Source of the DNA: Gallionella sp.
GTDB taxonomy: Bacteria; Pseudomonadota; Gammaproteobacteria; Burkholderiales; Gallionellaceae
Assembly: GCA_028687335.1 (NCBI GenBank)
Contig: JAQUAI010000017.1
Coordinates: 1 to 59,471, forward strand
Direction of reading: 5' to 3'
DNA length: 59,471 nucleotides
A model generated the notes under the pieces. It was not told the DNA's origin and did not search any database. It was given only the letters and a program-made list of their open reading frames with translations. The position numbers were made by a program, and so were the translations under genes. Position 1 is the first letter of the stretch. Every line of letters begins with the position of its first letter. Positions 1-59,471 of this stretch are shown piece after piece.

Positions 1-119
1 CTGAAAAAGCACTTGCAGAAGCGGTAAGAAAGCTGAATCATCGTCCCCGCAAATGCCTCAACTATCGGACTCCTCATGATGTCTTCCTAGAAGCTTGCCG
101 TGGTGCGGTTGCAATGTGA
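1..119 (+). CDS. IS30-family transposase, C-terminal end (partial)
   Basis: Only the last 38 codons (from base 3, stop 117–119) lie in the window; the rest is off the left edge. The tail contains LNHRPRKCLNYRTPHDVF, the ending usual for the integrase (DDE) domain of IS30-family transposases, where an 'N-RPRK-L-Y-TP' block closes the catalytic core. The product would cut and join IS ends. The family call rests on this short tail alone, so the IS name cannot be given. The right inverted repeat is expected within about 50 bp downstream, but I could not identify it without the left end. Whether the element is intact is unknown. Confidence 0.75.
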   Translation, partial: EKALAEAVRKLNHRPRKCLNYRTPHDVFLEACRGAVAM

Positions 120-209
120 ATTCACCACAGTCCATGGAAATAATAGGGGACAGACCACGGTTTTTGATTTCTGTTAGGCTGTTATCGGCTTAACCGTTTG
201 GAGGTTTGC

Positions 210-929
210 ATGCCCCGTCGTGCTCGTATTGCATTACCCAATGTGCCTGTTCATATCATTCAGCGCGGGAATAATCGCCAGTGTTGTTTTTTCGCCGATG
301 AGGATTACCGTCGGTATTTGGATTGGCTGGCAGAATATGCGACGAAAACGGGATGTCGGGTTCATGCGTATGTGTTGATGACGAATCATGTGCATTTGTT
401 GGTTTCTGCCGAGCAGGCGGATGCGGGCGGTGCGTTGATGAAGTTGTTGGGGCAGCGATATGTGCAGTATGTGAATCGTGTTTATCGGCGTAGTGGTACG
501 TTGTGGGAGGGGCGTTTTCGCTCTTGTCCGGTGCAGGAGGAGGGGTATCTTTTGGGGTGTCAGCGGTATATTGAGCTGAATCCGGTGCGGGCAAATATGG
601 TGGTGCATCCGGCTGAGTATCGGTGGTCTAGCTATCGCGCGAATGCGCAGGGTGAGGCGGATGTTTTGGTGCAGCCGCATTCGCTATACGATGCGCTGGG
701 GAATGCGGCGGATGCTCGGCAGGCATCTTATCGTGAGTTGTTTCGCTATGAGTTGGAGCCGGGGTTGGTGGATGAGATTCGGCGTGCGACGAATGGTAAT
801 TTTGCTTTGGGGAATGCGCGTTTTGCAGCGGAGGTGGCTTCGATGATAGGCAGGCGGGCTGTGCCGGGTGTGTCGGGGCGGCCTCGTAAGTTGGCTGCGC
901 CAGTGTCGGGTGTGTTGGATTTTGAGTGA
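210..929 (+). CDS. REP-associated tyrosine transposase (Y1/HUH, IS200-like)
   Basis: A 239-aa single-strand DNA transposase of the Y1_Tnp superfamily, of the RAYT kind that mobilises or maintains short palindromic repeats instead of carrying its own IS ends. The HUH metal motif is visible as NHVHLL (His60, His62). It is followed by the tyrosine-rich helix around residues 84–92, which should hold the nucleophile, then GTLWEGRF and a YIELNPVRANMV block typical of RAYTs. I chose the ATG at 210, with GGAGG at 200–204; an upstream in-frame TTG at 198 overlaps that site. A GGGGACAGACCACGG motif lies at about 146–160, a sequence I recall next to such genes in other proteobacteria. The gene looks intact and has no partner gene. 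Confidence 0.88.
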   Translation: MPRRARIALPNVPVHIIQRGNNRQCCFFADEDYRRYLDWLAEYATKTGCRVHAYVLMTNHVHLLVSAEQADAGGALMKLLGQRYVQYVNRVYRRSGTLWEGRFRSCPVQEEGYLLGCQRYIELNPVRANMVVHPAEYRWSSYRANAQGEADVLVQPHSLYDALGNAADARQASYRELFRYELEPGLVDEIRRATNGNFALGNARFAAEVASMIGRRAVPGVSGRPRKLAAPVSGVLDFE

Positions 930-976
930 GGGCTTTGGCTTTCTGTTTTTGTTTGTTTTTTTATGTGGTTGGTTTT

Positions 977-1468
977 ATGAAAATTAAAGATAAGGTTGGT
1001 GTTGTTTTTGTTTGTATGGGGAATATTTGTCGTTCTCCTACGGCTGAGGTTGTGTTTCGCCATTATGTTGAGCAGGCGGGGTTGGGTGAGTTGGTTTGTG
1101 TGGATTCGGCGGGAACGCATGATTACCACGTTGGTGCTGCGCCCGATGGTCGTACTCAGCGTGCTGCGCAGCAGCGGGGTTATGACATGAGTTTGTTGCG
1201 CGGGCGGCAGGTTGAGGTGGGGGATTTTTCTCGTTTTGATTATGTGTTGGCGATGGATGAGGCGAATCTTGCGATTCTTAAGCGCTTGCGTCCGCATGAT
1301 TCGGCGGGTCATTTGGGTTTGTTTCTTGATTTTGCGCGCCATCATGGTGAGCGTGAGGTGCCTGATCCTTATTACGGCGGAGCGGACGGTTTTGAACGCG
1401 TGCTGGATATGGTGGAGGATGCGGCGGAGGGGTTGCTGACGCACATTCGGCAGCGACATTTTAAGTGA
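977..1468 (+). CDS. Low-molecular-weight protein-tyrosine phosphatase
   Basis: 163 aa, the normal length for cytosolic LMW-PTPs, which remove phosphate from phosphotyrosine through a cysteinyl-phosphate intermediate. The P-loop CX5R is at residues 13–19 (CMGNICR, followed by SPTAE), and the general-acid loop is DPYYGG at about 130–135, so both catalytic elements are present. The ATG at 977 gives the usual N-terminus; a longer reading from 926 would add an unlikely hydrophobic stretch. There is no tyrosine kinase or capsule operon nearby, so a role in exopolysaccharide control, common in the family, cannot be argued from context. lexA follows after 75 bp under its own promoter. Confidence 0.9.
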   Translation: MKIKDKVGVVFVCMGNICRSPTAEVVFRHYVEQAGLGELVCVDSAGTHDYHVGAAPDGRTQRAAQQRGYDMSLLRGRQVEVGDFSRFDYVLAMDEANLAILKRLRPHDSAGHLGLFLDFARHHGEREVPDPYYGGADGFERVLDMVEDAAEGLLTHIRQRHFK

Positions 1469-1482
1469 GGCGGTGATTCTGG

Positions 1483-1511
1483 TTGACATGAGAACGTGCG
1501 TTCTTTTAAAG
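1483..1511 (+). promoter_or_regulatory. lexA promoter
   Basis: A perfect -35 TTGACA at 1483–1488 and a T/A-rich -10 (TTAAAG at 1506–1511, spacer 17, or TTTAAA at 1505–1510, spacer 16). The first SOS palindrome (1491–1504) fills the spacer, so a bound repressor would block RNA polymerase directly. The second copy lies just downstream of the -10. Confidence 0.65.
1491..1504. promoter_or_regulatory. Candidate LexA operator 1 (AGAACG-N2-CGTTCT)
   Basis: AGAACGTGCGTTCT is a perfect palindrome in its 6-bp half sites. The same half sites with the same 2-bp gap recur upstream of recA at 45167–45180. Finding it upstream of both lexA and recA, the two classic SOS genes, is the reason for calling it the LexA operator. 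It is unlike CTG-N10-CAG. Confidence 0.8.
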
Positions 1512-1515
1512 TGTC

Positions 1516-1529
1516 AGCACGTTCGTTCT
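1516..1529. promoter_or_regulatory. Candidate LexA operator 2 (imperfect copy)
   Basis: AGCACGTTCGTTCT differs from the perfect palindrome at one position of the left half site. Its centre is 25 bp from operator 1. A tandem pair at lexA is consistent with tight autoregulation, as in other bacteria. Confidence 0.65.
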
Positions 1530-1543
1530 GTTGAGGTGTTGCC

Positions 1544-2152
1544 ATGAGTGATTACGATCACGTCGAATCTAATCCCAAAGATGCTGAGTATTTGGCCAAG
1601 CTGCAAGATTATTATGCCGAGTGGAAGAGCATTCCTTCGTATGCTTCGCTTTGTGAGGTGTTTGGTATTGCGTCGAAGTCTTGGGTAAAGGCTATTCTTG
1701 ATCGTTTGGGTAAGAGTGGTTTTATCGAGCGTACGCCGGATGGTGTGTGGGTGCCTACGCGTCAGTTTTTTGCCCGGCCAATGGCTGAGTCTTCGGTGCA
1801 GGCGGGGATGCCGGTGGCGGTAACGGCAACGCAGGGCGATTATTTGATTATTGATGAGATGTTGATTGATGAGCCGTCCAAGACTACGTTGATTCCGGTT
1901 AAGGGCGACTCGATGATTGAGGCGGGTATTCACGACGGGGATGTCGCTGTGGTTGAAAAGCGTATGACGGCGAATATCGGGGATATTGTGGTTGCTATTG
2001 TGGATAACGAATTTACGCTTAAAACGCTGGATAAGGAGCGTGGCCAGTTTGTGTTAAGGCCATCTAATCAGGCATTTCCCACGATACGGCCGCAAGGGTC
2101 ATTGGAGATTTTTGGTGTGCTGGTGGGGTTGATTCGCAAGTATCGTAAGTGA
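1544..2152 (+). CDS. lexA: LexA-family SOS repressor (S24 self-cleaving protease)
   Basis: 202 aa, the usual LexA length. The N-terminal winged helix (about 12–70) includes SIPSYASLCEVFGIAS and then GFIERTPDGVW; it is clearly LexA-like but divergent in the recognition helix (SKSWVKAILDRL). The C-terminal S24 protease domain is complete: cleavage bond Ala87–Gly88 in VQAGMP, nucleophile Ser123 in GDSMIEAGI, and general base Lys160 in NEFTLKTL. These match Ala84–Gly85, Ser119 and Lys156 of E. coli LexA. It should dimerise, repress SOS genes and cut itself when RecA filaments form. The ATG at 1544 has GAGG at 1533–1536. Two palindromes lie in the promoter. It is monocistronic, ending at a two-way terminator. 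Confidence 0.92.
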   Translation: MSDYDHVESNPKDAEYLAKLQDYYAEWKSIPSYASLCEVFGIASKSWVKAILDRLGKSGFIERTPDGVWVPTRQFFARPMAESSVQAGMPVAVTATQGDYLIIDEMLIDEPSKTTLIPVKGDSMIEAGIHDGDVAVVEKRMTANIGDIVVAIVDNEFTLKTLDKERGQFVLRPSNQAFPTIRPQGSLEIFGVLVGLIRKYRK

Positions 2153-2219
2153 GGGTGTTGCGCTGTTGATGCGGCACTTGAGCGGTTAGCATTAATGAAA
2201 CACTGCTTAAGTCTCGTTT

Positions 2220-2286
2220 GTCATTCCCGCGAAAGCGGGAACCCAGTTAAATAAAGGCACTGGATTCCCGCTTTCGCGGGAATGAC
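2220..2286. repeat. Inverted pair of palindromic repeats (dRS3/REP-like)
   Basis: Two 27-bp arms (2220–2246 and 2260–2286) are inverted copies of each other with two mismatches. Each contains its own palindrome, ATTCCCGC-GAAA-GCGGGAA. The 13-bp spacer is AT-rich. The unit resembles the ATTCCC-N-GGGAAT repeats (dRS3) of Neisseria and related intergenic repeats of betaproteobacteria, and could be a substrate of a RAYT such as the one at 210–929. It sits between lexA and its terminator. Confidence 0.8.
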
Positions 2287-2311
2287 GACTTAATCGGTAC
2301 TTCCTTAAACT

Positions 2312-2348
2312 AAAAAGCCACGAACACTTTCTGTGTTCGTGGCTTTTT
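2312..2348. terminator. Bidirectional intrinsic terminator between lexA and pstB
   Basis: A 16-bp perfect stem (AAAAAGCCACGAACAC and its complement) with a TTTCT loop is flanked by A and T runs on either side. It can therefore stop transcription of lexA (plus) and of the pst operon (minus), which converge here. Confidence 0.9.
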
Positions 2349-2368
2349 TTGTTGTGGTTGAGCAAAAA

Positions 2369-3142
2369 TTAACCGAAGCGGCCGGTGATGTAGTCTTCTG
2401 TTTCTTTGCGTTTGGGGTTGGTGAAGACGGTGCTGGTGTCGCCGAATTCGATTAGGTCGCCTAGGTACATGTAGGCGGTGTAGTCGGATACGCGCGCGGC
2501 CTGTTGCATGTTGTGGGTAACGATGACGATGGTGAAGTCTTCTTTCAGTTCGTCGATCAGTTTTTCGATGTGTGCGGTGGAGATCGGGTCGAGCGCGGAG
2601 GTCGGCTCGTCCAGTAGTAATACTTGTGGTTTAACTGCAATCGCGCGGGCGATACACAGTCGTTGTTGCTGGCCGCCAGATAGGCCGGTTCCGCTTTGTT
2701 TTAGTTTGTCTTTGACTTCGGTCCATAGGGCGGCCTTTTTCAGCGCCCATTCGACGCGCTCGTCCATGTCGTTTTTGCCTAGTGTTTCGTATAGTTTTAC
2801 GCCAAACGCGATGTTGTCGTAGATGGACATCGGGAAGGGGGTTGGTTTTTGGAACACCATGCCGATTTTGGCGCGCAGCATGTTCAGGTCTTGCTTGGGG
2901 TCGAGGATGTTTGCGCCGTCCAGAATGATTTGGCCGGTGGCTTTTTGTTTTGGGTAGAGCTGGTACATGCGGTTGAAGGTGCGCAGCAGGGTGGATTTAC
3001 CGCAGCCGGACGGGCCGATGAACGCGGTGACCATCTTTTCCGCGATGTTCATGTTGATGTTGTTTAGCGCGCGATAGTTACCGTAATAGAAGTTCAGGTC
3101 TTTGACGACGACTTTCGGGTTGGCGATATTTTCAGCGTTCAT
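2369..3142 (-). CDS. pstB: Phosphate ABC transporter, ATP-binding protein
   Basis: 257 aa from the ATG at 3142 (an in-frame TTG lies 6 bases upstream; AAGG sits 7 bases before the ATG). PstB is the ATPase of the high-affinity phosphate importer PstSCAB. The Walker A motif GPSGCGKS is at about 43–50, the ABC signature LSGGQQQR at 154–161, Walker B LLLDEP at about 175–180, and the switch His in IVTHNMQQA. Length and spacing are normal. It is the last gene of pstS–pstC–pstA–pstB and is followed by the two-way terminator, so phoU, which often follows pstB, is not part of this operon. Confidence 0.97.
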
Positions 3143-3157
3143 ATGCAAGCCTTGCGT

Positions 3158-4003
3158 TTAGTGAGTGGTGGCGCTTTGTCGGAACAAGACGCGCGCTAAG
3201 ATGTTGAGGGTCAGTACGCTCAGGGTGATGAGCAGTGCGCCCGCCCAAGCGAGGTTTTGCCAGTCTTCGTAAGGACTCATGGCGAATTGGAAGATGACTA
3301 CTGGTAAGTTAGCCAGCGGTTGATCCATGTCGCTACTCCAGAACTGGTTGTTCAGTGAGGTGAAGAGCAGCGGTGCGGTTTCGCCGCTGATGCGTGCGAT
3401 GGCCAGCATTACGCCGGTGATGATGCCAGCACGGGCAGCGCGTAGGGTGACGAAGTTGACGATCTTCCATTGCGGGGCGCCGAGTGCGGCGGCGGCTTCA
3501 CGCAGGGTGTTGGGTACCAGACGTAGCATGTTCTCGGTGGTGCGAATCACAATCGGGATGACGATGATGGCGAGTGCTAGCGCGCCTGCCCAGCCGGAGA
3601 AGTGCTTAACGTGGACGACATAGACTTCGTAGACGAATAGGCCGATCACGATAGACGGGGCGGACAGCAGGATGTCGTTGATGAAGCGTGTGATTGGTGC
3701 AAGCCAGCCACGCTGACCGAATTCGGCCAGATAGGTACCGGCCAGAATGCCGATAGGCGTGCCGATCAAGGTGCCGATCAGGCTCATCATTAGGGAGCCA
3801 GCAATCGCGTTGAGTAAGCCGCCGTTGCTGCCTGGGGGCGGTGTCATTTCGCTGAAGACGGACATGGTTAATGCTGGTAGGCCGTGATCCAGCAGCGTGA
3901 ACAATATCCAGCAAAGCCAGAAGAGACCGAATAGCATGGCCAGCATCGAGACCACGAGGCCGATGACGTTGATGATGCGTCGACGTGTGTAGAGATTCAT
4001 CAT
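3158..4003 (-). CDS. pstA: Phosphate ABC transporter, permease PstA
   Basis: 281 aa with about six membrane segments. The first runs at about 11–35; the permease loop motif ([14 protein letters not shown], the EAA motif that docks onto PstB) lies in the second half. Together with PstC it forms the phosphate channel of the inner membrane. The start has two tandem ATGs (4003 and 4000) six bases after the pstC stop codon, so translation is probably coupled. pstB begins 15 bases beyond its stop. Confidence 0.96.
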
Positions 4004-4009
4004 GATAGT

Positions 4010-4975
4010 TTAGGTCGATTGGCCTTCGCGTTGGCCGAGCTTGTACAGCATGAAGCGGGCAAGCGACAGGACGACAAAGGTAATGAAGAACAGGATTAGG
4101 CCGAGCTCGATGAGCGCGGAGGTGTATAGCTCCCCGACTGCTTCGGTGAATTCGTTGGCCAGAGCGGATGAAATGCTGTTGCCTGGCATTAGCAGTGATT
4201 CGCTTAGTTCGTGTGCGTTGCCGATGACGAAAGTGACTGCCATGGTTTCACCCAGCGCACGCCCTAGCCCCAGCATAATGCCGCCGACCACGCCGATGCG
4301 GGTGTAAGGCAGCACGACTTTCCAAACAACTTCCCAGGTGGTTGCGCCTAGTCCGTAAGCAGACTCTTTGAGTAGGGCGGGGACAACTTCAAACACGTCG
4401 CGCATGACTGAGGCGATGAAGGGTATGACCATGATGGCGAGAATGATGCCGGCAGTCAGGATGCCGATGCCCATAGGTGGGCCGCTGAAAAACGGGCCGA
4501 TGTAAGGCAGGACACCGATGTGGTCGTTGAGCCATGGTTCGACGTGATCGGCAAACAGGGGGGCAAAGACGAACAAGCCCCACATGCCGTAAATGATGCT
4601 GGGGATGCCCGCCAGCAATTCCACTGCGATACCCAGCGGGCGGCGCAATACGCGCGGTGACAGTTCGGTCAGGAAAATGGCGATGCCGAAGCTGACCGGA
4701 ATGGCGATTACCAGCGCGATGGCGGAAGTGACCAGTGTGCCGATAATGGGAACTAACGCACCGTATTCATCCGTTACCGGATCCCATTGTGCGCTGGTTA
4801 AAAAATTGAATCCAAAGGCATTGATGGCCGGCATGCTGCCGATAATCAAGGAGCCAAGGATGGCAACCAATAGGGCAAGTACCCCAAAGGCTGATAGACG
4901 GGTCATGCCGCGAAACAGCATGTCCAACCAAATTTGACGCTTAAGGCGCGCTTCTTGCAGGAACGACGTATTCAT
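4010..4975 (-). CDS. pstC: Phosphate ABC transporter, permease PstC
   Basis: 321 aa, a normal PstC length, with an N-terminal membrane segment at about 29–52, a periplasmic loop, and four to five further helices. The EAA-type motif ([19 protein letters not shown]) in the cytoplasmic loop is the contact with the ATPase PstB. It pairs with PstA. It lies 90 bases downstream of pstS, and that gap holds two hairpins that probably lower permease expression relative to the binding protein. Confidence 0.96.
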
Positions 4976-5003
4976 TCGGATAGCTATTTTATGTAGTGAT
5001 CAA

Positions 5004-5055
5004 GGGGGCATTGCGCCCCCTCGAATTATATCCTGAGTGCGTCACTTGACGCACT
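5004..5055 (-). promoter_or_regulatory. Two hairpins between pstS and pstC
   Basis: Stem 1: GGGGGC (5004–5009) with GCCCCC (5015–5020), loop of 5. Stem 2: AGTGCGTC (5036–5043) with GACGCACT (5048–5055), loop of 4. Neither is followed by a U run on the minus strand, so they look like 3'-end stabilisers of pstS mRNA or partial attenuators rather than full terminators. This would fit the usual excess of periplasmic PstS over the permease. Confidence 0.55.
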
Positions 5056-5065
5056 TAAGTCCTGC

Positions 5066-6115
5066 TTACTTCCAGAGTGCTGCGCCTTTGCTGTCTTTGA
5101 CTTGCTTTTTCCAAGCATCGCGGATCAGCTTGGTGACGCTGTCTGGCAACGGCACGTAGTCAAGGTCGGAAGCCAGCTTGCCACCTTTGGTGTAAGCCCA
5201 GTCGAAGAACTTCAACACGGCTGCGCCGGATTCAGGTTTTTCTTGCGACTTGTGTACCAAAATGAAGGTTGCGCCGCTGATTGGCCATGTTGCTTTGCCT
5301 GGCTCGTCAGTCAGGATTTCGTAGAAACCCGGTGCTTTATCCCATTGTGCGCCAGCTGCGGCAGCTTTGAAGGAGTCTTCGTTGGCAACGACGAATTGGC
5401 CGTCACGATTCTTCAGTTGTACGCTGTTCATCTTGTTTTGCAGAGCGTAAGCGTACTCTACATAACCGATGGAGCCTTTGATACGCTGTACATAAGAGGC
5501 AACACCTTCGTTACCTTTGCCGCCAGTACCGGCTTTCCAGGAAACGGCGGTACCTTCGCCAACGGTGGCTTTCCAGTCGGCACTAGCCTTGGACAGGTAG
5601 TTGGTGAAAATGAAGCTGGTGCCGGAGCCATCGGAGCGGTGTACGACGGTGATGGCAGTATCAGGCAGGCTTAAGCCGCTGTTCAATGCGGCGATAGCGG
5701 GGTCATTCCATTTGGTGATCTTGCCCAGATAGATGTTAGCCAAGGTTTTGCCGTCCAACTTGAGTTGGCCGGAAGCGATGCCGTTCACGTTGATGACTGG
5801 CACTACGCCGCCGATTACGGTCGGGAATTGCATCAGGCCATTCTTTTCCAGATCTTCTGGCTTCAATGGCATGTCGGATGCGCCGAAATCAACGGTTTTT
5901 GCTGTGATTTGCTTGATGCCGCCACCGGAGCCGATGGATTGGTAGTTCATGTTGGTGCCGCTTTGTGCTTTGTAAGCCTCAGCCCACTTGGCGTAGATCG
6001 GGTAGGGGAATGTCGCGCCCGCGCCAGTGATGTCGGTAGCGTGCGAAGCGACGGTGAAGGTCATCGCAGTTGCTGCAGTGATGCTGATGATGAGCTGCTT
6101 GAGTTTGCTATTCAT
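5066..6115 (-). CDS. pstS: Periplasmic phosphate-binding protein PstS
   Basis: 349 aa, beginning with a clear Sec signal peptide (basic MNSKLKQ, hydrophobic core, cleavage after about Ala26 in ASHA). The mature part starts with ITGAGATFPYPIYAKW, and SIGSGGGIKQI and HRSDGSGTSFIFTNYL supply the phosphate-binding loops. It captures phosphate in the periplasm for PstCA–PstB. GGAGA precedes the ATG. The gene is first in the operon, and a Pho box lies about 90 bases upstream, so PhoB control under phosphate starvation is expected. Confidence 0.97.
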   Translation of the reverse strand: MNSKLKQLIISITAATAMTFTVASHATDITGAGATFPYPIYAKWAEAYKAQSGTNMNYQSIGSGGGIKQITAKTVDFGASDMPLKPEDLEKNGLMQFPTVIGGVVPVINVNGIASGQLKLDGKTLANIYLGKITKWNDPAIAALNSGLSLPDTAITVVHRSDGSGTSFIFTNYLSKASADWKATVGEGTAVSWKAGTGGKGNEGVASYVQRIKGSIGYVEYAYALQNKMNSVQLKNRDGQFVVANEDSFKAAAAGAQWDKAPGFYEILTDEPGKATWPISGATFILVHKSQEKPESGAAVLKFFDWAYTKGGKLASDLDYVPLPDSVTKLIRDAWKKQVKDSKGAALWK

Positions 6116-6201
6116 GCTTTCTCCATTAGTAATTTAGTACCGAACATTCGGCAGGTTGTCGCAAATGCCTCATTCGACGAAGCGCATCCTAGGGGATGTG
6201 T

Positions 6202-6226
6202 GTGACAGGATTATTACAAAGATGAC
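6202..6226 (-). promoter_or_regulatory. Candidate Pho box upstream of pstS
   Basis: Read on the minus strand, the block gives GTCATCTT, TGTAATAAT and CTGTCAC, spaced about 11 bases apart. The last equals the CTGTCAC half of the PhoB consensus and the others are weaker copies. Its position about 90 bases upstream of the pstS start fits PhoB activation. Confidence 0.6.
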
Positions 6227-6259
6227 TTTTATTTGTGCTTGTTATTTGCAGGTGCTCCG

Positions 6260-6277
6260 AATTATAGTTTCATAATT
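6260..6277. promoter_or_regulatory. Inverted repeat at the arsR promoter (candidate ArsR operator)
   Basis: AATTAT–6 bp–ATAATT lies 25 bases upstream of the arsR start, in the AT-rich part of the gap. ArsR/SmtB repressors bind AT-rich inverted repeats, so autorepression is likely. No other candidate is visible in the 180-bp gap. Confidence 0.5.
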
Positions 6278-6301
6278 GTTTAACTATCGAAATATAAGAT
6301 C

Positions 6302-6619
6302 ATGGACTCTGTTGAGGCGGTAGCGAAGTTGTCGGCATTGGCGCAACCCACACGATTGGCGATTTATCGCCTGTTGGTGGCGCGCGGGCCTGAGGGGGTA
6401 ATGGCGGGCGGGATTGCGGAAACGCTGAAAGTGTCGCCCGCGACCTTGTCGTTTCATTTTAAAACGCTCAGTCACGCGGGGTTGATTGGCAGTCGGCAGG
6501 ATGGGCGCTTTGTTTATTACGCAGCAAACTTTCAGGCGATGAATGCGATGGTGGCCTATTTGACGGAAAACTGTTGTGGCGGGGATGTGTCAGCTTGCCA
6601 AGCAGATGGCTTAATTTAA
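6302..6619 (+). CDS. arsR: ArsR-family arsenic-responsive repressor
   Basis: 105 aa with an ArsR/SmtB winged helix. Residues 10–60 include LAQPTRLAIYRLL and the recognition helix SPATLSFHFKTLSHAGLI. The usual CVC metal site in the DNA-binding helix is absent. Instead the C-terminus carries Cys91–Cys92 and Cys99, a layout like the C-terminal As(III) site described for the Acidithiobacillus ferrooxidans ArsR. It should release DNA on binding arsenite or antimonite. It heads arsR–arsC–acr3; the reductase starts 16 bases after its stop. Confidence 0.92.
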   Translation: MDSVEAVAKLSALAQPTRLAIYRLLVARGPEGVMAGGIAETLKVSPATLSFHFKTLSHAGLIGSRQDGRFVYYAANFQAMNAMVAYLTENCCGGDVSACQADGLI

Positions 6620-6635
6620 TTAACTTGGGAGATTG

Positions 6636-7136
6636 ATGATGGAAAGTAATACTTATCGTGTGCTGGTGTTGTGTACGGGGAATTCCGCGCGCAGTATTTT
6701 GGGTGAGGTGCTGTTTAATACTTTGGGTAAGGGCATGTTTAAAGCATATAGCGCTGGGAGTAAGCCTGCTGGGCGTGTTAATCCGGGGGCGCTTGAGTGG
6801 TTGCAGGATAACGGGTACAGCACGGAAGGACTGCGTAGCAAAAGCTGGGATGAATTCGCGCAGCCAGATGCGCCGGAGTTCGATTTTATCTTTACCGTGT
6901 GCGATAACGCAGCCGGAGAGGCGTGTCCGTTGTGGCTCGGGCGGCCAGCAACGGCGCACTGGGGGATTCCTGATCCGGCGCATATTGAGGGTGATGAGGC
7001 GCGTCGTGCTGCTTTTAATAAGGCTGCCGAGCAATTGGCGCGTCGCATCCAATTATTTATGAGTTTGCCGATTGATAAGCTGGATAAGCTGACGCTCAAA
7101 GAAAAGCTGACTGAAATCGGGCAGATCAAGGATTGA
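6636..7136 (+). CDS. arsC: Arsenate reductase, thioredoxin-coupled LMW-PTP-like type
   Basis: 166 aa. The N-terminal P-loop CTGNSAR (Cys13–Arg19) belongs to the LMW-phosphatase fold. Two further cysteines, Cys89 and Cys97 in VCDNAAGEACP, form the redox relay that distinguishes arsenate reductases of the thioredoxin class from phosphatases. It reduces As(V) to As(III) for export by the next gene. Start: tandem ATGs at 6636 and 6639, after GGGAG. The C-terminus (about 140–166) is a helical extension. It sits 4 bases before the ACR3 pump gene, so the two are co-translated. Confidence 0.93.
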   Translation: MMESNTYRVLVLCTGNSARSILGEVLFNTLGKGMFKAYSAGSKPAGRVNPGALEWLQDNGYSTEGLRSKSWDEFAQPDAPEFDFIFTVCDNAAGEACPLWLGRPATAHWGIPDPAHIEGDEARRAAFNKAAEQLARRIQLFMSLPIDKLDKLTLKEKLTEIGQIKD

Positions 7137-7140
7137 TGCG

Positions 7141-8169
7141 ATGAATTTATTTGAGCGCTATCTGACTTTGTGGGTGGGGTTGTGCATCATCGCCGGGATT
7201 CTGCTTGGGCAATGGATGCCTAGTGTTTTTCAGGTGATCGCTGCATTTGAGATTGCCCAAGTCAATATCCCTGTCGGGGTGTTGGTGTGGGTGATGATTA
7301 TTCCTATGTTGTTGCGTATCGACTTTGGCGCGCTGCATCAGGTGAGAGCTCATGTGCGTGGCATTGGTGTGACCCTATTCGTCAATTGGGCGGTAAAACC
7401 ATTCTCAATGGCATTTCTCGGGTGGTTGTTTATTCGTCATGTGTTTGCCGACTATTTGCCGCAGGATCAGCTTGATAGTTATGTCGCGGGGTTGATTTTG
7501 CTGGCCGCCGCACCGTGTACTGCGATGGTGTTTGTGTGGAGTAACTTGGTTAAGGGGGATCCGTATTTCACGCTGTCGCAGGTGGCATTGAACGATACGA
7601 TTATGATTTTTGCGTTCGCGCCGCTGGTGGGTTTGTTGCTCGGCATGGCCAGCATTGTCGTGCCGTGGGATACCTTGTTTGTCTCGGTGGTGTTTTACAT
7701 CGTCATTCCAGTCATCATTGCGCAATTGTTGCGCGGACGTTTGCTGGTGCAGGGGGATGTCGCTTTTGCCCAGGCACTGGCACGTATCGCGCCCTTTTCG
7801 GTCAGTGCGTTGTTGTTGACGCTGGTGCTGCTGTTTGCCTTGCAGGGGAAGGCGATCGTGATGCAGCCGCTGGTCATCGCGATTCTGGCGGTGCCTATCC
7901 TGATTCAAGTGTTACTAAACTCCAGTTTGGCGTACTGGCTTAATCGTCGTCTGGGGGTGGCGCATTGTATTGCTGCTCCTTCTGCCTTGATTGGGGCGAG
8001 TAACTTTTTTGAATTGGCAGTCGCGACCGCAATCAGTTTGTTCGGGTTTCAGTCTGGTGCGGCGTTGGCAACCGTGGTCGGAGTGCTGATTGAGGTGCCG
8101 GTCATGTTGCTAGTGGTTAAGGTGGCTAATGCGTCGCGCGAGTGGTATGAACGCGGCAATTCTCAATAA
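7141..8169 (+). CDS. acr3: ACR3-family arsenite efflux permease
   Basis: 342 aa with about ten membrane helices. The conserved Cys126 in AAAPCTAMVFVWS, essential for As(III) transport in ACR3 proteins, is present, as are the NDTIMIF segment and the inverted-repeat fold of the BART superfamily. It exports arsenite across the inner membrane by proton antiport. It is much closer to ACR3 than to the unrelated 12-helix ArsB. Last gene of the ars operon; rpmB follows under a separate strong promoter, and no clear terminator separates them. Confidence 0.94.
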   Translation: MNLFERYLTLWVGLCIIAGILLGQWMPSVFQVIAAFEIAQVNIPVGVLVWVMIIPMLLRIDFGALHQVRAHVRGIGVTLFVNWAVKPFSMAFLGWLFIRHVFADYLPQDQLDSYVAGLILLAAAPCTAMVFVWSNLVKGDPYFTLSQVALNDTIMIFAFAPLVGLLLGMASIVVPWDTLFVSVVFYIVIPVIIAQLLRGRLLVQGDVAFAQALARIAPFSVSALLLTLVLLFALQGKAIVMQPLVIAILAVPILIQVLLNSSLAYWLNRRLGVAHCIAAPSALIGASNFFELAVATAISLFGFQSGAALATVVGVLIEVPVMLLVVKVANASREWYERGNSQ

Positions 8170-8205
8170 AAATGCATTGCGCGGATGGAAAAGGGAAAAA
8201 ACGGG

Positions 8206-8234
8206 TTGAACTATCCTGATTCCTTCGGTAGAAT
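8206..8234 (+). promoter_or_regulatory. Sigma-70 promoter of rpmB–rpmG
   Basis: TTGAAC (8206–8211), 17-bp spacer, TAGAAT (8229–8234). Five of six -10 bases and four of six -35 bases match consensus, 36 bases before the rpmB start. Confidence 0.8.
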
Positions 8235-8269
8235 CCGCGCTCTTTTGAAAACTGGCTGGAGTGAAGGAC

Positions 8270-8506
8270 ATGGCACGTGTATGTCAAGTGACGGGGAAAG
8301 GCCCGATGGTCGGGAACAATGTTTCCCATGCCAATAATAAAACCAAGCGTCGTTTTTTGCCGAATCTGCAACGTCGCCGCTTCTGGGTTGAGAGTGAAAA
8401 TCGCTGGGTCAGCTTGCGCTTGACCAATGCTGCGCTACGTACCATCGACAAGAATGGTATCGATGCAGTGTTGTTCGAACTTCGTGCACGCGGCGAGAAA
8501 GTTTAA
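8270..8506 (+). CDS. rpmB: 50S ribosomal protein L28
   Basis: 78 aa, identical in length to E. coli L28. It has the family opening [20 protein letters not shown] and basic [13 protein letters not shown], and ends in RARGEKV. It is a zinc-free L28: there is no CXXC pair. I took the ATG at 8270; a GTG at 8261 would add three residues and lacks support. L28 binds 23S rRNA near the E site. It pairs with rpmG, 11 bases downstream, as in most proteobacteria. Confidence 0.97.
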
Positions 8507-8517
8507 GGAGATTCATC

Positions 8518-8685
8518 ATGGCTAAAGGCGCACGCGAAAAAATCAAGTTGGAATCCTCCGCTGGTACGGGGCATTTCTACACCACCAATAAAAACAAACG
8601 CACCACTCCAGGTAAGTTGGAATTTTCCAAGTTTGACCCTGTGGTACGTAAGCATGTGATGTACAAAGAGACCAAGCTGAAGTAA
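8518..8685 (+). CDS. rpmG: 50S ribosomal protein L33
   Basis: 55 aa, the standard size. The reading begins [18 protein letters not shown] and ends [11 protein letters not shown]. The protein has the Lys-rich beta fold ([15 protein letters not shown]) of L33 and no CXXC zinc pairs, so it is the zinc-independent form. AAGGAG (8505–8510) gives a clear ribosome site. A strong terminator follows 17 bases after the stop, ending the rpmB–rpmG operon. Confidence 0.97.
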
Positions 8686-8701
8686 TTCTTGCTTGCTCGA
8701 T

Positions 8702-8732
8702 AAAAAGCCCGCTGTTCGCAGCGGGCTTTTTT
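8702..8732 (+). terminator. Terminator after rpmG
   Basis: AAAGCCCGCTG, loop TTCG, CAGCGGGCTTT, then a T run. An 11-bp stem with a UUCG tetraloop makes a strong intrinsic terminator. The A run on the other side lets it work also for the convergent STAS-like gene. Confidence 0.93.
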
Positions 8733-8755
8733 ATTTTCGACTCGCTTCGGGGCGT

Positions 8756-9103
8756 TTATGCGGTAACCCAAGCTTGAGCTTCGTTGTAGTCGGCAAATAC
8801 GCGAATGTCGGCATCGACGAACAAGCGCGACAGCCAAGCTTGCCAAGTAATCCATTGGTCGTCGGTAACGACGGCAACTTTATTGAAGTCATGGTTGTGC
8901 TCTTGGCTGAAGAATTTGATTTCTTCCCAAGCGACATCGGTGGTGTAGTCGAGCATGCCACGCAAGTCAAAAAGCAGATTCAGTGCGCCGGGTGATGTTA
9001 GTTTGTAGCTCGCGCTGTCTTCGAATTGTTTGAAGTCAGCTAGGGTGAACTCTCCCATGATGGCGACGTTGACGAGTTGGGCGGTTTGTTGGATGGTAAT
9101 CAT
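8756..9103 (-). CDS. SpoIIAA/STAS-like protein
   Basis: 115 aa from the ATG at 9103. It fits the SpoIIAA-like (STAS-fold) family, which includes small cytosolic proteins related to anti-anti-sigma factors and CRAL-TRIO lipid-binding folds. Visible features are an N-terminal beta strand with an ITIQQTAQLVNVAIMGEF opening, a central LLFDLRGMLDYTTD strand-loop, and a closing IRVFADYNEAQAWV helix. The serine phosphorylated in classic SpoIIAA is not obvious. Its start overlaps the stop of the EamA gene (ATGA), so the two are translated together. Role unknown; nothing in the context points to a sigma factor. Confidence 0.8.
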   Translation of the reverse strand: MITIQQTAQLVNVAIMGEFTLADFKQFEDSASYKLTSPGALNLLFDLRGMLDYTTDVAWEEIKFFSQEHNHDFNKVAVVTDDQWITWQAWLSRLFVDADIRVFADYNEAQAWVTA

Positions 9104-9966
9104 GGTTGTTTTTCCTGATGCGGTGATGATGTCCGCAAGCTTAGCACACCGCTGGCGACGATGAGTGCGATGCCTATCCATCCGCCGACGGAAAGGACTT
9201 CTTGCCATATCAATAGGCCAAACAGGCTGGCAAAAACTATCGTGCTGTATGCCAGTGCGCCGACAACGAGTGTCTCTCCGGTGCGGTAAGCGCGAGTCAT
9301 TGCTATCTGAGCAAAGGTTGCGGTAGCGCCAATGGCTGCGAGTATCGGCAAATCTGCCAATGTCGGGAAATGTAGTGGCTCTTGCAACATCCAGAGGCCA
9401 CTTATGACAGTGGCAATTAGATTGAAATAAAACACGACGCGCACCGAAGGTTCGCCCAATAGCCCGAGCTGGCGAACATTTAGCAGGGCGATGCCCGCAA
9501 GTAACCCAGAAAGTAAGCCTAAGAGGCCGTATATGAGTTGGTCACGTTCAAGTGTCGGATGTAGCAGTAGTGCGACACCGAAAAAGCCGATCAGCAGTGC
9601 AATGCTTAGCACGAGATGAAAGCGCTCTTTTAGTACCAGTACGGTCAATGCGGATAGGAATAGTGACGAGGTGTAGTTGAGTGTGATGGCGGTTGCCAGT
9701 GGTAGTGTGGTGATGCAGTAAAAAAACAGGAGCATCGCAACCGTGCCGGATAGTCCGCGCCATACGTGACCGCGCCAGTGGACTGTGGATAGGCTGACTC
9801 GGCTATGGCGTAATAATAGATACACGATCAGCAAGCCGAATAAAGAACGGTAAAACACCAATTCGTTACTAGAAAAATCGGAAGCGGAAAGTTTGACCAG
9901 CATGCTCATGCACGCGAATAAAAATCCCGCGACCAACATCCAGAGTGAGCCGGTCTTGGTTTTCAT
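9100..9966 (-). CDS. EamA/DMT-family permease
   Basis: 288 aa with ten predicted membrane helices in two five-helix EamA repeats (about 5–140 and 150–278). The first repeat has the family pattern around YRSLFGLLIVYLLL and LNYTSSLFLSALTVLVLKERF; the second has TRAYRTGETLVVGALAYSTIVFA. Members export amino acids, nucleobases or other small metabolites; substrate cannot be assigned from sequence. It lies 40 bases after the Rieske oxygenase stop and overlaps the STAS-like gene by four bases, suggesting one three-gene transcript. Confidence 0.88.
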   Translation of the reverse strand: MKTKTGSLWMLVAGFLFACMSMLVKLSASDFSSNELVFYRSLFGLLIVYLLLRHSRVSLSTVHWRGHVWRGLSGTVAMLLFFYCITTLPLATAITLNYTSSLFLSALTVLVLKERFHLVLSIALLIGFFGVALLLHPTLERDQLIYGLLGLLSGLLAGIALLNVRQLGLLGEPSVRVVFYFNLIATVISGLWMLQEPLHFPTLADLPILAAIGATATFAQIAMTRAYRTGETLVVGALAYSTIVFASLFGLLIWQEVLSVGGWIGIALIVASGVLSLRTSSPHQEKQP

Positions 9967-10006
9967 GCGCGACGTAGCTGTGCGGGGTGCTTGAGTGAAG
10001 AGTGGA

Positions 10007-11104
10007 TCAGAGGTGGTCTTTCATGCTGCGCCGCAGATACTCGTGGAAGTGCAGCATGCCGTCTTCCGTTGGTGATTGATATGGGCCATGCTCTTCGATA
10101 CCGCGTTGATAGAGCGATTTGCGACCTTGGTGCATGCGGTGGCAGATGATGTCGTCTTCCACCGCCGTCTCGTTGTAAGCCTTCTGTTCTGCTTCAACGA
10201 AATCACGCTCGAACATCGCGATCTCTTCCAAGTAGTAAAACTCGACCACGTTGGTGCAGGCTTCTGTTCCGCGCGGGATGAGCGTGCTGATGACCAGTGT
10301 GCCGGGATACCACTCGACAGTGATGTTTGGGTAGTAGGTGAGCCAGATCGCGCCGTACTTGGGCAGTTTGTCGCCGTAGTAGCGCAACACCTGTTCTTGC
10401 CATTTGCCGTAGACGGGGCTGCCGACCTTGCGCAGTGCGTTGCTGATGCCTACGGTCTGTACGCTGTACTGTTCACCGAACTGCCACTTGAGATCGTCGC
10501 AATCCACGAAGTTACCTAGTCCGGGGTGGAACGGTACGACGTGGTAATCCTCCAGATACACCTCGATGAAAGTCTTCCAATTGAAGGCGTATTCATCCAC
10601 TTGGATGCGATCCAGCATGTAGCCGGAGAAATCCAGATCTTTCATCACGCCCATATTCGCGAGGTCTTTTGCGATGTCGCGCTTGCTCGAGAATAGCAGG
10701 CCGTTCCAGTTCTGTAGCGGTGACTTGTTCAGATGTAGGCAAGGGTTCTGTGGGAAGTGCGGCGCACCCATCAACTCGCCATCGGTTTTGTAGGTCCAGC
10801 GATGTAGCGGACAGACGATGTGCTGTGCATTGCCGCGACCTTCTAGCATTGTTGCTTGACGGTGGCGGCAGATATTGGAAAGCAGTTCCACGCCGTTCGG
10901 GTTGCGCACCAACATCTGCGCATTGCCGTCTAGTACGTGATAGTCGCCCAGATTGGGCACCATCAACTCATGGCCGACGTAATTTGGTCCTTGTTCAAAT
11001 AGTACGCGACGTTCGGCTTCCAGTACTTTGGGGTCGAAGTACCAGCTTAGCGGCGGTTGAACCGGGGTTTGGGTGAGATATTCAGGTTTTGCAATTTCGG
11101 ACAT
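10007..11104 (-). CDS. Rieske non-haem iron oxygenase, alpha subunit type
   Basis: 365 aa. The Rieske [2Fe-2S] motif is CRH–X16–CPLH (Cys79, His81, Cys98, His101). The mononuclear iron site begins with EDYHVVPFH (Asp186, His188, His193). The C-terminal half is the SRPBCC-fold catalytic domain of aromatic-ring hydroxylases and related demethylases. Substrate is unknown. No reductase, ferredoxin or beta subunit is adjacent, so electron donors must come from elsewhere. The ATG at 11104 has AGAGGG eight bases before it; an in-frame GTG at 11110 is too close to that site. Betaproteobacteria often carry a lone gene of this kind, so a housekeeping demethylation or sterol/choline-type role is as likely as aromatic breakdown. 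Confidence 0.88.
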   Translation of the reverse strand: MSEIAKPEYLTQTPVQPPLSWYFDPKVLEAERRVLFEQGPNYVGHELMVPNLGDYHVLDGNAQMLVRNPNGVELLSNICRHRQATMLEGRGNAQHIVCPLHRWTYKTDGELMGAPHFPQNPCLHLNKSPLQNWNGLLFSSKRDIAKDLANMGVMKDLDFSGYMLDRIQVDEYAFNWKTFIEVYLEDYHVVPFHPGLGNFVDCDDLKWQFGEQYSVQTVGISNALRKVGSPVYGKWQEQVLRYYGDKLPKYGAIWLTYYPNITVEWYPGTLVISTLIPRGTEACTNVVEFYYLEEIAMFERDFVEAEQKAYNETAVEDDIICHRMHQGRKSLYQRGIEEHGPYQSPTEDGMLHFHEYLRRSMKDHL

Positions 11105-11274
11105 ACCCACATCCCTCTGTGAATACGGTTTTCAAGGGGCGGGATTGTCCCTTAAATCATTTTTTCGGGCAATTGTTTTTACCCCAGAAGCGGAGATGTC
11201 GTTTTAGTTTCAGGGGAAAGTCGTGCTAAATTCGACAGGATTGAAAATCCTTATTTAACGATAGAGAGTGACGT

Positions 11275-11940
11275 ATGAGCCCTTCAAATATTTCTGTAAT
11301 CGCAATCGACGGCCCTTCTGCTTCGGGCAAGGGGACGGTAGCGCAGCGTGTGGCTGAAACATTGGGCTTTCATTATCTTGATAGCGGTGCGTTGTATCGC
11401 TTGCTTGGGTTGGCGGCTGGAAAGTACGGGATTGCACTGGACGAGGAGGTGCGTTTGGCAGAGTTGGTCGGGCGCATAGATATTCGCTTTGAAGGCGAGG
11501 ATATTTGGTTGGATAGCATTAAGGTGGGGGATGAGTTGCGTACTGAAGAGGCGGGCGCGGCGGCCTCAAAAGTGGCTGCATTACCGCTGGTGAGAGCTGC
11601 TTTGCTGGATAAGCAGCGCGATTTTTGTCGAGCGCCGGGCTTGGTTGCTGATGGGCGCGATATGGCTTCTGTGGTCTTCCCCGGTGCGGAGTTAAAGATA
11701 TTTTTGACAGCTAGTGCCGAAGTGCGGGCGGAGCGTCGTTATAAGCAGTTGATCGGAAAAGGAATGGGTGCTAATATCGCCGCCCTTTTGCAGGATATAC
11801 AGGCACGCGACGAACGCGATATGCAGCGTAGTGTGGCTCCTCTGCAGCAGGCTCCGGGCGCAATTCTGCTGGACACGACTGCTTTGAATGTTGAGCAGGC
11901 CGTTTCCGAAGTGTTGTTGCATTACCGGGCAAAAAAATAG
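11275..11940 (+). CDS. cmk: Cytidylate kinase
   Basis: 221 aa, normal for Cmk, which phosphorylates CMP and dCMP with ATP. The P-loop GPSASGKGT is at 13–21, the CMP-binding YLDSGALYR at about 34–42, DGRDMASVVFP (Asp and Arg of the NMP site) at about 126–136, and the lid RRYKQLIGKG around 154. It starts with ATG after GAGAGTGAC. It precedes rpsA and ihfB, the same cmk–rpsA–ihfB order as in E. coli. A 77-base gap with a small hairpin separates it from rpsA. Confidence 0.97.
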   Translation: MSPSNISVIAIDGPSASGKGTVAQRVAETLGFHYLDSGALYRLLGLAAGKYGIALDEEVRLAELVGRIDIRFEGEDIWLDSIKVGDELRTEEAGAAASKVAALPLVRAALLDKQRDFCRAPGLVADGRDMASVVFPGAELKIFLTASAEVRAERRYKQLIGKGMGANIAALLQDIQARDERDMQRSVAPLQQAPGAILLDTTALNVEQAVSEVLLHYRAKK

Positions 11941-11981
11941 GCCCTGTTTGACTCCCCGTCATTCAGGATCGTCAACCAACC

Positions 11982-12003
11982 CTCTGTCTGAGCAGAGTTT
12001 TTT
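11982..12003 (+). terminator. Small hairpin with U run in front of rpsA
   Basis: CTCTG (11982–11986), six-base loop, CAGAG (11993–11997), then six T. The stem is only 5 bp, so termination would be partial. It lies 15 bases before the rpsA start and might also act in the S1 autocontrol known for this mRNA leader. Weak evidence. Confidence 0.4.
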
Positions 12004-12017
12004 CTTAGGTGTATTCG

Positions 12018-13733
12018 ATGAACGCAACTGTAGCCGAAGTAATGAACCCCGATAGTTTTGCCGCAATGTTTGAAGAAAGCTTGACGCGCAAGGAAATGCG
12101 CGCCGGTGAGCTGATCACAGCACAAGTCGTGCGTGTTGATCACAACATGGTGGTGGTAAATGCCGGACTGAAGTCCGAAAGTTTGATTCCGGTCGAGGAG
12201 TTCCTCGATGACAAGGGCGCGCTGGAAGTTAAGGCGGGTGATTTCGTTACCGTTGCGATTGAGTCGCTGGAAAACGGTTATGGCGAGACCAAGCTGTCGC
12301 GCGAAAAAGCCAAGCGTTTGGCTGCATGGCACGATTTGGAAGCGGCGATGGAAGAAGGTCGCATCGTTGAAGGCTTCGTCAGCGGCAAGGTTAAGGGCGG
12401 CTTGACTGCCATGGTCAACGGCATCCGTGCATTCTTGCCGGGTTCTTTGGTTGATTTCCGTCCTGTTAAAGACACAACTCCATACGAAAACAAGACGATG
12501 GAGTTGAAGGTTATTAAGTTGGATCGCAAGCGCAACAACGTGGTGGTTTCTCGTCGTGCTGTATTGGAAGAGACCATGGGTGCTGATCGCGAAGCCATCA
12601 TGGATACACTGAAAGAAGGCGCAATCGTCAAGGGCGTGGTTAAGAATATCACCGACTACGGTGCATTCGTTGATCTGGGTGGTATCGACGGTCTGTTGCA
12701 TATCACCGACTTGGCATGGCGTCGCGTGAAGCATCCTTCGGAAGTACTGAATGTTGGCGACGAAGTTGAAGCTAAGATTCTGAAATTTGACCAAGAGAAG
12801 AACCGCGTTTCTCTGGGCATCAAGCAAATGGGCGACGATCCGTGGAATGGTCTGGCACGTCGTTACCCACAAGGTACACGTCTGTTCGGTAAGGTCACTA
12901 ATCTGACCGACTACGGTTCTTTCGTTGAGATCGAGCAAGGTATCGAGGGTTTGGTACACGTTTCCGAAATGGATTGGACCAACAAGAACGTACATCCATC
13001 CAAGGTCGTTTCCTTGGGCGACGAAGTAGAAGTCATGATCCTTGAGATCGACGAACAACGTCGTCGTATTTCTTTGGGTATGAAGCAGTGCAAGTCCAAT
13101 CCTTGGGACGACTTCGCGCTCAACCACAAGAAGGGCGACAAAGTTAAGGGCGCAATCAAGTCGATCACTGACTTTGGCGTGTTCATCGGTTTGGATGGCG
13201 GCATCGACGGTTTGGTGCACTTGTCCGACCTGTCTTGGAGTCAGCCAGGCGAAGAAGTTGTGCGCAACTACAAGAAGGGTGACGAAATCGAGGCTGTGGT
13301 TCTGGCTATCGATGTTGAGCGCGAGCGCATCTCGCTGGGTATCAAGCAGCTGGAAGGTGATCCGTTCGGCGGGTTTGTTACTGGCCACGAGAAGGGTGCG
13401 GTTGTTACCGGTACCGTGAAGGCTATGGATGCCAAGGGTGCAACGATTGCGCTGGAAGGCGACGTGGAGGCCTATTTGAAGGCATCCGAAGTTTCCGCTG
13501 ACCGCGTGGAAGATATTCGCACGCACTTGAAAGAGGGCGACAGCGTGACTGCCGTTATCATCAATGTGGATCGTAAGAGCCGTGCAATCAATCTGTCTAT
13601 CAAAGCGTTGAACCGTGCCGAAGAAGCTGCTGCAATGCAGAAATTCTCGTCTGAGAGCAGCGGTAATGCGGGTACCACGAATCTGGGCGCGTTGTTGAAA
13701 GCCAAGATGAGTGGTGGCAAGACTGAGGCGTAA
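12018..13733 (+). CDS. rpsA: 30S ribosomal protein S1
   Basis: 571 aa with six S1 (OB-fold) repeats. The first two (about 25–90 and 110–175) are the divergent ribosome-binding pair. The next four show the G-V-K-x-(I/L)-T-D-(Y/F)-G-(A/S/V)-F pattern: [45 protein letters not shown] and the weaker [15 protein letters not shown]. It binds mRNA to the 30S subunit. I took the ATG at 12018, matching family N-termini ([14 protein letters not shown]). It is highly expressed, and its sequence is more even in composition than its neighbours. Confidence 0.97.
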
Positions 13734-13753
13734 TTCAAGTACGGTACATAGTA

Positions 13754-14041
13754 ATGACTCGTTCTGACTTGATTGCACGTCTGGCCGAACTGAATCCGCA
13801 GTTGCAGGCCAAGGATGCTGAATATGCCGTTAAGGTTATCCTTGACTCACTATCCGCCACGCTCGCGCGGGGTGGGCGTGTCGAGGTTCGCGGTTTCGGC
13901 AGCTTTGGTCTGAATTACCGGCCGCCGCGTCAAGGGCGCAATCCCAAGACTGGCGACAAGGTGAAGGTTCCGGCTAAGTATGTTCCACACTTCAAGGCTG
14001 GCAAGGAATTGCGCGAACGGGTTTCCGAACCGCAAGCCTGA
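13754..14041 (+). CDS. ihfB: Integration host factor, beta subunit
   Basis: 95 aa of the HU/IHF fold. It opens with [17 protein letters not shown] and the DNA-bending arm reads [21 protein letters not shown], with the intercalating Pro at about 65. The [20 protein letters not shown] ending is the IhfB type. It pairs with IhfA (not in the window) to bend DNA sharply. It follows rpsA by 20 bases, as in other proteobacteria, and is followed by a hairpin. Confidence 0.96.
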
Positions 14042-14064
14042 GGCTGGTGTTGTGTGGGGTGAAT

Positions 14065-14095
14065 ATGGCGGCGTACCGTGAGGTATCGCCGCCAT
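14065..14095 (+). terminator. Hairpin after ihfB
   Basis: ATGGCGGCGTACC pairs with GGTA-T-CGCCGCCAT around a GTGA loop (13 bp with one bulged T). Only three T follow, so it may be a weak terminator or an RNA 3'-end stabiliser before lapA. Confidence 0.6.
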
Positions 14096-14147
14096 TTCAT
14101 TGGCGCTTCATGTTATCTTTACGGCGGTATTTTCGCGGGAATGTCTC

Positions 14148-14444
14148 ATGCGTTATCTCAATTGGTTGTGGCGAGCTGTGGTGTTTATCGTACTGCTTGG
14201 TTTTGCGGTTAAAAACGATCAGGCGGTGACGCTGCGTTATTTTTTTGGCTTTGAGTGGCAGTCGTCACTAGTGGTGATTCTGCTGGTGTTTTTTGCGGTA
14301 GGGGCAGGTGTTGGCGTACTGGCTATGTTCGGTAAAGTTTTGCAGCAGCGCCGTGAAATATCGCGGCTAAAGCGCGATATCCGTGTCAAAAATAAGCTTG
14401 CGGATATTGGCGAAACTCAGCAACTTCCTATCCAACCTTCCTAA
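14148..14444 (+). CDS. LapA-domain membrane protein
   Basis: 98 aa from the ATG at 14148. A first membrane helix runs at about 5–22, a short beta-like loop follows (NDQAVTLRYFFGFEWQ), a second helix lies at about 40–65, then a basic cytosolic coiled tail (QQRREISRLKRDI). This is the LapA/YciS architecture; LapA works with LapB in balancing lipopolysaccharide synthesis through LpxC turnover. It lies directly before lapB with a 14-base gap, the same order as yciS–yciM in E. coli, which supports the call more than the sequence alone. Confidence 0.85.
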   Translation: MRYLNWLWRAVVFIVLLGFAVKNDQAVTLRYFFGFEWQSSLVVILLVFFAVGAGVGVLAMFGKVLQQRREISRLKRDIRVKNKLADIGETQQLPIQPS

Positions 14445-14458
14445 TTATTTCCTTCGCT

Positions 14459-15634
14459 ATGGAATTCGAACCATGGATGCTGCTGATTTTTCCTTTGTTT
14501 TTTGGCATGGGATGGTTGGCCGCGCGCATCGATATTAAAGAGTTGTTATCCGAATCAGGCACGCTGCCACAGTCGTATTTTCAGGGGCTGAATTTCTTGC
14601 TTAACGAGCAGCAAGATAAAGCGATTGAGGCTTTTATTGAGGTGGTTAAGGTCGATCCTCAAACGGTTGAGTTGCATTTTGCTTTGGGTAGTTTGTTCCG
14701 TCGTCGCGGTGAAGTGGATCGTGCTTTGCGTATGCATCACAACCTGCTTGATCGGGCGGACTTGGATAATGCTAAACGCGAGCAGGCTGTCTTTGAGTTG
14801 GCGCAGGATTATTTGAAGGCAGGTATTTTTGACCGTGCCGAGAGTTTGTTTCTTGAGCTGGAAAAAACGCAGTACGCAAAGCCTGCATTGGAGTTTTTGC
14901 TCGAATTATTTCAGAAGGAGCATGACTGGGTGCAAGCAATCGGCGTAGCTAAAACGCTGGCGACCAGATTCGATGTTTCCTACAACAAACTGGCCGCGCT
15001 GTTCTACTGTGAACTGGCGGAAGAAGTCGGCGGGGTGGGAGAGATCGTGCGTGCGCGCGAATATTTGCAGCAGGCGCTGAGTGTCTGGCCGGATGCGGTA
15101 CGAGCCACCATGATGATGGGAGATTTGGCGCTGGCGGAGGGTGATAAGGTGCAAGCGGTTGAGCTATGGAAAAGCATAGAGGAGCAAGATGCGCTGTATC
15201 TCCCTTTGGTTGCTGACCGTATTTTAACCACTTTGCGTGAGTTGGAACGTGAGCCTGAGGGGATTGCGTTGCTGCGCGAATATTTGCGCAAGTATCACTC
15301 GCTTGACGTGCTGAATGTCGTCTTCGACGGCGTGCTAAAACACGAAGGCGCGGCAGCCGCTTATGAGCTGGTACGGGACGAGTTGAAGAGTAATCCGACG
15401 TTGCTGGGCTTGGATAAGTTGCTTGAAGCCCGTTTGCTGGAAGTGACTATGGATAGACGCGCCGACATTGAAATGGTGAAGGAGTTGATTCATCGCCGTA
15501 CACGCAGTTTGGCAACCTATCATTGCGCGCATTGCGGTTTCAAGGCGCGCTTGTTTTATTGGCATTGTCCGGCATGTCTCTCGTGGGACAGTTATTTGCC
15601 GCGTCGTAACGAAGAAACAGGAATAACAGTATGA
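14459..15634 (+). CDS. lapB: Lipopolysaccharide assembly protein B (TPR plus rubredoxin-like)
   Basis: 391 aa (E. coli LapB 389). An N-terminal membrane anchor (about 6–22) is followed by nine or so TPR-like helical pairs, and the C-terminal rubredoxin-type metal knuckle has Cys356–X2–Cys359 and Cys370–X2–Cys373. LapB steers LpxC to FtsH for degradation, limiting lipid A synthesis. The last four bases overlap pyrF (ATGA), so translation is coupled. The downstream heptose genes (hldE1, hldD) also feed LPS, making this stretch an LPS-linked cluster. Confidence 0.95.
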
Positions 15635-16332
15635 GTGATCCCAAAGTCATCGTGGCACTGGATTATCCGGGAGCCGAGCCTGCGATTGCATTTGCGCAAC
15701 GCTTATCCCCCAAGCTATGTCGCCTCAAAGTCGGCAAGGAATTATTTACTTCTGCTGGGCCCGGGTTGGTCGAGAAATTGATGTCGCTTGGTTTTGAAGT
15801 GTTTCTGGATCTCAAGTTTCACGACATCCCGAATACCACCGCGCAAGCTTGTAAGGCTGCCGCTAATCTTGGTGTGTGGATGGTCAACGTGCATGCTCTC
15901 GGCGGGCGAAAAATGATGGAGACTGCGCGTGAAGCGGTTGAGACGACGGCCCGTCGTCCAAAGCTTATCGCAGTGACACTGCTCACCAGCATGGCGCAAA
16001 ATGATTTGAGCGAGTTGGGTATTGCCGCCACGCCGGCTGAGTTGGTGCAACGTCTAGCCCACTTGGCGCACGATTGCGGCTTGGATGGGGTGGTGTGCTC
16101 GGCGCAGGAGGCTGGTTTGTTGCGTGCGCAGAACGGCAATGATTTTTGTTTGGTCACGCCGGGAATTCGACCAGCCCAAGCTAGCTTGGACGATCAATCG
16201 CGGGTCATGACACCGCTTCAGGCGTTGCAGGCAGGAGCTAGTTATTTGGTGGTGGGACGTCCGATTACCAAGGCCGCAGATCCCTTGCAGGCACTGCTCG
16301 ATATCAATCTTGAAATTGGAGCAGGCGCATGA
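15631..16332 (+). CDS. pyrF: Orotidine 5'-phosphate decarboxylase
   Basis: 233 aa, a TIM barrel that converts OMP to UMP, the last step of de novo pyrimidine synthesis. The catalytic D-X-K-X2-D motif is seen as [10 protein letters not shown] (Asp60, Lys62, Asp65), with Lys33 and Asp11 also present. TPGIRPA forms part of the phosphate loop and VVGRPIT the second. It overlaps lapB by four bases and hldE1 by four bases. This coupling of pyrF to LPS genes is common in proteobacteria. Confidence 0.97.
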
Positions 16333-17285
16333 GTATGTTGCCGCAATTTAGCGAATTAAGCATTTTGGTAGTCGGCGATGTCATGCTTGATCGCTACTGG
16401 TTTGGCGAGGTTACGCGTATCTCGCCGGAAGCACCGGTGCCGGTGCTCAAGGTTGAGCGCGTCGAAGAGCGTCCCGGTGGTGCGGCTAACGTAGCGCGCA
16501 ATATTGCTGCGCTGGGCGCGCAAGTGACCTTGCTTTCTGTGGTTGGCACAGACGAGGCGGGAGCACGTTTGGAGCAACTCTTGCTTGATCAGGGCGGGAT
16601 AGAAACCTTGCTGCAACGCGATGAAAGTATTTCGACCATTGTTAAGTTGCGCGCCGTTGCGCGCCAGCAGCAGCTATTGCGCATCGACTTTGAAACGCCG
16701 CCGAGCCATGAGGTGTTGCGCACCAAGCTTGCAGAATTTCACGCCAAGTTGCCGAGGGCGGATGTGGTGGTGCTGTCTGATTACGGTAAAGGCGGGCTGA
16801 CGCATATCGCCGAGATGATTCAGGCTGCGCGAGCAGCGGGTAAGCTTGTGCTGGTTGATCCAAAAGGCGAGGACTATGTGCGCTATCGTGGTGCAACTTT
16901 GCTTACGCCGAATCGCAGCGAATTCAAACAAGTGGCCGGTGGTTGGAAAGACGAGGCCGAGTTGTGTGCAAAAGCGCAAAAATTGCGCGAGTCTCTGCAA
17001 TTGGATGCTTTGTTGGTGACGCGCAGCGAAGACGGTATGACGCTGTTTCGAGCAGACGATGTGGTGCACGAGCCAACGCAGACACGCGAGGTGTTCGATG
17101 TTAGCGGTGCGGGTGATACTGTCATCGCAACCTTGGCGGTGATGCTGGCCAGCGGTGCGGAATTGCCGGACGCGATGCGCATGGCCAACCGTGCTGCCGG
17201 TATCGTAGTAGGTAAGCTAGGGACGGCAGTAGTGACCCGCGATGAAATTATTAAAGACCTCGGGGAAGAAAAACGAGGGGGGTGA
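16329..17285 (+). CDS. hldE1: D-glycero-beta-D-manno-heptose-7-phosphate kinase
   Basis: 318 aa, corresponding to the N-terminal kinase domain of bifunctional HldE (RfaE); the adenylyltransferase domain is missing here and must be encoded elsewhere. It is a PfkB/ribokinase fold with [20 protein letters not shown] near 38–57, the anion hole and base [14 protein letters not shown] near 257–270, and [20 protein letters not shown] in the middle. It makes heptose 1,7-bisphosphate for LPS inner core. Split HldE is common in betaproteobacteria. The hldD gene for the last step of the pathway follows. Confidence 0.94.
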
Positions 17286-17344
17286 TAAGGGCTTACTCTT
17301 ATCCCTAACGTTCTTAGTCCTCCGACCCTTAAAAGGAGTTAAAA

Positions 17345-18343
17345 ATGTATTACATCGTTACCGGCGCAGCCGGATTTATCGGCTCTAATCTAGTTAAGGC
17401 GCTTAATGAGCGGGGTGAGCACAACATCATCGCGGTCGACAATCTCAAAAAAGCGGATAAATTTAAAAACTTGGTTGATTGCGAAATTGCTGACTATCTT
17501 GGCAAGGAAGAGTTTTTGGAAAAACTGCAAGACGGTTTTTTCGACGGGCTAGTCACCGCTGTACTGCATCAGGGCGCGTGTTCTGACACGATGGAGAGTG
17601 ATGGTCGTTACATGATGGAGAACAACTACCAGTACACGCTGGAGTTGTTGAATTATTGTCAGAATGAGGAAATCCCGTTTCTTTATGCCTCTTCCGCTTC
17701 GGTTTATGGCGGCGGGGGCGTGTTTCGCGAAAGCCGCGAATACGAGTCGCCGTTGAACGTGTATGCCTACTCCAAGTTTTTATTTGATCAAATCGTGCGT
17801 CGCCGCTGGCACAAACGCAGTGCGCAAATTGTCGGTTTGCGTTATTTCAACGTGTATGGTCCGCGTGAGCAACACAAGGGGCGGATGGCTTCGGTCGCAT
17901 TTCACTTTTTTAACCAATATCGCGCCGATGGCAAAGTGAAACTGTTCGAGGGATGCGACGGCTACGCCAACGGCGGGCAGTTACGAGACTTTGTGTCCAT
18001 TGAGGATGTGGTCAAGATCAATATGTTTTTCCTCGATAACCCGCACCGCTCCGGTATTTTTAATCTGGGTACGGGCAATGCGCAAAGCTTTAACGATGTG
18101 GCTGTTGCAACCGTTAATACCCTGCGTCAGGCGGAGGGGAAGTTGCCTTTGAGTCTGGCCGAGCTGCACCAGCAAGGCGTGATTGAATACATTCCTTTCC
18201 CTGATGCCTTGCGTGGCAAGTATCAAAGCTACACGCAGGCCGACATTTCGGCGTTGCGCAATATCGGTTATACCGAGCCTGTGCTGAATGTCGAGCAAGG
18301 AGTTGGGCGTTATGTTGAGCATATGCTAAAAGCGGCGGGCTAA
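17345..18343 (+). CDS. hldD: ADP-L-glycero-D-manno-heptose 6-epimerase
   Basis: 332 aa short-chain dehydrogenase-type epimerase. The NADP-binding GAAGFIGSN is at 7–15, and the catalytic Tyr140–X3–Lys144 lies in VYAYSK, with serines SSAS at about 116–119. [11 protein letters not shown] is family specific. It converts ADP-D,D-heptose to the L,D form used for LPS core. AAAGGAG lies seven bases before the ATG. The 59-base gap from hldE1 holds no clear promoter, so the two are probably one transcript. cysM starts two bases after its stop. Confidence 0.97.
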
Positions 18344-18344
18344 T

Positions 18345-19232
18345 ATGTATTCATCGATTGAGGATTTTGTTGGTAATACACCGCTGGTTAGATTACAGCG
18401 CATCCCCGGCGATACATCGAATGTGATTTTGGCCAAGCTTGAGGGCAACAACCCGGCGGGGTCGGTGAAAGATCGCCCTGCTTTGTCGATGATTACCCGT
18501 GCCGAGATGCGCGGAGAGATTAAGCCCGGCGATACCCTAATCGAGGCAACTAGCGGTAATACCGGCATCGCATTGGCGATGGCGGCGGCGATGCGCGGTT
18601 ATAAGATGGTTCTGGTGATGCCGGAAAATCAAAGTGTCGAGCGTCGTCAAACGATGCGTGCTTTCGGGGCTGAATTGGTGTTGACTCCCAAAGCTGGAAG
18701 TATGGAGCTGGCTCGTGATACAGCGGAAAAACTGTGCGATGAGGGACGTGGCATCATCCTCAATCAGTTTGCTAACGAGGATAATCCGTTAGCCCATTAC
18801 GAGGGGACCGCGCCGGAAATTTGGCGCGACACGCAAGGTAAGCTCACCCATTTTGTTAGTAGTATGGGGACGACCGGCACCATTATGGGGTGTTCGCGTT
18901 ATTTCAAAGAAGTGAGCCCGCGAGTGCAGGTGATTGGTGTGCAACCGGAAGAGGGCGCGCAAATTCCCGGTATTCGCAAGTGGCCCGAGGCTTACTTGCC
19001 AAAAATTTACAGTTCAGCCGCAGTTGATCGCCTAGAATCCGTCGCCCAAAACGAGGCCGAGGAAATGACGCGTCGTTTGGCGCGCGAGGAAGGGATTTTT
19101 TGCGGTGTTTCTTCCGGCGGAGCGCTATCTGTGGCGATACGTATCTCAGAGCGTGTGGAAAATGCGGTGATCGTATTCATTGTCTGCGACCGAGGGGATC
19201 GTTACTTGACTACGGGCATATTCCCAGAATGA
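18345..19232 (+). CDS. cysM: Cysteine synthase B
   Basis: 295 aa PLP enzyme of the cysteine synthase family. Lys42 in NPAGSVKDRPA binds PLP; TSGNTGIALAMAAA forms the substrate loop, and GTTGTIMG holds the PLP phosphate. CysM makes cysteine (or S-sulfocysteine) from O-acetylserine and sulfide or thiosulfate. I prefer CysM to CysK because of the length and the RRQTMRAFGAEL and IPGIRKWPEAYLP segments, though the separation by sequence alone is not absolute. It is joined to hldD by a two-base gap. Confidence 0.93.
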   Translation: MYSSIEDFVGNTPLVRLQRIPGDTSNVILAKLEGNNPAGSVKDRPALSMITRAEMRGEIKPGDTLIEATSGNTGIALAMAAAMRGYKMVLVMPENQSVERRQTMRAFGAELVLTPKAGSMELARDTAEKLCDEGRGIILNQFANEDNPLAHYEGTAPEIWRDTQGKLTHFVSSMGTTGTIMGCSRYFKEVSPRVQVIGVQPEEGAQIPGIRKWPEAYLPKIYSSAAVDRLESVAQNEAEEMTRRLAREEGIFCGVSSGGALSVAIRISERVENAVIVFIVCDRGDRYLTTGIFPE

Positions 19233-19306
19233 TGGCTAGATGATGCTAAATGACCTAAAATTAGCCAGAATTTAAAACTGTTGCCGCAAAATACTATAAG
19301 AATCAG

Positions 19307-19726
19307 ATGCGACTAGCAGATAGCACGATTGGATTTACTTTGATACGACGATGGTTGTTCACCTTCGCCGTTTTGTTGTCGTCTCATGCTTATAGTTTGG
19401 GGATGAGTGAGATTCGAGTTGGTAGCAACCTTGGTCAGCCACTGCGGGCGCAGATCGGTTTGGCTGAAACCGATGGTATCGACTTGATTGATCTTAAGGC
19501 TCGAATTGCCAGTGCCGAGGAATACCGTAGAAATGGATTGCACTATCCCGATGGTATTAAATTCAAATTGCGGGTGACGCAGGAAACAGGGCGGTCGCCG
19601 CAAATCGAAATTAGTACGCTACGATCTTTGGAAGAGCCTTTTCTCGAACTACTGATCGAACTTGCTGCGCCATCCGGCAAGATGTCCAAATCTTATATCG
19701 TCTTACTGGATCCGGCCCCGACTTGA
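19307..19726 (+). CDS. FimV-like protein, N-terminal half (frameshifted gene)
   Basis: 139 aa. A signal-like N-terminus (RRWLFTFAVLLSSHAYSLG) leads into the FimV N-terminal domain: GMSEIRVGSNLGQPLRAQIGLAE, the 'EYRRNGLHYPDGIKFKLRVT' block and the closing SYIVLLDPAP. All have clear counterparts in the intact FimV at 31243 (SSALGQPLKADIELL, EYTFLLDPPD). The frame stops at TGA 19724–19726, exactly where the intact protein continues into its Ala/Pro-rich linker. The rest of the protein is in the -1 frame, starting with the overlapping reading from 19723. Adding one C to the CCCC at 19716–19719 would restore one 550-codon frame. Confidence 0.85.
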   Translation: MRLADSTIGFTLIRRWLFTFAVLLSSHAYSLGMSEIRVGSNLGQPLRAQIGLAETDGIDLIDLKARIASAEEYRRNGLHYPDGIKFKLRVTQETGRSPQIEISTLRSLEEPFLELLIELAAPSGKMSKSYIVLLDPAPT

Positions 19727-20982
19727 TCGCAGCTCCAGCTGTTGAGCCTGTCACGAATACCGCGCCGATAAATGAATCAACTGTAGCGGTATCTCCCGAG
19801 TCTGTCGTTACTCCGCCGCCTAGTTTCCCAAAAAAGAAATTGCCTGCTTATGCGGAAAGGCAGTCGCGTACTTCCACATCGGCAGCTTCTAGCAAGAAAA
19901 AACGGTCAGCAGTTGTGCGTTCAAACCGCGATAACGGCGAACGAAAAATGTCGGAATCACCTACCAAGACAACGCAATTTGGCAAGCTGTCTTTGACGTT
20001 ATCGACATCGTTGACCATTTCCAGAAACGCACCGGGAGTGCCTTTGAGTGCCCCGGAAAGTGCTGATGCAGTACAAGAGGAATTGATCGCGCGTGAAAAA
20101 ACGCTGGGTGAACTCAATGCCCAAATTGTCGAGATGAAAGAGGTTATCAAAGCTTTGCAGGGGCGGCTTGGGATACAGCCGGCTTCTGCGGTAACCGCAG
20201 GAGAAATTTCGAGCGAGCTTGGTGCGAGTGCCGTCGCTTTGGCTGCGACAGAAGTGCTTGAGCAACCTGAGATTGCGGTCAAAGTGCCTGTGGTCGCGGC
20301 TCCCATTGTGGAGTCAGAGCTAGGTCTAACAGAACGGCGCTGGTTTAAACCGATGGTGGGTGGTTTGTTGATTGCTGTCGCGCTTGGATTGGCAGTATTT
20401 TGGTATCGCCGTCGTCAGGAGGCCTATCACTGGTACGAAGGGCCTTTTGATGAGACTGACGATGGTATCGCCGAGAATAATGGCGTGGATGCGGGGGACG
20501 TGCAGCAGACTGGTGCAGTGCAATCCCGCGATGTCGGTTCGACCTCCGGCAAGCAGCAGGTGGTTGACGTGGGTTCGATTTCTGGGAAGATGGCTAAAAA
20601 TAGTGATGTGGGGTCGGTTTCCGGCAAGAGGGCCGTCATGAGCGAGCTGCTTGGTGAGACTTCCGTGAAGATGCCTGCGTATCAAAAACAAAAACTGGAA
20701 TCCAATGTTCCACCAGAATATGACATGCTGGAAGAAGCGGACGTTTATCTGCGCTTCGGACATGACAAATTGGCCGAGGAGGTATTGCTTGAGGCAATAC
20801 AAGTGAATCCCAATAATCCGCATGCATATCTCACTCTGCTGGGTATCTATGCGTCGCGCGAAGACTCAACGGCATTTTTTACTTGGGCGCAGAAAGTCAA
20901 AGTGCTGGGCGATGCGAAGGCGTGGAAAGAAGCTGCTGAGATCGGGCATAAGCTAGAGCCCGCCAATCCTTTCTATCACTAG
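19723..20982 (+). CDS. FimV-like protein, C-terminal half (frameshifted gene)
   Basis: 419 aa read from an overlapping TTG (TTGA with the upstream stop). It holds an Ala/Pro/Ser linker, a predicted coiled coil at about 115–148, a single membrane helix at about 207–226 followed by RRRQE, and a cytoplasmic part with three copies of VGS-(T/I/V)-SGK near 270–303. The C-terminal FimV TPR-like domain (about 335–417) reads EEADVYLRFGHDKLAEEVL and ends EPANPFYH. Either the two halves are a broken gene, or the coupled TTG start yields a separate membrane protein. No slippery heptamer typical of programmed -1 shifting is present. It faces amiC, with a 70-base gap and no clear terminator. Confidence 0.8.
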   Translation: MIAAPAVEPVTNTAPINESTVAVSPESVVTPPPSFPKKKLPAYAERQSRTSTSAASSKKKRSAVVRSNRDNGERKMSESPTKTTQFGKLSLTLSTSLTISRNAPGVPLSAPESADAVQEELIAREKTLGELNAQIVEMKEVIKALQGRLGIQPASAVTAGEISSELGASAVALAATEVLEQPEIAVKVPVVAAPIVESELGLTERRWFKPMVGGLLIAVALGLAVFWYRRRQEAYHWYEGPFDETDDGIAENNGVDAGDVQQTGAVQSRDVGSTSGKQQVVDVGSISGKMAKNSDVGSVSGKRAVMSELLGETSVKMPAYQKQKLESNVPPEYDMLEEADVYLRFGHDKLAEEVLLEAIQVNPNNPHAYLTLLGIYASREDSTAFFTWAQKVKVLGDAKAWKEAAEIGHKLEPANPFYH

Positions 20983-21052
20983 CCAGCGCATTCATCTGGG
21001 TCATCCGAAACCTAATCAAGCTCAGATGATGATTAGAGCATTCGCACGAACC

Positions 21053-22351
21053 CTAAAAATCGCGGGTGGCAAACTTGGGTTTTGATAGAGCCGGGTTTTG
21101 TGAGAAGTAACGCTTGATACCTCCGACGATGGCGTTGGCCATTTTCATTTGGTAATCCTCGTCGGTCAGGCGGCGCTCTTCGTCTGGATTGCTGATGAAG
21201 GCGGTTTCAATCAGGATTGATGGAATATCCGGCGATTTAAGCACGGCGAAACCGGCCTGTTCAACATGCCCGCGATGCAGATCATTGATGTCCCCCAACT
21301 CTTTTAGCACATGCTTGGCCAGCTTCATGCTGTCATTGATCGTCGCTGTCTGCGACAGGTCAAGTAATGTGCGAGCCAGATAGGGGTCTTTTACTGCAAT
21401 GTTTACACCGCCGATCAGGTCGGCTTCGTTTTCCTTTTTGGCTAGCCAGCGTGCGGCGGTACTGGTTGCTCCGTGTTCGGATAATGCAAATACCGAAGAG
21501 CCACGCGCATTGGGTTTGATGAATGCATCGGCATGGATGGAGACAAATAAATCGGCGTTATGCTTGCGTGCTTTGCTGACGCGACCGCCGAGCGGGATGA
21601 AGTAATCGCCGTCCCGAATTAATACGCCGCGCATTCCGGCTGTCTCATCAATCAAGGCTTTTACTTTTTTGGCAATCGCCAGCGTGACGTGCTTTTCGCG
21701 TGACCCTTGTCGTCCCCGCGCTCCGGGGTCTTCGCCACCGTGTCCGGCATCAATCGCAATGATCAGCGTGCGGTTGCGCAGTTCAGGAGTGGACGGATTG
21801 ATGCGAGGTGGCTTTTCCGGTTCTGCTTCGATGGTGGGCTCGGTTTTCACCGAGGATACTTTTACACTTTCAGTATCAGCCGGAGCAGATGCTGCAGATA
21901 CTGATGATGCGGGTTTATCCAATAGTGCCATGAGGGGATCCGGCAAGCGTGCCGGAAAAACATCTAGCACCAACCGGTAACCGTATTCTCCCACTGGTTT
22001 GAGGTCAAAAAGCTGCGGCTTGGCCTCGGTTTTCAAATCTAATACTAGCCGAACGACTCCCGGTTTGAAGCGGCCGACGCGCACGCTTTTGATGTAGGGG
22101 TCATCGCTGCCGACCAGTTTGGTTAGGTTGTTGAGTGCATCGTTAACATCCACATCTTCGAGATCTATCACTAACCGTTCGGGATTTTTTACCGAGAACA
22201 TATTGTGACGCAGTGCCTGCGGGGATTCGATAGTCAGTCGCGTGTAGTCTTGCGCGGGCCAGACACGGGCCGCGCTGACACTGATTGCGGCTTCTGCCTG
22301 GGGTAGGCATAAAGCGAAGAGACAGAGGATTTTTACCAGCGCTCTAGGCAT
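21053..22351 (-). CDS. amiC: N-acetylmuramoyl-L-alanine amidase with AMIN domain
   Basis: 432 aa. A signal peptide (about 1–22) is followed by an AMIN domain (about 25–130; VWPAQDYTRLTIES, then NPERLVIDLEDVDV), which targets peptidoglycan at the septum. A Ser/Pro/Glu linker leads to a zinc Amidase_3 domain (about 195–420): AIDAGHGGEDPGARG (first zinc His), SIHADAF (third zinc ligand) and SILIETAFISNPDEE (catalytic Glu). It cuts the peptide from glycan during daughter-cell separation and is normally activated by EnvC/NlpD. The start overlaps the end of tsaE by 19 bases, a gene order (tsaE–ami–mutL–miaA) familiar in proteobacteria but here separated from mutL. Confidence 0.94.
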   Translation of the reverse strand: MPRALVKILCLFALCLPQAEAAISVSAARVWPAQDYTRLTIESPQALRHNMFSVKNPERLVIDLEDVDVNDALNNLTKLVGSDDPYIKSVRVGRFKPGVVRLVLDLKTEAKPQLFDLKPVGEYGYRLVLDVFPARLPDPLMALLDKPASSVSAASAPADTESVKVSSVKTEPTIEAEPEKPPRINPSTPELRNRTLIIAIDAGHGGEDPGARGRQGSREKHVTLAIAKKVKALIDETAGMRGVLIRDGDYFIPLGGRVSKARKHNADLFVSIHADAFIKPNARGSSVFALSEHGATSTAARWLAKKENEADLIGGVNIAVKDPYLARTLLDLSQTATINDSMKLAKHVLKELGDINDLHRGHVEQAGFAVLKSPDIPSILIETAFISNPDEERRLTDEDYQMKMANAIVGGIKRYFSQNPALSKPKFATRDF

Positions 22352-22803
22352 GTCGTTCCTGTTTTGGTGTTGGCTCGGATGTTTGCATCGCGTGCCAGAT
22401 TGGTTATGGCGAAATCGATTTCAATATCTGCCGCAGGTAGCAGGTTGGGTACTTTTTCAGGCCATTCGATGAATAGCACGTTGCGTCCATCGAATTCGTC
22501 GCGAAATCCGGCAGACTCCCATTCGTATTCATCATTCAATCGATACAAATCGAAGTGGCGCAAGTCTAACCCGCCCGCCTGATAGGGTTCAAGTAAAGTG
22601 TAGGTGGGGCTTTTTACTCGTCCCGTATAGCCCAGCGCGTTCAGTATGCCGCGTACCAGTGTCGTTTTCCCTGCGCCCAAATCGCCGTGCAGATAAATCA
22701 CCAAGCCAGGAGTCAGGCACTTGGCTAGTCGTTGCGCGAGAGCGATTGTTGCTGTCTCGTCAGCGAGGTGAACATGGATTCGGCTATCATCGCTGCTATG
22801 CAA
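22333..22803 (-). CDS. tsaE: tRNA threonylcarbamoyladenosine biosynthesis ATPase TsaE
   Basis: P-loop ATPase with GDLGAGKTTLVRG (Walker A), SPTYTLLEPY and FDLYRL (Walker B region), and FIEWPEKV. It works with TsaB–TsaD to make the t6A modification at position 37 of ANN-reading tRNAs. A TTG start at 22803 has AGGAG eight bases before it and gives 156 aa, close to E. coli (153). An ATG at 22845 would add 14 residues without a ribosome site and overlap the divergent queG more. The starts of tsaE and queG overlap head to head, so both promoters must lie within the other gene. Confidence 0.92.
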   Translation of the reverse strand: MHSSDDSRIHVHLADETATIALAQRLAKCLTPGLVIYLHGDLGAGKTTLVRGILNALGYTGRVKSPTYTLLEPYQAGGLDLRHFDLYRLNDEYEWESAGFRDEFDGRNVLFIEWPEKVPNLLPAADIEIDFAITNLARDANIRANTKTGTTCLERW

Positions 22804-23886
22804 AATGAACACTCCTGCTTGGTTGATTATGTCGCGCTGAATCATCGTATCCGCTGCTGGGCGAAGGAGCTTGGCTTTCAGTCGATTGGTATTAGCGACA
22901 CCGATTTGAATGTGGCCGAAAAAGGGTTACTCGACTGGTTGGCCCAAGGCCGGCACGGCGAGCTGGATTATATGGCAAGTCATGGCAGTAAACGCAGCCG
23001 TCCGGCAGAGTTGGTGCCTGGTACTTTGCGCGTTATTTCGTTACGCATGAATTACGCGCCGCCGCTTGCGCGTGACGGTTGGCAAGTGCTTGAAGACAGT
23101 GAATTGGCTTATATTTCGCGTTATGCGCTGGGGCGCGATTACCACAAAGTATTGCGTAGTCGACTGGCAAAACTGGCGGAAAAAATACGCGCCGAGGTGA
23201 CAGAATTTAACGGTCGCGTGTTTACCGATAGTGCGCCAGTAATGGAAGTTGAGTTGGCGCGGAAAGCGGGAGTGGGGTGGCGCGGCAAGCACACTTTACT
23301 GCTGTCACGGGAACACGGCTCTTGGTTTTTTTTGGGGGAGATTTATCTCAACCTGCCGCTGCCGACCGATGCACCTTTGGCGGAACATTGTGGTACTTGT
23401 AATCGCTGCATTGAAGCCTGTCCGACGCGGGCTATCGTTGCACCTTATCAGCTAGATGCTAGACGCTGTATTTCATATCTCACTATTGAGTTGAAAGGGA
23501 GCATTCCACTCGAATTTCGCCCGCTGCTGGGCAATCGTATCTACGGTTGCGATGACTGTCAGCTAGCCTGCCCGTGGAATCACTTTGCGCAGCACTCGGT
23601 AGAGCTTGATTTTGCGGTGCGTCACGGGCTGGATAATGTCTCATTGCTGGAATTATTTGCGTGGGATGAGTCCACTTTTCAAGCCAAGCTGGCAGGAAGT
23701 GCGATTTACCGTATCGGTCACGAGCAATGGTTGCGCAATATTGCTGTGGCACTGGGTAATGCGCCGCACAGCGAGGCGATCAAGCAAGCTTTGCGGCTGC
23801 GTTTGGAAAAAGCATCCCCCTTGTTGCGGGAGCATATTGAATGGGCTCTGATGCGACAGTCTGGCCTTACAACAACGGAAAATTAA
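22774..23886 (+). CDS. queG: Epoxyqueuosine reductase
   Basis: 370 aa from an ATG with GAGG five bases before it. QueG reduces epoxyqueuosine to queuosine in tRNA using cobalamin and two [4Fe-4S] clusters. Cysteines are seen in CGTCNRCIEACPTRAI and CDDCQLACPWN, the ferredoxin-like pair of the family. SIGISDTDL and GELDYMASH open the cobalamin domain; DSAPVMEVELARKAGVGWRGK contains the catalytic Asp. It overlaps the divergent tsaE start by 30 bases. Two tRNA-modification genes back to back here may be a relic of gene order rather than a functional unit. Confidence 0.95.
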   Translation: MDSAIIAAMQNEHSCLVDYVALNHRIRCWAKELGFQSIGISDTDLNVAEKGLLDWLAQGRHGELDYMASHGSKRSRPAELVPGTLRVISLRMNYAPPLARDGWQVLEDSELAYISRYALGRDYHKVLRSRLAKLAEKIRAEVTEFNGRVFTDSAPVMEVELARKAGVGWRGKHTLLLSREHGSWFFLGEIYLNLPLPTDAPLAEHCGTCNRCIEACPTRAIVAPYQLDARRCISYLTIELKGSIPLEFRPLLGNRIYGCDDCQLACPWNHFAQHSVELDFAVRHGLDNVSLLELFAWDESTFQAKLAGSAIYRIGHEQWLRNIAVALGNAPHSEAIKQALRLRLEKASPLLREHIEWALMRQSGLTTTEN

Positions 23887-23888
23887 CT

Positions 23889-25031
23889 GTGCATACCGGC
23901 AAGAATTACCACTGGCGTATCGCCGGTTTTTATTTTTTTTATTACGCCTTTATTGGGATGTTCGCGCCGTATTGGAGCTTGTATCTCAGCTCATTGCAAT
24001 TCAGTGCCATCGAGATTGGAATTCTGATGTCGATGCAGCCGGTGATGCGCATGATTGCGCCAAATGTATGGGGTTGGCTGGCAGACCATACCGGTAAACG
24101 ACTGCTAGTGGTGCAGGTGGCAGCGACAATGAGCGCGCTGTTTTATTTGGGTGTGTTTTTCACCACCAGTTTCTGGGGGCTGCTGGCGGTGTTGGTGTTG
24201 ATGAACTTTTTTTGGAGTGCATCAATGCCGCTGGTTGAGGCAACGACACTCAGTTATCTCGGCAAGCATACGGCGCATTACGGGCGTATCCGCTCGTGGG
24301 GTTCCATTGGCTTCATCGTCGCGGTAGTCGGCTTGGGCTATGCTTTTGATTACATTGCTATCGGCTGGTTATTGTGGGCGGGGCTGGTGTGCGAAATAGG
24401 CATTCTTATTTTCTCCCGCCAGATTCCGAAAACCGAGGTATTGGCGCATCACACTGACAGTCAATCGATCAAACAGATTGTTATGCAGCCGCGTGTGCTG
24501 GCGTTGTTTGGTGCTTGCTTTTTGATGTCAGTAGCGCACGGCCCGTATTACACTTTTTACTCAATTTATCTGGTTGAACATGGTTACGCAAAAAGTGCCG
24601 TGGGCGGGTTGTGGGCGCTGGGGGTGGTGTGCGAGATTGGTGTGTTTTTTCTGATGCCACAATTGGTGAGGCGATTTGGTTTTGTGCGTATTTTGGGGTT
24701 TAGTTTTGCAGCGGCGGTGCTGCGCTTTTTGCTGATTGGGTGGACGGTGGACTTTCTGTCCCTCATTTTGTTAGCGCAAGTGCTTCATGCCGCAACTTTT
24801 GGCGCGTATCACGCGGCCTCGGTGGGTATGGTGCACGAATTTTTTCAGGGGAGACATCAGTCCAAGGGGCAGGCACTGTTTGGTAGTTTTACTTATGGTG
24901 CGGGCGGTATGCTGGGCGGCTTGGCGAGCGGCCCGATCTGGCAGCACTTTGGCGCCAGCGTGCTATACACGTGTAGTGCGGTGATGGCGCTGCTGGGTTT
25001 GGCGTTGGTGTATCGTTTGCGTGGCAGCTAA
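23889..25031 (+). CDS. MFS permease, HcaT/MFS_1-like
   Basis: 380 aa with twelve predicted helices, beginning with a GTG at 23889 three bases after the queG stop; an upstream ATG at 23841 would lie inside queG. It has the MFS_1-like family features YWSLYLSSLQFSAIEIGILMS, WGWLADHTGKR (the loop 2–3 motif) and WGSIGFIVAV. The family includes the 3-phenylpropionate transporter HcaT and nucleoside or sugar permeases; substrate cannot be set from sequence. No catabolic gene lies next to it. Codon use resembles its neighbours. Confidence 0.85.
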   Translation: MHTGKNYHWRIAGFYFFYYAFIGMFAPYWSLYLSSLQFSAIEIGILMSMQPVMRMIAPNVWGWLADHTGKRLLVVQVAATMSALFYLGVFFTTSFWGLLAVLVLMNFFWSASMPLVEATTLSYLGKHTAHYGRIRSWGSIGFIVAVVGLGYAFDYIAIGWLLWAGLVCEIGILIFSRQIPKTEVLAHHTDSQSIKQIVMQPRVLALFGACFLMSVAHGPYYTFYSIYLVEHGYAKSAVGGLWALGVVCEIGVFFLMPQLVRRFGFVRILGFSFAAAVLRFLLIGWTVDFLSLILLAQVLHAATFGAYHAASVGMVHEFFQGRHQSKGQALFGSFTYGAGGMLGGLASGPIWQHFGASVLYTCSAVMALLGLALVYRLRGS

Positions 25032-25079
25032 CCTTGATTTAGCCTAAGTTTGGGTATAACTCAAAATTGATGACGGTCA

Positions 25080-25134
25080 GGATATTCGCTCGTAACGCTA
25101 AGTGCATTTTCATTCGCAATCAGGCGAAATATCC
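25080..25134. repeat. Inverted repeat in the cimA upstream gap
   Basis: GGATATTCGC (25080–25089) pairs with GCGAAATATCC (25124–25134), with one extra A and a 34-base loop. It occupies the centre of the 154-base gap between the permease and cimA. No U run follows, so it is not an obvious terminator; it could be a leader structure or a protein site. Nothing else was recognised in this gap. Confidence 0.4.
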
Positions 25135-25185
25135 GAGCACACGCCGGAATGTTAAACTCTCAGCCATCTCAAATAAACTGACGCT

Positions 25186-26775
25186 ATGACACAAGTTTTT
25201 CTGTATGACACCACGCTGCGTGATGGGACGCAGCGCGAAGATATTTCTCTTTCGGTTGACGATAAACTGCTAATTGCAAAACGTCTGGCCGATTTCGGAT
25301 TTCACTACATCGAAGGCGGTTGGCCTGGCTCTAACCCTAAAGATGCCGAGTTTTTTGCGCGCGCAGCCAAGCTTGATCTGGGGCAAGCTAAACTGGCCGC
25401 TTTTGGCCGTACCCGCCAAAAAAATCTGCGCTGCGAGCAAGATGATAATTTGCAAGCGTTGTTGGATGCGGCTACGCCGGTGGTGACGATCGTGGGCAAA
25501 AGTTCTTCCTATCATGCTGAAGTGGTTTTGTCCGCTACGCTGGAAGAGAATCTCGCCATGATCCGCGACAGCGTGGCTTATCTGAAATCGCAAGGCCGCG
25601 AAGTCGTCTTTGATGCGGAACACTTCTTCGACGGATTCTTGGCGAATCGCGACTATGCTCTAGCTAGTTTGCGCGCGGCGGCTGATGCCGGGGCGGACTG
25701 GCTGGTGCTGTGTGAGACTAACGGCGGCAAGCTACCGTGGGAAGTTGAGGAGATCGTGCGCGAAGTGGCGTTGCATATCAAGACTCCGTTGGGCGTGCAC
25801 TGCCATAACGATAGCGGCTGTGGTGTGTCGAATTCGCTGGCCGCAGTTCGCGGCGGTTGTACGCAGGTGCAGGGAACGATCAATGGTTATGGCGAGCGGG
25901 TTGGTAATGCCAATCTGACGACGATCATTCCCAATCTGCAACTCAAAATGAATCATCAGGTGGTATTACCCGAGCAATTACGCGAGCTGACCTCGCTGGC
26001 ACACTACGTGGCCGAAGTGGTCAATCTCAAGCACTACAACCACGCACCGTTTATTGGACACAGCGCTTTTGCGCACAAAGGCGGGATTCATGTTGCGGCG
26101 ATTATGAAATCGCCCGATACCTACCAGCATATCGATCCAGCTTTGGTGGGTAATGAAATGCGCTCGGTCGTATCGGAATTGTCGGGGCGCGGCAATATTC
26201 AGCTGCGCGCAAAGGCATTGGGAATTGAGCTCGATAACGAGGCGGCGCAGCGTGTGCTCAATCACATCAAAAAACTGGAGCATGAAGGGCTGACTTTCGA
26301 GGCGGCAGATGCCAGCATGGAGTTGATTTTGCACCGCCTGAGCCCGGACTATCCACAGCCATTCGAATTGATTGATTATTTTGTGGTGACCGAGCGTCGC
26401 CAGAGTCGCGGTTTATTGTCGGAAGCGACGGTCAAGGTCAAAGTCGAGGGCGAAGTAAAATTTGTCGCAGCGGAAGGTAACGGCCCGGTTAATGCCTTGT
26501 CGACCGCCTTGCGTAGTGCGTTGGCGGGTATTTATCCGGTACTGAAGACAGTGCGTTTGATCGACTACAAGGTACGTATTCTCGACAGCGGCAATGGCAC
26601 ATCTGCCCAAATCCGCGTGCTGATCACATTTCAAGGTGGTGGTCATGTTTGGACTACGGTCGGTGCCAGTACCAACATTATCGATGCTAGTTGGCGTGCG
26701 CTGTCGGACAGTCTCGAATATGCGCTGGTGAAGTTGGGGGGCGCGTCAGCGGCGGCGAGTGCCTCCGCTAGTTGA
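25186..26775 (+). CDS. cimA: (R)-citramalate synthase
   Basis: 529 aa, longer than homocitrate-type proteins and normal for the CimA/2-isopropylmalate synthase-like group. The N-terminal TIM barrel has LYDTTLRDGTQREDI (metal-binding Asp), VHCHNDSGCGVSNSL (HXH metal ligands) and GTINGYGERVGNANL. The C-terminal part (about 380–515) is the LeuA dimer regulatory domain, seen in TVKVKVEGEVKFVAAEGNGPVNAL. It condenses pyruvate with acetyl-CoA to citramalate, opening a threonine-independent route to 2-oxobutyrate and isoleucine. Its placement just before leuCDB, which also process citramalate, supports CimA over LeuA. Confidence 0.93.
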   Translation: MTQVFLYDTTLRDGTQREDISLSVDDKLLIAKRLADFGFHYIEGGWPGSNPKDAEFFARAAKLDLGQAKLAAFGRTRQKNLRCEQDDNLQALLDAATPVVTIVGKSSSYHAEVVLSATLEENLAMIRDSVAYLKSQGREVVFDAEHFFDGFLANRDYALASLRAAADAGADWLVLCETNGGKLPWEVEEIVREVALHIKTPLGVHCHNDSGCGVSNSLAAVRGGCTQVQGTINGYGERVGNANLTTIIPNLQLKMNHQVVLPEQLRELTSLAHYVAEVVNLKHYNHAPFIGHSAFAHKGGIHVAAIMKSPDTYQHIDPALVGNEMRSVVSELSGRGNIQLRAKALGIELDNEAAQRVLNHIKKLEHEGLTFEAADASMELILHRLSPDYPQPFELIDYFVVTERRQSRGLLSEATVKVKVEGEVKFVAAEGNGPVNALSTALRSALAGIYPVLKTVRLIDYKVRILDSGNGTSAQIRVLITFQGGGHVWTTVGASTNIIDASWRALSDSLEYALVKLGGASAAASASAS

Positions 26776-26778
26776 GCC

Positions 26779-26807
26779 TTGGGATAGAACAGTGCCTGTG
26801 GCATAAT
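26779..26807 (+). promoter_or_regulatory. Promoter of leuC
   Basis: TTGGGA (26779–26784), 17-bp spacer, CATAAT (26802–26807), five of six at the -10. It lies 30 bases before leuC, so the leu block can be transcribed independently of cimA. Confidence 0.65.
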
Positions 26808-26837
26808 CGCCAGCCCCGCGAAGGTGAGTAACAAACA

Positions 26838-28241
26838 ATGAACGCAAAAACTTTATACGACAAACTCTGGGATTCTCATGTGGTAAGGCAGGAAGCCGAC
26901 GGCACGGCGTTGATTTATATCGACCGTCAATTGGTGCATGAGGTAACCAGTCCGCAGGCCTTTGAAGGTTTGAAATTGGCGCAGCGCAAGCCTTGGCGTA
27001 CCGCTTCGATGCTGGCCGTTCCTGATCACAATGTGCCAACGGCTAACCGTGCAGCGGGTATTACCGATCCAATTTCGCGTTTGCAGGTGGAAACGCTGGA
27101 TGCGAACTGCGCCGAGTTTGGCATCACCGAATTCAAGATGGGCGACATTCGTCAGGGCGTGGTGCATGTCATGGGGCCGGAGCAAGGCGCAACCTTGCCA
27201 GGCATGACTGTTGTGTGCGGCGATTCGCACACCAGCACGCATGGGGCTTTCGGGGCATTGGCGCACGGCATCGGCACGTCTGAAGTCGAGCACGTGATGG
27301 CTACCCAGTGCTTGGTTGCCAAAAAGTCCAAAGCGATGCAGGTGAAGGTTGAGGGTGTGTTGCGTACTGGTGTGACGGCTAAGGACATCGCGCTGGCTGT
27401 GATTGGTAAGATAGGCACGGCAGGCGGTACTGGCTATGCGATTGAGTTTACCGGTGGCACGATACGCGGGCTTAGCATGGAAGGTCGTATGACCCTATGC
27501 AATATGGCGATTGAAGCCGGCGCGCGCGCGGGCATGGTTGCGGCGGATGAGGTCACTTTTGATTACATCAAGGGACGGCCGTTTGCACCACAAGGCGCGC
27601 AATGGGAGCAAGCCGTTGCTTTTTGGCGCACGTTGCATTCCGATGAGGGCGCAAAGTTCGACGCGACTCTTGAATTAGATGCTGCACAGATCAAACCGCA
27701 GGTGACATGGGGAACTTCGCCCGAGATGGTATTGGCAATTGATGGCAATGTGCCTGATCCGGCCAGCATCAGTGATAGCGTCAAGCGCAGCGATACCGAG
27801 CGAGCTCTGCAATACATGGGATTGACCGCCAATATGCCGATTACGGCGATTCAAATCGACAAGGTTTTTATCGGCTCTTGCACCAACGGTCGTATTGAGG
27901 ATGTACGTGCAGCAGCAGCGGTTGCCAAGGGTAAGAAAATTGCGGCGAACGTGAAGCTGGCGATGGTTGTGCCCGGCTCGGGCTTGGTTAAGGCGCAAGC
28001 CGAACAGGAAGGTTTGGATAAAATTCTGATCGCGGCTGGGTTTGAGTGGCGCGATCCAGGGTGTTCCATGTGTCTGGCGATGAATGATGACAAGCTGTCA
28101 CCGGGTGAGCGTTGCGCATCGACATCAAACCGTAATTTTGAAGGTCGTCAGGGGCAGGGGGGGCGCACGCATCTGGTTAGCCCGGAAATGGCAGCTGCCG
28201 CAGCGATTGCCGGCCACTTTGTCGACGTGAGCAAACTGTAA
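26838..28241 (+). CDS. leuC: 3-isopropylmalate dehydratase, large subunit
   Basis: 467 aa aconitase-family protein. [4Fe-4S] ligands are seen in [15 protein letters not shown] and in [44 protein letters not shown] is present in pieces of the expected active site ([14 protein letters not shown]). With LeuD it isomerises 2-isopropylmalate to 3-isopropylmalate and also handles citramalate from CimA. AAGGTGAG is upstream. A 40-codon lipopeptide gene lies between it and leuD, an arrangement seen in other betaproteobacteria. Confidence 0.97.
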
Positions 28242-28251
28242 GGAGACGATG

Positions 28252-28374
28252 ATGAGAGCGATTGCGATGTTGTTGGCAAGCGTGTGGCTGTTGGCTGCGT
28301 GTAATACCGTCGAGGGCTTGGGCAAGGACTTGCAAAAAGGCGGCGAAAAAATCGAGAAGGCGGCGAAAAAATAA
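28252..28374 (+). CDS. Entericidin A/B-like small lipoprotein
   Basis: A 40-aa lipopeptide. It has a short signal with the lipobox LLAAC (lipidated Cys17), then [18 protein letters not shown] and a Lys/Ala tail, which is the entericidin EcnA/EcnB pattern. Entericidins are small outer-membrane lipoproteins proposed as a toxin/antidote pair; only one member is present here. The ATG at 28252 has AGGAGA five bases before it (overlapping the leuC stop). Its stop overlaps the leuD start (TAATG). It is therefore embedded in the leucine operon and translated with it. Confidence 0.88.
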
Positions 28375-29012
28375 TGCAAAAATTTTCTCAATTGGATGGT
28401 TTGGTCGTACCGTTGGACAGAGCCAACGTAGATACAGACGCGATCATTCCCAAGCAATTTCTGAAATCAATCAAACGTTCAGGTTTTGGCCCCAATGCGT
28501 TTGATGAGTGGCGCTACCTCGATCACGGCGAACCGGGTATGGACAATAGCAAGCGTCCGGTGAATTCCGATTTCGTGCTGAATCAGACGCGCTATCAAGG
28601 GGCGCAAATTTTGTTGGCGCGTGAAAATTTTGGTTGCGGCAGTTCGCGTGAACATGCACCGTGGGCACTGGAAGATTACGGCTTTCGCGTCATTATTGCC
28701 CCCAGCTTTGCTGATATTTTTTTCAACAACTGCTTCAAGAATGGCCTGCTGCCGATCAAATTACCTGCCTATCAAGTTGATGCTTTGTTCAATGCAGTGG
28801 AAACGAATACGGGGTACAAGCTGAAAGTCGATCTGGAGCGCCAGGTGATTACTGCGCCGGATGGGGCGGTTTATTCGTTTGAGGTGGATGCGCATCGCAA
28901 ACATTGTTTGCTGAATGGCTTGGACGACATCGGTCTAACTTTGCAGCATGTGTCCGATATCAAAACTTTTGAGACGAAACACAGCGCGGCACAGCCGTGG
29001 TTGTTCGCATAA
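28374..29012 (+). CDS. leuD: 3-isopropylmalate dehydratase, small subunit
   Basis: 212 aa, normal length. The swivel domain shows [25 protein letters not shown] in part ([11 protein letters not shown]), then [20 protein letters not shown], the substrate-recognising loop, and [17 protein letters not shown]. It completes the LeuCD dehydratase. Translation is coupled to the entericidin-like gene by a one-base overlap, and leuB follows after 26 bases. Confidence 0.97.
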
Positions 29013-29038
29013 TTTTTATTTAAATTGGGAAGCCAGAG

Positions 29039-30103
29039 ATGAAGATCGCAGTCTTGCCGGGTGACGGCATCGGAACCGAAATTGTCGCGCAAGCGATGAA
29101 GGTGTTGGAGGCTTTGCGTAGCGACGGTGTCAAAATCGAAACCGAGCACGGTTATATCGGTGGTGCCGGTTATGACCATGCTGGTGATCCGTATCCCGAA
29201 GCGACCGCGAAGCTGGCTCAGGAAGCCGACGCTGTATTGCTGGGGGCTGTGGGCGGTTACCAATACGATACCTTGCCGCGTGCTATGCGTCCTGAACAAG
29301 GGTTGCTGCGCATCCGTAAGGGGTTGGAGTTGTTCGCCAATCTGCGCCCTGCGCTGCTCTACCCAGAGCTGGCTTCTGCTTCGACGCTCAAGCCGGAAGT
29401 GGTGGCGGGGCTGGATATTATGATTTTGCGTGAACTGACCGGCGACATCTATTTTGGTCAGCCGCGCGGTATTCGTACGCTGGACAATGGCGAGCGTCAG
29501 GGGTTCGATACCATGCACTACAGCGAGTCGGAGATTCGTCGCGTGGCGCATGTCGGTTTTCAGATTGCGATGAAGCGCAACAAGAAAATGTGCTCGGTCG
29601 ATAAAGCCAACGTATTGGATACCAGCATGTTCTGGCGCGAGATCGTGACCGAAGTAGCGAAGGAATACCCGCAGGTCGAGTTGTCGCATATGTACGTAGA
29701 CAATGCGGCAATGCAACTGGTGCGCGCTCCCAAGCAGTTCGACGTGATCCTGACCGGCAATATCTTCGGCGATATTCTGTCGGATGAGGCTTCCATGCTA
29801 ACTGGTTCCATCGGTATGCTGCCTTCCGCATCTTTGGATAAAAACAACAAAGGGATGTACGAGCCAAGCCACGGATCCGCTCCCGATATCGCAGGCAAAG
29901 ATATTGCTAATCCACTGGCAACTATTCTGTCTGCCGCGATGATGTTGCGTTATACCTTCAACGATGAGACTAATGCTGCGCGTATCGAAAATGCGGTGAA
30001 AAAGGCGTTGGCGCAGGGTTACCGCACTGGAGATATTTACACCGAGGGTACGACCAAAGTCGGCTGTAATGCGATGGGTGATGCTGTTGTTGCAGCCCTG
30101 TAA
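29039..30103 (+). CDS. leuB: 3-isopropylmalate dehydrogenase
   Basis: 354 aa NAD-dependent beta-decarboxylating dehydrogenase. The N-terminus is [28 protein letters not shown] carries the substrate arginines, [13 protein letters not shown] the catalytic lysine, and [16 protein letters not shown] the NAD-binding loop. It oxidises 3-isopropylmalate (and 3-methylmalate from the citramalate route). GGGAAG precedes the ATG. It is followed after 28 bases by asd, a neighbour pair common in proteobacteria. Confidence 0.97.
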
Positions 30104-30131
30104 ATGAATTGAAATTTAAGCGAGAAATAAA

Positions 30132-31154
30132 ATGAGTAAGCAATACGACGTATGTATCTTGGGTGCAACTGGCGCAGTGGGCGAGGCGATGCTGTCTATT
30201 TTGGAGCAGCGCAAATTTCCGGTGCGCAATCTGTATCCGCTGGCATCCAGTCGCTCGGCGGGCTCGACCGTGACTTTTCACGGCAAAGAAGTCACCGTGC
30301 TGGATGTGGAGGGGTTTGACTTCTCTCAAGCGCAAATCGGTCTATTCTCCGCCGGTGGCAGCGTGTCCGAAAAGTATGCGCCCATCGCGGCGGCTGCTGG
30401 TTGTGTGGTGATCGATAACACCGCGCACTTCCGTTATGACCGTGATATTCCGTTGGTGGTGCCTGAAGTTAATCCACACGCTATTGCTCAGTATAAAAAT
30501 CGCGGCATCATCGCTAACCCGAACTGTTCGACTATTCAAATGCTAGTCGCGCTCAAGCCTATCAAAGACGCCGTGGGTATCTCGCGTATCAACGTGGCGA
30601 CCTATCAGGCTGTGTCTGGAACGGGAAAAGAGGCTATCGATGAGCTGGCAGATCAAACTCGTGCTTTATTCAACCATCAAGATGTGAGTGTTGAGGTCTA
30701 TCCGAAGCGTATAGCGTTTAACGTGTTGCCACACATTGATGTGTTTATGGAAAATGGCTACACCAAGGAAGAAATGAAAATGGTGTGGGAAACCCAGAAG
30801 ATCATGGAGGATGACTCCATTTTGGTGAATCCGACCGCGGTGCGTGTCCCTGTGTTCTACGGCCATTCCGAGGCAGTGCATATCGAAACCCGCAAAAAAA
30901 TCACCGCTGATGAAGCGCGTGCCTTGTTGGAAAAGGCACCGGGCGTGCAAGTTATGGATAAACGCGAGCCTGGCGGTTACCCGACTCCGGTGGACGCTGC
31001 GGGTACTGATGCAACTTATGTGGGGCGTATTCGTGAAGATGTATCGCATCCGTTAGGTCTAAATTTGTGGGTGGTTAGCGATAATGTGCGTAAAGGTGCG
31101 GCTTTGAACAGTGTTCAGATTGCCGAAATTTTGGTTGCGAAATACCTCGATTAA
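30132..31154 (+). CDS. asd: Aspartate-semialdehyde dehydrogenase
   Basis: 340 aa. The NADP-binding GATGAVGEAM is at 11–20 and the catalytic Cys132 lies in NPNCSTIQ. The substrate segment KEEMKMVWETQKIM and VRVPVFYGHSEAVHIE place it in the shorter Gram-positive-like Asd branch, common in betaproteobacteria, rather than the 367-aa E. coli type. It makes aspartate semialdehyde for lysine, threonine, methionine and diaminopimelate. GAGAAATAA precedes the ATG. fimV follows after 88 bases. Confidence 0.97.
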   Translation: MSKQYDVCILGATGAVGEAMLSILEQRKFPVRNLYPLASSRSAGSTVTFHGKEVTVLDVEGFDFSQAQIGLFSAGGSVSEKYAPIAAAAGCVVIDNTAHFRYDRDIPLVVPEVNPHAIAQYKNRGIIANPNCSTIQMLVALKPIKDAVGISRINVATYQAVSGTGKEAIDELADQTRALFNHQDVSVEVYPKRIAFNVLPHIDVFMENGYTKEEMKMVWETQKIMEDDSILVNPTAVRVPVFYGHSEAVHIETRKKITADEARALLEKAPGVQVMDKREPGGYPTPVDAAGTDATYVGRIREDVSHPLGLNLWVVSDNVRKGAALNSVQIAEILVAKYLD

Positions 31155-31242
31155 GACATAATGCCAATAATGGTTATCAGCTTGTGCTTGTAACCCTATG
31201 TTGTTATTCTGTTTATCGTTCAAAAAAAGATAAGGTGATAGT

Positions 31243-33828
31243 GTGCAAAAATCACTACTGAAACTGCTCGGGATTATGGCCATTTCGGCGTTGCCTATGA
31301 CGGCTTGGTCGGTTGGTATGGGAGGCATCAATGTTTCTTCAGCTTTGGGGCAACCGCTCAAGGCTGATATTGAGCTGCTTGCTGTCGGAAAGTCCGATAA
31401 ACCTAGTCTGGTCGCCCGACTGGCTTCACCTGAAGCCTATAAAGGTGCCGGACTAGAATATCCCTACGGCAATAAATTCAAATTTCAGATTGAAAATCAT
31501 GCCAATGGCGAACCTTATCTGAAGGTAACCAGCGCGCAGCCAGTGAGTGATCCTTTCGTGAGCTTGTTGGTGGACTTGAGTTGGTCATCTGGTCGCCTGC
31601 TGCGTGAATACACATTTTTGCTTGATCCGCCGGACTACGTTGCCGAACAACCAAAGCCGGTCGAAGTGCAGGCGGTTGCTCCTGTAGTTCAGGTTCAGCC
31701 TGCTCCGACATCACGTGTTGAGCCAGTTAAGCCTGTGGAAGAGCCAGCGCCGGTAATAGAGCGAAAACCAGAACCTAAGCCAGAGCCTAAGGTGCAAAAA
31801 CCAGCTCCGATTGTTGTTCAAAAAGCACCTGAACCAGCTGTTGCGCAAAGCATCAGTAGCGGTGAAATTACGGTTAAACGCGGCGATACGTTAAACAAAA
31901 TCGCGGCAAACAATAAGCCAGCCGATGTTAGCTTGGATCGCATGTTGGTTGCGCTTTATCGCGCCAATGCCGATCAGTTTGATGGCAATAATATGAATCG
32001 GGTCAAAGTTGGCAAGATATTGCGTTTGCCTAGCCAAGACGAACTTATGGGTGTATCTCAATCCGAGGCTAACGGCGAAATTCGTGCCCAAGCTGCCGAT
32101 TGGAACGCCTATCGTCAGAAATTGGCAGGCGCGGCAAGTAGTAGCACCGCAAGCGAAACATCCAGCCAAGTTTCCAGTGGCAAGATCACCAGTTCCGTAG
32201 CTGACAAAGCACCTGTCGCGAAAGAGTCGGCGAAGGAAGTGCTGAAGTTATCAAAGGGAGAGGCACCTGGAGATAAGGCAGCAGCTGGTGGAGTAGGTAA
32301 GAACTCTGCTGAAGACAAGAAAAATGCCGCAGCAGAGGAGGCTATTGCCAAAGCTAAGGCCGCAGACGAAGAAAAAGCACGCGCGCTGGCATTGGAAAAT
32401 AATCTGAAGCAAATGGAGCGTTTGGCGCAACTTAAAACCGAAGCAGCGGCGCTGGCACAAGCAGCAAGTGCGCCTGCTGTATCTGCGGTGGAGGCGGCTT
32501 CTGCTGTCGAAGCGGTTTCCGCAGTTGAAGCTGTTTCGGCGGTGGAGCCGGTCAGTCAGGTTGTGCCAGTCGCACCTGCGGCACCTGTGGCAGTAGAGAC
32601 TTCTTTGGTTGACGATGTACTCGCCGAACCATTGTATCTAGCAGGGGGCGCAGCAGGATTGCTCGCACTGGGCGGTTTGGGTTTCATGTTGGCACGCCGT
32701 AAAAAGTCTGGGGTTCCAGCCAAGGCTGCAACTGACTTTGGTGCTACAACAGGTCGTATTACGGCACCAGTTGCGCCTTCGCCAGAAACGGGTGACTTTA
32801 CTTCCACGGTGGCCAAGGAAGTTAGCAGCTTGGAAGCTAGCGAGGATGATGTTGATCCGATCAGCGAAGCCGATCTGTTTCTGAACTTTGGTCGTGATAT
32901 TCAAGCCGAAGAAATCTTGAAAGATGCGCTGCAAAGTAACCCGTCCAATCATCAGGTTGCACTTAAGTTGTTGGGGATTTACGCCAATCGCAAAGATACC
33001 AATTCCTTTGCTAGTATTGCGCGACAACTGCAAGAGTCCGGTGACGAGGCTGCATGGCAGCAAGCTGCTTCAATGGGCGCGAAGTTGGAGCCTAGCAATC
33101 CAATGTATGCCGGCGCAGCAACGATTGAAGATGCCGACAGTGCAACCATGCAAACCGCAGCATTGAATGCGGCTCCTGATTTTGTATTGGATGCCGAGCC
33201 AGAGGCTCAACAGGCAACGCCAGATTTGGACTTCGATCTGGGCGGTGGTGAAGTGCCTGCACAAAGCTTTGCCGAGGAAGCTACTAAAACCATGGTGCTC
33301 GATGCGGACGAAATTTCTGCGACGCAGACAGCAGCAATGGATTTCGACGTAACCTCAACTAATTCATCCACGATAGCGACAGATTTCAATCTGTCGGATT
33401 CAGCGGAAGCGACAGCAACTGAATCATCAACTAATTTAGATGACCTGATTTTTGATGTCACTTCGACTAATTCTTTGTCGACGGAAACGGAGGTTGCAGA
33501 AACCGCTCCTGCGTCAGCTGATTCGGCAATGGATTTCGTGCTCGATTTCCCAATGGAAACTGCCCAAGCTGCACCTGTTATGCCGACCATGGATATGAAC
33601 TTGTCCGACATCAGTCTGAATATGGATGATGTTGTTGCAGAGCCGGAAGCGGTGGCGGAAGAGAATCATGACGAGCATTGGCATGAAGTTGCCACCAAGC
33701 TGGATTTGGCCAAGGCCTATCAGGAAATGGGAGACTCGGTTGGTGCACGTGAGATTCTTGACGAAGTATTGCAGGAAGGCGATGCTCAGCAATGTGAAGC
33801 GGCGCAAGCACTGATAACGCAACTCTGA
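31243..33828 (+). CDS. fimV: FimV-type polar peptidoglycan-binding protein
   Basis: 861 aa from a GTG start with AAGGTGAT before it. In order: signal peptide (1–23), FimV N-terminal domain (about 24–125), Pro/Glu/Val-rich linker, LysM peptidoglycan-binding domain (about 207–262), Ala-rich region with tandem SAVEA(V/A) repeats (about 412–440), one membrane helix (about 464–484), then a long acidic cytoplasmic part. The latter has a TPR-like FimV domain at about 539–625, repeats of FDVTSTNS near 700–745, and a second C-terminal FimV domain (about 805–861, WHEVATKLDLAKAYQEMGD). In Pseudomonas FimV organises type IV pili and polar signalling. No pilus genes are in the window. A terminator follows. 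Confidence 0.93.
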   Translation: MQKSLLKLLGIMAISALPMTAWSVGMGGINVSSALGQPLKADIELLAVGKSDKPSLVARLASPEAYKGAGLEYPYGNKFKFQIENHANGEPYLKVTSAQPVSDPFVSLLVDLSWSSGRLLREYTFLLDPPDYVAEQPKPVEVQAVAPVVQVQPAPTSRVEPVKPVEEPAPVIERKPEPKPEPKVQKPAPIVVQKAPEPAVAQSISSGEITVKRGDTLNKIAANNKPADVSLDRMLVALYRANADQFDGNNMNRVKVGKILRLPSQDELMGVSQSEANGEIRAQAADWNAYRQKLAGAASSSTASETSSQVSSGKITSSVADKAPVAKESAKEVLKLSKGEAPGDKAAAGGVGKNSAEDKKNAAAEEAIAKAKAADEEKARALALENNLKQMERLAQLKTEAAALAQAASAPAVSAVEAASAVEAVSAVEAVSAVEPVSQVVPVAPAAPVAVETSLVDDVLAEPLYLAGGAAGLLALGGLGFMLARRKKSGVPAKAATDFGATTGRITAPVAPSPETGDFTSTVAKEVSSLEASEDDVDPISEADLFLNFGRDIQAEEILKDALQSNPSNHQVALKLLGIYANRKDTNSFASIARQLQESGDEAAWQQAASMGAKLEPSNPMYAGAATIEDADSATMQTAALNAAPDFVLDAEPEAQQATPDLDFDLGGGEVPAQSFAEEATKTMVLDADEISATQTAAMDFDVTSTNSSTIATDFNLSDSAEATATESSTNLDDLIFDVTSTNSLSTETEVAETAPASADSAMDFVLDFPMETAQAAPVMPTMDMNLSDISLNMDDVVAEPEAVAEENHDEHWHEVATKLDLAKAYQEMGDSVGAREILDEVLQEGDAQQCEAAQALITQL

Positions 33829-33844
33829 ATGATGTAAAGCCGTG

Positions 33845-33878
33845 ACGGCAGCTCTTAGCGGGGCTGCCGTTTCTTTTT
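33845..33878 (+). terminator. Terminator after fimV
   Basis: ACGGCAGC (33845–33852) pairs with GCTGCCGT (33863–33870), followed by TTCTTTTT. An eight-base-pair stem and T-rich tail form a good intrinsic terminator, just before the ribosome site of the next gene. Confidence 0.8.
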
Positions 33879-33889
33879 GGGAGTTAATT

Positions 33890-34510
33890 ATGCATCCTGC
33901 AACGCTGATTCTGGTTTGGTGTGTGTCGGTGATGCTATTCACCGCATTGCCGCTGTTTGCGATGCTGGCTGCATCGGCAGCAATGTTGTTGCTTGCGGCG
34001 CTCTTGTCACTGTCGCGTCTGCGACAGCTGTTGCGACGCACCCGTTGGATTATGCTTTCGCTTTTGTTCATCTATGCCTATACCACGGCAGGGCAGGCAC
34101 TGATCCCCGCGTGGGGGTTATGGAGTCCGACGCTGGAGGGATTGAGTGATGGGGCATTACAACTTTCTCGTTTACTCGCTGCTTTATCTGGCTTGGCAAT
34201 TTTGCTACATACCTTGGGACGCGGGGAATTGATTGCAGGCTTGTACCAAATTTTCACGCCATTGGAGTGGCTAGGTATCGCACGAGACAGATTGGCGGTT
34301 CGCCTCGCACTAACCTTGCAATACGCTGAAGCCGCATTGCTGCGCGAAAATAAATCTGGTTTGCTCGGGCTTAACGGACTATTTCAGTCCGCTGCGCCGG
34401 ACACGGCTCAGGAAAATTACATTGAAATTCAGTCGTCACGTTTCGATTATCGGGATGTACTTCTGCTGCTGTTGAGTACGTTGTTCTTGATGCTGGTTTG
34501 GTTGCAATGA
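33890..34510 (+). CDS. CbiQ/EcfT-like transmembrane protein
   Basis: 206 aa from the ATG at 33890 (GGGAG seven bases before). Membrane helices lie at about 5–20, 22–45, 57–75 and at the C-terminus, with SRLRQLLRRTRWI and a basic amphipathic stretch (LGIARDRLAVRLALTLQYAEAA) resembling the coupling-helix region of energy-coupling-factor T components. ECF transporters import vitamins or metals with A and S subunits; neither is encoded nearby, so the function is uncertain. It overlaps truA by four bases (ATGA) and follows fimV, a position seen in related genomes. Not confidently assigned. Confidence 0.6.
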   Translation: MHPATLILVWCVSVMLFTALPLFAMLAASAAMLLLAALLSLSRLRQLLRRTRWIMLSLLFIYAYTTAGQALIPAWGLWSPTLEGLSDGALQLSRLLAALSGLAILLHTLGRGELIAGLYQIFTPLEWLGIARDRLAVRLALTLQYAEAALLRENKSGLLGLNGLFQSAAPDTAQENYIEIQSSRFDYRDVLLLLLSTLFLMLVWLQ

Positions 34511-35283
34511 GAATCGCGCTGGGGTTGGAATATGACGGACGTCAATTTAACGGCTGGCAAAGCCAGTCTGATCGTTTGTCGGTACAAGATCGCCTGCAAG
34601 CGGTGCTGAGCGAACTGGCGGCAGCTCCCGTGTCGGTGATTGCCGCAGGCCGCACCGATACTGGGGTGCATGCGTTGGAGCAAGTGGTGCATTTTGATGC
34701 GCCAACGGCGAGGCCGCTAACTGCATGGGTGCGTGGTTGCAATGCGTTATTACCGGAAACGATGGCGGTGCGTTGGGCGCATCCGGTGCCAGACGAATTT
34801 CATGCGCGCTTTTCCGCACACGGGCGGAGTTATCGCTATCTGCTGATGAATCGCGCCACACGTTCGGCTATTCATGCTGGAAAAATGGGCTGGTTTCATG
34901 CACCTCTGGAAATGGAAAAGATGCAGGAGGCTGCGAGTTATTTGCTGGGAACTCACGATTTCAGTGCATTCCGTGCGGCAGAGTGCCAAGCCAAGTCGCC
35001 TATCAAACATTTAAAGCAACTCGACATTCGACGCGACGGCGACATCATCACATTTGACGTGAGTGCCGATGCGTTCCTACATCACATGGTGCGTAATATC
35101 GTCGGATGTCTGGTGTATGTGGGCAAGGGTAAATATTCGCCGGACTGGCTGGCGGGGGTGTTACAAAGCCGTGAACGTCGTCTGGCCGCGCCGACCTTTA
35201 TGCCGGATGGCTTATACTTGCGCCACATTCAATACGAAGCCAAGTGGGGCTTACCCCAAAGTCAATCCTTGGATCTTGTTTAG
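34507..35283 (+). CDS. truA: tRNA pseudouridine(38–40) synthase
   Basis: 258 aa. The catalytic Asp51 sits in [24 protein letters not shown] near the start and [20 protein letters not shown] near the end are TruA signatures. It isomerises uridines 38–40 in the anticodon arm. I used the ATG at 34507; an upstream GTG-type reading at 34498 has no support. It overlaps the upstream membrane protein gene by four bases and is followed by trpF after eight bases, the truA–trpF–trpB–trpA order common in proteobacteria. Confidence 0.96.
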
Positions 35284-35291
35284 GAATTTTA

Positions 35292-35924
35292 ATGACCCGA
35301 ATAAAAATATGCGGCATCACGCGCACGGAAGATGCGCTGACCGTCGCCGCCAGCGGCGCGGACGCGGCTGGCTTCGTGTTCTATGCGAAGAGCCCGCGCC
35401 ACGTGAGTGTCGAGCAAGCGGCGCGGTTGGTCGCAGCACTACCGCCGTTTGTTACCACGGTTGGCCTATTTGTTGATGCGGATGTCGATTTTGTGCGGCA
35501 AGTGATGGGAAATGTTCCGCTGGATGTATTGCAGTTTCACGGCGACGAATCGCCGGAATATTGCGCACAATTTGGGCGGCCTTACCTCAAGGCAATTCGC
35601 GTCAAGGCGGGGGTTGATTTGATACAATGCGCGGCCCGTTATGCAGGTGCTCAAGCATTGCTGCTGGATGCGCATGTTGAGGGTATTCCGGGGGGGACTG
35701 GCGCGACTTTCGATTGGACATTAATTCCCCCGAAGTTACCGTTGCCAGTGATTTTGTCCGGCGGCTTGGACTCGGCAAATGTCGCCGAGGGAATACGTCA
35801 GATACAGCCGTATGCAGTGGATGTGTCCAGTGGCGTGGAGTCATCAAAAGGAATCAAGGATGCCGCGAAAGTCGCGGCATTCATCAACGAGGTAAAACGA
35901 GCAGATGTACAACTACCCAGATAA
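35292..35924 (+). CDS. trpF: Phosphoribosylanthranilate isomerase
   Basis: 210 aa TIM barrel. Cys7 in [12 protein letters not shown] is the general base and the matching Asp is in [15 protein letters not shown]. The GGLDSANV and [15 protein letters not shown] loops bind phosphate. It catalyses the Amadori rearrangement in tryptophan synthesis. The ATG at 35292 fits the family N-terminus. Its last 20 bases overlap trpB, so the two are tightly coupled. trpF here is monofunctional (not fused to trpC). Confidence 0.97.
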
Positions 35925-37101
35925 TACCGGCCACTTTGGCCAGTTCGGCGGTACTTACATGGCGGAGACATTGATCCCCGCCGTGGAAGAGTTGACCGCG
36001 CAGTATCTTCGTTTCAAGGACGATCCTGAATTCAAGGCCGAGTTGGCTTATGAACTCAAGCATTACGTCGGGCGTCCTAGCCCCATCTATCATGCTAAAC
36101 GCTTGTCCGAGAGCCTTGGTGGCGCGCAGATATATCTGAAGCGCGAAGACTTGAATCACACCGGTGCGCACAAGATCAATAGCGCGATGGGGCAAGCCTT
36201 GTTGGCGAAGCGTATGGGCAAGAAGCGAGTCATCGCCGAGACGGGCGCAGGAATGCACGGTGTGGCGACTGCGACCGTGGCGGCACGTTTTGGTATGGAG
36301 TGCGTCGTGTACATGGGCGCGGAAGATATCCAGCGCCAAGCACCCAACGTGTTCCGTATGAAATTGCTGGGCGCAACCGTCGTGCCGGTCGAGAGCGGTT
36401 CCAAGACACTGAAAGACGCCTGCAACGAGGCCATCCGCGATTGGGTCACCAACGTCGAATCCACTTTCTACATCTTCGGTACAGCAGCTGGCCCACACCC
36501 GTATCCCATGATGGTGCGCGACTTCCAGAGCGTCATCGGCAACGAAGCCCGAGTGCAAATGCCCGAGATGATTGGTCGTCAGCCGGACGCGGTCATTGCT
36601 TGCGTCGGCGGCGGTTCCAACGCCATCGGCTTGTTCTATCCTTATATTGAAGTGCCTAACGTGCAGATCATCGGCGTGGAAGCGGGCGGCTATGGCATCG
36701 TTAGTGGCAAACACGCTGCACCGCTCACCGCCAATGCCAAGGTTGGTGTATTGCACGGCAACAAGGTCAATCTAATGCAAGACGAGAACGGTCAGATCAT
36801 CGAGACACATTCCATCTCGGCTGGATTGGATTACCCCGGTGTCGGTCCTGAACATTGTTTATTGAAGGACATCGGTCGTGCGCAATACGTCGCTGCCGAT
36901 GACAATGAAGCCATCGCCGCTTTTGATGCGCTGTGCCGTTTTGAAGGCATCATTCCCGCGCTGGAATCCAGCCATGCGCTGGCCCATGCCATCAAGATCG
37001 CACCGACCCTAGCGAAAGACAAAGTATTGCTGGTGAATCTCTCCGGTCGTGGCGACAAAGACATGAACACTGTAGCGCGCATCAAGGGAATCACGCTATG
37101 A
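35905..37101 (+). CDS. trpB: Tryptophan synthase, beta subunit
   Basis: 398 aa. Lys90 in [10 protein letters not shown] binds [11 protein letters not shown] holds the PLP phosphate, and [16 protein letters not shown] forms the substrate loop. It joins indole, tunnelled from TrpA, with serine to give tryptophan. It is the TrpB1 (alpha-dependent) type. It overlaps trpF by 20 bases and trpA by four (ATGA). From here the plus strand is visibly richer in C than in the first 30 kb. Confidence 0.98.
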
Positions 37102-37898
37102 GCCGCATCGACACGACTTTCGCCAAGCTGAAACAACAACAGCGCAAAGCGCTCATCCCCTTCATCACCGCAGGCGATCCATCGCAACCACTTACCGTGC
37201 CGCTGATGCATGGCTTGGTGAGCGCAGGCGCGGACGTGCTGGAGTTGGGCGTGCCATTCTCTGATCCCATGGCAGATGGCCCCGTCATTCAACGTGCTTC
37301 CGAGCGAGCGCTCAAGAATGGCATGTCGTTGCGCGGCGTGTTGGGCATGGTGGCAGAGTTCCGCAAGCAAGATACGACCACGCCAGTAGTGTTGATGGGC
37401 TACGGAAATCCTATCGAGGCGATGGGCTGGGAGGTGTTCGCACAACGTTGCGCCGAAGTCGGCGTGGACGGTGTGTTGACCGTGGATTTTCCACCCGAAG
37501 AAAGCCACGATGCGTTCGAGCATCTGCAACGTCACAACATCGCCCCCATCTTTCTGCTAGCCCCCACGACGAATGAGGCGCGTATCCAGCAGGTCGCCAA
37601 GTTGGCTCGTGGTTATGTGTATTACGTCTCACTGAAAGGCGTGACCGGCTCGGGCAGCATCGATCTGTCCGCCATCGAAGACAAATTGCCGCAATTGCGC
37701 AAACACATCAAGCTGCCTATCGGCGTGGGTTTTGGCATCCGCGATGCAGCCACTGCGAAGGCCGTCGCCAAACTGTGTGACGGCGTGGTGGTGGGTAGTC
37801 GCATCGTGCAAGAGGTTGAAAATTCCACAGAACAAAACGTCGTCGCCAATGTCGCGACACTGGTCAAAGAACTTAGACAGGCTATCGACCAAGCCTAA
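37098..37898 (+). CDS. trpA: Tryptophan synthase, alpha subunit
   Basis: 266 aa TIM barrel. Catalytic Glu49 ([11 protein letters not shown]) and Asp60 (MADGPVIQ) occupy exactly the E. coli positions. GVTGSGSID and GFGIRD form phosphate loops. It cleaves indole-glycerol phosphate and passes indole to TrpB. accD starts 12 bases after its stop with a strong AAGGAGG site, giving the trpFBA–accD–folC run found in many proteobacteria. Confidence 0.98.
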
Positions 37899-37910
37899 GG
37901 AGGATTGAAT

Positions 37911-38792
37911 ATGAGTTGGTTCCAAAAATTACTGCCCCCGAAAATTAAACGCCGTGATGGCGAAGCGAAAAAAACCGTGCCCGAAGGTTTGTGGCACAAG
38001 TGCCCTAATTGCCAAGCCGTGCTGTATCACTCTGATCTGGATAAAAATCAGAACGTCTGCCCGAAATGTAACCATCACAACCGCATCACTGGGCGTGCGC
38101 GTCTCGAAGCCTTGCTGGATAGCGAGGGGCAGTTCGAGATTGGTGCCGAAGTGCTGCCTATCGACACGCTCAAGTTCAAAGATAGCCGCAAGTATTCCGA
38201 ACGTTTGACTGCTTCGCAAAAAACCACCGGCGAGGATGATGCGCTGGTGGTGATGCAGGGCAGCATTCATACCGTTCCCGTGGTGGCAGCGGCATTTGAA
38301 TTCAGCTTCATGGGCGGCTCGATGGGCTCCGTTGTCGGCGAACGTTTTGTGCGCGGCGTGCAAGTCGCACTAGAACAAAAGTGTCCGTTCATCTGTTTCG
38401 CTGCCAGCGGTGGCGCGCGCATGCAGGAAGGTTTGCTGTCGTTGATGCAAATGGCCAAGACCTGTGCGGCCTTGACTCAACTCAGCGAAGAAAAGCTCCC
38501 CTTCATTTCCGTGTTGACCGACCCAACCATGGGGGGGGTCTCTGCCAGCTTTGCCTTTATGGGTGACGTAGTGATCGGTGAGCCTGGTGCGCTAATCGGC
38601 TTCGCTGGTGCGCGTGTGATTCAACAGACCGTGCGTGAAACACTGCCAGAAGGCTTTCAGCGTGCTGAATTCCTACTCGAACACGGGCACATCGACATGA
38701 TTGTCGACCGTCGTGAAATGCGCGACCAACTAGCGACACTCATTACCCTGCTAACTAAGCAGGATGCGGTGACGAAGTTGGAAGCGGCATAG
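37911..38792 (+). CDS. accD: Acetyl-CoA carboxylase, carboxyltransferase beta subunit
   Basis: 293 aa from the ATG at 37911 (AAGGAGG seven bases before). The N-terminal zinc ribbon has Cys31, Cys34, Cys50 and Cys53. The crotonase-fold domain contains the oxyanion segments [21 protein letters not shown] (as [10 protein letters not shown]) and [16 protein letters not shown]. With AccA it transfers the carboxyl group from biotin to acetyl-CoA, the first step of fatty-acid synthesis. In many relatives folC follows directly; here a small membrane protein gene and a repeat fragment intervene. Confidence 0.97.
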
Positions 38793-38823
38793 CCGATATC
38801 AGTGCTAATTATTGATTACGCCC

Positions 38824-39168
38824 ATGTATGTTCCAAATAAAATCTCGAAGTCGAAGCTCGTATGGAACATTCTTCTTTCGGGCAGTTTGCTTGTTTATGG
38901 AACAGTAGGGATATATCTGGATGACATGCTGATTTTCGGCAAGGGCAGGGATACGCACTTTCACGCGGAAACTGCGTGGTTGATATATGTGGCAATGATT
39001 TTTGCCTCACTCAATATGCTCTCAGTTGTTGCAGATCACTATGATCAACGGAACAACGAGTTGAAGTACATCAGGTTTGCCAAGATGACTCAGATAATTG
39101 GCTTGTTCTTTTTTGCCTTGGCTCTAGTGCTAGACTTTTTTATTTTCAAGACAGGCACTAGAGTATAG
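38824..39168 (+). CDS. Small three-helix membrane protein of unknown function
   Basis: 114 aa from the ATG at 38824. Three membrane helices lie at about 13–32, 50–72 and 88–108. Between the first two is a charged loop (DDMLIFGKGRDTHFHAE), and after the second HYDQRNNELKYIRFAK. I recognise no family. The coding sequence is clearly lower in GC than accD and folC on either side, with many TTT/AAA/ATA codons. A dispersed-repeat fragment lies 68 bases downstream. Together these suggest a recent insertion between accD and folC. There is no clear Shine–Dalgarno site, so expression level and exact start are uncertain. Confidence 0.65.
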   Translation: MYVPNKISKSKLVWNILLSGSLLVYGTVGIYLDDMLIFGKGRDTHFHAETAWLIYVAMIFASLNMLSVVADHYDQRNNELKYIRFAKMTQIIGLFFFALALVLDFFIFKTGTRV

Positions 39169-39235
39169 CAAGCGTAGGGCGTATAACCACCTAGCATTGC
39201 GCCAGATGTATTTACGAGATTGGTGCATGCGCTTC

Positions 39236-39260
39236 GCCCTTCGACAAGCTCAGGACAGGC
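39236..39260. repeat. Dispersed repeat fragment (TTCGACAAGCTCAGGACAGG type)
   Basis: GCCCTTCGACAAGCTCAGG followed by ACAGGC matches a short intergenic repeat I know from many bacterial genomes, often mistranslated as RPSTSSGQA. It lies 23 bases before folC. It rules out the longer folC reading from 39220, whose first 21 codons are this repeat. Confidence 0.65.
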
Positions 39261-39282
39261 TTATTTCACTCTACAAAATCAA

Positions 39283-40596
39283 ATGTCTAAAGCTCTAGCT
39301 GACTGGCTATCCCACCTCGAATCCCTGCACCCCAAAACCATCGCACTCGGTCTTGAGCGCGTGGCGCAAATCAAACAACGTCTCCATCTGCAACCCGATT
39401 TTCCCGTCATCATCGTCGGCGGCACCAACGGAAAAGGTTCGGTATGCGCGATGTTGGAGGCCATTCTGCACGCAGCTGGGTTTAAAGTTGGCTGCTATAC
39501 CTCGCCACATTTATTGGATTACAACGAACGCGTACGCATCGCCAAGCAACACGTGAGCGATGCGGAGCTGTGTGCCTCGTTTGAGGCGATTGAGTTAGCG
39601 CGCAAAGCACTCCCTCTTCCAGCGAAGCAGAGGGAGCTATTGGCGGCGGATGACGAAATTCCGTTGACCTATTTCGAGTTCGGCACGCTTGCTGCAATGC
39701 AGTTGTTTATGGCGCATAAGGTGGATGTCGCCATTCTCGAAGTCGGTTTGGGCGGCAGGTTGGATGCGGTGAATGTGTTCGATGCGGATGTCGCTGTCGT
39801 GACAAGCGTGGACATCGATCATGTCGATTATCTGGGCGATACCCGCGAACAAATCGCATTCGAGAAGGCGGGTATCTTTCGCAAGGATCGCGTGGCGATC
39901 TGCGCCGATGGTGACGTGCCGCAAGCGATACGCGATCATGCTGCGGATATTGGTGCGGAGTTGTGGTGCATAGGCAAGGAGTTTGGCTTCAAGTCGCATC
40001 AGGGGCAGTGGGACTTTTTGGGTACGTCTGGCGCGCGTACTTCACTGCCCATTCCGGCTTTGCGCGGGGCATTTCAGTTGCACAATGCCAGTGCTGTACT
40101 TGCCGCGCTGGATGCGCTCAAAGTACGTTTGCCCGTGAGTATGGCAGCAGTACGGCGTGGACTGGTTGAAGTGGAATTGGCTGGACGTTTCCAATTTATA
40201 CCGGGCAAGCCGACGCTGATTCTCGATGTGGCACACAACCCGCATGCCGCCCGTTCGCTGGCCCATAATTTGAGCAATCTACCGCCAGCGAAGACTTTGG
40301 CCGTATTCGCTATGCTCAAAGACAAGGATATGTCTGGTGTGATTCAGGCACTGGATGCGCAGGTTGACACTTGGCTGGTGGCGGGTATTGATGCGCCGCG
40401 CGGGGCGACCGCCGCAGAGCTGGTGCGGGTATTGAATGAGGCCAAGGTACGCGGTACGGTGGTGCCGTGTGATTCCATCGTTGCGGCGTTGCATGAGGCA
40501 AGCAATCGTGCGGGCGAAAATGATAGAATCGCGGCCTTCGGATCGTTCTACACCGTAGCGGAAGTGATGCACGCGCGTAGACTTTCCATCCCCTGA
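39283..40596 (+). CDS. folC: Bifunctional folylpolyglutamate/dihydrofolate synthase
   Basis: 437 aa Mur-ligase fold. The P-loop GGTNGKGS lies at about 46–53. YTSPHLLDYNERVRI is the folate/omega loop, and LEVGLGGRLDAVNV and DIDHVDYLGDTREQIAFEKAGI are family signatures. DVAHNPHAA in the C-terminal domain binds the product. It adds glutamate to dihydropteroate and to tetrahydrofolates. I chose the ATG at 39283 because the upstream extension is a repeat. A SPOR gene follows after 16 bases, as in other betaproteobacteria (folC–SPOR–cvpA–purF). Confidence 0.96.
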   Translation: MSKALADWLSHLESLHPKTIALGLERVAQIKQRLHLQPDFPVIIVGGTNGKGSVCAMLEAILHAAGFKVGCYTSPHLLDYNERVRIAKQHVSDAELCASFEAIELARKALPLPAKQRELLAADDEIPLTYFEFGTLAAMQLFMAHKVDVAILEVGLGGRLDAVNVFDADVAVVTSVDIDHVDYLGDTREQIAFEKAGIFRKDRVAICADGDVPQAIRDHAADIGAELWCIGKEFGFKSHQGQWDFLGTSGARTSLPIPALRGAFQLHNASAVLAALDALKVRLPVSMAAVRRGLVEVELAGRFQFIPGKPTLILDVAHNPHAARSLAHNLSNLPPAKTLAVFAMLKDKDMSGVIQALDAQVDTWLVAGIDAPRGATAAELVRVLNEAKVRGTVVPCDSIVAALHEASNRAGENDRIAAFGSFYTVAEVMHARRLSIP

Positions 40597-40612
40597 ATTT
40601 GACTGGTGCGGC

Positions 40613-41311
40613 ATGGCTAAAGAGTTGACGGATGAAGAGCTAAATCTGCGGCGCAAATCGCGCCGTCGTCTCGTTGGCGCAACCGCGCTGACGCTGGCTG
40701 TGGTGGTGATTTTGCCGATGGTGCTGGATAGCCAGCCGAAGCCGATTACGCAGGATGTCGATCTGCGCATTCCCGATCCGAACAAGTCCGGTGAATTCGT
40801 TCCCAATGTAGTTGCCTCGTCCGTGCCGGAGGTGATGCCGGAAGCTATTTCGGCTGTGCAGGCTGTTTCGGCAGTGGAAGCCGTCTCTGCGGTGACGGCA
40901 ATTTCTGCACCATCAGCCATTGCGGTGGTAAAGCCGCAAGCGGCTGCGGCATCTGCTCCGTCCGTTGTTGCACCGCTGGCCGCGCTTAAAGAGCCCGCCA
41001 AAGCGGTTGCTGTCGTTAAAGAAACCCCAAAAACAGCCCCTGTTGAAGCAAAAGAAACGGTCAAACCGGACGAGTCGGCTGCTAAAGCTGGCACGGGATA
41101 TGTTGCTCAAGTGGGTGCTTACGCCAGCATGGCAACTGCCAAGCAGGAACTGGACAAGCTTAAGGGGTGGCGCTTCAAAGCTTATATCGAAAAGATCGGC
41201 GATAAATATCGTGTTCGCGTAGGCCCGTATGCAGAACGGGAAAAGGTCGATACCGTGCGCAAGATGCTGGAAAAACATGGTTATAAACCGGTAGTGACGA
41301 CAACGAAATGA
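40613..41311 (+). CDS. SPOR-domain membrane protein (DedD-like)
   Basis: 232 aa. A basic cytosolic start (LRRKSRRR) precedes one membrane helix at about 22–40, then a periplasmic linker rich in Ala and Val that includes SAVQAVSAVEAVSAV (about 80–95), and a C-terminal SPOR domain (about 160–230). That domain reads YVAQVGAYASMATAKQELDKL and YRVRVGPYAEREKVD. SPOR domains bind denuded glycan at the division septum, and DedD-type proteins help division. The stop overlaps cvpA (ATGA). The SAVEAV stretch is almost the same peptide as in FimV 9 kb away. Confidence 0.9.
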   Translation: MAKELTDEELNLRRKSRRRLVGATALTLAVVVILPMVLDSQPKPITQDVDLRIPDPNKSGEFVPNVVASSVPEVMPEAISAVQAVSAVEAVSAVTAISAPSAIAVVKPQAAAASAPSVVAPLAALKEPAKAVAVVKETPKTAPVEAKETVKPDESAAKAGTGYVAQVGAYASMATAKQELDKLKGWRFKAYIEKIGDKYRVRVGPYAEREKVDTVRKMLEKHGYKPVVTTTK

Positions 41312-41802
41312 CGGGTTTTGATTACGCGGTAGCGGGGATTATGTTGTTGTCCCTGTTGGTGGGAGTGTGGCGCGGTTTGGTGTACGAAGTGCTGTCACTG
41401 CTGGGTTGGCCGATTGCGTTTGTACTGAGCCGGATGTACGCCGCTAGCATTGCGCCGATAATGCCGGGTGCGCAAGAAGCGGTAAGGATTGCGCTGGCTT
41501 ATGCGGTGATGTTCATCGCGGCGCTGATTGTGTGGGGCATTCTCGTGTGGGGTTTCTCTAGGCTGGTAAAAGCGGTTGGGCTGGGCTGGTTGGACGGGTT
41601 TCTTGGTTCTATTTTTGGCTTGCTACGAGGTGTATTGGTGGTCTTAGTGCTGGTCTGGTTGGCCGGGCTGACGACTATGCCGGAGCAGGCTTATTGGCGC
41701 AATGCGTATAGCAGTAAAGTGATTGAAGATTTCGCCCTGTTGGGCAAAGTGTGGTTGCCGGAGAGTCTCTCGCAACGCATTCATTACGGAAACCGAAGTT
41801 AA
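41308..41802 (+). CDS. cvpA: CvpA-family inner-membrane protein
   Basis: 164 aa with four membrane helices (about 4–20, 30–50, 62–90, 100–122) and the family pattern [21 protein letters not shown] (as [16 protein letters not shown]) and [18 protein letters not shown]. CvpA was named for colicin V production and is linked to envelope stress and purF expression in E. coli. It overlaps the SPOR gene by four bases and precedes purF by ten. Its molecular role is not settled. Confidence 0.93.
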
Positions 41803-41812
41803 GGGAAAAACC

Positions 41813-43339
<1,527 letters not shown>

Positions 43340-43370
43340 GTTGACGATGCCTGCAAGGCGGTGCTACTTT

Positions 43371-43424
43371 CCGTCTGCGCCGATTTGAGGAACAGCTTGC
43401 GGGCGCATTAAAAATACAGCTAAA
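43371..43424 (+). promoter_or_regulatory. SAM-II-type riboswitch upstream of metZ
   Basis: The stretch contains GCGCCGATTTGA, then CTTGCGGGCGC, then ATTAAAAATACAGCTAAAGC. These are the parts, in the right order, of the compact SAM-II aptamer: the P1 stem (GCGC at 43377–43380 with GCGC at 43403–43406), the GATTT loop, the TTGC loop that makes the pseudoknot, and the A-rich AGCTAAA 3' strand. The next gene is metZ, a typical SAM-II target. An intrinsic terminator follows at 43434–43466. Recognised by eye; a covariance search with Rfam SAM-II would decide. Confidence 0.85.
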
Positions 43425-43433
43425 GCGGGGGAG

Positions 43434-43466
43434 ACCCGGTTTGGCGCTAAGCTTTCCGGGTTTTTT
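43434..43466 (+). terminator. Riboswitch-linked terminator before metZ
   Basis: ACCCGG (43434–43439) pairs with CCGGGT (43456–43461), followed by six T. It lies ten bases after the aptamer and 32 bases before metZ, in the position of a SAM-controlled transcription terminator. It may also end purF transcription. Confidence 0.75.
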
Positions 43467-43498
43467 ATTGCGTGCGCGAATGACGCAGGGAGATGACG

Positions 43499-44668
43499 AT
43501 GTTCGAAAACGAATACCAACTTGAGACACTGGCGATACGCGCCGGTACGCAGCGCAGCCAATTCCACGAACATAGCGAGGCGATGTTTCTTACCTCCAGT
43601 TTTGTGTTCGACAGCGCGGCGCAGGCGGCGAAGCGGTTTGTCGGCGAGGAGCCGGGTAATATTTATTCGCGCTTTACCAATCCGACTGTTTCTATGTTTG
43701 AAGAGCGGCTAGCAGCGCTGGAAGGGGCGGAACAATGCGTTGCGACTGCTTCCGGCATGGCCGCGATTTTGGCGACCTGCATGGGTTTGCTGAAGGCAGG
43801 CGATCATGTTGTTGCATCGCAAAGCATATTTGGTTCGACGGTAAATTTATTTAATACCGTGATGAAAAAATTTGGCGTGGAGACAACATTTGTTTCTGCT
43901 ACCGATGTAGCTGCTTGGCACGCCGCCGTGCGTCCGAATACGAAGTTGTTTTTTCTGGAAACGCCGTCCAATCCGCTCACCGAAATTTCTGATATTGCCG
44001 CGCTTGCGGCGGTGGCAAAACAATGTGGTGCACTGCTAGCAGTGGATAACTGTTTCTGTACGCCTAGCTTGCAACGTCCCTTGGATTTGGGGGCGGATAT
44101 TGTCATTCATTCCGCCACTAAATACTTGGACGGGCAGGGGCGTGTGCTGGGCGGTGCGGTGCTGGGTAGCAGGAAGCTCATGGAAGGGGTGTACGGATTT
44201 TTGCGCACCACCGGCCCAACCATGAGCGCATTCAATGCATGGGTGTTCCTGAAAGGGTTGGAGACGCTCAAGTTGCGTATGGATGCACATTCGGCTGGGG
44301 CGTTACAGTTGGCGCAATGGCTGGAGCAGCAGCCGAATGTGGCGCGCGTGTTTTATCCCGGCTTGCCTTCGCATCCGCAGCATGCGTTGGCGATGAAACA
44401 ACAGCGCAGCGGCGGCGGTATCGTGGCATTCGAGGTGAAGGGGGGCAAAGAGGCAGCTTGGCGCGTGATTGATAACACCAAAATGCTTTCGATCACCGCT
44501 AACTTGGGCGATACCCGCACCACGATCACGCATCCTGCAACGACCACGCACGCACGTATTTCGCCAGAGGCGCGTGCCGCCGCAGGTATAGGCGACGGTT
44601 TGCTGCGCATCGGTGTGGGGTTGGAAGCGGTAATCGATATTCAGAACGATCTCGCGCGGGGACTGTGA
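43499..44668 (+). CDS. metZ: O-succinylhomoserine sulfhydrylase
   Basis: 389 aa PLP enzyme of the Cys/Met metabolism family. Lys208 in SATKYLDGQGRV binds PLP, YSRFTNPT near 56–63 shows the Tyr/Arg phosphate contacts of the neighbouring subunit, and DNCFCTPSLQRP holds the PLP Asp. Family features (length, TKYLDGQGRVLGGAV) favour MetZ, which makes homocysteine straight from O-succinylhomoserine and sulfide. The ATG at 43499 has AGGGAG six bases before it; an ATG at 43493 is less well placed. The SAM-II-type leader supports a methionine role. The stop overlaps pncC. Confidence 0.95.
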   Translation: MFENEYQLETLAIRAGTQRSQFHEHSEAMFLTSSFVFDSAAQAAKRFVGEEPGNIYSRFTNPTVSMFEERLAALEGAEQCVATASGMAAILATCMGLLKAGDHVVASQSIFGSTVNLFNTVMKKFGVETTFVSATDVAAWHAAVRPNTKLFFLETPSNPLTEISDIAALAAVAKQCGALLAVDNCFCTPSLQRPLDLGADIVIHSATKYLDGQGRVLGGAVLGSRKLMEGVYGFLRTTGPTMSAFNAWVFLKGLETLKLRMDAHSAGALQLAQWLEQQPNVARVFYPGLPSHPQHALAMKQQRSGGGIVAFEVKGGKEAAWRVIDNTKMLSITANLGDTRTTITHPATTTHARISPEARAAAGIGDGLLRIGVGLEAVIDIQNDLARGL

Positions 44669-45159
44669 TGGATGTGCTGGCCGCACAAGTCGGTGGGGTG
44701 TTGCGTTCGCACGGACTTAAGTTGGTTACAGCGGAATCGTGTACCGGTGGCGGTGCAGCTGCGGCGGTGACCAATATCGCGGGAAGCTCGGCTTGGTTCG
44801 AGCGCGGTTTCGTGACTTATTCCAACCTTTCTAAGCAGCAGATGCTGGGTGTTTCACCGCTCACACTTGCACAATACGGCGCAGTGTCCGAGTTCACCGT
44901 GCGCGAGATGGTGGAAGGTGCATTGCGCCACAGCGAGGCGCAAGTGGCGTTGGCGATCAGTGGTATTGCCGGGCCGGACGGAAGCACGCAGGACAAACCG
45001 GTTGGTACAGTTTGGTTCGCTTGGGGAATTAAGCATAACGGCGTAATCGCGCAACGCCATCATCTTCTTGGCAATCGTGCTGAAGTGCGTGCGCAGGCCG
45101 TTCGCGTTGCTCTGCAAGGGGTGATCGATCTACTGAATGCACGCTCAGAGACTGTTTAA
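44668..45159 (+). CDS. pncC: Nicotinamide-nucleotide amidase (CinA C-terminal type)
   Basis: 163 aa, the stand-alone CinA C-terminal domain. Signatures are TAESCTGGGAAAAVTNIAGSS (as AESCTGGG with the catalytic Ser), the mid-domain GFVTYSNLSKQQMLGV, and ALAISGIAGPDGSTQDKPVGTVW. It deamidates NMN to nicotinate mononucleotide in NAD salvage. The start overlaps the metZ stop (TGATG). recA follows 78 bases downstream, the cinA–recA–recX order found widely in bacteria. Confidence 0.95.
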   Translation: MDVLAAQVGGVLRSHGLKLVTAESCTGGGAAAAVTNIAGSSAWFERGFVTYSNLSKQQMLGVSPLTLAQYGAVSEFTVREMVEGALRHSEAQVALAISGIAGPDGSTQDKPVGTVWFAWGIKHNGVIAQRHHLLGNRAEVRAQAVRVALQGVIDLLNARSETV

Positions 45160-45166
45160 CAAAAAA

Positions 45167-45180
45167 AGAACGAACGTTCT
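45167..45180. promoter_or_regulatory. Candidate LexA operator of recA (AGAACG-N2-CGTTCT)
   Basis: AGAACGAACGTTCT has the same perfect half sites and gap as operator 1 of lexA at 1491–1504. It lies 58 bases before the recA start. It contains the smaller palindrome GAACGTTC as well. Confidence 0.8.
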
Positions 45181-45237
45181 GTACAAGTGCGGATTGATAT
45201 GCCACAATTCCGCATCATTTTTTGAAAGGGGCACACC

Positions 45238-46257
45238 ATGGATGAGAACAAAAGCAAAGCACTTGCGGCTGCATTGAGCCAAATCGAGAAACAGTTCGGC
45301 AAAGGCTCCATCATGCGCTTGGGTGAGAGTGAAGTCGGCAAAGACATTCAAGTGGTTTCCACTGGCTCGCTTGGTTTGGATATTGCGCTGGGCGTGGGTG
45401 GTTTGCCGCGCGGACGAGTTATCGAAATCTATGGCCCAGAGTCTTCTGGCAAAACAACACTGACACTGCAAGTCATTGCTGAAATGCAAAAACTGGGCGG
45501 GACAGCAGCGTTTATCGACGCAGAGCACGCACTGGATCCTGGATACGCGCAGAAGCTGGGCGTAAAAGTGGAAGATTTGCTGATTTCGCAGCCAGACAAT
45601 GGTGAGCAGGCACTGGAAATCGCCGATATGCTGGTGCGTTCCGGCTCGGTTGATGTGGTCGTAGTGGACTCAGTCGCCGCGCTGACCCCCAAAGCTGAAA
45701 TCGAAGGTGATATGGGCGATCCGCAAATGGGCTTGCATGCCCGTTTGATGTCGCAAGCTTTGCGCAAACTGACTGCCAACATTAATCGCTCGAACACCAT
45801 GGTCATCTTCATCAACCAGATCCGTATGAAGATCGGTGTGATGTTCGGCAATCCCGAAACGACCACTGGCGGTAATGCGCTCAAGTTTTATGCCTCCGTA
45901 CGTATGGACATCCGCCGCACTGGCGCGATCAAAAAAGGCGACGAAGTCATCGGCAACGAGACGCGAGTCAAAGTGGTTAAGAATAAAGTTGCACCACCGT
46001 TCCGTGAGGCTAACTTTGACATTCTGTATGGCGAAGGCATTTCGCGTGAAGGTGAAGTTATCGAGCTGGGCGTGCTGCACAAGCTGGTAGAGAAATCCGG
46101 TGCGTGGTACAGCTACAACGGCGAAAAAATCGGTCAGGGCAAAGATAATGCACGCGAGTATCTGCGCGAGCATCCGGCTATGGCCCGAGAGATCGAAAAC
46201 AAAGTGCGTGCTGTGCTTGGCGTAGCAGCATTGGCTGGCGGTGAAACCGAGGAGTGA
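45238..46257 (+). CDS. recA: Recombinase RecA
   Basis: 339 aa. Walker A GPESSGKT is at 66–73, the MAW Glu and [17 protein letters not shown] follow, loop L1 reads [21 protein letters not shown] in pieces, and [28 protein letters not shown] carries L2. It coats single-stranded DNA for strand exchange and triggers LexA self-cleavage. GAAAGGGG precedes the ATG. Its promoter has the same palindrome as lexA. The last 17 bases overlap recX. Confidence 0.98.
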
Positions 46258-46699
46258 GCTTTCGTTGCGTGTCCGCGCCATGCACTATTTGGCGCGGCGC
46301 GAGCATAGCCGCGCCGAACTGCGCAATCGCCTGTTGCCCCATGTGCGTGAAGGCGAAGATGTCGATGCGGTTCTGGATGAGCTAACCGCACGCAACTGGC
46401 TGTCCGACACGCGAGCCGCAGAGCAAATGCTCAGTCAACGCCGGTCACGTTTTGGGGTGCAACGTATCGTTCACGAGTTGCGCCAAAAAGGCATAGGCGA
46501 CGACCTCATCGCTGATGCACTACCGCAATTAAAAGAAACCGAACTTGATGCCGCACGCGAGGTGTGGCTCAAGAAATTCGGCACACTCCCGCAAGACCAG
46601 AAAGAAAAAGCCAAGCAAGCCCGCTTCTTGCAATCGCGCGGCTTTTCTCTCGGCACTATCCTCAATGTTTTACAGGCTGCAGACGAGTCTGATTTATGA
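46241..46699 (+). CDS. recX: Regulatory protein RecX
   Basis: 152 aa of three-helix RecX repeats: [20 protein letters not shown], then [20 protein letters not shown], the [16 protein letters not shown] repeat and a final [17 protein letters not shown]. RecX caps and inhibits RecA filaments. It starts inside the recA end (17-base overlap), so its synthesis depends on recA translation and it should share SOS control. Confidence 0.94.
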
Positions 46700-46788
46700 C
46701 GGCTTTTTGCTAACCCAGATAGGCTCAATTTTGTCACCAAAGAGTAGAATGCCTACGCAGCATTCGTTTTCATTCTGGAGGCCATCGT

Positions 46789-47955
46789 ATGCAAAAGACA
46801 CCAGCTGGGAAAGTTAAAGCAGGAACAGCAAAACAGGTCACAACAACACGGCGTAAGCCCGCAGTACGCGCTGCGGCTAAAGGAGATACGCCACCGACGT
46901 TGACTGAACGTGCCGTTCAGACATTTACAGTCAAACAGGCGATCAGCGCGGCGGAAGAATCCAAGCTCACAGCTGTTAAAGATATTATTGCTACGATCAA
47001 ACCGGGTGATGATGATGCTTTGAACAAGGCATTGACGGCCATTCTGGATGGCGCATCACCCGATGATGCGGCCATGTTGCGCAATGCGTTGCTGCAACGT
47101 CCCGATTTGGTTTCCAAACGATCCCAATATCCCGATGACGAGTTGTCGGGTGACTGGCGTGACGGTGGTTACCCCTACAAAAACCTGATGTCGCGCAAGA
47201 ATTACGAGCGGCAAAAATTCCAACTTCAAGTCGAACTACTCAAACTGCAAGCATGGGTTAAAGAAACCGGGCAAAAAGTTGTCATCCTGTTTGAGGGGCG
47301 TGATGCGGCGGGCAAGGGCGGCACAATCAAGCGTTTTATGGAGCATCTCAATCCTCGCGGTGCGCGAGTTGTCGCGCTGGAAAAACCTTCTGAGGTCGAG
47401 AGCGGTCAGTGGTACTTCCAGCGTTATGTGCAGCATCTGCCAACGGCTGGAGAGATCGTGCTGTTTGACCGTTCTTGGTACAACCGTGCTGGGGTTGAAA
47501 GGGTAATGGGATTTTGCAGCAATGATGAATACAACGAGTTTATGCGGCAAGCGCCCGAGTTTGAGCGCAACCTCGTGCGCAGCGGCGTGTATGTCATCAA
47601 ATTTTGGTTCTCTGTCGGGCGCAAGGAACAGCGTCGTCGTTTCAAGGAACGTGAAGTTCATCCGCTTAAGCACTGGAAGCTGTCACCCATTGATCTCGCC
47701 TCGCTGAATAAATGGGATGAGTACACCAAAGCCAAAGAAGCGATGTTTTTCTACACAGATACGGCAGATAGTCCGTGGACGGTGATCAAGTCGGATTGCA
47801 AAAAACGCGCACGGTTGAATGCGATGCGTTATATCCTGCACAAGCTGCCCTATGCCAATAAAGAATTGGGCAGAGTTGGTGTTATCGACCCGCTGCTGGT
47901 AGGCCGCGCACATGTCGTATACGAGCGCGGCGAGAAAGAGTCAGCTATTCTTTAA
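46789..47955 (+). CDS. ppk2: Polyphosphate kinase 2
   Basis: 388 aa. The Lys/Ala/Thr-rich N-terminal extension (about 1–110) precedes a PPK2 catalytic domain. Walker A EGRDAAGKGG is at about 169–178, the Walker B-like FDRSWYNRAGVERVMGFC begins near 225, and the lid has RFKEREVHPLKHWKLSP. These are hallmarks of class I PPK2, which uses polyphosphate to phosphorylate nucleoside diphosphates (or runs in reverse). GGAGG precedes the ATG. Together with the pst operon it points to active phosphate storage, though the two loci are far apart. Confidence 0.94.
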   Translation: MQKTPAGKVKAGTAKQVTTTRRKPAVRAAAKGDTPPTLTERAVQTFTVKQAISAAEESKLTAVKDIIATIKPGDDDALNKALTAILDGASPDDAAMLRNALLQRPDLVSKRSQYPDDELSGDWRDGGYPYKNLMSRKNYERQKFQLQVELLKLQAWVKETGQKVVILFEGRDAAGKGGTIKRFMEHLNPRGARVVALEKPSEVESGQWYFQRYVQHLPTAGEIVLFDRSWYNRAGVERVMGFCSNDEYNEFMRQAPEFERNLVRSGVYVIKFWFSVGRKEQRRRFKEREVHPLKHWKLSPIDLASLNKWDEYTKAKEAMFFYTDTADSPWTVIKSDCKKRARLNAMRYILHKLPYANKELGRVGVIDPLLVGRAHVVYERGEKESAIL

Positions 47956-48007
47956 AGAAAAACGATAATCAGACGATATTCCACGAACACTCTGGGAGCG
48001 TAGCAAG

Positions 48008-48856
48008 ATGACAGAACAAATGCAAAGCTTGGGACAGTGGGTGGCTTTCCTCAGCAAGGCCGAATTGCCAGTACTTAAGCAGACGGCGCGCGAGTTGACT
48101 GCCTTGCGCGAGGATGACACTCACTTGAGTGCGCACGCCGTGTCGCAAATCATCGCGCGCGATCCGATGATGACAGTCAAATTACTGCGCTACCTGCAAA
48201 CACACAAACGCAAAGCGCAGACAGCCGAAGTCGTGCAGGTCGAACAGGCATTGCTGATGATCGGTCTGGGTACATTTTTCAACCATGTTCCCTATCAACC
48301 CCTGGTGGAGGAAGCACTCAAATCCCACTTACCTGCATTACCACCCCTATTGCGTGTTGTTTCGCGCTCTCACCGCGCCTCTGAATACGCTAAAGAATGG
48401 GCAGTTGAATTGCGCGATATGCATTTCGAAGAAGTCCGTATTGCCGCGCTATTACATGATATTGCCGACATTCTGATGTGGGCGTTTGCGCCCGATGCCA
48501 TGCTTAAAATACGCGCCATGCAGCAAGAAGATAAGTCCTTGCGCAGTCGCGCGGTGCAAGAGCAAGTGCTAGGGTTTGCCTTGCGCGACCTACAGCAACG
48601 TTTGGCGGAAGAGTGGGGCTTGCCTGAACTGCTGATGATGCTGATGGATGATGCCAACCACTCCAAACTGCGGGTGCGCAACGTTGTACTGGCGGTAAAT
48701 CTTGCCCGTCACTCGGCAAACGGATGGAATGATGCGGCCTTGCCCGATGATTACCGCGACATCGGCGAATTACTGCGTATTACCGCTGTCGAAGCTATGG
48801 TCCGAATTGTGCCTGACGAGGCAGACTCGGTTTGCGATATCAATAAGCCGCACTAG
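48008..48856 (+). CDS. HDOD-domain protein
   Basis: 282 aa HDOD domain (about 20–225), a non-catalytic relative of HD phosphohydrolases used in bacterial signalling. Visible are SQIIARDPMMTVKLLRYLQTH, the helix turn VEQALLMIGLGTFFNHV, SRSHRASEYAKEWA and IAALLHDIADILMWAFAP, in which an HD pair survives (LLHDIAD). No GGDEF, EAL or receiver domain is attached. It lies five bases before the bacteriohemerythrin gene, so the two are surely co-expressed and probably act in one response. Confidence 0.88.
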   Translation: MTEQMQSLGQWVAFLSKAELPVLKQTARELTALREDDTHLSAHAVSQIIARDPMMTVKLLRYLQTHKRKAQTAEVVQVEQALLMIGLGTFFNHVPYQPLVEEALKSHLPALPPLLRVVSRSHRASEYAKEWAVELRDMHFEEVRIAALLHDIADILMWAFAPDAMLKIRAMQQEDKSLRSRAVQEQVLGFALRDLQQRLAEEWGLPELLMMLMDDANHSKLRVRNVVLAVNLARHSANGWNDAALPDDYRDIGELLRITAVEAMVRIVPDEADSVCDINKPH

Positions 48857-48861
48857 ACATC

Positions 48862-49299
48862 ATGTATATCCACTGGGATGACAAGCTGCGCATCGGTAAC
48901 GACCTCATTGATGATGAGCATCGCTTGATGGTGATGCTATGCAAAAAACTCGACTGTGCTATTCGTGAAAACGTGCCAAAAAATCAACTCGTTCGCACCG
49001 TACTCGAGATGAAAAAATTCACCGAATTTCACTTCGTCAGTGAAGAAAATCTCATGCTTGAAATCGGTTATCCGGGTTACGCCATGCACGAGCAAATACA
49101 CTCGCAGCTGCTACAACAGTTGGATGCTGTTGCCGGTCGCATCAATCACGGCATCGCTGACCCGCAGGAAACGCTGGAGTTTATTTGGCAATGGCTAGGC
49201 AATCACATTGAACATGAAGATATGAAAATCGGTGTTTATCTCGACGAACACCGTCGCGCATCAATCAGCCAAGAAGCGTATCGCAATATCTATCCTTGA
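48862..49299 (+). CDS. Bacteriohemerythrin
   Basis: 145 aa four-helix bundle with all seven diiron ligands in place: His20, His57, Glu61, His76, His80, His115 and Asp120 (DDEH, EFHFVSEE, MHEQIH, NHIEHED). It binds O2 reversibly, and in some bacteria NO, serving as oxygen store or sensor. It follows the HDOD gene by five bases. In a micro-oxic organism such a pair suits oxygen-linked signalling. A 26-base gap separates it from the convergent barrel gene. Confidence 0.92.
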   Translation: MYIHWDDKLRIGNDLIDDEHRLMVMLCKKLDCAIRENVPKNQLVRTVLEMKKFTEFHFVSEENLMLEIGYPGYAMHEQIHSQLLQQLDAVAGRINHGIADPQETLEFIWQWLGNHIEHEDMKIGVYLDEHRRASISQEAYRNIYP

Positions 49300-49325
49300 A
49301 CACTCTCCAATACTGCGGTTGACTA

Positions 49326-50645
49326 TCAGAAAGCGTGTTTAAGACTAAACGTGCATAGCCATGATGAATCGCCTCCTTGGCTGGAGAACAATACCCCCCC
49401 GTTAAGCACAGTCTGCTTATCGATTCTGTGATCAAGCTCTACTCCTGTACGTCCCCAGCTTTGGTTTGTTCTTGGAGTATTGACGGAAAATTGCCTGGCT
49501 AATACCTCTCCCGAAATAAGGCCACCGTTGTTGCTACGGTAGGCTATTTCCATGGGAAAGCGTAGATCCGTTTGTTCAGATAGTTTGGATAAAAGCGTCA
49601 CACCGCCGCGCAACTCATCCGACGTTTGTTTTTGAGATGTGTAAGTGACGGGGAACGTCCCGCCGATCTCGGTATAACCGTTCAGTCGACTTTCACCGTG
49701 CGTGTAGGAAAAATAAGGGGAAGCTTCAAACTGACCCAGAGTAGCGACGTTATGCCAGTCACTGCGCAAACGCATTGCCCACGCAGAACCATTTGTATGG
49801 CCGATAGAAAGATTTGCAACCGCGCCTACCATATAGCCGCGCGAAATCATTGCACGGTTAGAGCCAAGGTAAACCGTTGTACTTCCCGACCAATTCGAAT
49901 TCATTGGTTGATAGGCACCCTCCAGCACTAGATAGTTTGCGTCCAACTTGCCACTACCGCCAACAGGCATGCCCTGCCGTGCCTGATTAATGCCAGTGCC
50001 AACACCGAGACGCAAGCTTGGTGTCATGTCTTTATAGATACCGAGTTCGCCAATCGAAGCATTGCTGTTATTTGGATCATGGCGAGCAACGTCTCCTGTG
50101 ACCCAAACGCCAGTCCCCGTTTGGGTAAGGCCATTATCCAGCAAGGTGCGATGGTGTGAGCCAAATAGGACGAAGTTAAGACCTGAGCTGATTAGTGAGT
50201 TGACGGAGGCGAGCTGTTCGGTGGGTAATAAAATGATACTTTGGGATGGAGGCGAGCTTGGATTGAAAGCCGGATTGATGCTGCCCGTATTGGCAATGAT
50301 GCCAATATTCACAATGTCGCTTGTTGATCCGGTTAAGCCAATTGAGCCAGCATTACTAATCGTTAAATTTCCACCTGAATTAGAAATTGTGCCGATACTA
50401 ATATTCCCGCCTGATGAGTTTATTAATCCACCAGCTATGGCGACATTACCTACCAGATGGCTGGCAGAGATGTTTGCTCCACTTAGATTGGCGAGGGTGG
50501 GCGAGGTAGTGGTGATACTTCCTCCTGTGATATAGGGAGTCGTAGCGGCTGTGGCATTTGTCGAGATTAATAAAGCGGAAAATATAATCGTGCGGAGTAC
50601 GGTGCGACTGATAATTGATAATTGACTATGAGAATGCTGATTCAT
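49326..50645 (-). CDS. Autotransporter-like outer-membrane beta-barrel protein
   Basis: 439 aa from the ATG at 50645 (a further in-frame ATG lies at 50696). A signal peptide (about 10–34, ending NATAA) is followed by a short Gly/Ser/Asn/Thr-rich passenger (about 35–130) with ISNSGGNLTISNAGS-like repeats. The rest (about 150–439) is amphipathic strands with aromatic ends and a C-terminal Phe (CTFSLKHAF), the outer-membrane sorting signal. The passenger is too short for a classic adhesin. The coding sequence is lower in GC than its neighbours. I recognise no named family. Convergent with the hemerythrin gene. Confidence 0.75.
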   Translation of the reverse strand: MNQHSHSQLSIISRTVLRTIIFSALLISTNATAATTPYITGGSITTTSPTLANLSGANISASHLVGNVAIAGGLINSSGGNISIGTISNSGGNLTISNAGSIGLTGSTSDIVNIGIIANTGSINPAFNPSSPPSQSIILLPTEQLASVNSLISSGLNFVLFGSHHRTLLDNGLTQTGTGVWVTGDVARHDPNNSNASIGELGIYKDMTPSLRLGVGTGINQARQGMPVGGSGKLDANYLVLEGAYQPMNSNWSGSTTVYLGSNRAMISRGYMVGAVANLSIGHTNGSAWAMRLRSDWHNVATLGQFEASPYFSYTHGESRLNGYTEIGGTFPVTYTSQKQTSDELRGGVTLLSKLSEQTDLRFPMEIAYRSNNGGLISGEVLARQFSVNTPRTNQSWGRTGVELDHRIDKQTVLNGGVLFSSQGGDSSWLCTFSLKHAF

Positions 50646-50773
50646 GAATAATTTTCTTTGCAATGAAGGTGGGTCACTTGGGTGCGATTTTTTCATGCCT
50701 ATGCCGTAAAGTACATAGACCGAAATGCATATGCATTTACAGTTAGAGACAATTCGACGGGAATGCTATAGAC

Positions 50774-51718
50774 CTATTTTTCTGTCTTCAAAAACGTTTC
50801 AATTTGACGGCTAATTTGATCTGTTAATGACGATGCCAAACAATCCAACTCGATGCTGTCCGGCATTGACCTCAACCAAGTGAGCTGGCGTTTAGCCAGT
50901 TGGCGTGTGGCGGCGATGCTTTTCTCGGATAGCTCTGTTTTTGAAATCTCACCTTCCATGAATTCCCACGCTTGGCGATAGCCAACGCAGCGCATCGAAG
51001 TCATGTCGCGATGCAAGTCGTACTTGTCGCGCAGGCCACGTAATTCGTCCACCAATCCATCTTTCAGCATCTCCGCGAATCGCACCGCGATGCGCTGGTG
51101 TAGTACCGCGCGGTCGGAGGGGATGAGGGCGATGGGCGTGATGGCGTAGGGCAGGGGATCTTGCTCCTGATGTTTGATGAGCTCCGACATCGGCTTACCT
51201 GATACTAGGAATATCTCCATCGCTCGTTGCACACGCTGCGTGTCGGTGGAATGCAAACGTGCTGCCGTCTCCGCATCCACCTTTGCTAGCTTGGCGTGCA
51301 GATGTTCGATGCCGTGTTGTGCGATCTCCGCATCCAGTTGTTCGCGCAACGCGGCATCCGCCTGTGGCAAAGGGCTCAACCCTTCGCGCAATGCTTTGAA
51401 ATACAACATCGTGCCGCCCACCAGCAGCGGTATCTTGCCGCGCGCTGTGATGTCCGCCATCAAGCGCAAAGCATCGTGGCGGAATGCGGCAGCGGAATAC
51501 GCTTCGGTCGGGTCGATGATGTCTATGAGGTGGTGTGGTGCGCGTGCGAGCGTGGCGGCATCTGGTTTGGCCGTGCCAATGTCCATATCGCGGAACACCA
51601 GCGCGGAATCAACACTGATGAGTTCCACAGGCATGCGTTGCACCAGTTCGACAGCCACGCCCGTCTTGCCGCTGGCAGTGGGTCCCATGAGGAAGATAGC
51701 GGGGGGGAGCTTATTCAT
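50774..51718 (-). CDS. miaA: tRNA dimethylallyltransferase
   Basis: 314 aa. The P-loop GPTASGKT is at 12–19, then ISVDSALVFRDMDIGTAKPD, the DMAPP/tRNA segment GGTMLYFKALREGLSPLP, and the C-terminal MRCVGYRQAWEFMEG and TRQLAKRQLTWLRS, which grip the tRNA. It adds a dimethylallyl group to A37 of UNN-reading tRNAs. It overlaps the upstream MFS gene by four bases. In many proteobacteria miaA directly follows mutL; here two unrelated genes separate them. Confidence 0.97.
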   Translation of the reverse strand: MNKLPPAIFLMGPTASGKTGVAVELVQRMPVELISVDSALVFRDMDIGTAKPDAATLARAPHHLIDIIDPTEAYSAAAFRHDALRLMADITARGKIPLLVGGTMLYFKALREGLSPLPQADAALREQLDAEIAQHGIEHLHAKLAKVDAETAARLHSTDTQRVQRAMEIFLVSGKPMSELIKHQEQDPLPYAITPIALIPSDRAVLHQRIAVRFAEMLKDGLVDELRGLRDKYDLHRDMTSMRCVGYRQAWEFMEGEISKTELSEKSIAATRQLAKRQLTWLRSMPDSIELDCLASSLTDQISRQIETFLKTEK

Positions 51719-52998
51719 TCCAAATCCTCATCGCGTGTCTCATGCAACATCAACACCGCCATCACGCTGATCGCCGCCGCGACGGAGATATAGCCGCCCA
51801 CCCATGCCAAGCCGCCCATCAACACCAGCTTTTGCGCGATGAAGGGGGCGAGCGATGCGCCGAGGATACCGCCCAAGTTGTAAGCCGCACCCGCGCCTGT
51901 GTAGCGCACGGCGGTGGGGAAGAGTTCTGGTAGCAACGCCCCCATCGGCGCGAAGGTCGCACCCATCAAGAATAGTTCGAGCGAGAGGAAGGCCGTGATG
52001 AGTACAGGTGAACCGCTGCCCAACATCGGCTCCATCAAAAAGCCCGATAGCAGTGCCGCGCTACCCGCCACGATCAATACCGGGCGACGACCGAAACGGT
52101 CACCCGCCCAAGCAGACAGTGGCGTGGCCGCCGCCATGAATAACACCGCGACACACAACATCTGAAGAAACTCGGGGCGCGGAATGTGTAGCGTGCTCAC
52201 GCCGTAACTCAACGAGAACACAGTAGAGATATAGAACAGTGCGTAACACACCACCATCACCAATGCGCCCAATACCAATGGCTTTGCATGGCGGGTAAAG
52301 ACGAGCGACATCGGAAGTTTCACGCGTTGTTGTGTCTGCATGGCATGGGCGAACACTGGCGTCTCCGTCAATTTCAGCCGCACATAAAGCCCCACCATCA
52401 CCAGCAATGCACTGGCGAGGAAGGGGATGCGCCAACCCCATTCGCGGAATTCAGCATCGTCCAGCCATTGCGACAGCAACAAAAAACTACCCACCGCGAA
52501 CAAGAAACCGATAGGTGGGCCCAACTGCGGGAACATGCCGAACCAACCACGCCGACCTTTGGGTGCATGCTCCGCCGCCAGCAAAGCCGCACCGCCCCAT
52601 TCACCGCCGAGGCCGATGCCCTGCCCGAAACGCAGCAGACACAGCAACGCAGGGGCTAGCCAGCCCACCATCTCGTAACTGGGTAACAAGCCGATCAACA
52701 TCGTAGAGATACCCATCACCAGCAACGAGGCTACCAGCGTCGTCTTGCGTCCGATGCGGTCACCGAAATGGCCGAACAAGAATGCGCCAAAGGGGCGCGC
52801 CACAAAGGCGATGCCAAAAGTGAGGAAGGCGTTCAGGGCCTGCGCAGTCGGGTCGCTGTTGGGAAAAAAGATCGGTCCGATCACCATCGCCACCGCGAGG
52901 CCATAGATGTAGAAATCGTAGAACTCGATAGCGGTGCCGATGAAGGAGGCGAAGGCGATGCGCGAAACGAAAATAGTATGCTTCGAGGTACTTTTCAT
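51715..52998 (-). CDS. MFS transporter, metabolite:H+ symporter type
   Basis: 427 aa with twelve helices. Family signatures of the MHS group (ProP, ShiA, KgtP) are visible: FIGTAIEFYDFYIYGLA near the start, FGHFGDRIGRKTTL (loop 2–3), and RFGQGIGLGGEWGGAALLAAEHAPKGRRG as RFGQGIGLGGEWGGA. Such proteins import organic acids, osmolytes or aromatic acids; the substrate is unclear. The start overlaps the stop of the lipoprotein gene (ATGA) and its end overlaps miaA, so three genes run as one transcript. The coding strand is strongly G/T-rich, unlike mutL upstream. Confidence 0.88.
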   Translation of the reverse strand: MKSTSKHTIFVSRIAFASFIGTAIEFYDFYIYGLAVAMVIGPIFFPNSDPTAQALNAFLTFGIAFVARPFGAFLFGHFGDRIGRKTTLVASLLVMGISTMLIGLLPSYEMVGWLAPALLCLLRFGQGIGLGGEWGGAALLAAEHAPKGRRGWFGMFPQLGPPIGFLFAVGSFLLLSQWLDDAEFREWGWRIPFLASALLVMVGLYVRLKLTETPVFAHAMQTQQRVKLPMSLVFTRHAKPLVLGALVMVVCYALFYISTVFSLSYGVSTLHIPRPEFLQMLCVAVLFMAAATPLSAWAGDRFGRRPVLIVAGSAALLSGFLMEPMLGSGSPVLITAFLSLELFLMGATFAPMGALLPELFPTAVRYTGAGAAYNLGGILGASLAPFIAQKLVLMGGLAWVGGYISVAAAISVMAVLMLHETRDEDLE

Positions 52999-54251
52999 TG
53001 AATTGTCGGAGCAGAATTACCTGCTGGGGCTTCCTGTTGTTCTTGTAGCGGAACCCTGTATATCTGCTGCTTTGTTAAAATATCACTTTCATTTTTACCT
53101 CCGTCAACAAGAATAATTTCAAGCCCATTGTTGATCACCTTTACATCCCATAAATCGCAGTAATTTTTACAGATATCTTCTGTGTCAGGCAGACTTACCT
53201 TTAGAGCTTGTTGCAATACTCCTAAATTCGTGAAGCGATAAATGTGAAGGTTCGTGCCGGTTTGTTGAACAATTGCGTATATTTCTTTGTCATTACAAAC
53301 AAGTCGATTCATCAAGGCTCCATTAAATGGTAGTTGCACATGACGGGGGATTGCATCCTTATTGGTGAGAATGAACTGATACCCATTAAGACTACTGTTT
53401 TCCGTATTTCCAACTTTTTGGAATTTATACATAGGTTCAAGTTGCTCAACCAAGTCTTTGCACTCGAAACCTACCAATCCTCCTTCCATACGAATTCCCT
53501 GTTTGGGATAGCGCTCATTATTGGTGAGTTTCTTGGGAGTTGAAATGACGTTTTCCAGAGTAGCCTGAATTGTTGGTGCATTATTTATTGCATCGGCAAT
53601 GTGTACACGAGCTGCTTCAGTAACAGGGTTGGAGGGCGGTTGTATTGAAGCGCATGAATCTTGAGACCCAAGAGTGCTGAAATATTTTATTAAGGCACCT
53701 AGCTTAGTGTTTTGTTTTTGGGGGCCAATACTATCTGCATCAATTTTTTCTTTTAGCTTATTGGTAATAACGCCTGTTGATTGATATTCCGGCCAACGCG
53801 CTAGTTCATCTGCGCCGCCCTGCAATAAATTCACAGCCATACCATCGGGAAGTTCTTGAATTGGCATGCGAGTCCATTGGTTTTGACTGTACCTAAAAGC
53901 AACTAACCCTTCTTGTGGATAGTCGTATTCTTGGCAGGGACCATATCTAAATACAGGCATAACAACCACAGGGTCAGAGCCGACAAAATCCAAAACCTGA
54001 GGGGTGTAGTCGATCCTCCATTTGTGGTTATCTTCCCAAGTGACAAGATCGCCACCACTTTTAAACGAAATTGATTGATGTGATATCGGATGACCACTTG
54101 ATTCTGTCCGGGTGACCAACAAAGTACGTCCATCTTGCAAGAGAACTTCTTCATTCCATGTTGGCTGTGAATTACTTTTGGAGCAGGCTGAAAGGCAGCA
54201 AGCAAAACATGCAGCTATTAGTATTGCTTTATGTGAGTAAATCGATTTCAT
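52995..54251 (-). CDS. Lipoprotein of unknown function
   Basis: 418 aa. A signal peptide with lipobox LSAC (lipidated Cys23) is followed by a Ser/Asn-rich stretch. The rest is predicted beta-rich with no domain I recognise; QPTWNEEVLLQDGRTLLVTR and KWRIDYTPQVLDFVG near residues 30–100 resemble the openings of other uncharacterised bacterial lipoproteins. Six or more cysteines occur after the lipid Cys (for example CQEYDY, DSCASI, CKDL, CNDKE, ICKNYCDLW), enough for several disulfides in the periplasm. It is lower in GC than mutL and the MFS gene. Its stop overlaps the MFS start by four bases, which is odd for an apparent accessory gene. Confidence 0.7.
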   Translation of the reverse strand: MKSIYSHKAILIAACFACCLSACSKSNSQPTWNEEVLLQDGRTLLVTRTESSGHPISHQSISFKSGGDLVTWEDNHKWRIDYTPQVLDFVGSDPVVVMPVFRYGPCQEYDYPQEGLVAFRYSQNQWTRMPIQELPDGMAVNLLQGGADELARWPEYQSTGVITNKLKEKIDADSIGPQKQNTKLGALIKYFSTLGSQDSCASIQPPSNPVTEAARVHIADAINNAPTIQATLENVISTPKKLTNNERYPKQGIRMEGGLVGFECKDLVEQLEPMYKFQKVGNTENSSLNGYQFILTNKDAIPRHVQLPFNGALMNRLVCNDKEIYAIVQQTGTNLHIYRFTNLGVLQQALKVSLPDTEDICKNYCDLWDVKVINNGLEIILVDGGKNESDILTKQQIYRVPLQEQQEAPAGNSAPTIQ

Positions 54252-54304
54252 ATTGACCTCGTCAGTGAATGGCTATAGCTGGGATAGCTGTGTTTCTTAA
54301 CTCC

Positions 54305-56113
54305 CTATTTCCCACGCATAAACATCGCATCCAACTCATCAACAGTGATCTGGAACCAAGTCGGTCTGCCGTGGTTGCATTGGTCGGCGCGTTCAGTCTG
54401 TTCCATTTCGCGCAGGATGGCGTTCATCTCGGGGAGGCTGAGTTGCTGGTTGGCGCGCACGGCGGAATGGCAGGCGAGGGTGGCGAGCAGTTCGTTGCGG
54501 CGTTCGGTGAGGGCGCGTGATGCGCCGAAGTCGCGCAGTTCGTGCAGCACTTCTTTGGCGGCAGCTTCGGCTTTGGATTGTTTCAGCATCGCGGGCATGG
54601 AGCGCACCGCCAGTGTGGTGGGTGAGAGCGGAGCGATGTCGAAGCCGAGTCTTAACAATGCATCTTGTTCGTCTTCCACGGTGGCGACATCCAAAGTGTC
54701 TGCGGCGAAGCTCACGGGGATGAGCAATGGTTGTGTCGGCATCTGCTGCGCGTCGAAGGCAGTCTTGAGTCGTTCGTACACGATGCGTTCATGTGCGGCG
54801 TGCATGTCCACCACGATGAGTCCGTGCTGGTTCTGCGCGAGGATGTAGATGCCGGAGAGTTGGCCGAGGGCGAAGCCTAGGGGGTGCTCTTGTGGGGATT
54901 GAGTAGAGCCGTGAGGTTCATTGCTCATCGCACCTAAAGCCTGACTTTGTGATTCCAAAACACGATACGTCGCTTGTTGTTCAGCAGCGCCGAAGCGGAT
55001 GCGTTGTTGGAAGTTTGTAACCCCATCCCCACCCCAGCCCTCCCCTTGAAGGGGAGGGAGTGAGGGGGCACCGTTGTTCTCTCCCCCTTTCAAGGGGGGA
55101 GTTGGAGGGGGGGGGGCGGTGCTTCGCATCGTCGCGCTCAACGCATCTTGCAGCGCATGGAACACGAACTGGTGGATGCCCTGGCTCTCGCGGAAGCGCA
55201 CTTCACTCTTGGCGGGATGTACGTTCACATCCACCAACTCGGGCGGCATCTCTAGGAATAGCACGAAGGCGGGATGACGTTGGTGGTGCAGGATGTCTTG
55301 GTAGGCCTGGCGCACGGCGTGCATCAATACTTTGTCGCGCACGAAGCGGCCATTGATGAAGAAATATTGTTCGTCGCGGGTGGAGCGGGAGTAGGCGGGC
55401 AGGGCGGCGATGCCGTACAGATGCAGGTTGGCGATCTGGCGTTCGACGACGACTGCGTGTTGGCCGAACTCTGCACCCAAGATGGCGGTGATGCGTTGCG
55501 CCAAATCATGCTTGGGCAGTTGCCAAGCGGTGCGCCCGTTGTGCTGCAAGGAGAGCGCCACATCAGGCCGCGACAGGGCGATGCGTTTGAAAGTCTCTTC
55601 ACACCATGCGTATTCGGTGTTCTCACTCTTCAGGAATTTGCGGCGCGCGGGGGTGTTGAAATACAACTCGCGCATCTCGATGCTGGTGCCGTGGGCATGG
55701 GCGGCGGGAACGGCATCGCTTTGCGTGCCATCCACCGCGTCGATCTTCCATGCGTGTGCCGCATCCGCTGTGCGGCTGGTGAGGGTGACTTGCGCCACCG
55801 CCGCCATACTCGCCAAGGCCTCACCCCGGAAACCCATGCTGGCGACGCGCTGCAAGTCATCGAGCGAGGCGATCTTGCTGGTGGCGTGGCGCATCAAGGC
55901 CAAGGGCAGTTGCGCTTGGGCGATGCCGCCGCCGTTGTCGCGCACCCGTAGCAATTTGATTCCGCCGTTCTCCAAGGTCACCGCGATGTCTGTGGCACCC
56001 GCATCTAGGCTGTTCTCCAACAGTTCTTTGAGGGCAGAAGCAGGTCGTTCAATGACTTCGCCAGCGGCGATCTGGTTGATGAGGAGGTCGGGGAGGAGTT
56101 GGATGGAAGGCAT
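54305..56113 (-). CDS. mutL: DNA mismatch repair protein MutL (endonuclease type)
   Basis: 602 aa. The GHKL ATPase has Glu30 and Asn34 (KELLENSLDAG), DNGGGI and GFRGEALASMAAV. The C-terminal domain has the metal-endonuclease motif D-M-H-A-X2-E-X4-E at about 436–447, as in Neisseria MutL, and ends with a CNHGRPT block. MutL links MutS to strand cutting; this type nicks DNA itself without MutH. The linker (about 333–365) contains an in-frame insertion of two palindromic repeats (PPLKGGENNGAPSLPPLQGE) and a run of ten C on the coding strand at 55107–55116. Loss or gain of one C there would frameshift the gene before its endonuclease domain. Confidence 0.95.
   Translation of the reverse strand: MPSIQLLPDLLINQIAAGEVIERPASALKELLENSLDAGATDIAVTLENGGIKLLRVRDNGGGIAQAQLPLALMRHATSKIASLDDLQRVASMGFRGEALASMAAVAQVTLTSRTADAAHAWKIDAVDGTQSDAVPAAHAHGTSIEMRELYFNTPARRKFLKSENTEYAWCEETFKRIALSRPDVALSLQHNGRTAWQLPKHDLAQRITAILGAEFGQHAVVVERQIANLHLYGIAALPAYSRSTRDEQYFFINGRFVRDKVLMHAVRQAYQDILHHQRHPAFVLFLEMPPELVDVNVHPAKSEVRFRESQGIHQFVFHALQDALSATMRSTAPPPPTPPLKGGENNGAPSLPPLQGEGWGGDGVTNFQQRIRFGAAEQQATYRVLESQSQALGAMSNEPHGSTQSPQEHPLGFALGQLSGIYILAQNQHGLIVVDMHAAHERIVYERLKTAFDAQQMPTQPLLIPVSFAADTLDVATVEDEQDALLRLGFDIAPLSPTTLAVRSMPAMLKQSKAEAAAKEVLHELRDFGASRALTERRNELLATLACHSAVRANQQLSLPEMNAILREMEQTERADQCNHGRPTWFQITVDELDAMFMRGK
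55019..55117. repeat. Palindromic repeat pair inside mutL
   Basis: Two near-palindromes lie close together: 55038–55058 (CCCTCCCCTT with AAGGGGAGGG) and 55081–55101 (CTCCCCCTTT with CAAGGGGGGAG). The flanks (CCCCATCCCCACCCCAG and GTTGGAGGGG) also relate to each other as inverted copies. The sequence matches a widely dispersed repeat that is often translated as PLQGEGWGGDG. It lies fully inside the mutL linker and keeps the reading frame. Confidence 0.8.
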
Positions 56114-56245
56114 GCGCGGATTATAGCCGAGGGCAACATCGAAAAACTTGGTGCTGAGGTATAATCACCGACCAGTGCCGTTGTGATAACAACGGCTTCA
56201 ATATGCTCTGTAAAGAGCCATACCCACAGAATTTCAGGAGGATAC

Positions 56246-57817
56246 ATGCGCATAGGCATTCCTGCGGAAACGGTCGCAGGCGAGAAGCGCGTCGCGACGG
56301 TACCGGAAGTCGTAGAGAAGCTCATCAAGTTAGGTTTCAAAGTCGCGGTCGAATCGGGCGCTGGTGATGCGGCCAATTGCAGCGATGACGCTTACCGCGC
56401 AGCGGGTGCAGAGATCATCGCGGGGGCAGCTCAGTTGTGGGCTAGTTCTGACATCGTGTTCAAAGTAGCCGTCCCGTCTAGTGCCGAAGTCGGCCTGATG
56501 CGCGAAGGTGGTGTATTGATTGGCTTCATCTGGCCTGCGCAAAATCCCGAATTGATGCAGCAACTGGCCGCCAAGAAGGCGACCGTACTGGCGATTGACG
56601 CGCTACCGCGCATGTTGAGCCGTGCCCAGAAGATGGATGCGTTGACCTCGCAGGCGGGTGTGGCGGGTTACCGCGCGGTCATCGAAGCGGCAAACGTATT
56701 TGGTCGCTACTTCAACGGCCAGATCACAGCTGCCGGTAAGGTTCAGCCAGCCAAGGTATTCATCGCGGGTGCCGGTGTGGCAGGTTTGGCCGCGATTGGT
56801 ACGGCTGCCGGCTTAGGCGCCATCGTGCGTGCAAACGACACCCGCGCCGAAGTGGCCGATCAAGTGAAATCCTTGGGTGGTGAGTTCGTCAAAGTCGAGT
56901 ATGAAGAAGAAGGCGGCGGTGGCGGTGGTTACGCCAAGGTGATGAGCGAAGGCTTCCAGCAGGCGCAGCGCGAGATGTACGCCAAGCAAGCACGCGAAGT
57001 GGACATCATTATCACGACCGCATTGATCCCAGGCAAACCTGCGCCAAGGTTAATCACTGCCGAGATGGTGCAGAGCATGAAGCCGGGTAGCGTCATCGTT
57101 GATATGGCGGCTGAACGCGGTGGTAACTGTGAGCTGACCGAGCCAGGGCAAGCTGTGGTGAAACATGGCGTGACTATCGTGGGTTACACCGATCTGAATA
57201 GTCGTTTGGCCAAGCAGTCATCCACACTGTATGGCACCAATCTGTTCCGTCTTACCGAAGAGTTGTGCAAGACCAAGGACGGCATCATCAACGTCAACAT
57301 GGAAGACGATGCGATCCGTGGTTTGACCGTCATCAAGGATGGTGCGGTCACTTGGCCTGCGCCTCCTATCAAAATGCCCGCGGCTAAACCCGCCGCAACT
57401 CCTGTTGCCGCACCTGCTGCAAAGGGGCATGGCGCGAGTGGTGCACCCGCTTCGGCAGGCAAGACGGCTGCGATCTTCGCTGCTGCCGCATTGTTGTTCC
57501 TGCTCATTGGTGCTTACGCACCTGAAGCGTTCTTGGGACATTTCACTGTGTTCGTGCTGGCGTGTTTCGTGGGCTACATGGTGGTATGGAACGTCACGCC
57601 CGCATTGCACACACCGTTGATGAGTGTCACCAATGCGATCAGTAGCATCATCGCCATCGGTGCGCTGGTGCAGATCGCCCCTCCGCTGGCATTAGGGCTT
57701 GATCGTCCTGATGCGTGGATCCGCTGGTTGGCTGTGGTCGGTATCGCGCTGACTGCGGTCAATATGTTCGGTGGATTCGCCGTCACTCGTCGCATGTTGT
57801 CGATGTTCCGCAAATAA
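56246..57817 (+). CDS. pntA: NAD(P) transhydrogenase, alpha subunit
   Basis: 523 aa, the fused form (domain I plus membrane part). The NAD-binding domain has RIGIPAETVAGEKRVATVPE at the start and VFIAGAGVAGLAAIGTA (Rossmann GXGXXG) near 170–186; DIIITTALIPGKPAPRLIT is the mobile-loop region. After an Ala/Pro-rich linker (about 375–405), four helices span the membrane at about 412–520. It couples proton flow to hydride transfer from NADH to NADP+. A six-Gly run (EEEGGGGGGYAKV) sits in the loop where Gly-rich repeats are normal. AGGAGG precedes the ATG. pntB follows 12 bases on. Confidence 0.96.
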   Translation: MRIGIPAETVAGEKRVATVPEVVEKLIKLGFKVAVESGAGDAANCSDDAYRAAGAEIIAGAAQLWASSDIVFKVAVPSSAEVGLMREGGVLIGFIWPAQNPELMQQLAAKKATVLAIDALPRMLSRAQKMDALTSQAGVAGYRAVIEAANVFGRYFNGQITAAGKVQPAKVFIAGAGVAGLAAIGTAAGLGAIVRANDTRAEVADQVKSLGGEFVKVEYEEEGGGGGGYAKVMSEGFQQAQREMYAKQAREVDIIITTALIPGKPAPRLITAEMVQSMKPGSVIVDMAAERGGNCELTEPGQAVVKHGVTIVGYTDLNSRLAKQSSTLYGTNLFRLTEELCKTKDGIINVNMEDDAIRGLTVIKDGAVTWPAPPIKMPAAKPAATPVAAPAAKGHGASGAPASAGKTAAIFAAAALLFLLIGAYAPEAFLGHFTVFVLACFVGYMVVWNVTPALHTPLMSVTNAISSIIAIGALVQIAPPLALGLDRPDAWIRWLAVVGIALTAVNMFGGFAVTRRMLSMFRK

Positions 57818-57829
57818 GGATAAAAGAAT

Positions 57830-59251
57830 ATGTCTGAAAGCTTGGCAACTGTTTCGTATATTGGCGCGATCATTCTTTTCATCCTCAGCTTGGGTGGACT
57901 GTCTAATCCTGAGTCGTCGCGTCGCGGTAATCTCTACGGCATGATCGGTATGACCATCGCGGTGTTAGCCACGGTGTTCGGTCCACGTGTCTCGATGGCT
58001 GGCATCCCATGGATCATCGGCGCGATGGTGGTGGGCGGTAGCATCGGTCTGTATGCAGCGCGCAAAGTGCAGATGACGCAGATGCCTGAACTGGTCGCGA
58101 TGATGCACAGTCTGGTCGGTTTGGCGGCGTGTTTGGTTGGTTTTGCCAATTACATCGATCCGATTGCAGCGTTGAATCTTTCTAGCGCTGAAAAAGCGAT
58201 TCACGAGATCGAGGTCTATCTTGGCATTCTGATCGGTGCGGTGACTTTTGCAGGGTCACTCATCGCTTTTGGTAAGTTGTCAGGCAAGATCGGTGGCAAG
58301 CCACTATTGCTGCCAGGTCGTCACTTCTTGAATCTGATCGGTCTGCTAGTCGTCATCGTGTTCGGCTGGCAATTCTTACATGCTGAAACCATCAGCGCGG
58401 GTATGTTCGCATTGACGGTAATGACAGTGATCGCACTGCTATTCGGTATGCATATGGTATTGGCCATCGGCGGTGCGGATATGCCGGTGGTGGTGTCCAT
58501 GCTGAACAGCTATTCCGGCTGGGCGGCGGCGGCGACTGGCTTCATGTTGAATAACGACTTGTTGATCGTCACGGGTGCTTTGGTAGGTTCCAGTGGTGCC
58601 ATCCTGTCCTACATCATGTGCCGCGCGATGAATCGTAATTTCATCAGCGTCATTGCTGGTGGATTCGGCACGGGCGGCGGCAAACCAGCTAAGAAAGCTG
58701 ACGGTGAAGCGCAACCCGCAGGCGAAGTCGTTTCTATCAATGCGCTTGAAACGGCAGAGCTGTTACGCGAAGCCAAGAGCGTGATCATCGTACCGGGATA
58801 CGGTATGGCGGTGGCGCAGGCTCAACACACAGTCTTTGAGATCACTCAAGTGTTGCGCGAGAAAGGCGTCAACGTGCGCTTCGGTATCCATCCGGTCGCA
58901 GGTCGTATGCCTGGTCACATGAACGTGTTGTTGGCTGAAGCAAAAGTGCCTTACGACATCGTGATGGAAATGGACGAGATCAATGCCGATTTTCCTGATA
59001 CCGATGTCGCCATCGTGATCGGTGCGAACGACATCGTGAATCCGGCCGCACAAGAAGTGCCAGACAGCCCCATCGCTGGCATGCCTGTGCTGGAAGTGTG
59101 GAAGGCGAAGACCTCTATCATGATGAAACGCAGCATGGCGACTGGCTATGCGGGCGTGGACAATCCGCTGTTCTACAAAGAGAACAACCGCATGTTGTTC
59201 GGCGATGCAAAGAAGATGCTGGACGAGGTCTTGACTGCGCTAAAAGCGTAA
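57830..59251 (+). CDS. pntB: NAD(P) transhydrogenase, beta subunit
   Basis: 473 aa. Eight to nine membrane helices (about 1–260) form the proton channel with PntA, containing [18 protein letters not shown] and [24 protein letters not shown]. The C-terminal NADP domain (about 290–473) has [36 protein letters not shown] and [12 protein letters not shown]. Together PntAB supplies NADPH for biosynthesis. A terminator follows 22 bases after the stop. Confidence 0.97.
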
Positions 59252-59273
59252 AGCAACAAGATGTAAGTCACAC

Positions 59274-59298
59274 AAAGAGCCGCGCAAGCGGCTCTTTT
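59274..59298 (+). terminator. Terminator after pntB
   Basis: AAAGAGCCGC (59274–59283), loop GCAA, GCGGCTCTTTT (59288–59298). A ten-base-pair stem with a GCAA loop and a short T run. It ends the pntAB transcript. Confidence 0.88.
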
Positions 59299-59439
59299 CA
59301 TTTGAAAAGACATTACTCACGCGGAGGCGCGGAATCGAATTCGGGGAGTTAAGTGACATTTCGTGGAGGTTTTTCCGTCTGTAACGCCCGTGGCTATTGG
59401 GCGAAGCGGAATAATTAGACAAGGTGGTAGTCTGATCCG

Positions 59440-59471
59440 ATGAAAAAAACACTGTTCTGTCTGTTCACTCC
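59440..59471 (+). CDS. Possible start of a secreted protein gene (partial)
   Basis: ATG at 59440 begins MKKTLFCLFT, a typical opening of a signal peptide, and is cut by the window edge. The upstream ribosome site is weak (AAGGTGG is 13 bases away). The 140 bases between the pntB terminator and this ATG hold a small hairpin (GCCC/GGGC near 59384–59402) and nothing else I recognise. Very little can be said from ten codons. Confidence 0.35.
   Translation, partial: MKKTLFCLFT

Follow-up and report, generated by a model that had tools for sequence, protein, structure and literature searches.

The window, the whole stretch of 59,471 nucleotides of Gallionella sp. DNA that we analyzed, carries a lexA gene and, further along, recA and recX, and copies of the palindrome AGAACG-N2-CGTTCT lie upstream of both lexA and recA (Table 1). 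The genes recX and recA are probably carried on one transcript. A gene for a transposase of the REP-associated Y1 type is located upstream of lexA at 198–929 (NF047646, 60.1 bits, below the cut-off; PF01797), and an inverted repeat that resembles a REP element, TTCCCGCGAAAGCGGGAA ... TTCCCGCTTTCGCGGGAA, was found at about 2220–2290, directly downstream of lexA.

Table 1. Genes, predicted promoter elements and predicted LexA operators in the window.
Feature	Position	Strand	Remarks
Predicted -35 of the lexA promoter, TTGACA	1483..1488	+	From sequence
Box 1, AGAACGTGCGTTCT	1491..1504	+	Predicted LexA operator; 0 mismatches to AGAACG-N2-CGTTCT
Predicted -10 of the lexA promoter, TAAAGT	1507..1512	+	From sequence; between the two boxes
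Box 2, AGCACGTTCGTTCT	1516..1529	+	1 mismatch; 25 bp start to start from box 1
lexA	1544..2152	+	202-aa repressor, a divergent LexA; 103.1 bits for TIGR00498, slightly below the cut-off of 110.95
recA box, AGAACGAACGTTCT	45167..45180	+	Predicted LexA operator of recA; 0 mismatches; same place at recA in relatives
recA	45238..46257	+	TIGR02012, 569.8 bits
recX	46241..46699	+	NF001055, 177.5 bits, cut-off 129; overlaps the end of recA

The preliminary description of this DNA had placed a perfect palindrome in the -35/-10 spacer of lexA, an imperfect second copy 25 bp downstream, and the same half sites and gap upstream of recA, and all three are present. Box 1 lies inside the predicted spacer of 18 bp and is kept upstream of lexA in relatives; box 2 follows the predicted -10 after 3 bases, lies over the predicted transcription start, and ends 14 bp before the lexA ATG. 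In the aligned lexA upstreams of relatives, the -10 position reads TACGAT, TACAGT, TATAGT or TATATT. The recA gene has a single box, in contrast to the tandem at lexA. Because the two boxes bracket the predicted -10 and the second covers the start, LexA bound to either of them would be expected to block RNA polymerase at lexA.

Base composition predicts 0.0035 perfect sites in the window, and the two that were found (P about 6e-6 for two or more) are both upstream of SOS genes. In the 2.40-Mb genome, 0.14 perfect sites are expected and 3 were found (P about 4e-4), at lexA, recA and a umuD-like gene, each upstream of a gene of the SOS type. When up to two mismatches were allowed, the window contained 3 sites, which is not unusual (shuffle mean, 2.07; at least 3 in 37 of 100 shuffles), and the genome contained 47, versus 109 for the reversed pattern, so that the weak sites carry no signal. 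If the boxes were merely chance palindromes, these counts, equal to chance in the window and below the reversed control in the genome, are what one would see; however, the two perfect window sites and the recurrence of sites at the same genes across genera, including lexA and recA, make such an origin extremely improbable. The motif might also have proved to occur at random positions and not at other SOS genes, as the preliminary description had anticipated for the case that it was wrong, but the one remaining perfect site of the genome belongs to the umuD-like gene.

This third perfect box precedes a gene on contig C23 for a 158-aa UmuD-like protein (NF007621, 134.9 bits, cut-off 110), the promoter of which has the same layout as that of lexA: TTGACA, box, -10 and box, with 25 bp between the boxes. 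The gene (positions 1553–2026 of locus L003) stands apart from lexA and has no adjacent umuC in that locus; in two other genomes (G028 and G012), lexA, umuD and umuC follow in a row (loci L049 and L054; named by eye). There are three one-mismatch sites in the genome: box 2 of lexA, the corresponding second box of umuD, and a site within an unrelated coding gene. Strong sites thus occur at only three genes of this genome, which is 88.5% complete, and no box was found at uvrA, recN, dinB, imuA or ssb among its perfect and one-mismatch sites. One two-mismatch site is situated upstream of a ppnK-recN-like pair (locus L015, contig C11; named by eye). An open reading frame resembling the start of Cas9 (by eye) is found at about 1648–3012 of the same locus, beside the NAD-kinase-like and recN-like genes.

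The predicted LexA protein matches solved LexA chains end to end in a profile comparison, and the fold also agrees. Of the protease, which the preliminary description had called fully conserved, the cleavage pair A87-G88 and the catalytic residues S123 and K160 do not vary among 27 aligned LexAs. The companion statement, that the reading helix is divergent and the likely operator is not CTG-N10-CAG, is also supported. The whole protein shares 32% identity with a canonical LexA from the order. The canonical LexA domain PF01726 had no match in the 88.5% complete genome, in which only two S24 proteins were identified, the divergent LexA and the UmuD-like protein. Judged by its sequence and its fold match, the protein is a genuine but divergent LexA. 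A dimer of it would bind GAACG-N2-CGTTC and would repress lexA, recA and the umuD-like gene until RecA triggers the self-cleavage of LexA.

The exact motif was detected in 44 of 60 genomes of the family, with 129 matches versus 16 for the reversed control, and was absent from the other 16 genomes. Among 29 loci of other genomes, with one site each, 24 sites were at recA (14), lexA (5), umuD-like (2) or radical-SAM genes (3), and five were unassigned; 20 further hand-chosen sites were at recA (7), umuD-like (3), lexA (2) and radical-SAM genes (2) or elsewhere (6). In relatives, recA, lexA, umuD-like and radical-SAM genes recur next to the motif. Genes at these sites were named by eye from translations, and L003 and L195 were also scanned with profiles; the radical-SAM protein of L195 belongs to NF033668 (PA0069 family; 466.5 bits). 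No NCBIfam family matched when L019 and L203 were scanned in the same way.

Relatives of the LexA protein (at least 43% identity over nearly the whole length) were found, among the rows listed, in 74 of 300 sampled genomes of the order, three of these 74 having an in-frame stop in the gene. In 14 of the 74, a canonical LexA domain was also matched strongly (E below 1e-20), a count that leaves out the weaker canonical matches of G137 and G103. Of the 158 genes that encode LexAs of this kind, 143 have a perfect GWAC-N4-GTWC at -130 to -8, versus a mean of 1.1 in shuffled sequences that preserve base content only. No operator-like site was found upstream of five of the 158 genes (L183, L104, L155, L072 and L240). 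For canonical LexAs of the order, three examples of the gene showed CTGT-N8-ACAG at 0–1 mismatches.

On the basis of the sites, the adjoining genes, their conservation, the match to the LexA fold and the protease residues, all of which can be read directly, we consider that the boxes at lexA and recA are operators of the genome's own divergent LexA and that they belong to a known noncanonical regulon of Betaproteobacteria (probability about 0.93); binding, repression and induction are what we infer from these data. It could be argued that a different dimeric repressor, one that happens to control repair genes, uses the palindromes as operators while LexA binds elsewhere, since the box differs from the canonical LexA box of proteobacteria and its binding by LexA is deduced. 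However, the box lies upstream of lexA itself across many families and LexA lineages (the 143 of 158 genes above), in Methylophilaceae the sequence of the box varies along with the helix of LexA, and LexA binding was reportedly demonstrated in a relative in 2015, all of which render a second repressor very improbable.

Several genomes deviate from the general distribution. Four of the 60 family genomes (G048, G058, G008 and G004) have neither an S24-domain protein nor an exact box, and LexA may have been lost in them; G048 belongs to the genus of the window and is 99% complete, and G058 is a single contig (99%). In genus g9, the exact AGAACG-N2-CGTTCT box was found in 1 of 10 genomes, and in some g9 genomes there is an SPVAAL-type LexA, with GGAACGTTCGTTCC or AGAACGTTCGTTCC. 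The single-contig genome G013 encodes three full-length LexAs of two lineages (L027, L135 and L053), two with a perfect box upstream and one with a two-mismatch box. Several LexAs of Patescibacteria (L243–L250) are 33–37% identical to the LexA of the window and also have Lys45.

We examined the tandem arrangement in lineage A, defined as the LexAs with the helix SKSWVK (32 upstreams, representing 28 proteins that are distinct at 93% identity). Box 2 of the window has one mismatch and recA has a single box, and two perfect boxes 15–45 bp apart were found in only 27 of the 126 LexA-type genes outside lineage A, so that box 2 might be a non-functional leftover of a promoter duplication. Within lineage A, however, two boxes 23–25 bp apart are kept in 28 of the 32 lexA upstreams (mean of 0.02 in shuffles, again with only base content preserved), with a spacing of 25 bp in 19, 24 bp in 8 and 23 bp in 1, and the umuD-like gene has the same box pair. 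We therefore regard a leftover as unlikely, and box 2 as a probable second operator of LexA. In 30 of the 32 upstreams, a box is preceded by TTGAC at a distance of 1–6 nt, and the layout of -35, box, -10 and box is a candidate lead that may go beyond the known regulon.

A second lead of this kind is that several LexA lineages in one family appear to read the same box. The 47 LexA rows of the family, which leave out named duplicate records of the same genomes, need four label changes on a tree of 118 rows, all forced by starred branches, and holding 27 of the family LexAs together was rejected (AU p 2.5e-5; 79 rows; quick trees). The type of LexA helix follows genus within the family: SWVK occurs in g1, g2, g11, g12 and g13; SPVAAL and its relatives in g3, g6, g8, g9, g10, g14, g15 and one g13; SAIKK in g13; and KSTSAVAAMV in g10 and g11. 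The first three types have GAACG boxes, and the KSTSAVAAMV type, which has Thr45, has GAATGATTGTTC or no box. As some genomes hold two helix types, part of this diversity represents added copies and not replacement, and since several helix types share one GAACG box, the box is able to persist when LexA changes. The preliminary description had suggested that operator and reader may have changed together. As a general rule this finds no support, because the helices SWVKAIL, SPVAALI, SAVSKLL and AAASKLM all keep the GAACG box; a joint change can be seen only locally, where Thr49 accompanies GTAC.

The GTAC variant is, in our view, the most interesting of the three candidate leads (tandem boxes, alternation of lineages and GTAC). 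Position 49 is presumably the counterpart of the DNA-contacting Glu44 of Escherichia coli LexA. All 18 distinct Methylophilaceae LexAs with Thr49 have a perfect GTAC-N4-GTAC upstream, and no GAAC-N4-GTTC was found within one mismatch in the upstreams of these 18 proteins. Of 25 Methylophilaceae genomes, 12 contain the exact TGTACRNNYGTACA box, which is found at two umuD-like genes (L347 and L356) and a radical-SAM gene (L343; by eye) as well. Three Methylophilaceae LexAs without Thr49 (L322–L324) have GAACGAACGTTC and nest inside the Thr49 group on the quick tree, an apparent reversal from the GTAC box; L325, which also lacks Thr49 and has a stop codon, has no clear box. Across all families, each of the 7 distinct helix strings with Thr49 goes with GTAC, versus 3 of the 90 others, counts that are uncorrected for relatedness. 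The trees contain two independent pairs, of which 1.7–1.8 agree and none opposes; with only two pairs the association cannot reach 0.05. The first tree kept the helix columns and later trees cut them, and the Thr49 counts were unchanged. The three helix strings with GTAC and without Thr49 comprise L257 (Mariprofundus), which has a perfect box, and L325 and L239, which have one-mismatch sites; the perfect box of L257 indicates that Thr49 is not necessary. A tentative scenario, to which we give somewhat less than even odds, is that a small change in the recognition helix, to Thr49, rewired base pair 2 of the SOS box in Methylophilaceae, from GAAC to GTAC, both at lexA and at further SOS genes, with a later return in one sub-lineage, while the LexA lineages of Gallionellaceae, unrelated as they are, took each other's place and left the box as it was.

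The inner bases of the box were compared with helix position 45. Lys45 accompanies an inner CG in 70 of 86 distinct helix strings, versus 3 of 11 for other residues (Fisher 5e-4, uncorrected for relatedness). On the trees, there are two to three independent pairs on starred branches, with 1.1–1.9 agreeing and 0.1–0.3 opposing on average. The clearest case is found in family f50, where Arg45 accompanies GAACATTTGTTC; the exact search located that box only at lexA, and a single additional exact match, which has a different inner sequence, is at an unassigned gene. Lys45 as the reader of the inner C·G pair is a weak lead.

The box was compared with the operators of other LexA systems. The SOS box of Bacillus subtilis is CGAACN4GTTCG (PMC3091678), and the boxes of the window share with it the outer core GAAC-N4-GTTC, as the preliminary description had remarked. 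In contrast, several lexA upstreams of Firmicutes have an inner A..T, and their LexAs have Thr or Ser at position 45, whereas the boxes of the window have an inner C·G and the protein has Lys45; the Firmicutes-type combination of inner A..T and helix (Thr/Ser45, STVHGHL), as defined from the Firmicutes rows, was not found here. The canonical CTGT-N8-ACAG is likewise a palindromic LexA operator at lexA promoters but has another sequence, and its best match upstream of the window lexA has three mismatches. The cyanobacterial LexA box is AGTACWNWTGTACT (PMC3091678); it has the GTAC half site of the Methylophilaceae variant, but it belongs to another phylum and its inner bases are A/T, whereas those of the variant are mostly C·G. 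A published account puts the number of distinct LexA motifs reported at 17 and links motif change to lexA duplication (PMC8565304).

The comparative set offers a natural experiment on joint change versus constancy of a repressor and its operators: reading helices that differ greatly occur with one and the same box, and a change of one base in the box accompanies one helix position. The closest known system is a noncanonical LexA regulon of Betaproteobacteria, reportedly described by Sanchez-Alberola and co-workers in the Journal of Bacteriology in 2015 for Sideroxydans lithotrophicus and Gallionella. Its consensus is said to be GAACGaaCGTTC, with recA and lexA as targets and with LexA binding shown in a relative, and it is reportedly conserved in Nitrosomonadales and Methylophilales and to have spread laterally. 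In the window, GAACG-N2-CGTTC is present at both lexA and recA together with a non-canonical LexA; the box (by the consensus as reported), the two targets and the host family are the same, and lexA is likewise unrelated to the canonical betaproteobacterial lexA. In these features we see no essential difference between the two. The box and its LexA are thus an ordinary instance of a known exception and not a new system, and they add one more genome to this published departure from the textbook SOS system of proteobacteria.
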